In this document: positions 1-50,717 of the stretch, piece by piece | Layout of the letters: the number at the start of each line of letters is the position of its first letter | Position numbering within the stretch: position 1 is the stretch's first letter | Program-made: the position numbers and the translations under genes | Origin: Candidatus Poribacteria bacterium | GTDB taxonomy: Bacteria > Poribacteria > WGA-4E > WGA-3G | Assembly (NCBI GenBank): GCA_009839745.1 | Contig: VXPE01000020.1 | Coordinates: forward strand, 1-50,717 | Direction: 5' to 3' | Length of the DNA stretch: 50,717 nt | Notes under the pieces: model-generated | What the model saw: only the letters and a program-made list of their open reading frames with translations | Told to the model about the DNA's origin: nothing | The model's database searches: none

Positions 1-4
1 CCTG

Positions 5-30
5 GGGAAACACCCAAGCAAAAACACCTA
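5..30 (+). repeat. Dispersed repeat R1, copy A (partial)
   Basis: Contains the R1 core AAACACCCAAGCAAAAAC, also seen at 5673, 38617 and, inverted, at 12756 and 32817. This copy loses similarity after about position 30. It lies downstream of the Hsp70 gene, which ends at 107 reading leftwards. Confidence 0.7.
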
Positions 31-106
31 CAGATTTATTTTCAAACTGGCGTTAACTTATAGATTTTTTCAAACTCACGTTTATAAACTTAAACTTGAA
101 ACCGCA

Positions 107-2881
107 TTAGTTTTCTGCGCGGATTGCCAGCAGACTCTCTGCTTGCTCCTTGGAGAGTTGAATGCCACGAATCATATTAATGGATATGTCTGCGATTTTT
201 TTAATCGCGTGTATCCGTTGCATGTTCGCCAAATCCGCAAGACTACCATCCGTGCTGGCATTCAAGAAAGGTGCGATGAATCGAATGACATCCTTACTTT
301 TTTCGGACTTGATAATATCCTTTGCACAATCGCGTCGGTCACATATCTCACCAAGGGCATAGATGCCATTCTGCTTTACGTCGTTGTCAAGTTCGGTCTG
401 CAATTGGTCAATGAGAATGGAAATAACCGACTCCAATTCCTGAATTGATAGTGGGGTCTCATGCTCACGACTTCCCATTTTTCCAAATGCCCAATTGATA
501 GCAACGCGATCTGTGTCCTCTCCATATTTCATCAAGCGTTTTAGGTGCTCGAGCGCGTTAACACTGTAACAGCACTTTCCAATAGAATACACTGCAATCG
601 GACGGACTGTAGTGGGAATTTCTGGCGTAATGAGGTTAATGAGATGTGATTCCGCACTCGAGAGTCCCGTTTTCCCAATGGTTTTAATGGCGTTTGTAAC
701 AACGTTTTCAATAACTATAGGGTGCATGGACTTAATTTTTTCGGGATGACTCAACGCGGCAGCGGCATCATAAATATCGTAAAGGAGATCTATATCCGAA
801 CACAGGTTCGCTAAGTCTCCCAATAACATTATTGTTTTCCCTCTTCCGTAGTTATTAACGTAATTAATATTGTCAAGCAATGGGCTGATAAAGTCCTCAG
901 CATTTGATGCTTCGATAATTCTGACGTGTTGCCGAGTAATCTGCTCGTCAATTATTCTTTTTCGATTGAATTCACTTGTTTTGATGTACTGTGAGATGTT
1001 CTTCTTCATCACCATGAGTTCAGGGTGCACCTCCAAGATACTGCCCTGTGATTCAGCTGCCGCTTGAGATCCTGACGGAACGAATGGCTGTTTCGCTCCG
1101 GGAATAGATTGCCCCTCTTCTCGCGTATTATCTGTTCGGTCAAATTCGCCCGGATTACGGGTCAACCCATTGGAGGTTTCATCTGCCACAGCAGGTTGGT
1201 TAGGATCTATACTTACTGTAAATTTCTGATCTGGGTCTGCTTTCGGCCAGCCTTCTACGCTCATAATACCGCGTTCGTCCACCTGTACCTGCATAAAGAC
1301 AGGTTCGCCTTTCAAAAGTTGGCGTTGGAACCGAACGGTTCGCTCAAGAATTGGACGATTCGGGGGTTGTGTGTCTTTACCGCTGCCGAGATAAAAAGGG
1401 AGCCTTAACGATCGTGAATTCTCGCTGACGTGTAAATTATCAATCGGTTTAGGCTGTGGCAACGGGAGGATTGTGCCGGCTTCAACAAGCGGTTTCACTT
1501 TGTCACCATCGATTTCAATATTGATCGTATCGTTGACGATGCGCGAAGGTTTAATACCGCGGTGCAAATCATAGTGGTAAACGACTGCCCCGCGTGCCAC
1601 TGCTTTATCTGGATCACCGGCTGTAATCGGCGGAAGACCAAAGAGTGTTTCTAAACGTTTTTGGATCGTATGAAATTTTGTCATCCCACCATTCAGCAGC
1701 ACTGCATCAACATTCGGCACGCTTCCAATTTTCTGTTCAGATTTCCGTAATACATCCAGAATTGGATAGATAATATTATCAGAGTCGGACAATGTATCCA
1801 GTTGATTCACAGCATCTAACGTGAGACTTGGAGCTAGGAGAGGTTCGACGATGTCCTCATATTCAGAAAGTGTCAAATCGTATTGAAATACCTGATTTTC
1901 AAAGGGTGTCTTGATGATTTCGGTTTCGACGAACTCCGGATCAAATGACTTCGGATCCAGATATCCCATTAACGCGCCGTTCTCAATTTCACTGCTTAAG
2001 TCAACTTTGGCTTGCTCAGCATATTCTCGGAATTCGCTTTTGAGCATATTCATCTGAGAATCGTCAAAGTCATTTGGCAATCTGTCTGCATACACCTCCC
2101 AAAAGTGGTCTGCAAGTTTCTGATCGAAATCATCTCCACCGATTTGCGTATAGCGTGATATTGCCAGATCTTCAATGTTCAATGTGTGTTGCTCTTGCTG
2201 GTAGGAAACGTTATGTAAAGAGACATCCAGTGTTCCGCCCCCTAAATCAAAAACCAGAACAGTCTGGGGTTCGTGGAAACTAATGCGTGTCTCTGGAATC
2301 TCGCCCTTGTTTTGTCTGTTAACAAAGTCATACAGTGCAGCACGGGGTTCATCAAGTAGAATATCCCGCGGACTGCCATCATCCTCTTGTGTGCGGAATC
2401 CCGCGAGTCTTGCTGCTTCAATGGTGGCTTCCCGCATGTCAGAATCAAAGGAAGCTGGAACGGTGATAACAACGTCATCAGGTACAAAACCGAATAGAGA
2501 TTCTGCACTGGCAGCGAGATGCGTAAGAATTTGCGATGAAATTACTGCGGGATTGTAGGTACTCCCATCAAAATCAAACGCTGTCTGTGTCCCCATCTCA
2601 CTCTTAATAGACTTCACAACTCGATTTGTCCGACCGATCATCGTTTTGGCGTATTCACCCACAATAGGCGAACCTCCCTCCTTGAAATAGACGCACGACG
2701 GTAACAGTTCTTTTTTCCCTGTTCCACCGCGTTCTATCATCATTCTAACCTCCACGATTTTCGTTTCCAACTGATTTGTTTGTGGGTTAAGAGAACCCCA
2801 TGCCATTACCGAATTGGTAGTTCCTAAGTCAATGCCAATATAATAGTTTCGCCGGTCAGTAGGTTTGATATTAGGTTTCAT
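107..2881 (-). CDS. Hsp70-family chaperone with C-terminal helical (HEAT-like) repeat domain
   Basis: An ATP-dependent chaperone of the DnaK/Hsp70 superfamily, expected in the cytoplasm. The N-terminal actin-like ATPase spans about residues 12-440: phosphate-1 motif IDLGTTNS (17-24), phosphate-2 motif FDLGGGTLDV (211-220) and the NGGM adenosine motif (397-400). A short beta-rich segment (about 445-560) takes the place of a full substrate-binding domain. It is followed by a polar, probably disordered linker (560-615). The rest, to residue 924, is alpha-helical with HEAT-like units rich in IGK, ALGEI and WAFGKMG patterns, instead of the DnaK lid. At 924 residues it is about 290 longer than DnaK. 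The start overlaps the stop of the upstream GrpE-like gene by 4 bp (ATGA), so the two are probably translationally coupled. The family is certain; the client is unknown. Confidence 0.93.
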   Translation of the reverse strand: MKPNIKPTDRRNYYIGIDLGTTNSVMAWGSLNPQTNQLETKIVEVRMMIERGGTGKKELLPSCVYFKEGGSPIVGEYAKTMIGRTNRVVKSIKSEMGTQTAFDFDGSTYNPAVISSQILTHLAASAESLFGFVPDDVVITVPASFDSDMREATIEAARLAGFRTQEDDGSPRDILLDEPRAALYDFVNRQNKGEIPETRISFHEPQTVLVFDLGGGTLDVSLHNVSYQQEQHTLNIEDLAISRYTQIGGDDFDQKLADHFWEVYADRLPNDFDDSQMNMLKSEFREYAEQAKVDLSSEIENGALMGYLDPKSFDPEFVETEIIKTPFENQVFQYDLTLSEYEDIVEPLLAPSLTLDAVNQLDTLSDSDNIIYPILDVLRKSEQKIGSVPNVDAVLLNGGMTKFHTIQKRLETLFGLPPITAGDPDKAVARGAVVYHYDLHRGIKPSRIVNDTINIEIDGDKVKPLVEAGTILPLPQPKPIDNLHVSENSRSLRLPFYLGSGKDTQPPNRPILERTVRFQRQLLKGEPVFMQVQVDERGIMSVEGWPKADPDQKFTVSIDPNQPAVADETSNGLTRNPGEFDRTDNTREEGQSIPGAKQPFVPSGSQAAAESQGSILEVHPELMVMKKNISQYIKTSEFNRKRIIDEQITRQHVRIIEASNAEDFISPLLDNINYVNNYGRGKTIMLLGDLANLCSDIDLLYDIYDAAAALSHPEKIKSMHPIVIENVVTNAIKTIGKTGLSSAESHLINLITPEIPTTVRPIAVYSIGKCCYSVNALEHLKRLMKYGEDTDRVAINWAFGKMGSREHETPLSIQELESVISILIDQLQTELDNDVKQNGIYALGEICDRRDCAKDIIKSEKSKDVIRFIAPFLNASTDGSLADLANMQRIHAIKKIADISINMIRGIQLSKEQAESLLAIRAEN

Positions 2882-4026
2882 GATGTGACCTCCTTGACTT
2901 TAGGTTTAGAAATAAGTGTGTTGCCATAGATCCAACCTGCCGATTGGATTTCAACCGTTTTGCGTTCGTCTGGGTCTTCCCAACTGGACCCTGTGTACTC
3001 ATATTCATCAGATTCACTGAGCGTTATCACTTTTTGCTGACCCACAACTGCTTTAGGACGGATCCCTTGTGCCTTAACAAAGCGGGTAAACATACGGATC
3101 AGAGTGGGAATTAACTCAATGTCTTGCGGGATTTCGGTTCCCTGTTTTTTTAGTTGTCTGACTAATAAATCTGCTTTTAGGAACTGGTCCAGCAAATTAC
3201 TGTGCTGTCCTGAATTCATCTCTTGGAAAAATGTAATGACAACCTCCTGTTTTGCTTCATCTCGGATGTGCTCTATCTCCTCCTGAAGTGCCTCCAGCTG
3301 GTGCTGGGCGATCTCTGCAGCGGCGCGTAGATCGTCGTTTTCATGAGCGATCTGCTCTTGTTCTGAAAAGGATTTGATATTGGCATCATCTATCAATTCA
3401 CTTTCACGCGTTAAAGATTGTATCAGGGATCTAGTTCCTGCGATGCCTCCAATAACTCGCTCGTGTGCGGACTTCTTCTTCACGAATCCCTTTTCTATAG
3501 CGATGAGTTCCACGATCTCCTGCAATAGTGCTTTCGCCTGGTTGAAATTTGCCAACCGGGCAGTCTTCTCCAGCAAAGATTTATAGATAACTGCGTCAGG
3601 GATCTCAGTGCTAAAGACGTAGAGGATCGCCTTATGTGCTAGCCGTGGGCGTCCATCTCCTACAGATTTAACCTGTTCATACAGGGCTCTGCAGTCGTAT
3701 GCGTCTGTGTTTTTGAAGACAAAGTCCTGTAAATCCTGCGCGGTCTGGGTTACCCGTTTTGTCCATTCTATACGTTTTTCCTGCCCCTCGAATCGGTTGC
3801 GCCCGTGAAGTTGATTGTCTTCCAACCAGTGGTCTACACGAAAAGGTAGTTCGCTAACGCCCATATTTTTCTTTACTTGCGTTACCAATTGTGTCGTCGA
3901 ATCTTCGGGGGCGTTGAGGACTGCCCGTATCATCTCTGTACTGTTCGTATGCTTGATTCGGGCCTGACCTTGACTGTTGGCTTTATGATGATATTTCTGT
4001 ATCAATTGGCTGATTTGGTGTTCCAT
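2878..4026 (-). CDS. GrpE-like coiled-coil protein, putative nucleotide-exchange factor for the adjacent Hsp70
   Basis: A 382-residue protein. Residues 1-200 are mostly helical and unrecognised. Residues 225-262 form a charged coiled coil. Residues 265-380 resemble GrpE: a helical stretch (about 270-320, ending in VKAQGIRP) corresponding to the GrpE four-helix bundle, then a small beta head ending in GWIYGNTLISKPKVKEV (364-380), which parallels the GrpE ending GY-x-L-x-x-R-V-I-RPA-x-V-x-V. GrpE releases ADP from Hsp70. The gene's 4-bp overlap with the Hsp70 start supports a partnership. It is roughly twice the length of a normal GrpE, and the N-terminal half could be a client- or scaffold-binding region. 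The GrpE relation is pattern-based and not certain; a generic coiled-coil protein is the alternative. Confidence 0.65.
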   Translation of the reverse strand: MEHQISQLIQKYHHKANSQGQARIKHTNSTEMIRAVLNAPEDSTTQLVTQVKKNMGVSELPFRVDHWLEDNQLHGRNRFEGQEKRIEWTKRVTQTAQDLQDFVFKNTDAYDCRALYEQVKSVGDGRPRLAHKAILYVFSTEIPDAVIYKSLLEKTARLANFNQAKALLQEIVELIAIEKGFVKKKSAHERVIGGIAGTRSLIQSLTRESELIDDANIKSFSEQEQIAHENDDLRAAAEIAQHQLEALQEEIEHIRDEAKQEVVITFFQEMNSGQHSNLLDQFLKADLLVRQLKKQGTEIPQDIELIPTLIRMFTRFVKAQGIRPKAVVGQQKVITLSESDEYEYTGSSWEDPDERKTVEIQSAGWIYGNTLISKPKVKEVTS

Positions 4027-4100
4027 ATTGCATCTCCAAAATTTTGTTACGACGGATGCCCTGTCCGAAAATTTAACAGGGCTTCGGTAGGCAGTTGAGC

Positions 4101-4124
4101 GGACGAGGGAACCTCGTCCCTACG
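4101..4124. repeat. Short palindromic element (GGACGAGG-gaa-CCTCGTCC-CTACG)
   Basis: A perfect 8-bp stem with a 3-nt loop followed by CTACG. It has the same architecture as the elements at 6100, 27326, 37346 and 42548: palindrome, short loop, then CTAC. It lies between the beta-CASP gene and the GrpE-like gene, where it could fold in the transcript. Confidence 0.7.
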
Positions 4125-4166
4125 AACCGGTTTTCGTTAATGAGCAGCGTTTATTCAGAAATGATA

Positions 4167-5516
4167 TTAGAAATAGATCGGTGTCCCGTTGTTTGCTTGA
4201 TACACTTCTATTCGGTTTTGAAACCGCCGGCATGTCTCTCTATGGATGTTAACAGCGGTTTTATATTGCGGACAACCGTGAACGAAAATAACCTTTTTCG
4301 GGGTTACCCGTTCAATCAGCGAAAGAATCCCTTCACTGCCTGTATGTGCGGAGAGGCGATATGTATCCACGTCTGCATGAGCAGGAATATCTCTCTCATT
4401 GATTCGGAAACGTTGTCCCTTACTCTCATGCAGTCGTTCCAACTTTCGACCTGGGCTTTCCTCGTCGAGGTAACCGCTAAAAAAAACAGCATTTCTCGGG
4501 TCCGGCAGCAGTTCTTCTGCATACCTTGCTGACATACTGTTATCAAGCAACATCCCAGAACTCGCAATGATAACACCATTAAAAGTATCCAAGGCATCAA
4601 TAAAATCTTTGGGGGCCTTCTCAAGTTCATACCCAAACAATTTTACATCATTATCCTCGTAAATATCGCAAGCGATCTGTGCCAGCCCATCAATATAGAT
4701 AGGAAAAGGTTTTAAGTGTCCATCACGAATTAGATCCCGTAGGATTAACGCGAGTTCTTGACTTCTTCCAATAGCAAACGCAGGAATCAAAATTGTTCCG
4801 CCACCATCTAAACAGCGATCAATTTTCTGAGCAAAGTGTTCTCGTTCTTCATCAATATCCCCTACATAAAGGCTTTCTTGATACCCGTATGTTGACTCAG
4901 TAATCAGTAAATCAACATCCAAATCGTCAGGGAGTTGATACTTAGGGACTGTGAGTTGGTCAAACGGAGTAAAGTCACCTGTAAATAGAATATTGCCTGC
5001 ATCGGATTCTATGTAAACCATGGATGCTCCAAGGATATGACCCGCAGGAAAAAAAGTGATTTGACACGTTTCACACGTAATTGGAGAATGCCATGCTATC
5101 GGCGTAATATTTTCAATTGCGCGTTGAACCCTCAGGGCATTGAATGCTTTAACTCTCGGAAAATCAACCAATTCCTCACGACTAAAAGTCGCGGAAGTTA
5201 AAGATTGATTCAGTTGTAGGTCTACAATCTCTCGCGTCGGTAAAGTTGCATACATCGGGACATCCTGTGCTTCCTCAACAACAAACGGTAACGCACCGAT
5301 ATGATCAATATGTCCATGGGAAAGTAGGATTCCATCCAACTCCCATAAACCATCAAGGAGATTTTCAAGATAAAGCGAATGAAAGCGTGGATATATAGAG
5401 TCAGTGTGCAAACGAATGCCCGCATCTAAAAGGAACTTCGCTCCATTTAACTGAATAAAATAACAACTCGCGCCGATTTCGTTACCGCCACCGACTGGAA
5501 AAAAGAGGTTGCGCAT
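4167..5516 (-). CDS. Beta-CASP metallo-beta-lactamase RNase (CPSF73-like)
   Basis: A zinc-dependent nuclease of the metallo-beta-lactamase/beta-CASP family, which processes RNA in related proteins. Signatures appear in order: the N-terminal strand motif GGGNEIGASCYFI; motif 2 SHGHIDHIG (HxHxDH metal site); motif 3 His in FPAGHILGAS; motif 4 Asp in LFTGDFTP; the beta-CASP motif A acid in LLITESTYG; PAFAIGRSQE; motif B in IPAHADVD; and motif C His in VIFVHG. The frame stays open upstream to 5639, but those 41 residues match nothing in the family. The ATG at 5516 begins MRNLFFPVGGGNEIG, the normal N-terminus, so it is preferred. About 450 residues is typical. It may share a transcript with the GrpE-like and Hsp70 genes (140-bp gap holding a palindrome). 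Confidence 0.88.
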   Translation of the reverse strand: MRNLFFPVGGGNEIGASCYFIQLNGAKFLLDAGIRLHTDSIYPRFHSLYLENLLDGLWELDGILLSHGHIDHIGALPFVVEEAQDVPMYATLPTREIVDLQLNQSLTSATFSREELVDFPRVKAFNALRVQRAIENITPIAWHSPITCETCQITFFPAGHILGASMVYIESDAGNILFTGDFTPFDQLTVPKYQLPDDLDVDLLITESTYGYQESLYVGDIDEEREHFAQKIDRCLDGGGTILIPAFAIGRSQELALILRDLIRDGHLKPFPIYIDGLAQIACDIYEDNDVKLFGYELEKAPKDFIDALDTFNGVIIASSGMLLDNSMSARYAEELLPDPRNAVFFSGYLDEESPGRKLERLHESKGQRFRINERDIPAHADVDTYRLSAHTGSEGILSLIERVTPKKVIFVHGCPQYKTAVNIHRETCRRFQNRIEVYQANNGTPIYF

Positions 5517-5672
5517 ATCTCTAATAAGCGTTGGCACTTCAAAGTAGTTTTGGGATTGGTTAAAATGGGTATAACAAATTATTTTACAATGGCTGTCTAC
5601 TTGATAGACTATGGTACCTGACAGTAAGGAAAAAGTCAAGTTTTTTGTGATCTCTGGGACTTATACACATTT

Positions 5673-5709
5673 TGAAGAAACCCCAAGCAAAAACCCCCGC
5701 TGGGCTACA
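5673..5709 (+). repeat. Dispersed repeat R1, copy B
   Basis: TGAAGAAACCCCAAGC, then AAAAACCCCCGC and a later GGGCTAC. The same order of blocks occurs at 38617-38664 and, inverted, at 12709-12756. Confidence 0.75.
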
Positions 5710-5800
5710 TGAAGAACGAGGCTGGAAACCGTCCACCAAAGGTAAAAAATTAATTTGCAGTTTTTAATCAAATATATTATCATAAATAAGGTAAATCAAA

Positions 5801-5879
5801 TTAAGGGACACTCCCGTGAAATTCAATCGATGTGTTAGTATTAATTCAACAAAACGATAGTTTCACAGTATCCCTAAAC
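5801..5879. repeat. 79-bp inverted-repeat element, possible MITE or IS-end remnant
   Basis: The ends TTAAGGGACACTcccGTGAAA and TTTCACAGTATCCCTAAA are imperfect inverted repeats of each other. The paired blocks are AGGGA (5804-5808) with TCCCT (5871-5875) and GTGAAA (5816-5821) with TTTCAC (5861-5866). No coding sequence lies between them. Only one copy was seen in this window. Confidence 0.5.
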
Positions 5880-6002
5880 TTTTGGGGTCTGGGGTCCTCA
5901 AAAAGAGGGCATATCCCTGTCTATCAAACGCTCTGGTTCGTAGTCGTGTGATTTATCACATGTCTGCGGAAGGTCCAAGACAATCGAAGGCGAAGAAAAA
6001 GT

Positions 6003-6030
6003 GGCAGGAAGCCCGAACGCGCTTCCTGCC
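6003..6030. terminator. Strong 10-bp hairpin, possible terminator
   Basis: GGCAGGAAGC and GCTTCCTGCC pair perfectly around an 8-nt loop. There is no T-tract on either side, so it is a stable hairpin rather than a textbook intrinsic terminator. Confidence 0.4.
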
Positions 6031-6099
6031 GAATACCAATACTGCCTGTCGTGATTCGGAGATCCCTCCTATCCAAGAACCCAACACACAAAAATTAAT

Positions 6100-6125
6100 G
6101 GGCGAGGAAACCCCGCCCCTACGGG
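6100..6125. repeat. Short palindromic element (GGGCGAGG-aaa-CCCCGCCC-CTACGGG)
   Basis: An 8-bp stem with one mismatch, a 3-nt loop and a trailing CTACGGG. It belongs to the same architectural family as the elements at 4101, 27326, 37346 and 42548. Confidence 0.7.
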
Positions 6126-6236
6126 TTCGAGCCCTTCGGGAAACTCGGAATTTATTTCTTAATATTGCTAAAAAAGTTGAAATGCTTTTCAATTTGTGCT
6201 AAACTGCAAAAAATAGTACACATTCCAGTACATGTT

Positions 6237-6351
6237 ATACCATTTCTAAGAGATTACATCGCATTGACAGATCGCCTCAAAGACTGCACAGGCTAACAGC
6301 CTATGCTACAAAGAGCTCGTTTATTGAAGCATTTTCAATCAGAAATGGTAT
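6237..6351. mobile_element. 115-bp MITE with 11-bp perfect terminal inverted repeats
   Basis: ATACCATTTCT at 6237-6247 is the exact reverse complement of AGAAATGGTAT at 6341-6351, and the interior is non-coding. A TTA trinucleotide overlaps the left terminus and another overlaps the right, which could be a target duplication. Positions 6299-6351 recur inverted at the window end (50665-50717) with only the last base differing. That recurrence shows it is a dispersed element. It ends 30 bp before the epimerase start, so it forms part of that gene's leader. Confidence 0.85.
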
Positions 6352-6380
6352 TATTCAGTTATTAAGGAGAACACTATAGA

Positions 6381-7232
6381 ATGCCAAAGTTTGGTGTAAA
6401 TTTATTACTCTGGGCGGATAAGTTTGATAGAGAAACCGCAGACCTCATCCCTAAAGTTGCTGAAATGGGGTTCGATGGTGTCGAAATTCCGATCTTTGAT
6501 CCTGATACAGTCGATATCCCGTATACGCAAGGATTGCTGAAGGATACCGGCTTAGACCCCATCGGGTGTAATATCATGGCAGGGGACAGGAATCCTATCG
6601 ATGAAGACCCGACAATTCGAGAAAACGGAAGAACCTATCTCAAGCGGTGTTGTGAAATTGTTGCCGAATTGGGGGCAGATACGCTCGTTGGACCGATGTA
6701 TAGTGCTGTCGGCACACTCGTTGGACGCGGTAGAAACAAACAGGAGTGGGACTGGTGTGTTGAAGGTTTGCAAGACGTTTGCGAATTCGCTGGAAAATGC
6801 GGCGTTACGCTCGCCAGTGAACCGCTCAACCGATTTGAAACCTATTTCATCAATATCGCTGCAGATGCTGTTAAACTGTGTGAAGCCGTGGATAGTCCAT
6901 ATTTCAAGGTGCATCTGGACACTTTCCACATGAACATTGAAGAAAAAAATCAGGCGGATGCGATTATCGCGACCGGCGATTTCTTACATCACGTTCACTG
7001 CTGTGAAAACGATCGCGGCACGCCAGGCACAGGACTTGTGGATTGGGACGGGGTCTTCGGTGCGCTTGCCGAGGTTAATTACGACAAATGGCTCGTGATT
7101 GAATCGTTTACGCCGGCAGTCAAGGAAATCGCTGCTGCGACTTGCATCTGGCGCGATATCGCACCGAGTGCGGAGAGCCTCGCGATAGATGGACTGGCGT
7201 TTCTGAAAGAGAAAGCAGCGCAATATCTATAG
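6381..7232 (+). CDS. Sugar epimerase of the D-tagatose/D-psicose 3-epimerase type (TIM barrel)
   Basis: A 283-residue xylose-isomerase-like TIM barrel. The four metal ligands typical of ketose 3-epimerases are recognisable: Glu in LASEPLNRFET, Asp in VHLDTFHMNIEE, His in HHVHCCENDRGTPGTG and Glu in LVIESF. The H-x-x-E-x-x-RG-x-x-G-x-G block is characteristic of this subfamily, which interconverts C3 epimers of ketoses or ketose-like substrates. The actual sugar cannot be read from the sequence. AAGGAGA lies about 12 bp upstream of the ATG. The M28 peptidase gene follows after 40 bp on the same strand. The leader carries a MITE end. Confidence 0.88.
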   Translation: MPKFGVNLLLWADKFDRETADLIPKVAEMGFDGVEIPIFDPDTVDIPYTQGLLKDTGLDPIGCNIMAGDRNPIDEDPTIRENGRTYLKRCCEIVAELGADTLVGPMYSAVGTLVGRGRNKQEWDWCVEGLQDVCEFAGKCGVTLASEPLNRFETYFINIAADAVKLCEAVDSPYFKVHLDTFHMNIEEKNQADAIIATGDFLHHVHCCENDRGTPGTGLVDWDGVFGALAEVNYDKWLVIESFTPAVKEIAAATCIWRDIAPSAESLAIDGLAFLKEKAAQYL

Positions 7233-7272
7233 CATCACTACGTTCTAATTTAAAAAAGCGGGAGGAATTGAG

Positions 7273-10245
7273 ATGTGTTACATCAAAGCGATGGGGTTTC
7301 TGTGGACAATACTCTTTGCTGTTTTTCTAACGGGTGATGTCGTGGCTCAGGACACTCCATCGAATGACACAGAAGCTAATGCTGTTGACGAGTCCCAATT
7401 TCTCAGCAATGCCCGACAACTCACTTATGATGGAAAGCGCGCTGGCGAGGGATATTTCTCCGAAGACGGCAACGCGCTCATCTTCCAGACTGAACGCGAA
7501 TCGGATAATCCGTTCTATCAAATCTATCTTTTAGACTTGCTAACAGGTGATACGCATCGCGTCTCAACGGGTGTGGGGAAGACGACTTGTGCGTTTTTCC
7601 GTCCAGGGACGGATGAAGTGCTTTACGCCTCGACCCACCACGATGCTTTTGCAAAAGCGAAACAGGAAGAGGAACTGAAATTCCGGGCATCGGGAAAAGA
7701 GAGACGCTACAGTTGGGATTACGATGAAAAGATGGACATCTTCTCGGCGAACCGAGATGGCAGTAACCTCAAACAACTGACAGACGCACCCGGCTATGAT
7801 GCTGAAGCCTCATATTCGCCTGATGGTAAATATATCGTTTTCTGTTCGCTGCGGAACGCATATCCCAAAAGCCGCCTCTCCCCAAAGGAGCTGAAGCAGT
7901 TTGAGGTGGATCCCGCCTATTTCGGCGAAATTTATATCATGAACGCCGATGGATCCGATCAAATTCAATTGACGGATTCACCGGGCTATGATGGGGGTCC
8001 CTTCTTCACACCCGATGGTGAGCATATCGTCTGGCGACACTTTACATCTGATGGCAGTCAAGCAGACATCTACACAATGCGGATAGATGGCTCAAGTGTG
8101 CGGCGGCTTACCGATTTCGATAGCATGTCTTGGGCACCCTACTTTCATCCGAGTGGTGCTTACGTTATCTTTGCGTCTAACAAACTTGGATTCTCTAATT
8201 TTGAGCTATATCTCGTGGATGGGAGAGGTAGGCATGAGCCCGTCCGGGTAACCACAACTGATGGGTTTGACGGACTTCCTGTCTTTTCACCGGATGGCAG
8301 TCGTTTGTGTTGGACCTCGAATCGGAACAGTCAAGAGGTTTCGCAACTTTACCTTGCCGACTGGAATCATGAAGCTGCCCTGGATGCGGTTACGTCGGCG
8401 CCGAGGAATCCTAATTCATTTGTGCCTTCCGTCCAAACGGTTTCCGATTTGAAACCTTCTAAAAAAACGAGTATCCGTCAACATATTGAATTTCTTGCCG
8501 ACGATGCCCTTGAAGGTAGAATGACGGGTTCAGACGGCGCGAAACGTGCAGCCGAGCATATCGCCTCCCAATTTGAAGAACTTGGTCTCACGCCTGTTGG
8601 TGATGCAGAGCGTTCCTTACGAGGATTTGGGCAAACCTTTGAATTCACCGCGGGTAGGCGGATTATATCTGAGGAAAACCGGTTCTCTATCACACGTCAG
8701 GTGCATGGTGCCGAACAGGAATTAGAATTCAGCGTGGAACAGGACTTTCAGCCGCTCTCTTTCTCCCGTAACGGTGTCGTTGAAGGCGAAGTCGTCTTTG
8801 TTGGGTATGGACTCACCGTCCCTGGCGAGTTAGGTGAAGGGTATGACGCTTATGCGGGATTAGATGTGAAGGACAAAATTGTCGTAGCACTCCGTTATGT
8901 TCCGGAATCGGTTGAACCCGAACGCCGCCAAGAACTGAATCGGTATGCGGGACTCCGATACAAGGCGATGCAAGCACGGGAACATGGTGCAAAGGCGTTT
9001 CTTGTCGTGGCGGGTCCGAACTCCCCTAACGCAGGTAAATTGATTCCGCTTGACTTCGATAGTAGCCTTGCTGATTCTGGGATTGTCGCTGCGTCCATAA
9101 GTGATACCGTGGCAAATGCGCTCTTTGCACCGTCGGATAAAAACCTAAAAGATGTTCAATCGGGACTCGATGTGGAGAATCCGCACTTCCTTGGACAATT
9201 TCTGTTGCCCGATGTCACAGTCAAAATTGTCGTTTCTGTTGAGAAGGTTAAGAAAACGGACAAAAATGTGGTGGCTCTGCTCCCACCCACGCAATTAACA
9301 GACGACATCGAGTATGTCGTTGTCGGTGCGCACTATGATCATATCGGTTACGGTGAAATCGGCTCCCTTGCGGGAAAGGACGAAGCGGGACAGATTCATA
9401 ACGGGGCAGATGACAACGCCTCCGGCACGGCTGTTGTTTTAGAATTGGCGGCGACCCTCAGTGAAGCCGCGCAAGCACATCCCGAAAAATTTAACAGAGG
9501 CGTTATCTTCGCACTCTGGTCGGGCGAGGAACTCGGACTCATCGGTTCCACCCACTTCGTCAACGATCCCGTTGTTCCTTTAGACAAAGTGGTGGCATAC
9601 GTCAATTTTGATATGGTCGGACGACTCCGTGAAAACAAACTCATCTTGCAAGGTGTCGGTTCGTCCTCTGTGTGGACGAAACTCATTGAAAAGCGGAATG
9701 TTCCGATTGGTTTCAATCTAACCTTACAAACGGATCCGTATTTGCCAACAGATGTAACTGCCTTCTATCCGAAAGAGGTGCCGGTCCTGAGTTTCTTCAC
9801 TGGGGGACACGAAGACTATAACCGTCCAACAGATGATATAGAGACCCTCAATTATGAGGGACTGGAACGGATCTCTCAATTCGCGCACGGTATTGTTTTA
9901 GATGTCGTTCATACCCCTGAACGTCCGGAATATGTTGCGGTAGAACGGAGCGAATCGGAAGGTGGGAGCCGCGATACCCTGCGTGCCTATCTTGGTACGA
10001 TTCCCGACTATACGACGGAAGGCACGGGTGTTAAACTCTCTGGGGTTCGCGCCGGGGGTCCCGCCGATAAGGCAGGCTTGAAGGGTGGCGATGTTATTTT
10101 GGAATTTGGCGGACAGCAGATCGCGAACATCTACGACTATACCTATGCCCTTGATGCTGTGAAAATTGGGGAACCTGTCGAAGTTGTTGTGCTACGAGAT
10201 GGAGAACAGGTAACACTGACGGTTACGCCTGAGGCACGGAATTGA
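7273..10245 (+). CDS. Secreted propeller-M28 aminopeptidase-PDZ fusion
   Basis: A 990-residue exported zinc peptidase. An N-terminal signal peptide (hydrophobic core GFLWTILFAVFLTG, cleavage near VVAQD) is followed by a TolB/WD40-like beta-propeller (about 45-380) with repeated YSPDGKYIVF and FTPDGEHIVW units. A PA-like insert (about 500-640) follows. The M28 domain (about 650-890) has the two-zinc ligands His in GAHYDHIG, Asp in NGADDNASGT, Glu-Glu in SGEELGL, Asp in NFDMVGR and His in TGGHEDYN. The C-terminus is a PDZ domain (905-990, GPADKAGLKGGDVI). It probably trims peptides in the periplasm. GGGAGG sits about 10 bp before the ATG. Fusions of a TolB-like propeller to M28 are a known architecture; the PDZ tail adds protein-binding ability. 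Confidence 0.93.
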   Translation: MCYIKAMGFLWTILFAVFLTGDVVAQDTPSNDTEANAVDESQFLSNARQLTYDGKRAGEGYFSEDGNALIFQTERESDNPFYQIYLLDLLTGDTHRVSTGVGKTTCAFFRPGTDEVLYASTHHDAFAKAKQEEELKFRASGKERRYSWDYDEKMDIFSANRDGSNLKQLTDAPGYDAEASYSPDGKYIVFCSLRNAYPKSRLSPKELKQFEVDPAYFGEIYIMNADGSDQIQLTDSPGYDGGPFFTPDGEHIVWRHFTSDGSQADIYTMRIDGSSVRRLTDFDSMSWAPYFHPSGAYVIFASNKLGFSNFELYLVDGRGRHEPVRVTTTDGFDGLPVFSPDGSRLCWTSNRNSQEVSQLYLADWNHEAALDAVTSAPRNPNSFVPSVQTVSDLKPSKKTSIRQHIEFLADDALEGRMTGSDGAKRAAEHIASQFEELGLTPVGDAERSLRGFGQTFEFTAGRRIISEENRFSITRQVHGAEQELEFSVEQDFQPLSFSRNGVVEGEVVFVGYGLTVPGELGEGYDAYAGLDVKDKIVVALRYVPESVEPERRQELNRYAGLRYKAMQAREHGAKAFLVVAGPNSPNAGKLIPLDFDSSLADSGIVAASISDTVANALFAPSDKNLKDVQSGLDVENPHFLGQFLLPDVTVKIVVSVEKVKKTDKNVVALLPPTQLTDDIEYVVVGAHYDHIGYGEIGSLAGKDEAGQIHNGADDNASGTAVVLELAATLSEAAQAHPEKFNRGVIFALWSGEELGLIGSTHFVNDPVVPLDKVVAYVNFDMVGRLRENKLILQGVGSSSVWTKLIEKRNVPIGFNLTLQTDPYLPTDVTAFYPKEVPVLSFFTGGHEDYNRPTDDIETLNYEGLERISQFAHGIVLDVVHTPERPEYVAVERSESEGGSRDTLRAYLGTIPDYTTEGTGVKLSGVRAGGPADKAGLKGGDVILEFGGQQIANIYDYTYALDAVKIGEPVEVVVLRDGEQVTLTVTPEARN

Positions 10246-10290
10246 TTTTACGCTGAAATTTATTTTATTTTTAACACGAAAGTTTTTAGA

Positions 10291-10548
10291 TTGGTGATAT
10301 GCGTATCGCTTTCACTCTCAGTCGCGTTGCTGTCCGGTTATGAAGCAGTAGGATCAACAGATCCGGTTATGGTTCGGGATGCAATCGATGCAATTACGAA
10401 CTACGAAGGTGCCACGAGTATTTCTCGTTTCGATGAGCACCGCCATCCTGTCAAAAGCGTCGGTGTCCTCCAAATTACTAACGGAGCAGTCCAGCCTTAC
10501 AAAGTCATAGGAACGGAGACAGTGTTCAAAATTAGTGGGCCTGAGTAA
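10291..10548 (+). pseudogene. Remnant of a branched-chain amino-acid-type ABC binding protein (C-terminal tail only)
   Basis: An 85-codon frame beginning at TTG or GTG (10291/10294). Residues 17-75 read GYEAVGSTDPVMVRDAI...YEGATSISRFDEHRHPVKSVGVLQITNG, which matches the last segment of type-I periplasmic binding proteins (LivJ-like: YDAV.....VRDAI...YEG.TG.I.FD..G...K...V.....G). The first 16 residues are hydrophobic and signal-like, but no ATG start or Shine-Dalgarno precedes them. A complete protein would be about 400 residues, so this is most likely an internal-deletion remnant. A small exported protein is a less likely alternative. A strong terminator follows. Confidence 0.6.
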
Positions 10549-10566
10549 GTTCAACGCGTAGAACGA

Positions 10567-10611
10567 AAAGCGCGCTGCGATGGATTTTCAAACTTTGTCG
10601 CAGCGCGCTTT
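10567..10611 (+). terminator. Intrinsic terminator with 14-bp stem
   Basis: AAAGCGCGCTGCGA (10567-10580) pairs perfectly with TCGCAGCGCGCTTT (10598-10611) around a 17-nt loop, and T-rich sequence follows. It closes the transcript containing the binding-protein remnant and, by read-through, the M28 gene. Confidence 0.8.
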
Positions 10612-10753
10612 ACTTCTTTAAAGAACTATGGTAGATCCCGTAATTACTTGGATACTCGTGTCATAGGGTGAATTGTGAGGTTACGTCTCACGCTGTCACA
10701 GGAGACCAACGGTTTCCTATGCCACAAAAATATCCACTATAAATCAGTTTTCG

Positions 10754-11095
10754 TTACTCAAATGCGAGATGTGCGACGACACCGGCATGATCGGAGGGCC
10801 ACAACCCAGAGGATAGCTTGTCTTCGGGCTTATCCCCTATCGTGGATGTCATAACAGCAGTCGGGGGATCCAGGTTTCGGACAAAAATCTGGTCAATCCG
10901 CTTACGGTGTTCGCTTGCCTCATTCTGAAGTGCCTTGTCTTGACAGCAGGTGTAGCCGGTCCCATGGGAATCGAGCTGCCATGTGTCAACATATTCTGCG
11001 GCAAGTAACATCTGGTAAGCGTCCCCATCGGGAGCAGGTGCATTGAAATCGCCTAATAAGATCATTGGCAATGTTTCACTAATACGTCAAATGAA
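10754..11095 (-). pseudogene. C-terminal remnant of an endonuclease/exonuclease/phosphatase (EEP) protein
   Basis: The readable part has the EEP-fold signatures PMILLGDFNAP (catalytic Asp/Asn), KRIDQIFVR and, near the end, WPSDHAGVVAHL with the catalytic Asp-His. A full EEP domain is about 250 residues; only about 110 remain. The frame (RISETLPMILLGDF) runs into an in-frame TGA at about 11088, and the N-terminal half with the Glu ligand is absent. The TTG at 11071 is the only possible start. The intact promoter of the following divergent gene (11125-11153) begins just beyond the break. It is therefore a truncated pseudogene. Confidence 0.75.
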
Positions 11096-11124
11096 ATTCT
11101 CGCGAAACCTTCTTTTTGTTTTCC

Positions 11125-11153
11125 TTGACATTTGCTTACTTTTCCACTATACT
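11125..11153 (+). promoter_or_regulatory. Sigma70-type promoter of the lipoprotein gene
   Basis: TTGACA (11125-11130), a 17-bp spacer and TATACT (11148-11153): a near-consensus match. Transcription would begin near 11160, 30-35 bp before the GTG start at 11194. This rules out the earlier in-frame ATG at 11116. Confidence 0.8.
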
Positions 11154-11193
11154 ACAATCAGTTTATAGAAAATGCATGGAGGTATGCACCATC

Positions 11194-11634
11194 GTGAAAT
11201 TCTACTATCAACCCTGTTCATATCGTTGGAAATTAGTGTTCGTAACGCTTTTGACAACCCTATCACTTCTTGTAGGATGCAGTCAAAAAGCGAGTGTTCC
11301 AGAGACTGGAGAAATGACATCGCTCACCGGGACAATTGTTGAAATCGACGACCACGGCAACGCTGTCACCGACCTCAACATCGCTCCATTTACCGAACGT
11401 GGTTGGAAACTTGAGGACACGCTTGAAGCGACGTTTGCAACAGGGCAAAAAATTCAGATCAAATTTGTTGAAAACTATGGAGATGTTCCCGAAGGGGATT
11501 ATTTAGGACGGTTTTCGACCTCTACTCATCAGTTCAAGATTGCGATTAATATGGGAAATATCGCTGAATCTTTGCAGTTGAAGAGCGACAGCAAGGTGGT
11601 TCTTCAGAAAGTCGCGGCATCTGCAACGAATTGA
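11194..11634 (+). CDS. Lipoprotein with a domain resembling the C-terminal domain of SAM hydroxide adenosyltransferase
   Basis: A small predicted lipoprotein. A positively charged start, a hydrophobic run (LVFVTLLTTLSLLVG) and Cys in LVGCSQ form a lipobox, so it should be lipid-anchored. The mature part (about 110 residues) reads GTIVEIDDHGNAVTDL ... FVENYGDVPEGDYLGRFSTSTHQFKIAINMGNIAESLQLKSDSKVVLQKV. This follows the beta-barrel C-terminal domain of the DUF62/SAM hydroxide adenosyltransferase family (IDxFGNxxTN ... YadVxxG ... LEIAxnxGnAa). The catalytic N-terminal domain is missing, so an enzymatic role is not implied. The start is the GTG at 11194, preceded by GGAGGT at 11178-11183. The kinase gene follows 13 bp after the stop. 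Confidence 0.75.
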   Translation: MKFYYQPCSYRWKLVFVTLLTTLSLLVGCSQKASVPETGEMTSLTGTIVEIDDHGNAVTDLNIAPFTERGWKLEDTLEATFATGQKIQIKFVENYGDVPEGDYLGRFSTSTHQFKIAINMGNIAESLQLKSDSKVVLQKVAASATN

Positions 11635-11647
11635 GTAAATTCCACTC

Positions 11648-12667
11648 ATGAAAGTTGACAACGCTTTTGATAAATCGGAATTACTGCAACATCTCAAGAC
11701 TGCCTACGCGCTGCCTTTGCAGTCCATAACCTTTTTTTCTGAAGGTGAGGACAGTTACGGCTACATCGTGGGGTCCGAAACAGGCGAAAAGTATTTTGCC
11801 AAAGCGTCTACCTCTGTCCCGGATTCCTGCTTGCGGGTTGCGTCGCTTCTGCGGCACCGATGCAATATATCGGGTGTTGTCGCTCCGTTGGAAACATCGG
11901 ACGGCATCCTGAGTATCCCATGGCACGGTTTTCGCGTCTCGCTGTTTCCGTTCATTGAAGGCAAAAGTCGTTGGGACTTGTGGAAGATCGGAAAAGACTT
12001 CACGGATACAGAACTCAGTCAGACGGCGGTCCTGTTAGCGACACTTCACCGTTCCATAGATGCGATCGATCCGAGTTGCCTTCCAGTAGCAAAGTATGAC
12101 TTGCCGCTACGGCATGAACTTTACACGGCACTTGAGGCTTCTGGAAAAACGATCCCTTCTCAGAATCAATACCAAAAACGACTGCTTGCGGCACTCGCCG
12201 AGCACCGATCTGCCGTTTTGGAAACCCTTGACCGATACGATACCCTGGGACATTCGGCAACCACCCAACAAACGCCTTTTGTGGTTACACACGGCGACCC
12301 GACGCCGGGCAATCTCATTTTGGATACCGAAAACCGACTGCATTTGATCGATTGGGATGGTGTCTGCCTCGGTCCGCCTGAAAAAGACTTAGTCTCTTTC
12401 ACAGGTGAGCGGTTTGAAGTGGTTTTGGAGCGGTATCTCACGGAGAGACACAATGAGGTCTCTCTACATGCGGACATTTTCGGTTTTTATATCTATGAAT
12501 GGACGCTCAATGAAATCCGAGATTACAGCACTAAAATCCTGTTTAAAAATAAGGATACACAACAGAACGAATATGACTGGGAAAGTTTGCAAGACTATCT
12601 ACCGCCAGACCGGAAGTCGATGGAAGATGGAATTGCAGCTATTCGAGACACACTCGACAACGGATAA
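11648..12667 (+). CDS. Aminoglycoside-phosphotransferase-family small-molecule kinase
   Basis: A 339-residue protein with the protein-kinase-like fold of the APH/choline kinase family. The catalytic loop is VVTHGDPTPGNLILD (His-Gly-Asp-x4-Asn) and the metal-binding Asp lies in LIDWDGVCLGPPEKDL. The N-terminal lobe has a nucleotide-binding region (residues 30-60, GYIVGSETGEKYFAKAS with Lys). The Gly-x-Pro-x-x-Asp arrangement resembles spectinomycin phosphotransferase APH(9)-like proteins, but the substrate cannot be assigned. Resistance is only one possibility; sugar or amino-alcohol phosphorylation is equally plausible. It lies 13 bp after the lipoprotein stop with no clear Shine-Dalgarno, suggesting operon coupling. 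Confidence 0.85.
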   Translation: MKVDNAFDKSELLQHLKTAYALPLQSITFFSEGEDSYGYIVGSETGEKYFAKASTSVPDSCLRVASLLRHRCNISGVVAPLETSDGILSIPWHGFRVSLFPFIEGKSRWDLWKIGKDFTDTELSQTAVLLATLHRSIDAIDPSCLPVAKYDLPLRHELYTALEASGKTIPSQNQYQKRLLAALAEHRSAVLETLDRYDTLGHSATTQQTPFVVTHGDPTPGNLILDTENRLHLIDWDGVCLGPPEKDLVSFTGERFEVVLERYLTERHNEVSLHADIFGFYIYEWTLNEIRDYSTKILFKNKDTQQNEYDWESLQDYLPPDRKSMEDGIAAIRDTLDNG

Positions 12668-12708
12668 CTGTAGGAGCGAACTGTGCCTCGCGATGCGTTA
12701 CCAAAACC

Positions 12709-12756
12709 CGTAGCCCATAATGAAATGGCGGGGTTTTTGATAGGGTGTTTCTTCAG
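12709..12756 (-). repeat. Dispersed repeat R1, copy C, abutting the tnpB element
   Basis: On the minus strand it reads CTGAAGAAACACCC, TATC, AAAAACCCCGCC and then ATTATGGGCTACG. It aligns block for block with the copy at 38617-38664. It starts within about a dozen bases of the right-end hairpin of the tnpB element. Confidence 0.75.
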
Positions 12757-12764
12757 ATAGGTCA

Positions 12765-12830
12765 ATGTACCCAAGCCTAAAGACTTGGGCTTGTCAGGAG
12801 TCCATCAAACAATAGGAGTTGTTTGGCGTT
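12765..12830 (-). ncRNA. Probable omega-RNA 3' region at the tnpB right end
   Basis: In characterised IS200/IS605 elements the guide (omega) RNA overlaps the 3' end of tnpB and runs into the right end, and the guide is read from flanking DNA. Here the right-end hairpin (12770-12789) overlaps the tnpB stop at 12777-12779, as expected. The RNA's existence and limits are inferred from the family, not seen directly. Confidence 0.45.
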
Positions 12831-14057
12831 CTCTAAGCCCGCGTCTTGTGCTTTGTTCGTGTTTCTCGTTTCATAGAGGTTGGTAACCCAACGCTCTCCA
12901 CAATGGGCGCAAGCCGCCCGTAAAAGTATGTTTATCGCAGCGTTGTGGTCTCGGTCTAAAGACGTATCACAAAAACTACAATTAAAAGTTCGTATAGCCA
13001 GCGAAAGTTTCTTTGGCGACTTCCTACCACAACAGGAGCAAGTTTGCGAAGTATTCTTTGGGTCGACTTGATGGAAATGGAAACCGTCTCTTTCGGCTAT
13101 GTTCCCACACCACTCAAAGAAGGTTGCCCAAGACGCGTCGCTGATGCTCTTGCTGAGGTATTTGTTCTTTACCATGTTGGATACGCTTAAATCCTCTGCC
13201 ACTAAAACATTTTTTTCTTTGTGGTGGTAGAGTTTATAGACGAGTTTACCAATAAAGTCTTTGCGTTTGTTAGCAGTTCGCTCATGGTGTAAAGCGAGTT
13301 TATGGTGTTGTTTCTTTCTTCGGTTGCTCCCTTTTTTCTTTCGAGAAAGGGTTTTGGAGTGTTTTCGCAGTAAACCTTCTGCTTGGCGATACCAGCGAGG
13401 ATTATCCTCTTTTTCGCCTTCAGAGGTCGTCAGATAGTGTGTCGTGCCAACGTCAACTGCCAGAGCGTCAGTCGGTTCAACTTTTGGCGTGTTGGGTATC
13501 TCGCAGACGATATAGGTATACCAGCCACTCGCTTTTTTGACGATCGTGACCTCTTTGGGGTCTCCTTGGAGAGGACGGTGCATACGTATCTTGACTTCAC
13601 CGAGTTTTGGCACTTTCAAACGATTATGACGAAAATCGGTTTCTATTATCGGATTTTGGCGGACACGTTTGAATCCGCCTGTGCTTTTGTCCTTGATTTT
13701 GTGTTTTCGCAAGCACCATGTCAGAGAACGCACACGCGTTTTGTAGCGAGGGTAGCCTTTTTTCGCTGCGCCTTCTTTGCAACGTCTGCGGAACGCATCA
13801 AAGGCTTTGTCAACGCGCTTGAGGACAGAAACTTGAAAGTCTTGAGGCACGGCGCGAAAATCGTCATATTTCTCACGCGCTGCTGTCAAAAGTTTCTCTT
13901 GCTCACCTTGAGAAACAAAACGCCCCTCTTCCTCGTAGGTATACTTGCGATTGTTGCGGGCAGCGTTCTGAAGTTCACAGAGGTGGTCAAGCCACTTAAA
14001 CAATGTTGTTTCCTGTGTTTTTGTAGGATACACAGGGTTTCTAAAGGTTAATTTCAT
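12777..14057 (-). CDS. tnpB: TnpB, RNA-guided DNA endonuclease of IS200/IS605 family
   Basis: A 426-residue TnpB, close to the usual length of about 400. The N-terminal helix-turn-helix region begins MKLTFRNPVYPTKTQETTLF. The RuvC-like nuclease triad appears intact: Asp in ALAVDVGTTHYL, Glu in VLVAEDLSVSNM and Asp in SLDRDHNAAINIL. The zinc ribbon has both CxxC pairs (TCSCCGRK and FNCSFCDTS) between the last two catalytic acids. TnpB uses an omega-RNA to cleave DNA next to a short transposon-associated motif, which favours retention of the element at its site. All key residues are present, so it is probably functional. There is no tnpA beside it. Its leader is unusually structured (14087-14139). 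Confidence 0.95.
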   Translation of the reverse strand: MKLTFRNPVYPTKTQETTLFKWLDHLCELQNAARNNRKYTYEEEGRFVSQGEQEKLLTAAREKYDDFRAVPQDFQVSVLKRVDKAFDAFRRRCKEGAAKKGYPRYKTRVRSLTWCLRKHKIKDKSTGGFKRVRQNPIIETDFRHNRLKVPKLGEVKIRMHRPLQGDPKEVTIVKKASGWYTYIVCEIPNTPKVEPTDALAVDVGTTHYLTTSEGEKEDNPRWYRQAEGLLRKHSKTLSRKKKGSNRRKKQHHKLALHHERTANKRKDFIGKLVYKLYHHKEKNVLVAEDLSVSNMVKNKYLSKSISDASWATFFEWCGNIAERDGFHFHQVDPKNTSQTCSCCGRKSPKKLSLAIRTFNCSFCDTSLDRDHNAAINILLRAACAHCGERWVTNLYETRNTNKAQDAGLENAKQLLLFDGLLTSPSL

Positions 14058-14086
14058 GGATTATCAGGTATCAGGCGTTTATCCCC

Positions 14087-14139
14087 TACTAAGTGGGAGG
14101 CAAGCACATTGCCAAGTGGCAACGCTTAGTATGCTTGCC
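14087..14139. repeat. Nested and crossing inverted repeats upstream of tnpB
   Basis: GGCAAGCA (14099-14106) pairs with TGCTTGCC (14132-14139). Inside it TTGCCA (14109-14114) pairs with TGGCAA (14117-14122). TACTAAG (14087-14093) can instead pair with CTTAGTA (14125-14131), which crosses the first helix. The region would be in the 5' leader of tnpB mRNA or in the left part of the element. Confidence 0.6.
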
Positions 14140-14218
14140 AACCTGATATTCTAATTATACCACATTTTCAACCGAAAGTCAAATCTTTTTGATAGGCGTT
14201 TGGTCTAATTCAATAGGG

Positions 14219-14260
14219 CGAGCATTCCTCCCAACCCTAAAGGGTAGGGCTTCCTGCTCG
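14219..14260. repeat. Left-end hairpin of the tnpB element
   Basis: An imperfect 42-bp palindrome. CGAGCA and TGCTCG form the outer arms, and CCC-A-ACCCT/AGGGT-GGG form the inner stem around AA. The inner part matches the right-end hairpin in sequence and orientation. Confidence 0.65.
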
Positions 14261-14306
14261 TTTAATCTCGTGAAACGCATCCTATCACTAAACGCTCTTT
14301 ATTACT

Positions 14307-14329
14307 CCGCAAGGTAAAATTAAAAAATG
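14307..14329 (+). promoter_or_regulatory. Recurrent 23-nt leader motif (creatininase copy)
   Basis: CCGCAAGGTAAAATTAAAAAATG has the same length and almost the same sequence as the leaders of carA (19895), the 24490 gene, rsfS (41400) and, less exactly, yacG and the 38552 gene. Here its ATG (14327) is out of frame with the real gene, whose own GGAGG follows at 14329. Confidence 0.6.
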
Positions 14330-14340
14330 GAGGTTAGACA

Positions 14341-15069
14341 ATGTCTGAAATCAAATCCGTGTTACTTTGGGAAAATCAGCGGCGATATGTCCGAGAAGCG
14401 ATTGATGCTGGCACACTTAAGGGAGCGATTATTCCGACGGGCAGCACAGAGCAACATAACGAACATTTGGCGATGTATCACGATACGCAAAGTGCGGTGT
14501 ATGTCTCCAAATTGGCGGCTGAAAAGTTGTTCCCACGGGTTATCGTCACAACGCCCTTAGCAATCGGTGTGTCGGAACACTGGATGGATCACAAAGGCAC
14601 GCTCACGCTCCGCCCAGAGGTCTTTGGTGAGGTGCTTTATGACGTTGCTGATAGTATGCGTCGACACGGGATTGAGAATATCTTGATTGTCAATGGGCAT
14701 GCGGGAAATTCCGGTCCGGTGCATGAGCGGTTAGATGGCTACCGAGAGAAACTCGGCATCAATATCGAATATCATTCCTATTGGGAAGCATATGATGAAG
14801 AGCTGGTCAAAACACAGATGGAATCCGGGGTATGTCCTGGGCACGCGGCGGAATTCGAGACAGCCTTCGCCCTCGCAGCTTTCGCAGAAAACGTTGATTG
14901 GAACGGTGTGGATTACGACAGTGCAAAACTCACTATCTCAGATACAGGACAAGCGAAGTCTGACCGGGAATATCACCATCAGGCAAAATTGGCGACAGTC
15001 GAAAAGGGACAAGCGATGATTGATGTTGCTGTGGATTGGGTCGCGGCACGGATGGACTCAATGCTTTAA
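14341..15069 (+). CDS. Creatininase/creatinine amidohydrolase-family protein
   Basis: A 242-residue cytosolic metal-dependent amidohydrolase. The binuclear metal site is visible: Glu and His in PTGSTEQHNEHL, Asp in MYHDTQ, His in VNGHAGNSG and Glu in GHAAEFETA. The family includes creatininase and enzymes that open cyclic amides in cofactor synthesis (for example MftE-type peptidases). The substrate here cannot be decided; no creatinase or mycofactocin genes are nearby. GGAGG at 14329-14333, 7 bp before the ATG, fixes the start. It converges on the aldolase gene across a strong inverted repeat. Confidence 0.9.
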   Translation: MSEIKSVLLWENQRRYVREAIDAGTLKGAIIPTGSTEQHNEHLAMYHDTQSAVYVSKLAAEKLFPRVIVTTPLAIGVSEHWMDHKGTLTLRPEVFGEVLYDVADSMRRHGIENILIVNGHAGNSGPVHERLDGYREKLGINIEYHSYWEAYDEELVKTQMESGVCPGHAAEFETAFALAAFAENVDWNGVDYDSAKLTISDTGQAKSDREYHHQAKLATVEKGQAMIDVAVDWVAARMDSML

Positions 15070-15071
15070 TG

Positions 15072-15198
15072 GTTGTCGGTTAAAAGTTTGCAAGTGTACT
15101 AAAGTTGGGAAGTTGAAAGAGGTCTCTTTGAAACTTTAGTACACTTTACAGACTTTAGCACACTTTACGGACTTTAAAATTTTCCAATAACCGACAAC
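15072..15198. terminator. Nested inverted repeats, probable bidirectional terminator
   Basis: The outer pair is GTTGTCGGTTA (15072-15082) and TAACCGACAAC (15188-15198). The inner pair is AGTGTACTAAAGTT (15093-15106) and AACTTTAGTACACT (15132-15145). The 3' part also contains a 19-bp unit repeated in tandem (ACTTTAGYACACTTTACRG from about 15133). It fills the gap between two convergent genes. Confidence 0.6.
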
Positions 15199-15202
15199 TG
15201 CT

Positions 15203-15991
15203 CTAATGTCCTTCAATGGCTTTCCGTAAACCATCACCGTTTTCCCGCCACCAACTGTAGAGGACGGAAATATCGGTGCCGATGCAGAAATGCCGGACTC
15301 CCATATCAAGATAGCGTTTCGCGTCGTCGGGACTCCCGATTTCAGCGCGCGGGGGGACCCCCATCTTTACGGCGGTCTTGAACACTTTATCGTGTGCTTC
15401 CTGTATTTCCGGGGCACCGCGTTGACCAACCTTGCCGATACTCATCGAATAATCCGAACCGCCCCACTGAATCATGTCAACGCCTTCGACAGATAGCACC
15501 TCTTCAAGGTTGTCAACCGTCCCTTTTTTCTCAATCATGATAACGTTGACGACATCGCGAAGTGCTTGGACGTATTCTGGACCGCCGCCATACCCCATAT
15601 AGGAAAATCGGCGGGTTGCTACGCCGTAACTACCACCATCTTCGGGGGTATCTGCCCGTGTAATCCTCACACATTCCTTGACATCTTCAACGTTTTGGCA
15701 GTCGGCGTAAAGCACACTCTGGAAGCCAGAACCGATCGCGCGTTGCGCGATGAAACCCCGTGGTTCTTGATCAACCTTAATCATTGTGGAGATGTTGTGC
15801 AGTTCAGCTGCCCGACATAAGTTATCCAAATCGTGCAGATCAAACGGACCGTATTCCCCCACAAATTCCACATAATCATACAGTCCCGTGTGTCCGATCG
15901 CTTCAACGATGGAGGGCCAGGTGGTATGGATATGTGTGCCGACTGTCGGTTTGTCAGCGTTAAGTAGTTCTCGAAAGGTATTTGTTCTCAT
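15203..15991 (-). CDS. HpcH/HpaI-family class II aldolase
   Basis: A 262-residue TIM-barrel aldolase of the HpaI/2-keto-3-deoxy-L-rhamnonate/GarL group, which cleaves or forms 2-keto-3-deoxy sugar acids using pyruvate and a divalent metal. Recognisable sites are the metal Glu in VIMIEKKGTVDNLEE, the metal Asp in WGGSDYSMSIG and the substrate-binding Arg region EPRGFIAQRAIGSGFQ. The final segment (GSPDDAKRYLDMGVRHFCIGTDISVLY) is the usual phosphate/carboxylate-binding end of the barrel. Length is normal. AGGAG sits about 10 bp upstream of the ATG. The substrate is unassigned; the nearby epimerases hint at sugar-acid catabolism, but this is only context. Confidence 0.88.
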   Translation of the reverse strand: MRTNTFRELLNADKPTVGTHIHTTWPSIVEAIGHTGLYDYVEFVGEYGPFDLHDLDNLCRAAELHNISTMIKVDQEPRGFIAQRAIGSGFQSVLYADCQNVEDVKECVRITRADTPEDGGSYGVATRRFSYMGYGGGPEYVQALRDVVNVIMIEKKGTVDNLEEVLSVEGVDMIQWGGSDYSMSIGKVGQRGAPEIQEAHDKVFKTAVKMGVPPRAEIGSPDDAKRYLDMGVRHFCIGTDISVLYSWWRENGDGLRKAIEGH

Positions 15992-16382
15992 GAATCGCTC
16001 CTGTGTTTATGAGTCTAAGGCTGATTTAAAAGCCCACATTAACGTTAGCAGAGATTTGCACTTTTTTCAACAACTTTTCACAGAGATATGGTTTGTCAGC
16101 GAAACCAAAACGCTTGCTTATCAATACTATTTCTGTTAGACTTATAACTGTTGTGAGCAATTATAGCGTTCACTCTCCCGATGCAGCATTGATTTATGGT
16201 AAACTTTAGAATCAATTTAGACATTCAGCACCGGTGTCCCTTCCCAGTAACGGGTGGGGACCCCGGTTAGAAACCACACCTACCGGGCCTGGGGTAAATG
16301 TCTGTTTATTTTTCTGGTTTACCATAACCGAAAACCACCGTGAAACGAAGTGGAACGGTGCCCAGATTGGATAGTTTAAAAG
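15992..16382. other. Intergenic region with a MITE, no gene
   Basis: A 390-bp divergent spacer. The first 200 bp is AT-rich and should hold the promoter of the aldolase gene on the minus strand; no clear -35/-10 pair stands out. A 134-bp element with 11-bp TIRs fills 16194-16327. Positions 16328-16382 resemble the leader of carB. Confidence 0.65.
16194..16327. mobile_element. 134-bp MITE with 11-bp perfect terminal inverted repeats
   Basis: TTATGGTAAAC (16194-16204) is the exact reverse complement of GTTTACCATAA (16317-16327). The right half (16264-16327) is about 85% identical to 42552-42614, and both contain CACCTACCGGGCC and AAATGTCTGTTTATTTTT. No open frame fills it. It is a different family from the 6237 element, because its TIRs differ. 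Confidence 0.75.
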
Positions 16383-17165
16383 ATGGAAAACTTGATTACA
16401 TTGCCGACAAATTTTGCGGATTACATGACGATTGAAAACGCTGATCTCCGTTTTGCAGAGGCGACTGAGGTCGCAGAACGGGTCATGGGAGCAGGTGTAG
16501 AAATCTATCCGAATATGGATCATGCCGCTATTTTCTGCGATCCCCCTCATCTCGTTGCTGATGGTCTGAAACAACTCGGCTATGTCAACGGATGGGATGC
16601 GCGGTGTTATCCATCGCCTGTTGACGGTTGCGATTATATCAATGTCTCTGCGCAATTGCCGATAGAGAGCGCAGCACGCGATGACGGATGGTTCGACTAT
16701 GTTGCTGTTGTGCATCCCGTTGACAGGGCGGCACTGCAACACATGCTCGGGCAGGGATATGGGAACCCGTTCATCCATCACTTGACCTGGGGACTCGTGC
16801 CACCAGAACGCACCAACTCCGATGATTTTGAATATGCCAGTCGCGTCGTCCCGTTTATGTTAGAAAGACGAGAGGTCATTGGCGACGCAATCGGTGATGC
16901 TCCGGGGACGCTGATTATCGCGTTGCCAGAACATGTGCTTGCACACCCGAATTTTGAAGCGGCGTTACCAGAGTGGCTTGGCGGGCTTGATGCAGAAGAA
17001 TATCAGGTGGAATCGATGCAGGGGGGTGGCTTCCTGATCCAGTTCTTTGTGCTAACGGGTGGTAGGATTGAGGTCGCCCTCCGCGCAGATACAACACAGA
17101 CGTTTAATCCGAAAAGTGTTCACAAGATTTCGGAAGATGAAATCAGTGCCGTCCAGGGTGAATGA
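16383..17165 (+). CDS. Uncharacterised protein, 260 residues
   Basis: No family recognised. The protein is soluble and acidic with no signal peptide or membrane segment. The conserved-looking core is a block of His and aromatic residues (DYVAVVHPVDRAALQHMLGQGY, NPFIHHLTWGL) followed by a hydrophobic strand (GTLIIALPEHVL). Alternating beta and alpha segments could fit a VOC-like or ferredoxin-like fold, but I cannot support an enzyme assignment. The ATG is preceded by GATAGTTTAAAAG, without a Shine-Dalgarno, the same AT-rich context as carB. GGAAGGAGG for the next gene begins about 25 bp after the stop, so the two are likely co-transcribed. The long frame and normal codon use support a real gene. 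Confidence 0.7.
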   Translation: MENLITLPTNFADYMTIENADLRFAEATEVAERVMGAGVEIYPNMDHAAIFCDPPHLVADGLKQLGYVNGWDARCYPSPVDGCDYINVSAQLPIESAARDDGWFDYVAVVHPVDRAALQHMLGQGYGNPFIHHLTWGLVPPERTNSDDFEYASRVVPFMLERREVIGDAIGDAPGTLIIALPEHVLAHPNFEAALPEWLGGLDAEEYQVESMQGGGFLIQFFVLTGGRIEVALRADTTQTFNPKSVHKISEDEISAVQGE

Positions 17166-17204
17166 GGTCTATTCTCTTAACTTTTTGGAAGGAGGCACTA
17201 ACAG

Positions 17205-17810
17205 ATGGTTTACAGTAATTTTACCTTAGAAGCGGTGCGAACAGCGTTTCAATTAGAGATCGTTGAATCCGCAGGCATTTTTTCTGAAATAGCGTCGATG
17301 GATCCGAGTGAACATCTTGCAACGGCATTGGCACGAAATGTCCCGTTAGCGATCACCATCAACACAGAAAAAGCAAAATCAGAACTGATTATCGCTGATA
17401 TTCTCGTTGAACTCCGAGAACAACTGGAACGTCGCATCAGCCTCTTTTCTGGTATTGATTTCAGCATTGATGACGAAAATGGATTGACCGGGGTTTGCGA
17501 TTTTTTGGTGAGTTTGTCGCCTGTACAATCTTTTTTAGAGGCACCCGTCATTATTCTTGTCGAGGCGAAGAAAGATGACTTAACTGTAGGTCTCGGACAG
17601 TGTGTTGCTGAGATGCTCGCCGCGCAACGCTTTAACACTGAAAAAGGCAATGATATCCCTTATATCTATGGGGCTACCACTTCGGGGACAGATTGGCGAT
17701 TCCTCAAATTGGAAGGGCAAAGACTCCACATTGATATGGTAATTTACCCGATCGCACAGTGCGACAAAATCCTCGGTATCCTCTCAAGCATGGTGGATCA
17801 AAAGGCATGA
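17205..17810 (+). CDS. PD-(D/E)XK nuclease-fold-like protein, 201 residues
   Basis: The sequence shows the core layout of restriction-endonuclease-like folds: a beta strand with Asp (GVCDFLVSL, residues 98-106), then VIILVEAKKDD (about 115-125) giving the E-x-K half-motif, and a following helix with Gln (GLGQCVAEMLAAQRF). Proteins of this size with this arrangement are annotated in cyanobacteria and others as uncharacterised PD-(D/E)XK members. Whether it cleaves DNA is unknown, and no methyltransferase or antitoxin is beside it. A strong GGAAGGAGG precedes the ATG by about 10 bp. The next feature downstream is the pyr promoter, so this gene ends its transcript. Confidence 0.65.
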   Translation: MVYSNFTLEAVRTAFQLEIVESAGIFSEIASMDPSEHLATALARNVPLAITINTEKAKSELIIADILVELREQLERRISLFSGIDFSIDDENGLTGVCDFLVSLSPVQSFLEAPVIILVEAKKDDLTVGLGQCVAEMLAAQRFNTEKGNDIPYIYGATTSGTDWRFLKLEGQRLHIDMVIYPIAQCDKILGILSSMVDQKA

Positions 17811-17819
17811 GAAAAAAGT

Positions 17820-17848
17820 TTGCAATTAATATGTAAATGTAGTATAAT
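17820..17848 (+). promoter_or_regulatory. Sigma70-type promoter of the pyr operon
   Basis: TTGCAA (17820-17825), a 17-bp spacer and TATAAT (17843-17848). Transcription would start near 17855, giving a leader of about 200 nt that contains the complete PyrR attenuator. Confidence 0.8.
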
Positions 17849-17881
17849 CTAGTAAGAAGTAGAGCGTTAGAGGTCAAGAAC

Positions 17882-18016
17882 CCTTTTTAATCCAATCCAG
17901 AGAGGTTGAAAAAAGGATGCAAAAACACAATTTGAATTGGAATCATACTGTAGACTGTCCATTGGAATCGGTTGGATGATGCCTTTCTCGTCACGTCAGA
18001 CGGGAGAGGTTTTTTT
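17882..18016 (+). promoter_or_regulatory. PyrR-dependent transcription attenuator
   Basis: The binding loop AATCCAGAGAGGTT (17894-17907) matches the PyrR RNA consensus ARUCCNGNGAGGYU. It sits inside a hairpin closed by CCTTTTT (17882-17888) with AAAAAGG (17910-17916). Downstream is an intrinsic terminator (17982-18016). AGAGAGG of the binding loop can pair with CCTTTCT of the terminator's 5' arm (17982-17988), giving the mutually exclusive antiterminator. By the Bacillus model, PyrR with UMP stabilises the binding loop and lets the terminator form when pyrimidines are plentiful. The regulator is the first gene of the operon. Confidence 0.88.
17982..18016 (+). terminator. Attenuator terminator upstream of pyrR
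   Basis: CCTTTCTCGTC (17982-17992) pairs along all 11 positions, including G-U pairs, with GACGGGAGAGG (17999-18009). The loop is 6 nt and seven T residues follow (18010-18016). Confidence 0.85.
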
Positions 18017-18021
18017 ATTAA

Positions 18022-19889
<1,868 letters not shown>

Positions 19890-19894
19890 ACGAA

Positions 19895-19917
19895 CCGCAA
19901 GGAAAATTAAAAATATG
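19895..19917 (+). promoter_or_regulatory. Recurrent 23-nt leader motif (carA copy)
   Basis: CCGCAAGG, then AAAATTAAAAAT and ATG, the carA start. It matches the leader of the 24490 gene and, in reverse orientation, rsfS. AAGG may act as a distant Shine-Dalgarno. Confidence 0.6.
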
Positions 19918-21003
19918 AAAGCGATTCTCGCATTAGCGGACGGGACATTCTTTGAAGGCGATCAGTTTGGCGCGACGGGTGAAACCGTCGGCGAAGTCGT
20001 CTTTAATACGAGTATGACGGGGTATCAGGAAGTCTTGACCGATCCGTCCTACAAAGGGCAGATCGTGACAATGACATACCCGCTGATAGGGAATTACGGT
20101 TGTAACGAAACAGACGTAGAATCTATCGGTCCACAGGTGGAAGGGTTTGTCGTTCGGGAATACAGCGCATACTATAGCAATTGGCGCTCAAAATGGAGTT
20201 TGGATTCTTACCTTGCGGATCACGATATTATTGGCATCCAAGGCATTGATACTCGCGCACTCACCCGCCGTCTTCGTGTTCAGGGGGTGATGAACGGATG
20301 TCTCTCAACAGAGGATCTGAATCCTGAGAGTCTCGTCACGAAAGCCAAAGCATGGCACGGTTTGGTAGGCTGGGACTTGGTGCAACGGGTGACGTGTCCG
20401 AGTCCGTACGCGTGGCAGCAAATTGCGGAAAACAACTCCCACCCCAAATATCGTGTCATTGCGCTCGATTTCGGCATTAAATATAACATTTTGCGCCAAT
20501 TGACTGCACACGGCTGTGAGGTCCAAGTCGTGCCGGCGAGCACATCTGCTGAAGAGATTCTCGCAGCGGAACCAGATGGTGTATTTCTCTCAAACGGTCC
20601 GGGGGATCCGATGCCGGTTGATTATGCGATCCAAACCATTCAAATGCTCATAGGCAAAAAACCGCTTTTCGGCATTTGCTTAGGACATCAGCTGCTCGGA
20701 CTCGCGTTGGGTGGGAAGACATTTAAACTGAAATTTGGGCACCGAGGTGCGAACCAACCCGTCAAATACCTTGAGACCGACCGCGTCGAAATTACCTCAC
20801 AAAATCATGGATTCTGCGTTGATATCGATTCACTACCGAATAGTGTTGAGGTTACACACATCAATCTGAATGATGACACCCTTGAAGGGATAGAACATCG
20901 GGAGTATCCCATTTTTTCTGTCCAGTATCATCCGGAAGCATCGCCGGGTCCACACGATGCCAGTTATCTTTTCTCGCGTTTTACAAAAATGATGGACTCT
21001 TAA
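19915..21003 (+). CDS. carA: Carbamoyl-phosphate synthase small subunit (glutaminase)
   Basis: It supplies ammonia from glutamine to CarB for carbamoyl phosphate, used in pyrimidine and arginine synthesis. The N-terminal CPSase domain begins [15 protein letters not shown] and includes [19 protein letters not shown]. The C-terminal class I glutaminase has the nucleophile Cys in [16 protein letters not shown] and the His-x-Glu of [10 protein letters not shown]. The frame is open from 19846, but the family N-terminus begins at the ATG 19915. About 362 residues is a normal length. It follows pyrC by 25 bp and precedes carB by 193 bp, a gap that contains a hairpin and repeat-like sequence. Confidence 0.95.
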
Positions 21004-21017
21004 CGATGTGCTCTGGG

Positions 21018-21042
21018 CTGCCCGCCACTTTGTTTCGGGCAG
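21018..21042 (+). terminator. Hairpin in the carA-carB gap
   Basis: CTGCCCG (21018-21024) pairs with CGGGCAG (21036-21042) around an 11-nt loop. There is no clean T-tract. It may attenuate or stabilise the carA transcript end. The rest of the gap (21050-21196) resembles 16328-16382 in its CCGAAAACCA and GATAGTTTAAAA blocks. Confidence 0.4.
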
Positions 21043-21196
21043 GGATTCTGGTTAAATTGAACCGAGTTGGTCTGACTGAAACTTTTCAGAACCCAGGGCA
21101 GTTGGACTCCACCGAAAACCATCGCGAAACATTGTCCTGCAGGTTTCCTATAGAGGCTTGCACAGGGAGCGATGAACAGATTTGATAGTTTAAAAA

Positions 21197-24100
21197 ATGC
21201 CAAAACGAACAGACATAAAGAAAATCTTAATTATCGGATCCGGTGCGATTATCATCGGACAGGCGTGTGAGTTTGATTACTCCGGAACGCAGGCGTGTAA
21301 GGCACTTAAAGAGGAAGGTTACGAAATTACGCTTGTTAATAGCAATCCTGCTACCATCATGACAGATCCGGATTTCGCCGATCGGACCTACATTGAGCCG
21401 ATTACAGCGGACACAGTGGCGCTTATAATTGCCAAGGAGCGTCCGCAAGCGTTGCTGCCAACACTCGGTGGGCAAACGGCTTTGAACGTGTCTGTTGAAC
21501 TCGCAGAATCTGGTGTGTTAGACGAATATGAGGTTGAACTCATTGGTGCGAAGTTGCCTGCTATCCAAAAGGCAGAGGATCGCGCGCTTTTCAAAGAGGC
21601 GATGACAAAAATCGGATTGGCAGTCCCGGAGAGCGGTATCGCTCACTCGGTCCAAGAGGCACTTGCGATCGTTGAACAGATCGGATTTCCAGCGATCATC
21701 CGTCCTGCGTTTACGCTTGGTGGGACAGGTGGGGGTATCGCTTACAACATCGAAGAATACGAGAAAATGGTCACGTCAGGACTTGCCCTGAGTCCAATCA
21801 ATGAGCTGCTGATTGAAGAGTCTGTCATTGGGTGGAAGGAATTCGAGTTGGAAGTTATGCGGGATGGTGCGGACAATGTCGTCATAATATGCTCGATTGA
21901 AAATGTCGATGCTATGGGTGTCCACACGGGTGATAGTATCACTGTGGCACCCATCCAAACGTTGACGGATAAAGAATATCAACTGATGCGGGACTCAGCG
22001 ATTAAGATTATTCGTGAGATTGGTGTGGACACAGGCGGTTCCAATATCCAATTTGCTGTTGATCCAAAGACTGGCAAACAGGTCGTGATTGAGATGAACC
22101 CCCGCGTTTCTCGGAGTTCTGCGCTTGCATCAAAAGCGACTGGGTTTCCAATTGCGAAAATCGCAGCGAAACTCGCTGTCGGTTACAATTTAGATGAGAT
22201 TCCTAACGATATCACTGCCGAGACGCCTGCCTGCTTTGAACCGACTATTGATTACGTGGTGGTCAAGATTCCGAGATGGGCTTTTGAAAAGTTCCAAGGG
22301 ACGGATGAGACCCTCACAACACAGATGAAATCTGTCGGCGAAGCGATGGCTATCGGAAGAACCTTTAAAGAGGCGTTACAAAAAGGACTGCGATCGTTGG
22401 AGACGGGATGGCACGGTTTAGATAACCATCCACTTGAGGAACTTCCATTTTCTGAATTACCGAGCAAGTTGAGCGTTCCGAACGTCAAACGGATTTTTTA
22501 TATTAAAGCTGCCCTTGCACGGGGGATGAGTATTGAGGAAATTTACGCTTACACACATATTGATCCATTTTTCCTCTACAACATGAAGGAAATCGTTGAT
22601 TTTGAAAACGCCTTGTCCGCACCGGATGCCCGCCGCTCTATAGATCAACATTTAGAAAAGCCCGAAACAGATGGAGAGTTCACGAAAAAACTTCTCAAGC
22701 AGGCAAAACAGTTTGGATTTTCGGATCGGCAGTTGGGGGATATCTACGACGTTCCTGAAGAAACCATTCGCGAATGTCGGCGGGGGCTCGGGGTTGACGC
22801 AACTTTCAAAACTGTTGACACTTGTGCTGCGGAGTTTGAAGCAGAAACGCCTTATTATTATTCGACCTGTTCGAGTGAAGATGAGGTGCGTCCGTCTGAT
22901 AAATCCAAAATCATGATACTTGGGGGCGGTCCGAATCGTATTGGTCAAGGGATCGAATTCGACTACTGTTGTGTCCATGCCGCCCTTGCGCTCAAAGCCG
23001 ATGGTTATGAAACCATCATGGTAAACAGCAATCCAGAGACCGTTAGTACCGATTATGACACCTCCGATCGGCTTTACTTTGAACCCTTAACCTGTGAAGA
23101 CGTTCTCAACATTTATCACAAAGAGAAGCCATCGGGTGTTATTGTTCAGTTTGGTGGGCAGACGCCGTTGAACTTAGCGATTGCGCTCAAAAATGCTGGT
23201 GTGCCGATAATTGGCACGAGTCCTGAGGACATAGCCCGTTCTGAGGACCGGCGTCTTTTCAAAGCGGTTTTAGACGACATCGGGTTAATGCAACCGCCTA
23301 ACGGAACTGCGACCTCAAGTGAGGAAGCCTCCCCTATTGCTGCGGCACTCGGCTATCCCGTTATCGTGCGTCCGTCGTATGTTTTAGGCGGACGTGCCAT
23401 GCAGATCGTTTACGATGAAGAACTCCTGCACGAATACATGCACTCCGCTGTTCAAGCGTCACCTGAACACCCGGTACTCATTGATAAATATCTTGAAGAA
23501 GCGATTGAAGTGGATGTTGATGCGATATCCGATGGAAACCTCACGGTTATTGGTGGTATCATGGAGCACATTGAAGAGGCTGGCATCCATTCAGGGGACA
23601 GTGATTGCGTGTTGCCGCCCTATACACTCGTAGATGAACAGATTGAAAATCTCAAAACCTTTACTTACGCCTTGGCGAAAGCCTTAAATGTGCGTGGCTT
23701 AATGAACGTTCAATACGCGATAAAGAACGATGAGATTTATGTGCTTGAGGTGAATCCACGGGCATCCAGAACTATTCCATTTGTGAGTAAAGCCATTGGT
23801 GTGCCATTAGCGAAACTCGCGGCACGTGTGATGGCTGGCAAGACGCTCGCTGAGCTTGGATTTACGAACGAAATTGAACCTGCGTATTTCAGCGTCAAGG
23901 CACCGGTATTTCCCTTTAACCGCTTCCCGGGTTCAAACACGCGCTTGGGTCCTGAGATGAAATCGACCGGGGAGGTTATGGGAATTGATACCGATGTTTC
24001 CCGCGCCTTTGCGAAGGCACAGAAGGCGTGTGGTTATACATTACCGCTCGGTGGTAAGGTCTTTATCAGTGTGAGAAACAAAGACAAGCGTGCCATTATC

Positions 24101-24451
24101 TTCATCGCCAAGAAACTAACAGACATGGGCTTTGAGCTTATCGCTACGCACGGCACCGCAAAGGTACTCCTGCGCAATGGAATGGAGTCAGAACTGGTCT
24201 TCAGTATCGGTAAAGGGAGACCGACGATTCATGATTACATCAAAAATCATGCGGTGGACCTCATTATCAACACACCGACGGGTGACTTACATCGCCCGAA
24301 TGAGCTCCTCATTCGCGAAATGGCGATAGCACATGACATCCCGATCTTCTCAACCATACCCGGTGCAGCTGCGGCTGTTAACGCCATTGACGCGTTGCAG
24401 CGAGGAGATATTACAGTCACGCCCCTCCAAGATTATTTTCAGTTGCTTTAA
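21197..24451 (+). CDS. carB: Carbamoyl-phosphate synthase large subunit
   Basis: A 1084-residue enzyme that makes carbamoyl phosphate from bicarbonate, ammonia and two ATP. Two homologous ATP-grasp halves are visible, starting [24 protein letters not shown] and [21 protein letters not shown], each with its FVNSNPxT-like and [15 protein letters not shown] / [15 protein letters not shown] blocks. The last 150 residues form the MGS-like allosteric domain ([23 protein letters not shown] ... IINTPTG). Length is standard. The start is preceded by GATTTGATAGTTTAAAAA, without a Shine-Dalgarno, an AT-rich context repeated at the 16383 gene. Despite the 193-bp gap it probably belongs to the pyr operon. 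Confidence 0.96.
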
Positions 24452-24469
24452 TAGTTTTCAATTACTTAT

Positions 24470-24492
24470 CCGCAAGGAACAATTAAAAAATG
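24470..24492 (+). promoter_or_regulatory. Recurrent 23-nt leader motif
   Basis: CCGCAAGGAACAATTAAAAA then ATG of the next gene. It matches the creatininase copy at 14307 (CCGCAAGGTAAAATTAAAAA) at 18 of 20 positions. Confidence 0.6.
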
Positions 24493-25257
24493 GCGAATGA
24501 TTCTATACAGAGAAACACCCGATGGGTTCACACCTTCGACCGAATACTTGAGTCGCTAAACCTTGATGAGGAACGTCCTGTGAGTGTTCTGAAAATTGAG
24601 GATGGCAGGGAAGTCGTCATTGTGCAACCGAATGCCTTCACTATCTCGCGCATTTATGCGACCGGTCGTCCCGATGGTATGCGTCCGCACGGAGTAGATT
24701 CCTATTACGATTACTTCTTCGCAAAGTTGCGAGGGTATGAAGAAACGCATGGAACCCGTGAGGGGTTTCAATTGGAATCGGAGGAATGGGAAATCCTTTT
24801 TGAGGAATCTTTTCATCGTTATACCCGTTATCTCCTATTCGCGGGTATTAAACGGTGGAAAGATGTCCAGCGCGATACCGCTACGAATCTGGCAGTAACA
24901 AATTTGGCACGCGACTGTGCGCCATCGGAAATCGCGTGGCGGAGTTATCAGTACAAGGGTTACATGCTCATGATGCACAGCATCGCCAAAGCAGAATTGC
25001 GTTTGCAAGAGGACGATACAGCGACAGCATTGCAAGAGATTGACACTGGAATTCAACAGATTGGAGAGTTCTGTGGCGAATGTTTACGTGAGGAACACGG
25101 TGAGGCAGAAAATATTACGCGTGAACGTTATCTCAGTAACCTTATAGAATTTCGATCCGATTTGGAAACACTGGAGGCAGACACCACAGAAGCAGCAAGC
25201 GACGAAGAAGATATCCTGGCAGAGCTGGAGAGATTGCTAAACGAGGATGAGGCATAG
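24490..25257 (+). CDS. Uncharacterised protein, 255 residues
   Basis: A soluble protein without signal peptide or membrane segments. The N-terminal third has strands (PVSVLKIEDGREVVIVQPNAFTISRIYATGRPDGMRPHG), followed by YYDYFFAKLRGYEETHG. The second half is helical and rich in charged residues (RYTRYLLFAGIKRWKDVQRDTATNL; YQYKGYMLMMHSIAKAEL; IQQIGEFCGECLREE). The terminal 30 residues are strongly acidic. I do not recognise a characterised family. It follows carB by 38 bp, with a leader motif at its start, so it may be transcribed with the pyr operon, but no pyrimidine role is implied. A hairpin follows the stop. Confidence 0.75.
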   Translation: MANDSIQRNTRWVHTFDRILESLNLDEERPVSVLKIEDGREVVIVQPNAFTISRIYATGRPDGMRPHGVDSYYDYFFAKLRGYEETHGTREGFQLESEEWEILFEESFHRYTRYLLFAGIKRWKDVQRDTATNLAVTNLARDCAPSEIAWRSYQYKGYMLMMHSIAKAELRLQEDDTATALQEIDTGIQQIGEFCGECLREEHGEAENITRERYLSNLIEFRSDLETLEADTTEAASDEEDILAELERLLNEDEA

Positions 25258-25281
25258 GGTAAGGTTCTATTAAAATCTTAC

Positions 25282-25315
25282 TGGACAATGGCGGTTGCTT
25301 TCATTCTATTGTCCA
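25282..25315. terminator. Hairpin between convergent genes
   Basis: TGGACAAT (25282-25289) pairs with ATTGTCCA (25308-25315) around an 18-nt loop. It lies exactly in the 58-bp gap between two convergent genes, so it could serve both. Confidence 0.55.
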
Positions 25316-25963
25316 CTATATTTCGTCTTCATGTGGTGCTTGTATTAAAACGCCTCCAAAGAATAGGAACGCGATGCCTCGGATAAGCACATGTAGTTGT
25401 ATCCCCTGTCCGAAAAGAATACCCACTGGAAAGGCGATCATTGACGCAAAGAACAGATAACCCGCAACCGGATTTCCCCATGAATGGAGTGCGGAACCGT
25501 AACAAATTGCAAGGAGTGCACAGAGGAACGCACCTGTCATAAAGAGGGCTTCGCCCCACTCTGCCCACAATGCGTAGAGGGACGTGCTAATTGCAGCGGT
25601 CGTTGATTCGCTGGCAAGTTCGGATAGGGAGTTTAGTGGAGCAGTTTGTGAACAATGGGCTATCAATTCTATGGCAAGCCAAGGGATGGCGAAGCTTGCT
25701 CCCAGCGTACTTCGTGAACCAGCGTCTGAAGAAAGTAAACCATACCCCGCTAATAGCGTTGGCACAAGCAAAACGATTGAAACGACCCCGATTCCGTGAT
25801 AAACCCCGATTCTTCCGATAAGTTCAAACTGTTCCGTTGACGGGAGTGAAGAAATAGTTGATAAACCAAAAATAAACCAAATACTTGATGCGAGCATGAG
25901 AAAGCCGCTCAAGCCGCCAGTAAGCCCACCGAGTCTATATAGTGAGCTGAGCTTTTTGTCCAT
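25316..25963 (-). CDS. Six-helix integral membrane protein of unknown function
   Basis: A 215-residue inner-membrane protein. About six hydrophobic helices are seen: GGLSGFLMLASSIWFIFGL, GVVSIVLLVPTLLAGYGLL, SFAIPWLAIELIA, ALFMTGAFLCALLAICYG, GYLFFASMIAFPVGILFG and LHVLIRGIAFLFFGGVLI. The layout resembles the loosely defined DUF4386/DUF998-type membrane proteins, but no diagnostic motif was found. It stands alone on the minus strand, converging with the 24490 gene and divergent from the NtrC-type regulator. Confidence 0.75.
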   Translation of the reverse strand: MDKKLSSLYRLGGLTGGLSGFLMLASSIWFIFGLSTISSLPSTEQFELIGRIGVYHGIGVVSIVLLVPTLLAGYGLLSSDAGSRSTLGASFAIPWLAIELIAHCSQTAPLNSLSELASESTTAAISTSLYALWAEWGEALFMTGAFLCALLAICYGSALHSWGNPVAGYLFFASMIAFPVGILFGQGIQLHVLIRGIAFLFFGGVLIQAPHEDEI

Positions 25964-26116
25964 TCATTCCTCCGGAGAAGTGGAAATAAAATTCTTCGTA
26001 TCAAATCGTATAATTCCATCGTATACTATGATTTTAATAGTTTACCTGAATTCAAAATTTTAAACAAATATTTTTTTAATGAAAATACCTTGAGTGGAAA
26101 ATTGGGAATATTTTCT

Positions 26117-27559
26117 ATGAACACGCAAAAAACAGTACTTATTGTAGATGCCGACAGGACGGAACGGGAACTTGTTTGCGAAACACTCGCAGGTCAAGGG
26201 TTGCGTCTTGTGGTTACAGGGAATATGTATCAAGCGTTTCATCATATTGAGCATCTCAAGGTAGATATTCTCATTGCCCAATTGAGAGCGGAACGGATTG
26301 ATGGATTGACGCTGCTTGAGGCTGCGGCACAGCATCAACCTGATGTCGGTGTAATTTTTATTACGGAGCCTAACATTCTGGAAACCGATATTGGTATCAA
26401 AGCGATGCTGGCATATAAAGACACGTTTTTTTTACCGAAGCCGGTTAATCCTGTCCATCTGGCGGCACTGCTGCAGCGGACGCTGGAAAACCAACGCCTC
26501 GCTTTTGAAAATCGGCAATTACAATCGCAAATAGATGAGAAAGAAGGATTACGCCGCCTTACAGGCAGGTCGCCTCAGATCACGAAAATTCGCGACATGA
26601 TTACGCAGATCGCACCTACAAAAGCGACTGTAGTGATATACGGTGCGCGAGGGACAGGCAAAGAATTGGTTGCCCGTGCGATCCATCATCGCAGTTTACG
26701 ACGGGGTTCTCTTATTGCCTTCAATTGTGCAACGTTAAACGAAAACCTTGCAGAATCTGAACTCTTTGGTCACGAACGTGGGGCATTTAGTGGGGCGTAT
26801 CATCAACGCATCGGACGCTTTGAGCTTGCACACGGTGGGACCCTATTTCTTGACGAGATCTCACAACTGAGTCCATCCAATCAAGCACGCCTGTTGCGTG
26901 TTCTCGAAGAACGTGAATTTGAACGGGTCGGTGGCGACAAGACGATTCAGGTTGATGTCCGTGTTGTGTGTGCCACGAACCACGATTTAGAAACCGCCTC
27001 CAGCAGACGAGAATTCCTCCCAGATCTCTATGATCGGCTTAATGTCGTGCCTATCTACCTTCCAACACTTCAGGAACGCATTGAAGATGTGCCGTTACTC
27101 GTTAAAGATTTCCTTGAAGAGTTTAGCCAACAGAACAGCAAATCTCCAATAACGATAGCGCCGGAGGCAGTCAGAACGTTGATGAAATATGATTGGCCAG
27201 GAAATGTCCGCGAATTGAAAAACTGTATTGAAGGTATGGTTGTTATGTCCAATCAACCGACAATCCAGCAGATTCACCTGCCTGAACGCATTCTCAAAGC
27301 AACGGGAATAGAGTTTTCAAATTACGGGCTGGGTGACCCAGCCCCTACGGTTCCTGATGTCTGGCAAGTTGGTGCGAATAACGGTGGGCAAGGGTTAAAT
27401 GTAGAAGTCGGTATGTCGCTCGATGAGATTAACCGAGAAGTCCTGCGGGCGACTCTCGAATCCGTGGACAATAACAAGGCAAAAGCGGCAGAAATTCTCA
27501 AAGTCAGCCGACGCACAATCCAACGGAAAGCAAAAGAATACGGTCTTGCTGACGAATAA
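26117..27559 (+). CDS. NtrC-family sigma54 activator with a degenerate receiver domain
   Basis: A transcription activator acting at sigma54 promoters. It has a receiver domain (1-120), an AAA+ domain (about 150-385) and a Fis-type helix-turn-helix (432-478, KAKAAEILKVSRRTIQRKAKEYGL). The AAA+ part has Walker A GARGTGKE (176-183), a GAFSGA loop (222-227; normally GAFTGA), Walker B TLFLDEI and the arginine-finger region. The receiver keeps Asp11, Thr83 and Lys108, but the phosphoacceptor position is Gln55 (DILIAQLRAERIDG instead of a D-x-x-MP-x-x-DG pattern). It therefore probably is not activated by phosphorylation. No histidine kinase is adjacent. The true start is the ATG 26117. A palindromic element is embedded in the linker (codons 403-411). 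Confidence 0.93.
   Translation: MNTQKTVLIVDADRTERELVCETLAGQGLRLVVTGNMYQAFHHIEHLKVDILIAQLRAERIDGLTLLEAAAQHQPDVGVIFITEPNILETDIGIKAMLAYKDTFFLPKPVNPVHLAALLQRTLENQRLAFENRQLQSQIDEKEGLRRLTGRSPQITKIRDMITQIAPTKATVVIYGARGTGKELVARAIHHRSLRRGSLIAFNCATLNENLAESELFGHERGAFSGAYHQRIGRFELAHGGTLFLDEISQLSPSNQARLLRVLEEREFERVGGDKTIQVDVRVVCATNHDLETASSRREFLPDLYDRLNVVPIYLPTLQERIEDVPLLVKDFLEEFSQQNSKSPITIAPEAVRTLMKYDWPGNVRELKNCIEGMVVMSNQPTIQQIHLPERILKATGIEFSNYGLGDPAPTVPDVWQVGANNGGQGLNVEVGMSLDEINREVLRATLESVDNNKAKAAEILKVSRRTIQRKAKEYGLADE
27326..27350. repeat. Short palindromic element inside the sigma54-activator gene
   Basis: GGGCTGGGT-g-ACCCAGCCC-CTACGG: a perfect 9-bp stem with a 1-nt loop and the family CTACGG tail. 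It is read in frame as GLGDPAPTV in the linker between the AAA+ and DNA-binding domains. Confidence 0.75.
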
Positions 27560-27632
27560 GAATTGTCAGAATGCCCTATTTTCCTACTCTTATCTGGCGT
27601 ATTCAAGCCCCTTAATTTAACGCAGCGGAAAT

Positions 27633-28424
27633 TTAGTATCCGCCGGACAAGAGCTTCTGCTTGTTGGCATAAACCTGTTTATAATACGCTACGCGTTTCA
27701 ATTGGGAAGCCGCTTCTTCGTCAATGATGACAACCGTTCGGGGATGCATCTGTAACACCGATGCTGGTACTTCCGCTGTGATAGGTCCCTCCACGGTGTG
27801 AGCAATCGCCTCGGCTTTCGATTCGCCGTTTGCCAGCAGCAGACACTGTTTTGCCTCCATAATTGTGCCTACTCCCATCGTAATCGCCATTTTGGGTACC
27901 GCGTCCACGGTTCCTCCGAAATGTGGAGCGTTTGCCTCGAGCGTCCCCTGCGTCAAAGTCTTAATGCGAGTCCGGGATCCCAGAGATGAACTCGGTTCAT
28001 TGAAACCGATATGTCCATCTTTTCCGATACCGAGAACTTGGATGTCAACGCCACCGGCGTTGACAATTGCGGTTTCATACTGCTCACAAAATTCCTCGTG
28101 TTCTACAGCGGTGCTCTGCGGGATATGGCGATTCTCAGCGGGAATATTAACGGCATTAAAAAAGTGGGTCTCCATGAAGGTGTGGTAACTATACGGATGG
28201 CTCCGTGGAATCCCGACGTACTCATCTAAGTTAAAAGTCGTCACGGCTGAGAAATCGAGTCCCTCCGTTTTGTGCATCCGTGCCAAGGCTTCATAAAGCC
28301 CAATCGGTGTGCTACCGGTAGCGAGTCCCAAAACGAGGTTCGGCTTTTTTAGGAGCGCGCCGCGGATAATTTCCGCTGAAACCGCCACAAGCTGCGCATA
28401 AGTCGGTTGAATAATAACTTCCAT
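27633..28424 (-). CDS. nagB: Glucosamine-6-phosphate deaminase
   Basis: It converts glucosamine-6-phosphate to fructose-6-phosphate plus ammonia. The 263-residue protein carries the family signatures LGLATGSTPIGLYEAL (phosphate loop), FNLDEYVGIPRSHPYSY (catalytic Asp), VLGIGKDGHIGFNEP with the catalytic His/Asp, and SRTRIKTLTQGT. Length and order match NagB. It is the last gene of a minus-strand set: TPR protein, sugar epimerase, nagB, with a 50-bp gap to the epimerase. No nagA or transporter is adjacent, so amino-sugar catabolism is only partly represented here. Confidence 0.95.
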   Translation of the reverse strand: MEVIIQPTYAQLVAVSAEIIRGALLKKPNLVLGLATGSTPIGLYEALARMHKTEGLDFSAVTTFNLDEYVGIPRSHPYSYHTFMETHFFNAVNIPAENRHIPQSTAVEHEEFCEQYETAIVNAGGVDIQVLGIGKDGHIGFNEPSSSLGSRTRIKTLTQGTLEANAPHFGGTVDAVPKMAITMGVGTIMEAKQCLLLANGESKAEAIAHTVEGPITAEVPASVLQMHPRTVVIIDEEAASQLKRVAYYKQVYANKQKLLSGGY

Positions 28425-28474
28425 TTATTTGATAGAATACTTTCCAATTATGTTAGCGTTTTTTGGGATTCGGG

Positions 28475-29263
28475 TTAAACGTTTCCAGCGATAATCCTGT
28501 CCATATCATCGCTGATACTATGCACTCTGCCCTCCGGATTGTCTCCGTCAACGGGGAGTTCCGCGGTCATATAGTCGTCATATCCGATATCTTCGAGTGC
28601 TGCCATGACAGCATTCCAATCGATTGTGCAGTCTTCAATCAGATAGGTGAACCGGGTCTCATTTGCATTGAACCCCTTGATATGTACTTTAGAAATCCGA
28701 TTCCCAAGAGATCGGACCCAGTGCTGTGGATATCCATACAACACGATGTTACCCACGTCAAAATAGGCTGTTACGGTTTCATGCTCAAATTCGTCGAGAT
28801 ACCGCGAAAATTCCATCGGACTGAGTAGAAATTTATTCCAAACGTTCTCAATGGCGATTGTAATGCCTTTTTCGGATGCCTCTGGGATCAATTTTCGAAT
28901 TTCTGCCTGTGAACGTTCATACGCCGCTTCATAGTGGGTCGCTTCATTGACGACAGCTGGAACGAGTAGCACCGTGTCTGCCCCGACAGCCGTTGCGGTC
29001 GCTATGGAGTCAAGCATTCCGTCTCGTGATTCAGCACGAACCGTGTCGTCGGCATCGGAAAGTGGACACGCCCAGTGTTTGCTATTCATCACACTGAATA
29101 CTTCCAATTGATGCTGTATTGCGATCGCCTTTATCTCGTGCCGGTCGGCATCATTTACGAGGGTATTAATTTCAACACCGTCAAAACCGGCTTCTTTCGC
29201 GAGTTTAAACCGTGCTTCCGTTGCGTTACCGGGTAATGAGCCGATACATATTCCCTTTTTCAT
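28475..29263 (-). CDS. Sugar-phosphate isomerase/epimerase (xylose isomerase-like TIM barrel)
   Basis: A 262-residue TIM barrel of the AP-endonuclease-2/xylose-isomerase superfamily. It begins KKGICIGSLPGNATEARFKLAKEAGFDGVEI and shows the expected metal-site segments: Glu in TIAIENVWNKF, Asp in AYFDVGN, His in KVHIKGF and Glu in MTAELP. These correspond to the Glu-Asp-His-Glu set of L-ribulose/xylulose 5-phosphate 3-epimerases such as UlaE/SgbU. The substrate is not assignable. Its ATG directly follows the TPR gene's TAG with no gap, so it is translationally coupled. Confidence 0.88.
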   Translation of the reverse strand: MKKGICIGSLPGNATEARFKLAKEAGFDGVEINTLVNDADRHEIKAIAIQHQLEVFSVMNSKHWACPLSDADDTVRAESRDGMLDSIATATAVGADTVLLVPAVVNEATHYEAAYERSQAEIRKLIPEASEKGITIAIENVWNKFLLSPMEFSRYLDEFEHETVTAYFDVGNIVLYGYPQHWVRSLGNRISKVHIKGFNANETRFTYLIEDCTIDWNAVMAALEDIGYDDYMTAELPVDGDNPEGRVHSISDDMDRIIAGNV

Positions 29264-30586
29264 CTATTTTTCCTTTTGTGCGGCTTGAATTTTTAATAGG
29301 AGTTTGTTATATGCGTCTACATCTGGTGCCAGTGCGAGGGCACGATGAATCGCTTCCGAAGCTTCCGCATATTGTGTGTTGCGGTAGTAGGTGTATGCGA
29401 GTGTATCGTAGTATCTTGCGGTCGGTTCCAAGGAGACAGCGTGCTTTGCCAAGTCAATTGCCTGCTGTATGTCTTTACCGAGTCCGGCATAAAGACGCGC
29501 CAAGTTGTTATAGGCTTCCGCTGCTGTGTTATCTACAACGATTGCCTGCTTGAACGCTGCAATCGCTGGATCAAACTGCTGTTGGTTGATATAGATAACT
29601 CCTAACTTCAGCCATACCTGTGAGTCGTTTGGTGCGATTTCTGTGGACTTCTGATATGCCAATGCCGCTTTTTCAAAGGCTCGCTGTTTGATAAAGACTT
29701 CGCCGAGATGCGTATACGCTGGCACATAAGATGGATGCGCCTGTGTAGCCGTCTCGTAAATCTGGACGGCTGCCGTTAAATTGTCATACGTCTCGTGAAG
29801 TTCTCCCAATTTGATGTAGAGCACCGGTAGATTCGGATTGAGATAGAGTGCCTCGCGATACGCATGGACTGCGTCCTCGTAAGTTTTTAGGTGTCGAAAC
29901 TGTGCCATGGCAGCCGCGGCTTGTTCACTGTTTCCGAGCCGTCGATAGGTGAGGGCGCGCCGGTAGTGTGCCTGCGACAGATATTGATTTCGCAGGAGCG
30001 CGGCATCGTAATATTCCATTGCCTGTTGTAGACGATTCTGGAGTTCTGACACCCTTCCCAATCCGTAATAGGATTCAGTATGATCCGGATTTAAACGGAT
30101 ACCCTCACGATAAGCACTTTCGGCTGCGTCCAATCGGTGTTGCAGCACATACACATCACCGAGATGGATGTGTCCTTCCGCGGTTTCAGGGAGCAGGGCA
30201 AGTGCTTGTCTGAGATGGTTTTCGGCAAGTGTTGATTCGCCTTGGGTCTTGTAAACGATGCCTAAATGAAGGTGTGCGGTTCCATGCACATCCTGCGGTG
30301 CCTTTAGTGCCAAAGCGCTCTGATATGCTGCTACTGCCTCGCTTAAACTGTTGAGTTCCTGATAAACAATACCGATATAACATTCGGCGAGACTCCCAAC
30401 GCTCTCTGATGTCGCAAATTCTTTTCGGATGCTTTGAAATTCGGCGAGTGCCAAGTCGTACCGTTCCGCGTCAAGGTGGCGCACCGCACGTTCAAGTCTG
30501 TTGTTGAGTTCCCGTTCAACATCGCACCATCCGTGTATGGATGAAAGTGAAATGAGGAGAGCGAAGAAGGTGATTAAGGTTTTCAT
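29264..30586 (-). CDS. Exported tetratricopeptide-repeat protein
   Basis: A 440-residue protein with an N-terminal signal peptide (KTLITFFALLISLSSIHG) followed by roughly ten tandem TPR units. Typical units include AEGHIHLGDVYVLQHRLDAAESAYREGIRLNPDHTESYYGLGRV and AEAYNNLARLYAGLGKD. TPR superhelices bind proteins or assemble complexes, here in the periplasm or on the outer membrane. No catalytic domain is present. The downstream epimerase starts immediately after its stop. Repeat boundaries are clear because the W/L-G-Y-A-F-A-P pattern recurs at 34-residue spacing. Confidence 0.9.
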   Translation of the reverse strand: MKTLITFFALLISLSSIHGWCDVERELNNRLERAVRHLDAERYDLALAEFQSIRKEFATSESVGSLAECYIGIVYQELNSLSEAVAAYQSALALKAPQDVHGTAHLHLGIVYKTQGESTLAENHLRQALALLPETAEGHIHLGDVYVLQHRLDAAESAYREGIRLNPDHTESYYGLGRVSELQNRLQQAMEYYDAALLRNQYLSQAHYRRALTYRRLGNSEQAAAAMAQFRHLKTYEDAVHAYREALYLNPNLPVLYIKLGELHETYDNLTAAVQIYETATQAHPSYVPAYTHLGEVFIKQRAFEKAALAYQKSTEIAPNDSQVWLKLGVIYINQQQFDPAIAAFKQAIVVDNTAAEAYNNLARLYAGLGKDIQQAIDLAKHAVSLEPTARYYDTLAYTYYRNTQYAEASEAIHRALALAPDVDAYNKLLLKIQAAQKEK

Positions 30587-30641
30587 TGCGGGGAGTAGGC
30601 GGCATTGATGTGCAAACGGACGCCGATGAGAGAGTAGGTAT

Positions 30642-30663
30642 GGGACGGCACGGGAGCCGTCCC
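30642..30663 (-). terminator. Hairpin downstream of the first LamG gene
   Basis: GGGACGGC (30642-30649) pairs with GCCGTCCC (30656-30663) around a 6-nt loop. A weaker counterpart (GGGACGCCATG... GCCATCCC) lies after the second LamG gene at 31732-31758. There is no strong T-tract. Confidence 0.45.
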
Positions 30664-30682
30664 AACATTTCAGGGTGTGAAA

Positions 30683-31492
30683 TTAGTCACGATTTTTTTT
30701 CAGTTGTCCCCACGTCGTGGAGACCTTGTCCCCAGGTTCAACAGGCAGCAGTTCCCCGTCCATAACGCTTACCACCTCTTTATCGTTGAGGGCTCTGTCG
30801 TAGACGTAGAGATCGTCGATGTAGAACTTCGCGGCGTTATAACCCGTTCTACCGATGTAAAGTTTCTCTGCGCCTTGGGCGTGATCCTTCGGAACAGCTA
30901 TCTTCACAACTTCTTTTCCATCAACATAGAACTTCAATTCGGCACCATCTTTGACCCCTGCAATGTGATACCATTTATTCTCATCAAAAGTGTCGTTTTC
31001 TCCATCGGGCCCCGCGCAGTGCGTGCCTGCGTTACCGGGATTAAACCGATAGTGGATATGCAGCGGCACACGGTTACAGGTCCATATCCCGGGAGAACGG
31101 TCAGAGCCGGGGGCTTTTTTGGCAATAATTTGATCCCAGCCCCCTGAGTTCGGATCCGTAAAGTTGAGCCAGAAGAGATACGTGTTGTCCGTATAATCCT
31201 CTAATTCTTTGAAGGAATCGACCTGCACACTGTCCGCACCTTTTGCAAATAGCATTGCGCCACTGCCGTAGACGACTTCATCTTTGACAATCTTCGCACC
31301 ATCAACGATTTCACCATCATTTCCACCACCGGTCCCATCTACAAGATTTCCACCTTTCGCTTCATCAAAACTGAAGTAAAGGATTAAACCTTTATCTTCG
31401 ACATTTCGGGCATCTGTAGAGAGCGCGCTGCCTATTATTAATAGGGCAACGGTAAGTACATACATAACTAAACGCATGAGTAACCTCCTCAT
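30683..31492 (-). CDS. Secreted LamG/concanavalin A-like domain protein (copy 1)
   Basis: A 269-residue exported protein. The signal peptide (VMYVLTVALLIIGSALSTDA) is followed by one LamG-like jelly roll (residues 35-240). The pattern is GLILYFSFDE, GNDGEIVDGAKI, YTDNTYLFWLNF, KWYHIAGVKDGAELKFYVDGKEV, LYIGRTGYNAAKFYIDDLYVYDRALNDKEV, the standard LamG strand order ending in the V-YDRAL-EV motif. Such domains bind carbohydrate or matrix. It is a tandem paralogue of the 31776 gene (roughly two-thirds identical), and the leaders are also similar. GAGGAGGTT precedes the ATG. No enzymatic domain is present. Confidence 0.88.
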   Translation of the reverse strand: MRRLLMRLVMYVLTVALLIIGSALSTDARNVEDKGLILYFSFDEAKGGNLVDGTGGGNDGEIVDGAKIVKDEVVYGSGAMLFAKGADSVQVDSFKELEDYTDNTYLFWLNFTDPNSGGWDQIIAKKAPGSDRSPGIWTCNRVPLHIHYRFNPGNAGTHCAGPDGENDTFDENKWYHIAGVKDGAELKFYVDGKEVVKIAVPKDHAQGAEKLYIGRTGYNAAKFYIDDLYVYDRALNDKEVVSVMDGELLPVEPGDKVSTTWGQLKKNRD

Positions 31493-31591
31493 GTCTAAGC
31501 GAATTAACGTGCCGTGCGGGTCGCTTATAGCGCATGACTTTAAGCCTACTCTGAAAGAATAAGAAACCCGCGTTTTAACCCATTAGGTATT

Positions 31592-31620
31592 ATAATAAAG
31601 AAAATAGTTAAAGATGTCAA
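31592..31620 (-). promoter_or_regulatory. Promoter of LamG gene copy 1
   Basis: On the minus strand: TTGACA (31615-31620), a 17-bp spacer and TATTAT (31592-31597). A block TTAAAACGCGGGTTTCTT (31562-31579) follows in the leader and is shared with the other LamG gene. Confidence 0.7.
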
Positions 31621-31775
31621 GAAAATTCTGCGGTTGGAACATTCTGATATAGCGATGGAAGGGCAGGCTTCGGTCTGAGAAACAGGCAAGACTTTAGCGG
31701 AACAAATCGGCACAGATGGAAAAATAAATGTGGGACGCCATGAATGAAAGCCATCCCACATTTTGTGATGTGAAA

Positions 31776-32567
31776 TTAATCACGACGTGTTTTCAGGTGT
31801 CCCCACGTGGTAGCGAGTTTGTTTTGGGGTTCCACAGGCGTGAGAAGACCTCCGTCCATGACAATTGCCACCTCATCAGCACTGACGGCTCTATCGTAGA
31901 CATAAAGGTCATCAATATAAAAGAGTGCCGAGGCATACCCTGTTTTACCGATATAGAGTTTTTCTGCACCTTGGGCGTGGCTCGCCGGAACAGTCTGTTC
32001 CACGACTTCTTCTCCATCGACATAGAACCTCAACTTGTCGCCCTCTTTGATCCCTGCGATGTGATGCCAGTCGCCGACTGCAAATTCGTCATCTTCGCCA
32101 TCGGGTCCTGCACAGAGGGTGCCTTGGTTACCCGGATTGAAGCGGTAGTGGATATGCAAACTGGCGCGGTTACAGGTCCATATCCCGGGAGAACGGTCAG
32201 AACCGGGTGCTTTTTTTGCTATAATTTGATTCCACGCGCCGGAATTCACATCGGTGAAATTGAGCCAGAAGAGATAGGAATTGTCTATATACTCTTCTAA
32301 TGCTGGAAAAGAATCGACCGATACACCGTCATTACCGTCATCGCATAGCAACGATCCGTTGCCGTAGACGACTTGATCGGTGGCAATCTCTGCTCCATCA
32401 ATCGCCCCATCATTTCCGCCGCCTGTTTCATCCATAACTGTTCCATTTTTGGCATCGTCGAAACTGAAGTAAAGGATTAAGCCATCGTCTTGGACTACGG
32501 CGTGTGTAGTGAGCGCGCTGCCTACCATTAGGACGGCAACGGCGAATAGATACAAGATTAAACGCAC
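31776..32567 (-). CDS. Secreted LamG/concanavalin A-like domain protein (copy 2)
   Basis: A 263-residue paralogue of the 30683 gene with the same layout: signal peptide (ILYLFAVAVLMVGSALTTHA), then one LamG domain with GLILYFSFDD, GNDGAIDGAEI, WHHIAGIKEGDKLRFYVDGEEV and YIDDLYVYDRAVSADEV. The segment around IIAKKAPGSDRSPGIWTCNR is identical in both copies. That stretch, with two conserved Cys (WTCNR and CAGPDGE), is probably a specific surface feature. It has its own promoter and a GAGGAGG-type leader, so the copies arose by tandem duplication of gene plus promoter. It is likely exported; the ligand is unknown. Confidence 0.88.
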   Translation of the reverse strand: MRLILYLFAVAVLMVGSALTTHAVVQDDGLILYFSFDDAKNGTVMDETGGGNDGAIDGAEIATDQVVYGNGSLLCDDGNDGVSVDSFPALEEYIDNSYLFWLNFTDVNSGAWNQIIAKKAPGSDRSPGIWTCNRASLHIHYRFNPGNQGTLCAGPDGEDDEFAVGDWHHIAGIKEGDKLRFYVDGEEVVEQTVPASHAQGAEKLYIGKTGYASALFYIDDLYVYDRAVSADEVAIVMDGGLLTPVEPQNKLATTWGHLKTRRD

Positions 32568-32650
32568 AGGTAAACCTCCTCAGGTCTAAAACAAAATTAA
32601 CATACCGTGCGAACCTCAAAAAGAGACCCGCGTTTTAACTCGTTGAGAAT

Positions 32651-32680
32651 ATGATACACCAAAAAACTTAAATAGGTCAA
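32651..32680 (-). promoter_or_regulatory. Promoter of LamG gene copy 2
   Basis: On the minus strand: TTGACC (32675-32680), an 18-bp spacer and TATCAT (32651-32656). It is followed by the same AGTTAAAACGCGGGTCTC leader block seen in copy 1. Confidence 0.6.
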
Positions 32681-32729
32681 GGAAAATCCACCCCTCGCGT
32701 ATTTTCCAATGGAAATAGATAAAAATCCT

Positions 32730-32758
32730 TTGACATACCCTAATTTCTGTGGTATGCT
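32730..32758 (+). promoter_or_regulatory. Sigma70-type promoter of the FMN reductase gene
   Basis: TTGACA (32730-32735), a 17-bp spacer and TATGCT (32753-32758). Transcription near 32766 gives a leader of about 120 nt that includes R1 copy D. Confidence 0.75.
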
Positions 32759-32789
32759 AAGATGTGTAAAAAAAACGCTTTAGTCCTGT

Positions 32790-32817
32790 AGGGTTTATTT
32801 GCTTGGGTGTTCCTTCA
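32790..32817 (-). repeat. Dispersed repeat R1, copy D (inverted)
   Basis: On the minus strand it reads TGAAGGAACACCCAAGC then AAATAAACCC, matching the R1 core at 38617. It lies in the transcribed leader of the FMN reductase gene. Confidence 0.7.
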
Positions 32818-32883
32818 ATACGTTTATAGCAGGTGAATTGACGAGGATTGCCCCACTTTATTTTTTTTGAAAAGGAGGTCGAA

Positions 32884-33453
32884 ATGCAGAGTACCGATGA
32901 TCTATCTATCTATGTTGTTGCCATCTGTGGGAGTCTGCGACAGGGCAGCTCGACGCATGCTGCGCTCCAAATTGCACTCTCCGCAGCGAAAGCCGCGGGT
33001 GCCGAGGTTGAGTTGCTTGAACTCGGCGAATACGACCTCGTCTTCCAAGGTTCTGTGGCGAGCGAAAGTGATTACCCGCCTGGGGTTTTCAAGTTACGGG
33101 AAAAGGTGAAACGCGCACATGGTATACTTCTCGGATCGCCTGAATACCACGGGAGCTTCAGCGGTGTCCTTAAAAGTGCACTCGATTTGATGGGATTCGA
33201 TGAATTTGAGAATAAGGTAATTGGGCTCATCGGTGTATCCGGGGGACGCATGGGTGCGGTGAACGCGCTTTCTATGTTGCGGACGGTAGGCACTGCCCTT
33301 CACGCATGGGTTGTCCCGAACGATGTATCAATCCCGAACTCATCTGAGGCGTTTGATGCGGACGGTAATTTATACGATACTGAATTGACGGCGCGCGTCA
33401 AAGCGGTAGGCGAACAGGTTACTGAATTCGCTGCACTTCGGAATTCAGTATAA
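32884..33453 (+). CDS. NADPH-dependent FMN reductase-family flavoprotein
   Basis: A flavodoxin-like oxidoreductase (about 189 residues). The FMN phosphate loop is ICGSLRQGSSTHAAL near the N-terminus. The second flavin loop is GSPEYHGSFSGVLKSALDLMGF, the diagnostic PxYHGSxPxxLKxxLD-type motif of the NAD(P)H-dependent FMN reductase/azoreductase family. GVSGGRMGAVNAL is the third contact. It would reduce FMN or quinone- and azo-type acceptors with NAD(P)H in the cytosol. The frame is open from 32848, but AAGGAGGTC (32872-32880) decides for the ATG at 32884. Its own promoter lies upstream. Confidence 0.92.
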   Translation: MQSTDDLSIYVVAICGSLRQGSSTHAALQIALSAAKAAGAEVELLELGEYDLVFQGSVASESDYPPGVFKLREKVKRAHGILLGSPEYHGSFSGVLKSALDLMGFDEFENKVIGLIGVSGGRMGAVNALSMLRTVGTALHAWVVPNDVSIPNSSEAFDADGNLYDTELTARVKAVGEQVTEFAALRNSV

Positions 33454-33500
33454 GAACACACCCGAGACAGAACACACGACGCACAAAATCCAGCAAACAA

Positions 33501-34235
33501 ATGAACGAAATACACAATTGGGACACATGGCTCGGGACGGATGAAGCAGGAAAGGGTGATTATTTCGGTCCGCTCGTCGTCGCAGCCGTTTATGTGGATG
33601 CAGACTGTCGAGAAACCCTCTCCGATTTGGGCATTGCTGATGGGAAAACGCTGTCAAATCGCCGTATTCGGGCCCTTGCTGAATCGATGCACCATCGCTA
33701 TGAAAGGCATATCGTTGTCGTGGAAAGGATGCCCGAGGCGTATAATTCCCTTTATACCGATTTCCGTAGGCACGGACAAAACTTAAATCACCTTCTGGCA
33801 TCGCTCCATGCAGAAGCCATTCATACTTTAGCGGCTCGGGTGGGTGCGAAGCACGCGCTTGTTGACAGATTTTCTAAGGACGACCTCATCACGCGGGAAC
33901 TCCGCCAACGCATGGGCGGAAAACCCCGTTTTCAAGGAGATGCGTCTGTTCCATTTCAAGGTAGAATTTCCAGTGATAACCCCTTGGACATTAAGATAAT
34001 ACAAGTTCCGAAAGCGGAACGCGATATTGCCGTTGCTGCCGCCTCTATCATCGCTCGAGATGCTTTTCTGAAGGCGATGGACACCTTGTCCGAGAAATAT
34101 GAGATTTGTTTGCCGAGAGGCTCGTATCAAGTCGTAGAAGCGGGTAAAGAATTTGTCGCGAGGCATGGGAGTCGTGCGTTGGGGAACGTTGCAAAACTTC
34201 ATTTTAGTCTAACAGATGCTGTGCAGAGTTTTTAA
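33501..34235 (+). CDS. rnhC: Ribonuclease HIII (short form)
   Basis: It removes RNA from RNA-DNA hybrids. The active-site start GTDEAGKGDYFGPL (residues 12-25) is the RNase HIII version of the type 2 RNase H signature. Further on, Asp in HALVDRFSKDDL and the segment AERDIAVAAASIIARDAFL complete the catalytic site. At 244 residues it is about 60-70 shorter than Bacillus RNase HIII and lacks the N-terminal TBP-like substrate-binding domain. It could be read as an HII-like protein, but the GKGDYFGP motif favours HIII. It is followed after 4 bp by thiI. Confidence 0.88.
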   Translation: MNEIHNWDTWLGTDEAGKGDYFGPLVVAAVYVDADCRETLSDLGIADGKTLSNRRIRALAESMHHRYERHIVVVERMPEAYNSLYTDFRRHGQNLNHLLASLHAEAIHTLAARVGAKHALVDRFSKDDLITRELRQRMGGKPRFQGDASVPFQGRISSDNPLDIKIIQVPKAERDIAVAAASIIARDAFLKAMDTLSEKYEICLPRGSYQVVEAGKEFVARHGSRALGNVAKLHFSLTDAVQSF

Positions 34236-34239
34236 AAGA

Positions 34240-35397
34240 ATGGAAAACTTATTTAGTGTTCATTATGCCGAAGTCGGACTCAAAGGCAAAAACAGAGTGT
34301 TTTTTGAGAAACGCCTTGTGAATAACATCAAACTTGCCTTGCGGGGCACGGGATATGCAGAGGTAGAGCGACTTCACGATAGAATTCTTGTGCATCTCGG
34401 ACGAAGGACTGACATCACGGAAGTTAAGAGACGGCTGCAGGGGGTTATGGGTATCGCTTATTTTCAACTCGCCTGTCGGACCGAAAGAGACATCACGGCT
34501 ATTAAAGCGGCTGCCCTCCGGCACATCCAAAACGATGCTTACGAATCCCTTAAAGTCGAGACGCGACGGACAGATAAAACGTTTCCGTTAACCTCTCCGC
34601 AGGTGAGTGCAGAGGTCGGTGGTTATCTCGTCCAAGAAACAGGGATGAGAGCGGATATGCATACCCCCGATTTAGTCTGCTGGGTAAAAATAACCCATAA
34701 TGCGGCATATATTTCCACCGAGAAGATTCCAGGGATTGGTGGGTTGCCTGTCGGTGTGAGTGGTAAAGTGCTCGTTATGCTGTCTGGCGGCATTGATTCC
34801 CCCGTTGCGGCATGGCAGATGATAAAACGTGGTGCGAAAGCCGTTTTTATTCACTTTTACAGCTACCCGTATACCGATAAAGCCTCTTTGGAGAAGGTGA
34901 TTGAACTCGTTGAGATTTTAGGGGTATCAAACTATCGGAGCACGCTTTATCTGGTTCCATTCGCTGAACTCCAGCAGGTTATCGTCGCTGAGACACCGGC
35001 TCCCTTCCGCGTGGTGCTGTATCGGCGAATGATGACCCGAATTGCGCAGCGCATTGCGACCCTGGCGAATGCAGAGGCACTCGTCACTGGCGAAAGTCTT
35101 GCACAAGTCGCTTCCCAAACTTTAACAAATCTCAGAACGATTGAAGCGATTGCCGAACTCCCAATTTTGCGTCCACTTATTGGCGAGGACAAGGCTGAAA
35201 TTATCGAAAAAGCACAGCGGATCGGTACTTTTGACGTATCCACACGTCCACATCAGGATTGTTGCTCTCTCTTTGTCCCCCAGCATCCGGCTACCCGGGC
35301 ATCGCTCACGGAATTAGCGGACGCAGAATCGAGTTTGGATATAGACGGGTTGGTTGAAGCGGCGTTAAATAATCTTGAAAAACAGGTCGTCGGTTAA
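34240..35397 (+). CDS. thiI: tRNA 4-thiouridine sulfurtransferase / thiamine synthesis protein ThiI
   Basis: It adenylates U8 of tRNA and transfers sulfur to form s4U; in some bacteria it also supplies sulfur for thiazole synthesis. The order is an N-terminal ferredoxin-like region, a THUMP domain (about 60-165) and a PP-loop pyrophosphatase domain with VMLSGGIDSPVAAW (about residue 185). VTGESLAQVASQTLTNL and CCSLFVPQHPATRA close the domain. It lacks the C-terminal rhodanese domain of E. coli ThiI, as in Bacillus, so an external sulfur carrier would be needed. The ATG at 34240 gives the family N-terminus MENLFSVHYAEVGLKGKN; an ATG at 34216 overlaps rnhC and is rejected. Confidence 0.94.
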   Translation: MENLFSVHYAEVGLKGKNRVFFEKRLVNNIKLALRGTGYAEVERLHDRILVHLGRRTDITEVKRRLQGVMGIAYFQLACRTERDITAIKAAALRHIQNDAYESLKVETRRTDKTFPLTSPQVSAEVGGYLVQETGMRADMHTPDLVCWVKITHNAAYISTEKIPGIGGLPVGVSGKVLVMLSGGIDSPVAAWQMIKRGAKAVFIHFYSYPYTDKASLEKVIELVEILGVSNYRSTLYLVPFAELQQVIVAETPAPFRVVLYRRMMTRIAQRIATLANAEALVTGESLAQVASQTLTNLRTIEAIAELPILRPLIGEDKAEIIEKAQRIGTFDVSTRPHQDCCSLFVPQHPATRASLTELADAESSLDIDGLVEAALNNLEKQVVG

Positions 35398-35401
35398 AAA
35401 G

Positions 35402-36427
35402 ATGGTTTCTGAAAAAATACTGCTCATTCGTCTCAGCTCCCTTGGCGATATTGTGCTGACAACACCCGTTATTCGAGCAGTGCGTGCCCATTTCGCGGAT
35501 GCCTATATCGCTATGCTCGTAGGAAAACAGTCGGCGGATGTCCTCCGAGAAAATCCACACCTTGATGAGATAATTACGTTTGATCGGCGCGCGAAGCAGA
35601 AGGATACCCGCGAGATGTTGCGGATCCTCCGCGTCTTACGTGAACGCAAATTCACGCTGGCTATCGATCTACAGCGGAAGTTTCGGACGGAGCTGCTGAT
35701 GTATTGCAGCGGTGCCGCCGAGCGTGTTGGTAAAGGTGCACTGTGTACTGTTCGGGTCCCTGAGCAGGGGAACAAGCACGCCACAACACACTACCTTGAT
35801 CTGTTGCATGCAGTCGGAATCCGAGCGGTAGATCAAAGGCTTGAAGTGTTTCTTGAGGCATCTGAACGCACAGATGCTTCACAGCGATTTGATGCTGTGG
35901 GTGTCCCAGAGATGGGTTTAAAGGTAGGGATTTTTCCGGGGGCAGGATGGCAATTGCGCGAATGGATGCCCGATCGCTTCGCAGCTATTGGGGACAGAGT
36001 GGTTCGGCACTTCAATGCCGAGGTCCTGATTTTTGGAGGACCAAAGGAGGCGGACCTCGTGCACACTGTTGCGAATCTGATGGATGCACGTGCTGTCCCG
36101 TTCGCTGGCAATCTTCAGGTTCGGGAGTTAGCCGCCTGTATTGAAAAGTGCGATCTCTTCCTCACAAATGATACGGGTCCGATGCACATTGCTGCAGCGG
36201 TCGGAACGCCGACTGTATCCTTGTTCGGTCCCGGCAATCATATCCGCTTTCAACCTCTCGGTGGGTTGCATCAAACTATCCGCCACGATGTGCCCTGCAG
36301 CCCTTGTAAGCAATTCACGGATAAATGTAAAGATAATATCTGTATGAAAAAAATTACTGTAGATGAGGTGTGGCAGTCTATCTCCGATACTCTTACCTCA
36401 TCCGCACGCAGCCTCAAAAACGCGTAG
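35402..36427 (+). CDS. Glycosyltransferase family 9 (heptosyltransferase-type)
   Basis: A 341-residue GT-B glycosyltransferase related to LPS heptosyltransferases (WaaC/WaaF/WaaQ). The N-terminal acceptor domain begins KILLIRLSSLGDIVLTTPVIRAV, diagnostic for GT9. The C-terminal nucleotide-sugar domain has GIFPGAGWQLREWM, VLIFGGPKEADL and the conserved FLTNDTGPMHIAAAVGTPTVSLFGPGN loop. The Cys-rich tail (CSPCKQF ... CKDNICMK) is typical of the group. The start ATG 35402 lies 4 bp after the thiI stop. It indicates surface glycan or LPS-like synthesis. Its last 30 bp overlap the convergent dipeptidase gene. Confidence 0.9.
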   Translation: MVSEKILLIRLSSLGDIVLTTPVIRAVRAHFADAYIAMLVGKQSADVLRENPHLDEIITFDRRAKQKDTREMLRILRVLRERKFTLAIDLQRKFRTELLMYCSGAAERVGKGALCTVRVPEQGNKHATTHYLDLLHAVGIRAVDQRLEVFLEASERTDASQRFDAVGVPEMGLKVGIFPGAGWQLREWMPDRFAAIGDRVVRHFNAEVLIFGGPKEADLVHTVANLMDARAVPFAGNLQVRELAACIEKCDLFLTNDTGPMHIAAAVGTPTVSLFGPGNHIRFQPLGGLHQTIRHDVPCSPCKQFTDKCKDNICMKKITVDEVWQSISDTLTSSARSLKNA

Positions 36428-37462
36428 ATGATTCTCGCCCAACACTTTTCGGATATCTTCGTCAGAATAACCACGATCGCTTAAACCTTCAGCAATCTTG
36501 ATGAACTCACTGGCATCCTTGAGTAGGTCGCCGCCACCGTCGAAATCTGATCCGATGCCAACATGATCGATGCCAGCGATGTCAATTGCGTAGGCGAAAT
36601 GATTGAGGAGTTGCGCCAAAGGCGGCATCTTCGTCCACCCATCGGTGGTGATAAATCCCGGAACAAAAGTAATACCGACAACGCCGCCGTTAGCGGCTAA
36701 AGCCTTTAATTGTTCATTGCTGAGGTTCCGCGGGTGCCGACACAACGTCTTGCAGTTGCTATGGGATGCGATGACAGGGTGTTCGGAGAGCTCCAGAACG
36801 TCCCAAAATCCACGCTCACTAATATGGGAAACATCCACAAGCATTCCAAGGCGATTCATCTCTTTGACCAATGCCATACCGAATCGCGTCAAGCCACCGC
36901 CCAGATCCTCTTCATCATTTCCTGTCGATGCCCACGTATTCAGATTATGGGTTAATCCAATTGAGCGAACCCCAAGTGTATAGAGCGATCGGAGAATGTT
37001 AAGACTTCTTTCAACGGCTTCGCTATTTTCAATCACAAGAACCGCAGCGAGCTTGCCAGAGGCTTTCGCTTCTCGGATGTCGCTTGCCCTCCGTGCGATA
37101 CAGATATCATCGGCGTTTGCTGTCACTTCTGTCTCGAACCACCCGAAGGCATCTAACGCATAGGCGAGATGATTTTTCCATGCGCGTGTTACGTCAACAG
37201 CAAAAAATGCAGCATCAATACCGCCCTGCTGCATTTTCGGTATGTTGAGTTGGATGCCTATGGCTTCCTCTTCCGGCGGAACGGGACCGCGAAGGTAAGC
37301 GATAGTCCCAACGGGATGTGTGGCGTTTTGGGTGTTTTCGTCGCAGGGGTTGGGTACCCCAACCCCTACCCCTCGCCGGATGTGCGCCACGATGGCATCG
37401 TTATGCGAATCTATCACGAGTGCCTGCTTGTGCAGTTCGGAAATTTGCGTGTTTAATGTCAT
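36398..37462 (-). CDS. Membrane dipeptidase (peptidase family M19)
   Basis: A zinc dipeptidase of the renal dipeptidase family, 354 residues. The binuclear site includes His-x-Asp in VIDSHNDAIVAH, Glu in VLVIENSEAV, His in VDVSHISERG and His in VIASHSNCKTLCRHPRN. GIGSDFDGG near the end is the family signature. These enzymes cleave dipeptides, including those with D-residues at the C-terminus. No signal peptide is seen, so it is probably cytosolic. A palindromic element lies in frame after the first metal motif and encodes GVGVGVPNPCDEN, a loop that related enzymes should not share. Its 3' end overlaps the GT9 gene tail-to-tail by 30 bp. Confidence 0.93.
   Translation of the reverse strand: MTLNTQISELHKQALVIDSHNDAIVAHIRRGVGVGVPNPCDENTQNATHPVGTIAYLRGPVPPEEEAIGIQLNIPKMQQGGIDAAFFAVDVTRAWKNHLAYALDAFGWFETEVTANADDICIARRASDIREAKASGKLAAVLVIENSEAVERSLNILRSLYTLGVRSIGLTHNLNTWASTGNDEEDLGGGLTRFGMALVKEMNRLGMLVDVSHISERGFWDVLELSEHPVIASHSNCKTLCRHPRNLSNEQLKALAANGGVVGITFVPGFITTDGWTKMPPLAQLLNHFAYAIDIAGIDHVGIGSDFDGGGDLLKDASEFIKIAEGLSDRGYSDEDIRKVLGENHLRVFEAACG
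37346..37370. repeat. Short palindromic element inside the dipeptidase gene
   Basis: GGGGTTGGG-tac-CCCAACCCC followed by TACC: a perfect 9-bp stem with the same architecture as the 27326 element. It is translated on the minus strand as part of RRGVGVGVPNPC. Confidence 0.7.
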
Positions 37463-37492
37463 ATTTTCGTTTTTTTCTCCATGTCCTCAGGC

Positions 37493-38554
37493 TTAATCTA
37501 ATATCGTTTGTATCGTCCGTTCGGCAATATCGGGAGTGATCCGTAAAGATGTCGCCACGGTATATGGAAGTTGGTGTTGCGCGACGTAGTCGGATAGGTT
37601 AATAAGCGTTTCGGCAATTGCATCACGGGCAACAGTCGATGGAAAATAGTTAATCTGCAAACACTCCAAAGCGTGACGATACTGTGTCCAAGGTTGCGAT
37701 TGCAACACAGCCATCAGAAGGATGCCAAGTCCAACCAATTCACCGTGTAAGAGGGGGTCCCCATTTAGAGTCTCGGTATCGGAACATTCCTCTTCAGGGG
37801 GTGTCAAATGGTTCTCAAGGGCATAGACAAAGTAATGTTCGCTTCCCTCTTCAACGCGGCTATGTCCGCATTGATAGCAGAGTTGGACCTCCATACAGAG
37901 CAGATCGAGTAGGAGTTTCAAACCGGTTGGCGTCCCGCGCCCGATTTCCCGTGCGTTATCCAGAAGCGTTTGAAGAAGCGTACTTGCTATGCCAATCGCT
38001 TGTGGTGTCAGTTGTTGATTTGATGGATTTGCCCCCATCTTCTCTGCCTCCTGCCAATCCCAGAGCGCTGTCGCGATTGAGAGAACATCCGCAGCACCAC
38101 TTGCTCGCATTGCGGCAGGGGCATTGCACAAGACATCCATATCTATAATCACAGTATCCGGTGCTTTTGAGGGCAGATAGTGGACACACCCATTTTCTCT
38201 AACGCCTGTCGCATCCGTAAGAAAAGCATCAGTTGATAGAATGGTGGGGAGTGCTACGAGTGGGATTCCTTTTGCAGCAGCAACATATTTGGCAGTATCA
38301 ATTGCCAAGCCTCCACCGATACCGTAGACCACTTCACCCGTACAGGCGTCCGCGAGTGCAGCCATATCTGCCTGCGTATTCCCCTCAACGTAGCGCGGAT
38401 GTTGCGTGTTAATATCAATATCACGCACAGTATTCCACGCCGGATCTGTTGTTAGAACGATAGCCTCGCGATGCTCCCTAACACTTGCAATGGGGCATCT
38501 TACAATGCTTGGCAATCGTCCAATTTTTTCATGAGAACAATCATCTCGCAACAT
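37493..38554 (-). CDS. sn-Glycerol-1-phosphate dehydrogenase-like protein (iron-containing alcohol dehydrogenase superfamily)
   Basis: A 353-residue NAD(P)-dependent metalloenzyme. The dinucleotide motif is VYGIGGGLAIDTAKYVAAAKGIPLVALPTILSTDAFLTD, as in glycerol-1-phosphate dehydrogenase (AraM/EgsA) and relatives. The three metal ligands fit Asp in ASGAADVLS, His in EEGSEHYFVYALEN and His in LLHGELVGLG. AraM-type enzymes reduce dihydroxyacetone phosphate to sn-glycerol-1-phosphate; glycerol dehydrogenase and dehydroquinate-synthase-like enzymes share the fold, so the product is not certain. A recurrent leader motif ends at its ATG (38552-38574). The dipeptidase follows after 30 bp. Confidence 0.75.
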   Translation of the reverse strand: MLRDDCSHEKIGRLPSIVRCPIASVREHREAIVLTTDPAWNTVRDIDINTQHPRYVEGNTQADMAALADACTGEVVYGIGGGLAIDTAKYVAAAKGIPLVALPTILSTDAFLTDATGVRENGCVHYLPSKAPDTVIIDMDVLCNAPAAMRASGAADVLSIATALWDWQEAEKMGANPSNQQLTPQAIGIASTLLQTLLDNAREIGRGTPTGLKLLLDLLCMEVQLCYQCGHSRVEEGSEHYFVYALENHLTPPEEECSDTETLNGDPLLHGELVGLGILLMAVLQSQPWTQYRHALECLQINYFPSTVARDAIAETLINLSDYVAQHQLPYTVATSLRITPDIAERTIQTILD

Positions 38555-38616
38555 CTTTTAATTATACCTTGCCGTTAAATGACGTAGGTTTGAACTTTAA
38601 CGTTTCTTTCTCGAAT

Positions 38617-38664
38617 CTGAAGAAACACCCAAGCAAAAACCCCTCCATTCCATTACGGGCTACG
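38617..38664 (+). repeat. Dispersed repeat R1, copy E (most complete)
   Basis: CTGAAGAAACACCCAAGC, AAAAACCCCTCC, ATTCCATTACGGGCTACG. It is the reference copy for the family; copies A-D match parts of it. It lies in the gap upstream of the 37493 gene and downstream of the 38707 gene. Confidence 0.75.
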
Positions 38665-38706
38665 ATTTGTGAGGCTGAAGGACTTACTTGATTGGTCCGC
38701 AAGCTG

Positions 38707-39867
38707 CTATAGGCGTGCGTGCGGTGTTTCCACGAGATATATCTGTCGGGAGCCTTCATGAACTGAGTCGAAGGTAATCGTTTTTCCATCAGGTGCCCAG
38801 CGTGGATGTAGATCGCATCGGATATCTCCAACAAACTGTTCTTCGTGGTGGAATTCGCCCAAGAGAATTTTTCGGTTTTCAGTGATATTGTAAATCATCA
38901 GTTGTGCCAAACGTTCTGCCCCGCGCGGGTAAGTATCACAAAGTAACCACTCGCGATCTGGTGAGAATGAAGCGTGCCCATCACTCGGCAGGACATGACG
39001 TCCAATCGGCGTGAAGTCTCTGACCCCATCTGTGAATTCAACAAATCCCATTTCACCGGATATGTCTGAAGAGACAAGAATCCGCGTAGGCGTCCGCCAG
39101 TCGAAATGGGACACCCGATAGTCGAATGGGATTTGCATTTCCAAATCAGAGCCATCCGGATTGACTGTCCAGAGCGAGGTGGAGTGCCCTGTTTCCCGAC
39201 GCACTCGACAGAAGAATAGCAGTCGTGTTCCGTCTGTATTAAAGAGAACATGATTGAACCAAACACGTTTGCCTATCATCCGTTCGTCCCCGCTCGCTCG
39301 GACGACCTCTGCGATAGAGAGAACAAGCTGAGAACTCCCATCTTTGAGGTTGAGTTGATATAAGCCATCGTCCTCGGGTTGTGCTATGACCTCACTGGAT
39401 TTCGTGTGTGTAGCGTAGCCAACAACAGCACGACAGTGTGCCATTCGTCCGTAATTAAGCCCAATGGCGAGTGGAGCAGTTGGGGACACAGCCGCAATCG
39501 CGCCCTGAATTGTTCGGAGGGTCCCCGTCCTTGGATTTAAAGCACGCGATACGAGATCGCCATCTTCCCAATCGTTAAACGTGAATTCCGCACGGGTAGC
39601 GTCGTGTTCGCCGTTCTCGCTGCCGTTTATCCAGTGGAGCATACTTCCCTGTTGGAGGTTAAAAGCGGCAGTCTTGGCGTGTGGGATAAATTCGTGCGTT
39701 TCACGATGAATCAGTCCAACCGTTGCTATATCTTCGGGTAGAGGACGGTGTGTATGAAAATCTGTCTCTAACGCGAGATGGTAGGTGGTTGTGGGGTCCC
39801 ACGGATTAATACCGTAATATCCGAAGAAATGGTGCTTTGGACCGGTGGATAACCTCTTTATGTGCAT
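38707..39867 (-). CDS. Beta-propeller protein resembling oligogalacturonide lyase/TolB repeats
   Basis: About 386 residues with repeated propeller blades such as TRLLFFCRVRRETG...LWTVNPDGSDLEM, GHASFSPDREWLLCDTY and HPRWAPDGKTITFDSVHEGSRQIYLVE. The start HIKRLSTGPKHHFFGYYGINPWDPTTTYHLALETDF resembles the oligogalacturonide lyase/TolB-like family used on polysaccharide fragments. No signal peptide is clear, and catalytic residues cannot be assigned. The frame is open to 39966. The ATG at 39867, preceded by AAGG 6 bp upstream, gives the better N-terminus and avoids a 33-residue AT-rich extension. Confidence 0.8.
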   Translation of the reverse strand: MHIKRLSTGPKHHFFGYYGINPWDPTTTYHLALETDFHTHRPLPEDIATVGLIHRETHEFIPHAKTAAFNLQQGSMLHWINGSENGEHDATRAEFTFNDWEDGDLVSRALNPRTGTLRTIQGAIAAVSPTAPLAIGLNYGRMAHCRAVVGYATHTKSSEVIAQPEDDGLYQLNLKDGSSQLVLSIAEVVRASGDERMIGKRVWFNHVLFNTDGTRLLFFCRVRRETGHSTSLWTVNPDGSDLEMQIPFDYRVSHFDWRTPTRILVSSDISGEMGFVEFTDGVRDFTPIGRHVLPSDGHASFSPDREWLLCDTYPRGAERLAQLMIYNITENRKILLGEFHHEEQFVGDIRCDLHPRWAPDGKTITFDSVHEGSRQIYLVETPHARL

Positions 39868-40143
39868 ATTTACCTTATTAATTTGACGTGTCAGCGTAAT
39901 TTTGGCATAATTAATATTTAGGACATTCATAATTAATATACCATGTAATTGAAATGACCGACCCAATATATTTTTTCACTTTCGCTGTGAATTTTGAAAC
40001 CGTATTTTACTTTCATCGTTTTTCTATGCAGTCGACACTCCAAACAAAATATGTGGTTTTCGTGAATGCATCTGGTCCCTTCCTGAACCAGCACTCATAA
40101 GCCTTTTATATTCTTAACCACAGACGACCCGAGCGATAGAAAG

Positions 40144-40878
40144 ATGCAGTTTGCAGCAAAAACAGATACAGGTAAACTTCGTGAAAGAAACGAAGACCGA
40201 TACTATTTTGATACGCAACTCCAGTTATTTGCCATCGCTGATGGTATGAGTGGGCATGCGAGCGGCGATGTCGCGAGTCTTATCGCGCTTGAGATTATTC
40301 AGGAGTGGGCGAAAACCCAAGCATCTCCACAGAGCGATTTAGGTCCCATGAAAAGACTCGCGGTTTTGACCGAACTCGCGGAGGAAGCGAATCAGCGTAT
40401 CTATACCACAGCGGAGAGCAGTGGCAAGGCACGCGGTATGGGCACCACCCTCATCGCGGGCTTTGTTACCTTCAGTTACCTCACCTATGTCCATGTCGGG
40501 GATAGCCGACTGTACGTGCTACGCGATGGCAAAATCACACAAATAACAACAGATGATACATTCGTTCAAAAGATGGTCGAAAAGGGCGAAATAACGTCCG
40601 AAGAGAGTCGCGTTCACGAGAAACGCAATATTGTTACCCAGGCTGTCGGTCTGATGCCCACTGTCACTGTCAGTGCTGATGCCTATCCGCTAGGTCCAGG
40701 CGACATCGTTCTCGCGTGTACCGATGGCTTGCATGACATGATTGTCAACGATGATGAGATTGCTGAGATTATTATGGCGTCCCGCAATATTGAAGAAGCG
40801 TCAGAAAATCTCCTCAACAAAGCCCTTGATTACGGGGGCACTGATAACGTCACAGTTCTCCTCTTCGCTATCGATTAA
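40144..40878 (+). CDS. PP2C-family serine/threonine phosphatase (Stp/PrpC type)
   Basis: A 244-residue Mn/Mg-dependent protein phosphatase that reverses Ser/Thr phosphorylation, typically opposing PASTA or other Hanks-type kinases. All PP2C motifs are present: KTDTGKLRERNEDRY, AIADGMSGHASGDVAS (metal Asp), GMGTTLIAGF, YVHVGDSRLYVLRDGKITQIT, VLACTDGLHDMI and GGTDNVTVLLFAI. Length is standard for the bacterial minimal type. No kinase gene is nearby. It stands in its own transcription unit after a 276-bp divergent gap in which no clear promoter was identified. Confidence 0.94.
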   Translation: MQFAAKTDTGKLRERNEDRYYFDTQLQLFAIADGMSGHASGDVASLIALEIIQEWAKTQASPQSDLGPMKRLAVLTELAEEANQRIYTTAESSGKARGMGTTLIAGFVTFSYLTYVHVGDSRLYVLRDGKITQITTDDTFVQKMVEKGEITSEESRVHEKRNIVTQAVGLMPTVTVSADAYPLGPGDIVLACTDGLHDMIVNDDEIAEIIMASRNIEEASENLLNKALDYGGTDNVTVLLFAID

Positions 40879-40946
40879 CCTACCTGAACAATATTCCGTA
40901 TTTCCGCTACTTCAAATTTTTAGCGAGGCATCTCGCCGAGACGCAC

Positions 40947-41402
40947 TTATCCGTCTGGTGTGGTCTTCTCCTGTTCACCAAAAACCAGCGCACCATCGGG
41001 ATCCATATCTTCTTCCCATGTTTCTTGGTGAATCGGCATCGTGAGTTCTGGCAATTCAATCTGATTTGCCTCAGCCCACAAGCGTTCAAGATTATAGTAG
41101 GAACGCCTATCGGACAGAAAAACATGGACGACGAAGTCGACGTAGTCTAAGAGAATCCAATCTGCTTTGCGCTCTCCCTCCTGATGCCAAGGTCGCTGTG
41201 CCCAGTTCGTTTCGAGTTCCTCAATAACGGCTTGTGATATACCTTCTACTTGAATATCAGAGGTGCCACTAAAGATTGCAAAAAAATCCGTGAAGCCGTC
41301 AAGTTCCCGTAGATCGAGAATGACGCCGTCCTGTGCGCGTCGACTCATTGCGGCAGATGCCGCAGCCTTCACCATATCTAACGTATCCTTTTGGGTTTCC
41401 AT
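40947..41402 (-). CDS. rsfS: Ribosomal silencing factor RsfS
   Basis: A 151-residue protein of the RsfS/Iojap family, which binds ribosomal protein uL14 and blocks subunit joining in starvation. Characteristic segments are ILDLRELDGFTDFFAIFSGTSDIQVEGIS, GERKADWILLDYVDFVVHVFLSDRRSYYNLERLWAEA. Length is slightly more than E. coli RsfS (105) because of an acidic tail. It belongs to the conserved nadD-yqeK-rsfS neighbourhood, here with a 105-bp tandem repeat just upstream. Its start coincides with the recurrent leader motif (41400-41422). Confidence 0.94.
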   Translation of the reverse strand: METQKDTLDMVKAAASAAMSRRAQDGVILDLRELDGFTDFFAIFSGTSDIQVEGISQAVIEELETNWAQRPWHQEGERKADWILLDYVDFVVHVFLSDRRSYYNLERLWAEANQIELPELTMPIHQETWEEDMDPDGALVFGEQEKTTPDG

Positions 41403-41422
41403 CTTTTAATTATTCCTTGCGG
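41400..41422 (-). promoter_or_regulatory. Recurrent 23-nt leader motif (rsfS copy)
   Basis: On the minus strand it reads CCGCAAGGAATAATTAAAAG then ATG of rsfS. It differs from the 24470 copy at two of 20 positions. Confidence 0.6.
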
Positions 41423-41620
41423 TTCGGTCAGGTTCGTTTGGCGTTTGATGTGCCTTTCCGTAGAGCCAGCCCAGCGCGTTGCTTGGACTTACGTTTTTGG
41501 TACTACCAAGACGTTCCCCCTTTGCGGTTCGGTCAGGTTCGTTTGGCGTTTGACGTGCCTTTCCGTAGAGCCAGCCCCGCGCGTTGCTTGGACTTACGTT
41601 TTTGGTACTACCAAGACGTT
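41417..41620. repeat. Tandem direct repeat, two ~99-bp copies at 105-bp period
   Basis: Copy 1 is 41417-41515 and copy 2 is 41522-41620, with only two or three differences (for example GATGTGCC/GACGTGCC and CAGCCCAGCG/CAGCCCCGCG). Each copy ends with TTGGTACTACCAAG, a short palindrome. It lies between yqeK and rsfS on the minus strand. A frame runs through it because 105 is a multiple of three, but its composition is repetitive and not protein-like. Confidence 0.85.
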
Positions 41621-41673
41621 GCGTTTTTGATGTAACGATGACACTACGGCGGTGCACGAAAGCCGCCTCCGTT

Positions 41674-42276
41674 TTAAATCTCGCCACCTTCTAATGTCCT
41701 GTTGTAGGTATGCAGCGTATTCGGATGAATCAACACCCCTTTCTCTAAGAGATACACAATTTTCGCACGCGCGACATGGTGCACGGCTCGGTGTAAATCT
41801 GTATAAGCTAACTTCCGGACGACATCGACCTCCTTATGGGTACGCGTTGGTTCTGCGAAGTCTGCCACATATAATATCTGTGCAATAATACCCATCGAGG
41901 GGCTACCTGTCGTATGGTTCCGAATGGCTTCAAGAATTTCGAGTTCCGTTACAGCGAACTTTTCTATTGCGATTTTTACGCCGATGAACGGATGCAAAAG
42001 AGATGGATTTTGCTTTTCGATCGGATCCAGACGAATTTCGTAACGTTTTATTTCCGTGTGTAGTTCCTGCACACTCATCCATTTTGCGCTATCATGCAAA
42101 AGTGCAGCGAGATTGGCATGCCAGCTGTCGGCTCCATGAACCTGTGCTAAATCAACGCTCATCTCTTGGACAGAGAGGACGTGCTGATAGCGTTTCTCGC
42201 TCAGCTTGTCTGAGAGATATTTCTGAATCTCGATCGACTTCGGGTGTGCCCGAAGTTTAGTTAATGTGCAATTCAT
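41674..42276 (-). CDS. yqeK: YqeK, HD-domain diadenosine tetraphosphate hydrolase (symmetrical)
   Basis: A 200-residue HD-domain phosphohydrolase that cleaves Ap4A to two ADP. Metal-binding residues are visible: His in RYQHVLSVQEM, HD in ALLHDSAKWMS, His in LLHPFIGVKIA, His in AIRNHTTGSPSM and Asp in LYVADFAEPTR. Order and spacing match YqeK. Position after nadD and before rsfS is conserved in many bacteria. It ends 271 bp before rsfS, a gap occupied by the tandem repeat. Confidence 0.93.
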   Translation of the reverse strand: MNCTLTKLRAHPKSIEIQKYLSDKLSEKRYQHVLSVQEMSVDLAQVHGADSWHANLAALLHDSAKWMSVQELHTEIKRYEIRLDPIEKQNPSLLHPFIGVKIAIEKFAVTELEILEAIRNHTTGSPSMGIIAQILYVADFAEPTRTHKEVDVVRKLAYTDLHRAVHHVARAKIVYLLEKGVLIHPNTLHTYNRTLEGGEI

Positions 42277-42285
42277 CTAATCAAC

Positions 42286-42528
42286 TTAGTCGGTGTCATC
42301 GTCAGGACTCACGCCCAATTCAGCGAGTTCGGCAAGAATTTCATGCTCGGTGTCCGACAGCATCGTATTTGGTAGTGCGGTGGCAATCGTGTATTCCTCG
42401 TTCAACCATTTTGACAGGTCTGCTGCTTTACACCGAGTGCTACAGAAAGGGAAGTTTTTCGGTAAAGGTGTTCCCTCTTTCCATACAAAATCGTAAACTG
42501 TCCCGCACATACTACATGTGTGTTGCAT
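42286..42528 (-). CDS. yacG: YacG-like zinc-ribbon protein
   Basis: An 80-residue protein. The N-terminal zinc site is CSMCGTVYDF and FCSTRCKAADLSKWLNEEYTI, the exact arrangement of YacG (CxxC ... PFCSxRCkxxDLxxWxxExYxI), which in E. coli binds DNA gyrase and inhibits it. The acidic C-terminal tail extends it slightly beyond the usual 65 residues. Its position between nadD and yqeK is unusual; in proteobacteria yacG sits near coaE. Its leader is the recurrent motif (42526-42549), attached to a repeat. Confidence 0.85.
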   Translation of the reverse strand: MQHTCSMCGTVYDFVWKEGTPLPKNFPFCSTRCKAADLSKWLNEEYTIATALPNTMLSDTEHEILAELAELGVSPDDDTD

Positions 42529-42547
42529 TCTTTAATTATTCCTTACC

Positions 42548-42614
42548 GGTGCGGTTGGAAACCGCACCTACCGGGCCCAGGGAAATGTCTGTTTATTTTT
42601 TTAGTTTACCATAA
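42548..42614. repeat. Partial MITE copy with palindromic element
   Basis: GGTGCGGTT-gga-AACCGCACC then TACCGGG is a perfect 9-bp hairpin. Positions 42552-42614 match 16264-16327, including the terminal AGTTTACCATAA. The other terminus of the MITE is missing; the left side instead runs into the yacG leader motif. Confidence 0.7.
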
Positions 42615-42625
42615 ACCAAAAATCT

Positions 42626-43246
42626 TCATAGATACAACCGATGCTGCTCAATATAGGCGTGGACCCCCTCTGGCACGAGATACTGGATTGAATGACCTTT
42701 TCGCACACGATCCCGGATAACTGTGGCGGATATATCAACACCTGTTATCGGAAAGGTGGTAACCCGTTTACGGATTTCTAAGGGAACTCGATTCAAGTTG
42801 TAATTTGGACGCGTTGTCGCGATCATAACACATCGTTGTAAGACTTCATCGAAGTTCCGCCAGACTTTATATTCAATAAGGGAGTCGGCGCCAATAATCC
42901 ATGCGAGCTCAGTCGTTTCTCCATAGACCTCTTTCAAGGCTTTGAGTGTTTCAACAGTATATGACGGACCTGCGCGTTCCAATTCAATACGCGACCCTTC
43001 AAAATTCGGATTTCCTTCGATTGCCAAAAGCACCATTTGATACCGATGTTCGGGTTCGATAATATCAGCGTCTGCAACCTTATGCGGAGGTCGGGCAGAA
43101 GGTATGAACAGAATTTTATCGTAACCCAATCCTGCCCGAACCTGCTCAGCACTGATCAGATGGGCATAGTGAATTGGGTTAAATGTCCCACCCATCACTG
43201 CGATTCTTTTGGTAGTTTTCGGCATCGGAATGTCCATCGGATGCAA
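42626..43246 (-). CDS. nadD: Nicotinate-nucleotide adenylyltransferase
   Basis: It converts nicotinate mononucleotide and ATP to deamido-NAD. The nucleotidyltransferase motif is AVMGGTFNPIHYAHLISAEQ with the ATP-binding HxxH-type element, and the C-terminal ISATVIRDRVRKGHSIQYLVPEGV is the ISSTxIR signature. The 206-residue length is typical. The ATG at 43225 (MPKTTKRIAVMGG) is an equally good start; no Shine-Dalgarno decides. It is the first gene of the nadD-yacG-yqeK-rsfS group. Confidence 0.95.
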   Translation of the reverse strand: MHPMDIPMPKTTKRIAVMGGTFNPIHYAHLISAEQVRAGLGYDKILFIPSARPPHKVADADIIEPEHRYQMVLLAIEGNPNFEGSRIELERAGPSYTVETLKALKEVYGETTELAWIIGADSLIEYKVWRNFDEVLQRCVMIATTRPNYNLNRVPLEIRKRVTTFPITGVDISATVIRDRVRKGHSIQYLVPEGVHAYIEQHRLYL

Positions 43247-43332
43247 ATTAACTTCAGGAAATCCAACGTTCTGTATCCCTTTTAAAGTATATAGATTTGT
43301 GGGAGAAAAGTCAACGGAAAAATCGTGGTGTG

Positions 43333-44112
43333 CTAACTACGTTGAACCCGGGCTTTATAATCGTCATAAGCCCTTTCAATCTGCTCTGCTGATTTTTCCG
43401 GTCCGAGGAAATGCGCACCGGTCAACACGACGGGCGGTTTTCCGCGTTCTGTCAGGAGTTCTGCAACTCGGCATTTAATGGCATTGACAATCGCGAGCGT
43501 CCCGATGCTGGACGTAGGTCCCACAGGATATGCCAAATTCGGAATATCTACGACGGCATCTCCGGGCGGATTACAGTTGTCGATGGTTAGATCCGCGACT
43601 TCAAACAAGCGTTCGCCGGAGGCGTGTTTTGAGGTCGATGAACGGCTGTGTGCGATCGAGCTTACAGCGATGACAGGCAGGTTTCGTGCCTTGGCTCCCA
43701 TCGCTATTTCGATCGGTAGGATGTTTGTACCGGAGTTGGAAAACACCATCATGCAGTCGTGGGGTCCGAAGGTGAAATTGCGTAGAATTACCTCTGCATA
43801 CCCTGAGATGTTTTCCAGAAAGAGGGCTTGTCGTTGACCGTTACACCCGACGACCTGGTTGTGGAACGTAACTGCTAATTCAACGATGGGAAAGAAACCC
43901 GGAAAACTGCCATAACGCGGAAAAATTTCCTCGACTGGCATCCGGGAATGCCCAGATCCGAATAGGTAGACGAGACCGTCTGCTGCGATAGTTTCTGCGC
44001 ACATCTCAGAGGCTTGTGCAATCGCCTCGGTTTGTGTCGCTTCAATTTGTTTTAGAACGTCTTGTGCAACGTGTAGATAACGTAGATGGGAGGGGCTCAT
44101 AATATTATTCAC
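43333..44112 (-). CDS. SIS-domain sugar isomerase-like protein
   Basis: A 259-residue protein with one SIS fold, which binds phosphosugars. Phosphate-binding segments are YLFGSGHSRMPVEEIF and MMVFSNSGTNILPIEIAMGAKARNLPVIAVSS, the S-x-S-G-x-(S/T) region of the family. It resembles the UPF0309/SIS proteins linked to N-acetylmuramate or N-acetylglucosamine-6-phosphate metabolism. The specific reaction cannot be assigned. It overlaps the preceding 65-residue gene by 4 bp (ATGA). Distance to nadD (86 bp) suggests it may share that operon. Confidence 0.88.
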   Translation of the reverse strand: MNNIMSPSHLRYLHVAQDVLKQIEATQTEAIAQASEMCAETIAADGLVYLFGSGHSRMPVEEIFPRYGSFPGFFPIVELAVTFHNQVVGCNGQRQALFLENISGYAEVILRNFTFGPHDCMMVFSNSGTNILPIEIAMGAKARNLPVIAVSSIAHSRSSTSKHASGERLFEVADLTIDNCNPPGDAVVDIPNLAYPVGPTSSIGTLAIVNAIKCRVAELLTERGKPPVVLTGAHFLGPEKSAEQIERAYDDYKARVQRS

Positions 44113-44306
44113 TGGGCAGTTATCCGCTCTGAAACCGCATTTTGCGTTGCTAACATAGCACTCCGCAGGGATTGGAAATAATTCCGTTCTGCTCTTCTGA
44201 TCCGCTTTTTATCGCCTTCAATGCGCGCTGCTACAAGTGTTTCCCAGTTTAACGCCAGCATACGGTTAGATTTCTGTAGTACTTTCCAATACGCTTCCGA
44301 AGCCAT
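44109..44306 (-). CDS. Small helical protein, 65 residues, coupled to the SIS gene
   Basis: A basic, helical, cytoplasmic-looking protein (ASEAYWKVLQKSNRMLALNW ... RRAERNYFQSLRSAM). No family recognised. Evidence for a real gene: its stop overlaps the ATG of the SIS gene by 4 bp, GGAGAAACAC precedes its own ATG on the minus strand, and codon use is ordinary. It could be a small partner of the SIS protein. Confidence 0.6.
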   Translation of the reverse strand: MASEAYWKVLQKSNRMLALNWETLVAARIEGDKKRIRRAERNYFQSLRSAMLATQNAVSERITAQ

Positions 44307-44450
44307 CGTGTTTCTCCTTACGCTATTGGTAGTTTGTGCTTGAGAAAATGGAAGGCATTTTTCGCTTTTACAAACATAAAAACGTTAGACTACAGATTTC
44401 GGTTTCAAATGATCTTAGCACATTTTCTTGTGGATTTTGGATTGGACATC

Positions 44451-44459
44451 TGCTATAAT
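44451..44459 (+). promoter_or_regulatory. Extended -10 promoter of the aldo/keto reductase gene
   Basis: TGCTATAAT (44451-44459) has the TG extension and a perfect -10. A weak -35 (TTGTGG, 44428) is 20 bp upstream. Transcription would start about 60 bp before the ATG at 44526. Confidence 0.65.
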
Positions 44460-44525
44460 TTCCCTATATCCTGTAATTACAAAGGGCGCGTTCTGCCTGC
44501 CCAGATAGAAAAGGTACAATAAAAA

Positions 44526-45476
44526 ATGAAGCATATAAAAATTCCCGGGGTCAGCAAAGACATCTCGCAGATGATTCTGGGGACCATGGTATTTTCACCT
44601 GTAAAATTTGACTATAGCACCGAAATGCTTGACGCATTCCTTGACGCTGGTGGAAATGCCCTTGACACGGCACACGGTTATGGTGGCGGTGATAGTGAAA
44701 TGCTTATCGGTCTCTGGATGCGGCAACGCGGTAACCGAGACGAAGTTTTTCTCATTGACAAAGGTGGACATCCACAAGGCAGAGTGCCGCGTCCACGTCT
44801 CTCCCCCGAAGAACTCAAAAGCGATCTCGATGAGAGTCTCATCCGACTCCGCACGGATTATATCGACCTTTACATGCTCCATCGCGACGATCCGGTGATT
44901 CCCGTTGAAACGATTATTGATTACTTGAACGATGAGATTGGTGCGGGACGTATCCGATCGGCTGCCGCTTCTAACTGGCAACCGCAGCGTATTATCGATG
45001 CCAACACATACGCAGCTGAAAACGGATTGGCAGGATTTGTTTCCTGTAGCAATAACATCAGTCTCGCAGTGCCGATGGAACCGATGTGGGGTGGGTGTGT
45101 CTGCGTTGACGATGCCGCCCGTGAATGGCATCAGGAAAGCCAGTTCCCGTTGATGCCTTGGTCATCGCAAGCACGAGGCTTCTTTAGCGGTGCATTTACA
45201 CCGGAGAACCGCGAAAACAGAGATATGGTGCGCGTTTATTACAACGATGGCAACTTTGAAAGACTCGAGCGTGCTAAGAAATTAGGCGAAAAATATGGCT
45301 ATTCCGCGATTCAGGTCTCCCTTGCATACTGCTTCAATATTTCATTCCCGGTTCTCCCAATTGTTGGACCTATAACCTTAACGGAGATGGATTCCTCGCT
45401 CGGGGCAATGGGACTTGAACTTTCTGATGCCGAAATGGCGTGGCTCAACTTAGAAAGGGACGATAATCCATTATGA
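44526..45476 (+). CDS. Aldo/keto reductase family protein
   Basis: A 316-residue NADPH-dependent oxidoreductase of the AKR (beta/alpha)8 type. It begins MKHIKIPGVSKDISQMILGTMVF and shows catalytic-site segments: Asp in NALDTAHGYGGGDSE with the Tyr, Lys in FLIDKGGHPQG and His in MLHRDDPVIPVE. GRIRSAAASNWQPQRI is the usual GVSNW-like strand. The C-terminal NADPH-binding region includes ALAYCFNISFPVLPIVGPITLTEMD. Substrate unknown. GGTACAATAAAAA precedes the ATG, similar to the other AT-rich leaders here. Its stop overlaps a short signal-peptide frame at 45473. Confidence 0.92.
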   Translation: MKHIKIPGVSKDISQMILGTMVFSPVKFDYSTEMLDAFLDAGGNALDTAHGYGGGDSEMLIGLWMRQRGNRDEVFLIDKGGHPQGRVPRPRLSPEELKSDLDESLIRLRTDYIDLYMLHRDDPVIPVETIIDYLNDEIGAGRIRSAAASNWQPQRIIDANTYAAENGLAGFVSCSNNISLAVPMEPMWGGCVCVDDAAREWHQESQFPLMPWSSQARGFFSGAFTPENRENRDMVRVYYNDGNFERLERAKKLGEKYGYSAIQVSLAYCFNISFPVLPIVGPITLTEMDSSLGAMGLELSDAEMAWLNLERDDNPL

Positions 45477-46519
45477 TGGCTCGATTTTTTTTCCTATTCT
45501 TCTGCTTTCAATTCATCCTTCTCCCCCTCGGTTTTGTCCAAGAAAGCTGAGGCGCGTGAAGCAATCCGGCAATTCCACGAGGCGGGATTGGTGAAGTCAG
45601 TTTGACTTCAGAAGAGATGAAGCGATTTCAGAGTAGTGTTAGTATGATGCGATGGTTCGATGCACAGGGTGGACACGTAGAAACAGAAGGGGTCTCACCA
45701 GATGGAAACGTAATAGATGTGCCACTCCACCGACATCACGTTAAACTGAACATCTTTCGCGTTGATATTGGCTTGAAGTATCAATTCGGTTCTCACTGGG
45801 TGCTTGAAGCGAACATACCCTATGAAACCAAAGCCCAAGAGGCAACTGTCGAAAAGATTGATCCGGTCACACCTGACCAATGGGACGCGATTGTGCGTAA
45901 TGGCAACAACCACCATCGAAACGAAACGTATACCGGACTCGCTGATGCTGATGTTCTCTTAGCACATCATGTTCATGGGATCTTTAAGACGGATGATTTT
46001 TTTACAGGACGGTTCGGAACGACAATTCCGTTTGGTAAGACCGAAGAAGATCCATGGAAGTTAGGAGCTGCCGGACTTGAGCATCTCCATATACAATTCG
46101 GAACCGGTACCTTTAACCCGATCGTAGACTTGTATTACAGGTTTCCGCTCTACAAAGGATTGGACGCGAACGCCAGCATCCGTGGGAAGTTTCCGTTCTA
46201 TGCAAACAGTAAAACCTATCGCGCCCCGCGGGAACTTACCTACACAGGCGGTCTAAATTATCGTTTCAATGACTGGCTCTCGCTGCAGGCAGGCTATCTC
46301 GGCTTCTATCAATCTTACGCCTATTGGGCAGGAGAACTCGATATTAACACCGGACTCCTTTTCAGCATGGCATGTGTTGGTGCCTCGATTGCAACACCAT
46401 ATAACATCCCTGTGTCCGTATCACTGGTGTTACCCTTGAGTCAAAAGACGCTTTATCAAGAGAGCGATGCATTTGAATTTGGTCCATTGGTGTCGCTAAC
46501 AGTTTTATATTCATTTTAA
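45473..46519 (+). pseudogene. Outer-membrane beta-barrel gene interrupted by two in-frame TGA codons after the signal peptide
   Basis: The barrel is a 305-residue frame (45602-46519) with alternating strands (VKLNIFRVDIGLKYQF, WVLEANIPYET, NIPVSVSLVLPLSQ) and a C-terminal Phe (VLYSF), the outer-membrane insertion signal. It has no signal peptide. In the same frame upstream, starting at ATG 45473 (overlapping the reductase stop), is a perfect one: RFFFLFFCFQFILLPLGFVQES. It is cut by TGA at 45548 and again at 45557, after which the frame reads SNPAIPRGGIGEVSLTSEEMKRFQ into the barrel. CGA-to-TGA changes would explain both. Either the gene is dead or it is rescued by recoding; reinitiation would not export the barrel. 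Confidence 0.75.
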
Positions 46520-46591
46520 GGTATTAGCGCGTCTGAATTTCACTGATAGGAACGCCATATTTACGAGGTTTTTGAGGAAGTTTGAGGAAGA

Positions 46592-48736
46592 ATGATGCAA
46601 ATTATATCGCCGAAATTTTCAAGTCGATATTGTGTAGTCTTAACACTAACTCTTTTTCTCGTTGGTTGCGGTGTGCCGAATAATCCGTATCCGAAATCTG
46701 AACACGATCAAGAAATTTACTACAACACGTTCGTTGCAGAGCCGAAGCACTTCGATCCAGCGATCTCCTACAGTTCAGACGAATACAGGCTCATCCAGCA
46801 GATTTATGAACCCCCATTGCAATATCATTACTTGAAAAGGCCCTACGAACTTACCCCGTTGACAGCGAAGGCAATGCCACACCCCCGCTATTTTGATGCC
46901 GATGGAAAGGCGTTACCGTCAAATGCGCCTGCGGCATCAGTGGCGCGCACCGTTTATGAAATTCGTATTCGTCAGGGAATTATGTATCAGCAACATCCGT
47001 GTTTTGCGAAGACTGAAAACGGCGAATGGCGTTACCGTAACTTAACGAAATCAGAGGTCAAGGGGTTTGATGAGGTCAAAGATTTCTCAATGACAGGCAC
47101 GCGTGAGCTCATCGCTGCGGATTATGTCTATCAGATCAAACGGATGGCGGATCCGAGCGTCTCTTGTCCGATTCTCAGCACTTTAAAGGATTACATCCTC
47201 GGCATGGAAGCGTATTCAGCCGCTATTGCGAAGGGACAGGCGGATGCACCTTTTCCGGGTGTCGAGGTCGTAGATCGGTACACCTATCGGATTACCCTCA
47301 AGACGAAGTATCCGCAGTTTATCTATTGGTTAGCGATGCCCTTCTTTTCCCCAATGCCGAAAGAGGCAATTGACTTTTACAGTCAGCCGGCTGTCGCGGA
47401 TCGGAACATCACGATTGACAGGTTTCCTGTGGGCACGGGAGCGTATCGGATAGAAACCCTTCTCGCATACAAAGAGATCGTTCTCGTGAAAAATGAGAAT
47501 TTTCGGGTGGTGCGTTACCCATCAAGCGGCGAACCCGGGGATAGGGAAGCCGGGCTTTTAGACGACGCGTGGGAAATAATTCCTTTTATTCCAAGAATCG
47601 TCTATAAATTGGAAAAGGAATACATTCCGCGCTGGAATAAATTCTTACAAGGCTACTATGATAGTTCCGGCATTTCTTCGGATACGTTTGACAGTGCCGT
47701 CGCGTTTAACGATACAGGCGATCCGAGAATAAGTGAGGAGATGCGAGCGAAGGAAATCGTGCTACGCACGAGTGTTGAACCGACGACGCTATACCTTGCT
47801 TTTAATATGTTGGACGATACCGTGGGTGGAAACTCAGTGGAAAAACAGAAACTCCGTCAAGCGATTTCGATCGTTTTAGATTATGAGGAGTATGTTGAGA
47901 TTTTCCGCAATGGACGCGGTGTTAGCTCGCACAGTCCTATTCCGCCGGGTATCTTTGGTTACGAAGGCGGCGAGAGCGGTATAAACGCTTATGTTTATAA
48001 TTGGGATGCCGCGCAGCAGCGTCCGGTTCGCAAATCCATTGAAGACGCCAGACGCCTCCTTGCAGAAGCCGGTTACCCAGGTGGACAGGATAGTAAGGGA
48101 AACCCGCTTGTCGTCACTTTTGACAATGCATGGACCTCGGCCGGTGCTACGCCACGCATAATGTGGATACGGAATAAGTTAGAGCAACTCGGCATTACAA
48201 TGGAGAACCGCACCACGGATTACAACCGATTTCGCGACAAAGTGAAGAACGGGAATTTCCAAATCATCTCCTGGGGATGGCATGCGGATTACCCGGATGC
48301 GGAAAATTTTCTATTTCTCCTCTATGGACCGAATGCGAGAGCCGTCCACGGTGGTGAAAATACGGCTAACTACGATAACGTGGAATACAATAAACTCTTC
48401 GAGCAGATGAAAAATATGGAGAACTCGCCAGAACGGTTGGCAATCATTCGCAAGATGAAGCATCTGCTGCAACGGGATGCGCCGTGGGTCTTCACCTACC
48501 ATCCTGTTACTTTCGGTTTGTCGCATCAATGGGTGAAGAACAGCAAGCCGAGTACGATGGGATATGGCTCGCTCAAATATCTTCGGATTGATGCTGGTGA
48601 GCGGTCGGAACATCGGGAGGCGTGGAATCAACCGATTGTCTGGCCCCTATGGGTAGGCGCAGCTTTTCTCATTTTAGGCACTATTCCAGCTGTAATCACA
48701 ATTTGGAAACGGGAGCATGGGATAATTAAAAAATGA
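46592..48736 (+). CDS. ABC transporter solute-binding lipoprotein, family 5 (peptide/oligosaccharide type)
   Basis: A 714-residue binding protein of the DppA/OppA group. The lipobox is LFLVGCGVPNNPY (Cys about 27), so it is lipid-anchored. Mature family features include AEPKHFDPAISYSSDEYRLIQQIYEPPLQY and VAFNDTGDPRISEEMRAKEIVLRTSVEPTTLYLAFNM, and DAWTSAGATPRIMWIRNKLEQLGI in the C-lobe. It is about 170 residues longer than usual. The C-terminus adds a membrane helix (WPLWVGAAFLILGTIPAVITIW). A stretch EPGDREAGLLDD (about residue 311-322) coincides with a palindrome-like GC-rich segment. The permease starts inside its last codons (ATGA). Confidence 0.9.
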   Translation: MMQIISPKFSSRYCVVLTLTLFLVGCGVPNNPYPKSEHDQEIYYNTFVAEPKHFDPAISYSSDEYRLIQQIYEPPLQYHYLKRPYELTPLTAKAMPHPRYFDADGKALPSNAPAASVARTVYEIRIRQGIMYQQHPCFAKTENGEWRYRNLTKSEVKGFDEVKDFSMTGTRELIAADYVYQIKRMADPSVSCPILSTLKDYILGMEAYSAAIAKGQADAPFPGVEVVDRYTYRITLKTKYPQFIYWLAMPFFSPMPKEAIDFYSQPAVADRNITIDRFPVGTGAYRIETLLAYKEIVLVKNENFRVVRYPSSGEPGDREAGLLDDAWEIIPFIPRIVYKLEKEYIPRWNKFLQGYYDSSGISSDTFDSAVAFNDTGDPRISEEMRAKEIVLRTSVEPTTLYLAFNMLDDTVGGNSVEKQKLRQAISIVLDYEEYVEIFRNGRGVSSHSPIPPGIFGYEGGESGINAYVYNWDAAQQRPVRKSIEDARRLLAEAGYPGGQDSKGNPLVVTFDNAWTSAGATPRIMWIRNKLEQLGITMENRTTDYNRFRDKVKNGNFQIISWGWHADYPDAENFLFLLYGPNARAVHGGENTANYDNVEYNKLFEQMKNMENSPERLAIIRKMKHLLQRDAPWVFTYHPVTFGLSHQWVKNSKPSTMGYGSLKYLRIDAGERSEHREAWNQPIVWPLWVGAAFLILGTIPAVITIWKREHGIIKK

Positions 48737-49725
48737 TAACTTATATTATCCGACGGACCCTTTACGCAATCCCAATCTTGATCGGTGTGAATATCACTGT
48801 ATTTCTGCTTTTCTTTGTCGTCAGTTCTCCTGACCAGATGGCACAACGCATTCTCGGTGAGAAGAACATTACGCAGGAAGATATTGACAATTGGAAGCGA
48901 CAAAACGGTTATCATCTGCCCCTCTGGTTCAATACCAAGGTATCTGGGAGCGAGTCTTTGACGCAGACCATTTTCTTCCAGAAATCGGTTAAACTCTTTT
49001 TCTTCGATTTTGGAACATCGGATGCCAACAACATTGACATCACATCACAGATTTCACAACGCATGTGGGCAAGTCTGGCAATTGCGCTCCCGACCTTTCT
49101 GATTGGCGTTCTGGTAAATATCACCGTTTCAATGATTGTCGCTTATTACCGGGCAACCTACGTGGATTTCTGGGGCACAATCGTTGCTGTTATCCTCATG
49201 TCTGTTTCAACCCTCTTCTATATTATCGGTGGACAATGGGTTTTCGGAAAGATATTGCGACTCTTTCCAATCTCTGGATATGATACGGGTGTGGACATGT
49301 TGAAGTTCGTTATTCTACCAGTGGTTATCGGCATTATTGGGGGTGTCGGCATCGGTATCCGTTTTTACCGAACGATATTCCTTGAAGAGGTGAATCGGGA
49401 CTATGTGCGGACAGCACGCGCAAAAGGGTTGAGTGAAGCGGTTGTTCTCTTTAAACACATCCTGAAGAACGCAATGATCCCGATTCTGACGAATGTGGTC
49501 TTGGTCATTCCGTTGCTCTTTATGGGAAGCTTGGTGATGGAAGCATTTTTCGCGATTCCGGGGCTTGGCGGCTTTACGATAGAAGCCATCCACGCACAGG
49601 ATTTCGCGATTGTGCGGAGTATGGTTTATATCGGTTCTGTGCTATATATCATCGGTTTATTACTGACCGACATCAGTTACACGCTGGTTGATCCACGCAT
49701 TCGACTTGGTTCTTCTGCCGCGTAA
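48733..49725 (+). CDS. ABC transporter permease, DppB/OppB family
   Basis: A 330-residue inner-membrane permease. The first helix is ITYIIRRTLYAIPILIGVNITVFLLFF, and five more hydrophobic helices follow. The conserved coupling (EAA) loop is YVRTARAKGLSEAVVLFKHILKNAMIPIL, as in DppB/OppB, where it contacts the ATPase. The ending GSLVMEAFFAIPGLGGFTIEAI is typical. It overlaps the binding-protein gene by 4 bp. The second permease (DppC) and ATPase genes are not present before the window end; the next gene is unrelated. Confidence 0.93.
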   Translation: MITYIIRRTLYAIPILIGVNITVFLLFFVVSSPDQMAQRILGEKNITQEDIDNWKRQNGYHLPLWFNTKVSGSESLTQTIFFQKSVKLFFFDFGTSDANNIDITSQISQRMWASLAIALPTFLIGVLVNITVSMIVAYYRATYVDFWGTIVAVILMSVSTLFYIIGGQWVFGKILRLFPISGYDTGVDMLKFVILPVVIGIIGGVGIGIRFYRTIFLEEVNRDYVRTARAKGLSEAVVLFKHILKNAMIPILTNVVLVIPLLFMGSLVMEAFFAIPGLGGFTIEAIHAQDFAIVRSMVYIGSVLYIIGLLLTDISYTLVDPRIRLGSSAA

Positions 49726-49765
49726 ATTGCCGAATAAATACGTTCATTCCGCAGTTGGGGCGAAC

Positions 49766-50203
49766 ATGGTCTCACGAAACAGAAACTATCAAATTATGCA
49801 AGGGGTAATGAGCCTGATATTGGGGTGCTTCAGCATCGGTTTGTTGATGACACTCCGAGGTTCAGGGTATTCAACCGCAATTCTTTCCATCTTTCTATTT
49901 GTAGGAATCGCGCTAATCTTCTCTGGTGATTACCTCCTGAACCCGTTCAAGCTGCCCGTCACGCCTCGAAAGCAGGAATTGGCAAGCGACATCGGGCTTA
50001 TCGCTTATGGAGCACTGTATTTCGGCATCGCTATGTCCAAACTCTTACAACCCCGTTGGTTCACTGTTAATTTGCCGATCTTTTTACAACCGATTTGGGT
50101 GCGGCGCGGTTTAGCGACTGTCGGGATTGTCCTGATCGCTGTCGGGGTCTATGGGATTTATAAATTATTCTCGGAGGGTGTGCCTGTAGAGTCCTCGGAA
50201 TAG
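49766..50203 (+). CDS. Four-helix membrane protein of unknown function
   Basis: About 145 residues with four predicted membrane helices: MQGVMSLILGCFSIGLLMTL, STAILSIFLFVGIALIF, ELASDIGLIAYGALYFGIAM and GLATVGIVLIAVGVYGIYKLF. No family recognised. The frame is open upstream to 49688, but that part overlaps the permease gene and is hydrophilic; the ATG at 49766 gives a compact membrane protein. It may be co-transcribed with the transporter genes 40 bp upstream. Confidence 0.65.
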   Translation: MVSRNRNYQIMQGVMSLILGCFSIGLLMTLRGSGYSTAILSIFLFVGIALIFSGDYLLNPFKLPVTPRKQELASDIGLIAYGALYFGIAMSKLLQPRWFTVNLPIFLQPIWVRRGLATVGIVLIAVGVYGIYKLFSEGVPVESSE

Positions 50204-50258
50204 CGTTAACGTGGCTTGTGCAAAGCACTGTTAATAACCGCGCCGAATTGCGATGGGT

Positions 50259-50564
50259 TCACTTCGCTATAATCACGGCATAGCGGAGCGGTGTCTCACC
50301 GACATTGCGTATGCCGTGCAAAACTTGACAATCGACATGGACGGCTTCGTTATCGCTGACACGGTGCGTCCGCTCCCCAAACAAGACTTCGCCTTCACCG
50401 GAAAATACATAGAAGATTTCCTGACCTCCGTGTGTATGCGGTGGATGCGCTCGCTGCCCCGGTCCCACCTCAGAGATATGCAGGTGGAGTTGTTCCCTGT
50501 CCGACCCGGCTTCAAATACAAACCGATCAATGCCTTTGATGTCGTTTCTGATCTCTTTTTCCAT
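50259..50564 (-). CDS. Small cupin-domain protein
   Basis: A 101-residue single cupin barrel. Both cupin motifs are present: HPPHTHGGQEIFYVFSGEGEV (His, His, Glu metal ligands) and VHVDCQVLHGIRNVG (second His). Such small cupins bind a metal and act as dioxygenases, isomerases or sugar-binding sensors; function here is open. It converges on the 49766 gene and stands alone on the minus strand. The start MEKEIRNDIKGI is preceded by AAGGAGAAATACGC on the minus strand, a good Shine-Dalgarno. Confidence 0.88.
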   Translation of the reverse strand: MEKEIRNDIKGIDRFVFEAGSDREQLHLHISEVGPGQRAHPPHTHGGQEIFYVFSGEGEVLFGERTHRVSDNEAVHVDCQVLHGIRNVGETPLRYAVIIAK

Positions 50565-50664
50565 GCGTATTTCTCCTTTTCAATTGCGTTCGTTACACAG
50601 AATTGGGTCTAAAAGATTGGCGTTAACTTAACATCCCGCTCAGAAATTGTCAATACTTGATGTA

Positions 50665-50717
50665 ATACCATTTCTGATTGAAAATGCTTCAATAAACGAG
50701 CTCTTTGTAGCATAGGA
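50665..50717 (-). mobile_element. Second copy of the 11-bp-TIR MITE, inverted and cut by the window end
   Basis: Starts with the TIR ATACCATTTCT and matches the reverse complement of 6299-6351 at 52 of 53 positions (only the last base differs). The rest of the element should continue past the window. Confidence 0.85.

What the first reader, a model, noticed from the sequence alone, without database searches (positions are those of the whole stretch)
107..4026. Hsp70 with a helical-repeat tail, coupled by a 4-bp overlap to a long GrpE-like protein
The Hsp70 keeps the ATPase motifs IDLGTTNS and FDLGGGTLDV but exchanges the normal lid for about 300 helical, HEAT-like residues. The gene before it ends in a GrpE-like head (GWIYGNTLISKPKVKEV) after a coiled coil, and its stop overlaps the Hsp70 start. 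Known GrpE partners are separate housekeeping genes; a dedicated pair with such altered architecture suggests a specialised chaperone module. No J-domain gene is adjacent. The GrpE relation is my inference from motif and context.
Basis: partly seen in the sequence, partly recalled or inferred. Interest (0 to 1): 0.75.

Follow-up and report, generated by a model that had tools for sequence, protein, structure and literature searches.

The report
Mobile nuclease–GrpE–Hsp70 gene module
A sponge-type bacterium (Poribacteria) carries a mobile three-gene cassette in which a rebuilt Hsp70 chaperone, its own private GrpE-like partner and a CPSF-like nuclease travel together; the front half of the partner has been swapped between relatives and the cassette sits in a spot that elsewhere holds restriction genes, so it looks like an undescribed chaperone-gated defence system.

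Summary
Hsp70 (924 aa, 107-2881) keeps its ATPase residues and replaces the lid with a HEAT solenoid. It is joined by ATGA, with a perfect Shine-Dalgarno inside the upstream gene, to a 382-aa protein whose C-terminal third is GrpE-like. Pfam GrpE does not score. An AlphaFold model shows GrpE topology, Foldseek's only confident PDB matches are GrpE, and a C-terminal profile beats all 200 shuffles.

The GrpE-like and HEAT-Hsp70 genes occur in the same 8 of 85 Poribacteria genomes, always together. The nuclease is present wherever the contig reaches. The module recurs on Priestia and Klebsiella plasmids as MBL / GrpE-like / Hsp70 / HEAT.

Two new facts point to a conflict system. First, the first ~213 codons of the GrpE-like gene were exchanged between near-identical operons. 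Second, its chromosomal spot is empty in most relatives but holds a type II restriction-modification system in one and another Hsp70 module in two.

Best reading: a mobile defence-like system in which a dedicated nucleotide-exchange factor with a swappable sensor gates an Hsp70-HEAT/nuclease complex. Defence function is inferred. GrpE-Hsp70 pairs in conflict loci are known; this combination was not found in the papers I could search.

The parts
107..2881 (-). Hsp70 with HEAT tail (924 aa): NBD approx. residues 12-440, reduced SBD-beta approx. 445-565, linker, HEAT solenoid approx. 616-924
   Evidence: Pfam HSP70 1.3e-43; ATPase residues aligned to own-genome DnaK; HEAT
110..1036 (-). HEAT-repeat solenoid that replaces the Hsp70 helical lid (a separate gene in Priestia and Klebsiella)
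   Evidence: alphaRep hits E=1.4e-10; HEAT_2 in 8/8 orthologues; separate HEAT gene
2878..2881 (-). ATGA stop/start overlap coupling the GrpE-like and Hsp70 genes
   Evidence: conserved in six relatives
2888..2895 (-). Shine-Dalgarno AAGGAGGT for Hsp70, embedded in the last codons of the GrpE-like gene
   Evidence: sequence
2878..4026 (-). GrpE-like protein (382 aa)
2887..3063 (-). GrpE-type beta domain with the conserved GW...P.V..V motif (residues 322-380)
   Evidence: AF2 topology, pLDDT about 80-87; motif shared with Priestia/Klebsiella proteins
3067..3366 (-). long coiled-coil helix and bundle helices of the GrpE-like part (residues 221-320)
3388..4026 (-). exchangeable N-terminal helical domain (residues 1-213), the proposed sensor
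   Evidence: nt identity to L027 55-65% here against mostly 77-99% on both sides; synonymous sites saturated
4167..5516 (-). beta-CASP metallo-beta-lactamase nuclease (449 aa; ORF opens at 5639 but orthologues start at Met 42)
   Evidence: Lactamase_B 3.5e-16, Beta-Casp 2e-14, RMMBL 2e-7; HxHxDH and other ligands invariant

Best explanation
The three genes form one mobile system. A CPSF73/aCPSF1-type beta-CASP nuclease is the effector. An Hsp70 whose lid has been replaced by a HEAT solenoid holds or gates it. A dedicated GrpE-like protein drives the Hsp70 nucleotide switch. The N-terminal half of the GrpE-like protein is a swappable sensor: on binding an invader-derived trigger it would promote ADP release, change the Hsp70-HEAT conformation and release or activate the nuclease, as an anti-phage or anti-plasmid defence. 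Shown: the gene trio, its coupling, intact catalytic motifs, GrpE-like topology, strict co-occurrence, mobility, the shared site with a restriction-modification system, and the domain swap. Inferred: complex formation, the direction of gating, the trigger, and defence as the purpose.
For: GrpE-like and HEAT-Hsp70 found in the same 8 of 85 genomes and never apart. The close nuclease (69-91% identity) is adjacent in all six loci whose contigs reach that far. The same order occurs on a Priestia and a Klebsiella plasmid, beside integrase, HNH, restriction and DprA genes. One chromosomal spot was compared in 54 genomes: 46 have a 0.5-1.5 kb gap, four hold this module, two another Hsp70 module, one a BglII-like restriction-modification pair. 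In the window genome that spot is empty and the module lies elsewhere. The N-terminal 213 codons of the GrpE-like gene were exchanged between otherwise 77-99% identical operons, with synonymous divergence near saturation only there. Hsp70 ATPase residues are intact. Three relatives add an N-terminal domain with weak similarity to EVE and to McrB N-termini.
Against: No PADLOC model fits. The restriction-modification neighbour in the spot is a single case. At several loci the module is flanked by metabolic genes. It was not found in viral contigs. The EVE assignment is sub-threshold and its structural model failed. No physical contact between the three proteins was tested. The GrpE E-values alone are modest.
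Confidence: 0.55

Rival explanations
1. An RNA-processing or RNA quality-control machine of the cell itself: the beta-CASP RNase is held by a HEAT scaffold, as CPSF73 is held with symplekin or Integrator nucleases with their HEAT subunits, and Hsp70/GrpE provide nucleotide-driven assembly or substrate release.
For: The nuclease is nearest to aCPSF1/CPSF-type beta-CASP enzymes. HEAT-beta-CASP partnership is established for CPSF73-symplekin (PMC10688271, title and abstract only; that symplekin is a HEAT protein is my own knowledge). The optional EVE-like domain would suit modified RNA as well as DNA.
Against: Found in only 8 of 85 genomes, at several sites, on plasmids, and with a swapped domain; core RNA processing is usually not so patchy.
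Confidence: 0.22
2. A specialised stress chaperone for particular protein clients (perhaps the nuclease itself); the HEAT tail replaces the lid as client clamp and the GrpE-like protein is its private exchange factor.
For: Intact ATPase motifs, a reduced SBD-beta, a dedicated exchange factor; other Hsp70-GrpE pairs exist in the phylum.
Against: Does not explain the conserved active nuclease, the mobility, or the exchange of one half of the exchange factor.
Confidence: 0.15
3. The C-terminal part of the 2878 gene is not a GrpE homologue but an unrelated coiled coil plus a small beta domain that only resembles GrpE.
For: Pfam GrpE has no match. Full-length profile comparison fails. Unrelated coiled coils score 24-26 against 32 for this region. 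No Foldseek E-value is below 0.05.
Against: Every PDB match shown with probability above 0.5 is GrpE (9blt_B 0.89, 9a81_A 0.80, 9bls_B 0.77). 0 of 200 shuffles reach the real score. Helix order and beta domain follow GrpE, and the gene is fixed beside an Hsp70.
Confidence: 0.12

Closest known systems
Canonical DnaK/GrpE (own genome: DnaK on contig C11, GrpE on C65)
   Same: Hsp70 NBD motifs and catalytic residues; GrpE-type coiled coil, bundle and beta domain
   Different: Lid replaced by HEAT, interdomain linker not conserved, GrpE-like N-terminal 213 residues unrelated to GrpE, coupled operon with a nuclease, patchy and mobile
CoCoNuT type IV systems, CnuD Hsp70-HEAT proteins (PMC11090510)
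   Same: Hsp70 NBD/SBD joined to HEAT-like repeats in a nuclease-bearing defence locus
   Different: No McrB GTPase or McrC here; Hsp70 ATPase motifs intact whereas the paper reports Walker A-like motifs degenerate; GrpE is not mentioned in that paper's main text
GAP1-N2 GTPase-centred conflict systems with Hsp70 and GrpE (PMC7159879)
   Same: A dedicated Hsp70 and GrpE next to each other in a predicted conflict locus
   Different: No GTPase or FNIII/DnaJ protein found in the module; a beta-CASP nuclease instead; the term MBL does not occur in the paper's main text
aCPSF1 / Cas14 (type VII CRISPR) beta-CASP nucleases
   Same: MBL, beta-CASP and RMMBL domains with the catalytic ligands
   Different: Shorter than both; scores 195 and 176 bits against cut-offs of 580 and 800

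Membership tests
Hsp70 | NBD with phosphate motifs and catalytic K, E, D, T residues | tested here: met
Hsp70 | Helical lid after SBD-beta | tested here: not met
   HEAT solenoid instead; Pfam match stops near position 529 of 599
Hsp70 | Conserved hydrophobic interdomain linker | tested here: not met
   alignment with the LLLD-type linker of the own-genome DnaK
GrpE | Score above the Pfam PF01025 cut-off | tested here: not met
   no match to this protein
GrpE | Long coiled-coil helix, helix bundle, C-terminal beta domain | tested here: met
   AF2 model, pLDDT about 66-87 from residue 280 on, lower (48-64) in the coiled coil
GrpE | Structural similarity to solved GrpE | tested here: inconclusive
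   only GrpE entries exceed probability 0.5, but best E=0.098 and full-model TM-scores are low
GrpE | Profile similarity of the C-terminal region | tested here: met
   E=4.5e-4, 0/200 shuffles; margin over unrelated coiled coils is modest
GrpE | Binds an Hsp70 NBD and catalyses ADP release | not testable with these tools
   needs biochemistry
beta-CASP MBL nuclease | MBL, beta-CASP and RMMBL domains with HxHxDH and further metal ligands | tested here: met
CoCoNuT | McrB GTPase with McrC partner | tested here: not met
   none in the module or among the flanking genes scanned; not every flanking ORF was scanned
CoCoNuT | CnuD Hsp70-like plus HEAT | tested here: inconclusive
   architecture comparable; direct homology to CnuD not tested
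GAP1-N2 conflict system | GAP1-N2 GTPase gene | tested here: not met
   no GTPase in the module by Pfam
EVE domain (relatives L028, L029, L031 only) | Pfam EVE cut-off, EVE fold | tested here: inconclusive
   E=0.0035-0.037 in 3/3 but 14.5-17.8 bits against 23; McrB-like N-terminus tblastn 5e-3; AF2 failed

The most novel reading that the evidence does not exclude
A new kind of immune system in which the Hsp70 nucleotide cycle itself is the switch: a private GrpE-type exchange factor carries a recombinationally swapped sensor and, through an Hsp70-HEAT arm, turns on a beta-CASP nuclease.
Probability: 0.35. Interest if true: 0.85.

Novelty: new variant of a known kind. Interest (0 to 1): 0.66.

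Why it matters
Hsp70 proteins keep turning up in predicted bacterial defence loci without a known role. Here a complete minimal set is laid out: ATPase-competent Hsp70, its own exchange factor and an intact nuclease, with the exchange factor's front half swapped like a specificity subunit. That makes a direct test possible of whether a chaperone cycle can gate an effector.

Tried and rejected
Full-length GrpE profile comparison failed; only the C-terminal region carries signal. AlphaFold of the EVE-like domain gave pLDDT 34.6 and was not used. The genome-contig scan with the window Hsp70 found only Poribacteria. Viral-contig scans with GrpE-like, Hsp70 and MBL alignments found no copy of the module. 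Other plasmid MBL relatives (Herpetosiphon, Deinococcus, Nostoc, Crinalium) stand without Hsp70. No similar DNA in E. coli genomes. Split Hsp70 reading frames in the Klebsiella plasmid and G053 looked like a shared split site, but the positions differ and one lies at an A run; treated as broken or mis-sequenced frames. Plain accelerated evolution of the GrpE-like N-terminus was rejected as the sole cause because synonymous sites are near saturation only in that block.

Full report
Observation. The window is contig C20 of a Poribacteria genome bin. Both reading frames exist at the stated places and overlap by ATGA, with AAGGAGGT six bases before the Hsp70 start. The overlap recurs in all six relatives with an intact junction. 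The genome has its own normal DnaK and GrpE elsewhere, so this is an extra set.

Hsp70. Pfam HSP70 matches at 1.3e-43. Aligned with the genome's own DnaK, the nucleotide-binding residues are kept, while the DnaK-type interdomain linker is not. After a shortened substrate-binding part come about 310 residues of HEAT repeats: all eight orthologues match HEAT_2, and their profile finds artificial HEAT-like alphaRep proteins at 1.4e-10.

GrpE-like protein. Pfam does not recognise GrpE and a full-length profile comparison fails. The C-terminal 162 residues, taken with the Priestia and Klebsiella homologues, align with a GrpE profile at E=4.5e-4, score 32; none of 200 column shuffles exceeds 20.3, the reversed alignment gives 13, and unrelated coiled coils give 24-26. 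The beta part alone is weaker: 18.3 against at most 17.7 in 200 shuffles. The AlphaFold model has a long helix (221-270), two bundle helices and a beta domain (322-379), as in GrpE. Among 350,542 PDB chains the only matches shown with probability above 0.5 are GrpE chains. GrpE-like is therefore well supported, but exchange activity is not shown.

The third gene. Directly upstream on the same strand lies a beta-CASP metallo-beta-lactamase with invariant catalytic ligands. It is adjacent in all six Poribacteria loci (the window included) whose contigs reach that far. On a Priestia megaterium and a Klebsiella grimontii plasmid the same order occurs as four genes: MBL, GrpE-like, Hsp70, HEAT. The window Hsp70 thus looks like a fusion of the last two, although the HEAT parts themselves are too diverged to align significantly.

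Distribution. The GrpE-like gene and the HEAT tail are found in the same 8 of 85 genomes of the phylum and never one without the other. Relatives of the nuclease at about 35% identity are widespread and separate.

A variable chromosomal spot. In four relatives the module lies between a homocysteine methyltransferase gene and a DegT aminotransferase gene. In 54 genomes with both anchors on one contig, the gap is 0.5-1.5 kb in 46, including the window's own genome. It holds this module in four, a different Hsp70 module in two (G080, G061), a BglII-like restriction enzyme with its methylase in one (G076), and small genes in one (G054). In the window genome, G081 and G043 the module sits elsewhere. 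This is the behaviour of a mobile, defence-like cassette.

Domain exchange. Compared with relative G081 (L027), the window operon is mostly 77-99% identical in the nuclease and Hsp70 genes. It drops to 55-65% from the intergenic gap to about codon 213 of the GrpE-like gene and then rises again. Synonymous differences are near saturation only in that block (pS 0.75 and 0.69 against 0.16-0.44 elsewhere), so this is recombinational replacement rather than only fast protein evolution. The swapped part is the helical N-terminal region that has no GrpE counterpart. I read it as the sensor; that is inference.

An extra domain. In three relatives (L028, L029, L031) the Hsp70 begins with about 200 further residues weakly similar to EVE (E 0.0035-0.037, below cut-off) and to the N-terminus of McrB-like ATPases, one of them next to mcrC. 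A structure prediction failed, so this remains a lead.

Comparison with known systems. CoCoNuT systems contain Hsp70-HEAT proteins, but with McrB/McrC and with degenerate Hsp70 motifs (PMC11090510). GTPase-centred conflict loci include Hsp70 with GrpE (PMC7159879), but no beta-CASP nuclease is mentioned there. I found no description of the present combination in the papers searched; subscription papers were not available. I therefore call it a new variant of a known kind.

Mechanism. Most likely the GrpE-like N-terminus senses a trigger, its C-terminus resets the Hsp70, and the HEAT arm passes this on to the nuclease. Only the parts, their coupling, their co-inheritance, mobility and domain exchange are shown; contacts, gating and defence are inferred.

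Noticed in passing
L062 5236-7600, L063 5144-8500, L064 6547-8989, L065 7768-10020 (Poribacteria G070, G046, G047, G049): Other dedicated GrpE to Hsp70 pairs. In L064 the neighbours carry FGE-sulfatase domains, one of them also a caspase (Peptidase_C14) and a PEGA domain. They look like a different conflict-type chaperone module.
   Followed up: partly
L066 7619-10289 (G011): A small gene that reads like a J-domain protein, then a GrpE and an Hsp70 gene in a tight row, separate from that genome's main GrpE.
   Followed up: no
L060 6397-8823 and L061 6890-10798: GrpE domain inside a large protein whose start reads like a UvrD-type helicase (808 and 1302 aa), an unusual fusion; the helicase part was judged by eye only.
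   Followed up: no
L080 1080-6812, L081 1170-5853, L083 2051-3605: Variable spot between a homocysteine methyltransferase and a DegT gene: holds an Hsp70 plus FGE-type module or a BglII-like restriction-modification pair in different genomes.
   Followed up: yes
L020 8989-10772 and L032 550-3241: Hsp70 reading frame broken in two overlapping pieces in the Klebsiella plasmid and in G053; sequencing error or decay not distinguished.
   Followed up: partly
L020 4894-5900 and L019 5618-6150: The plasmid-borne nucleases carry N-terminal extensions of about 185-350 aa that the Poribacteria nuclease lacks.
   Followed up: no
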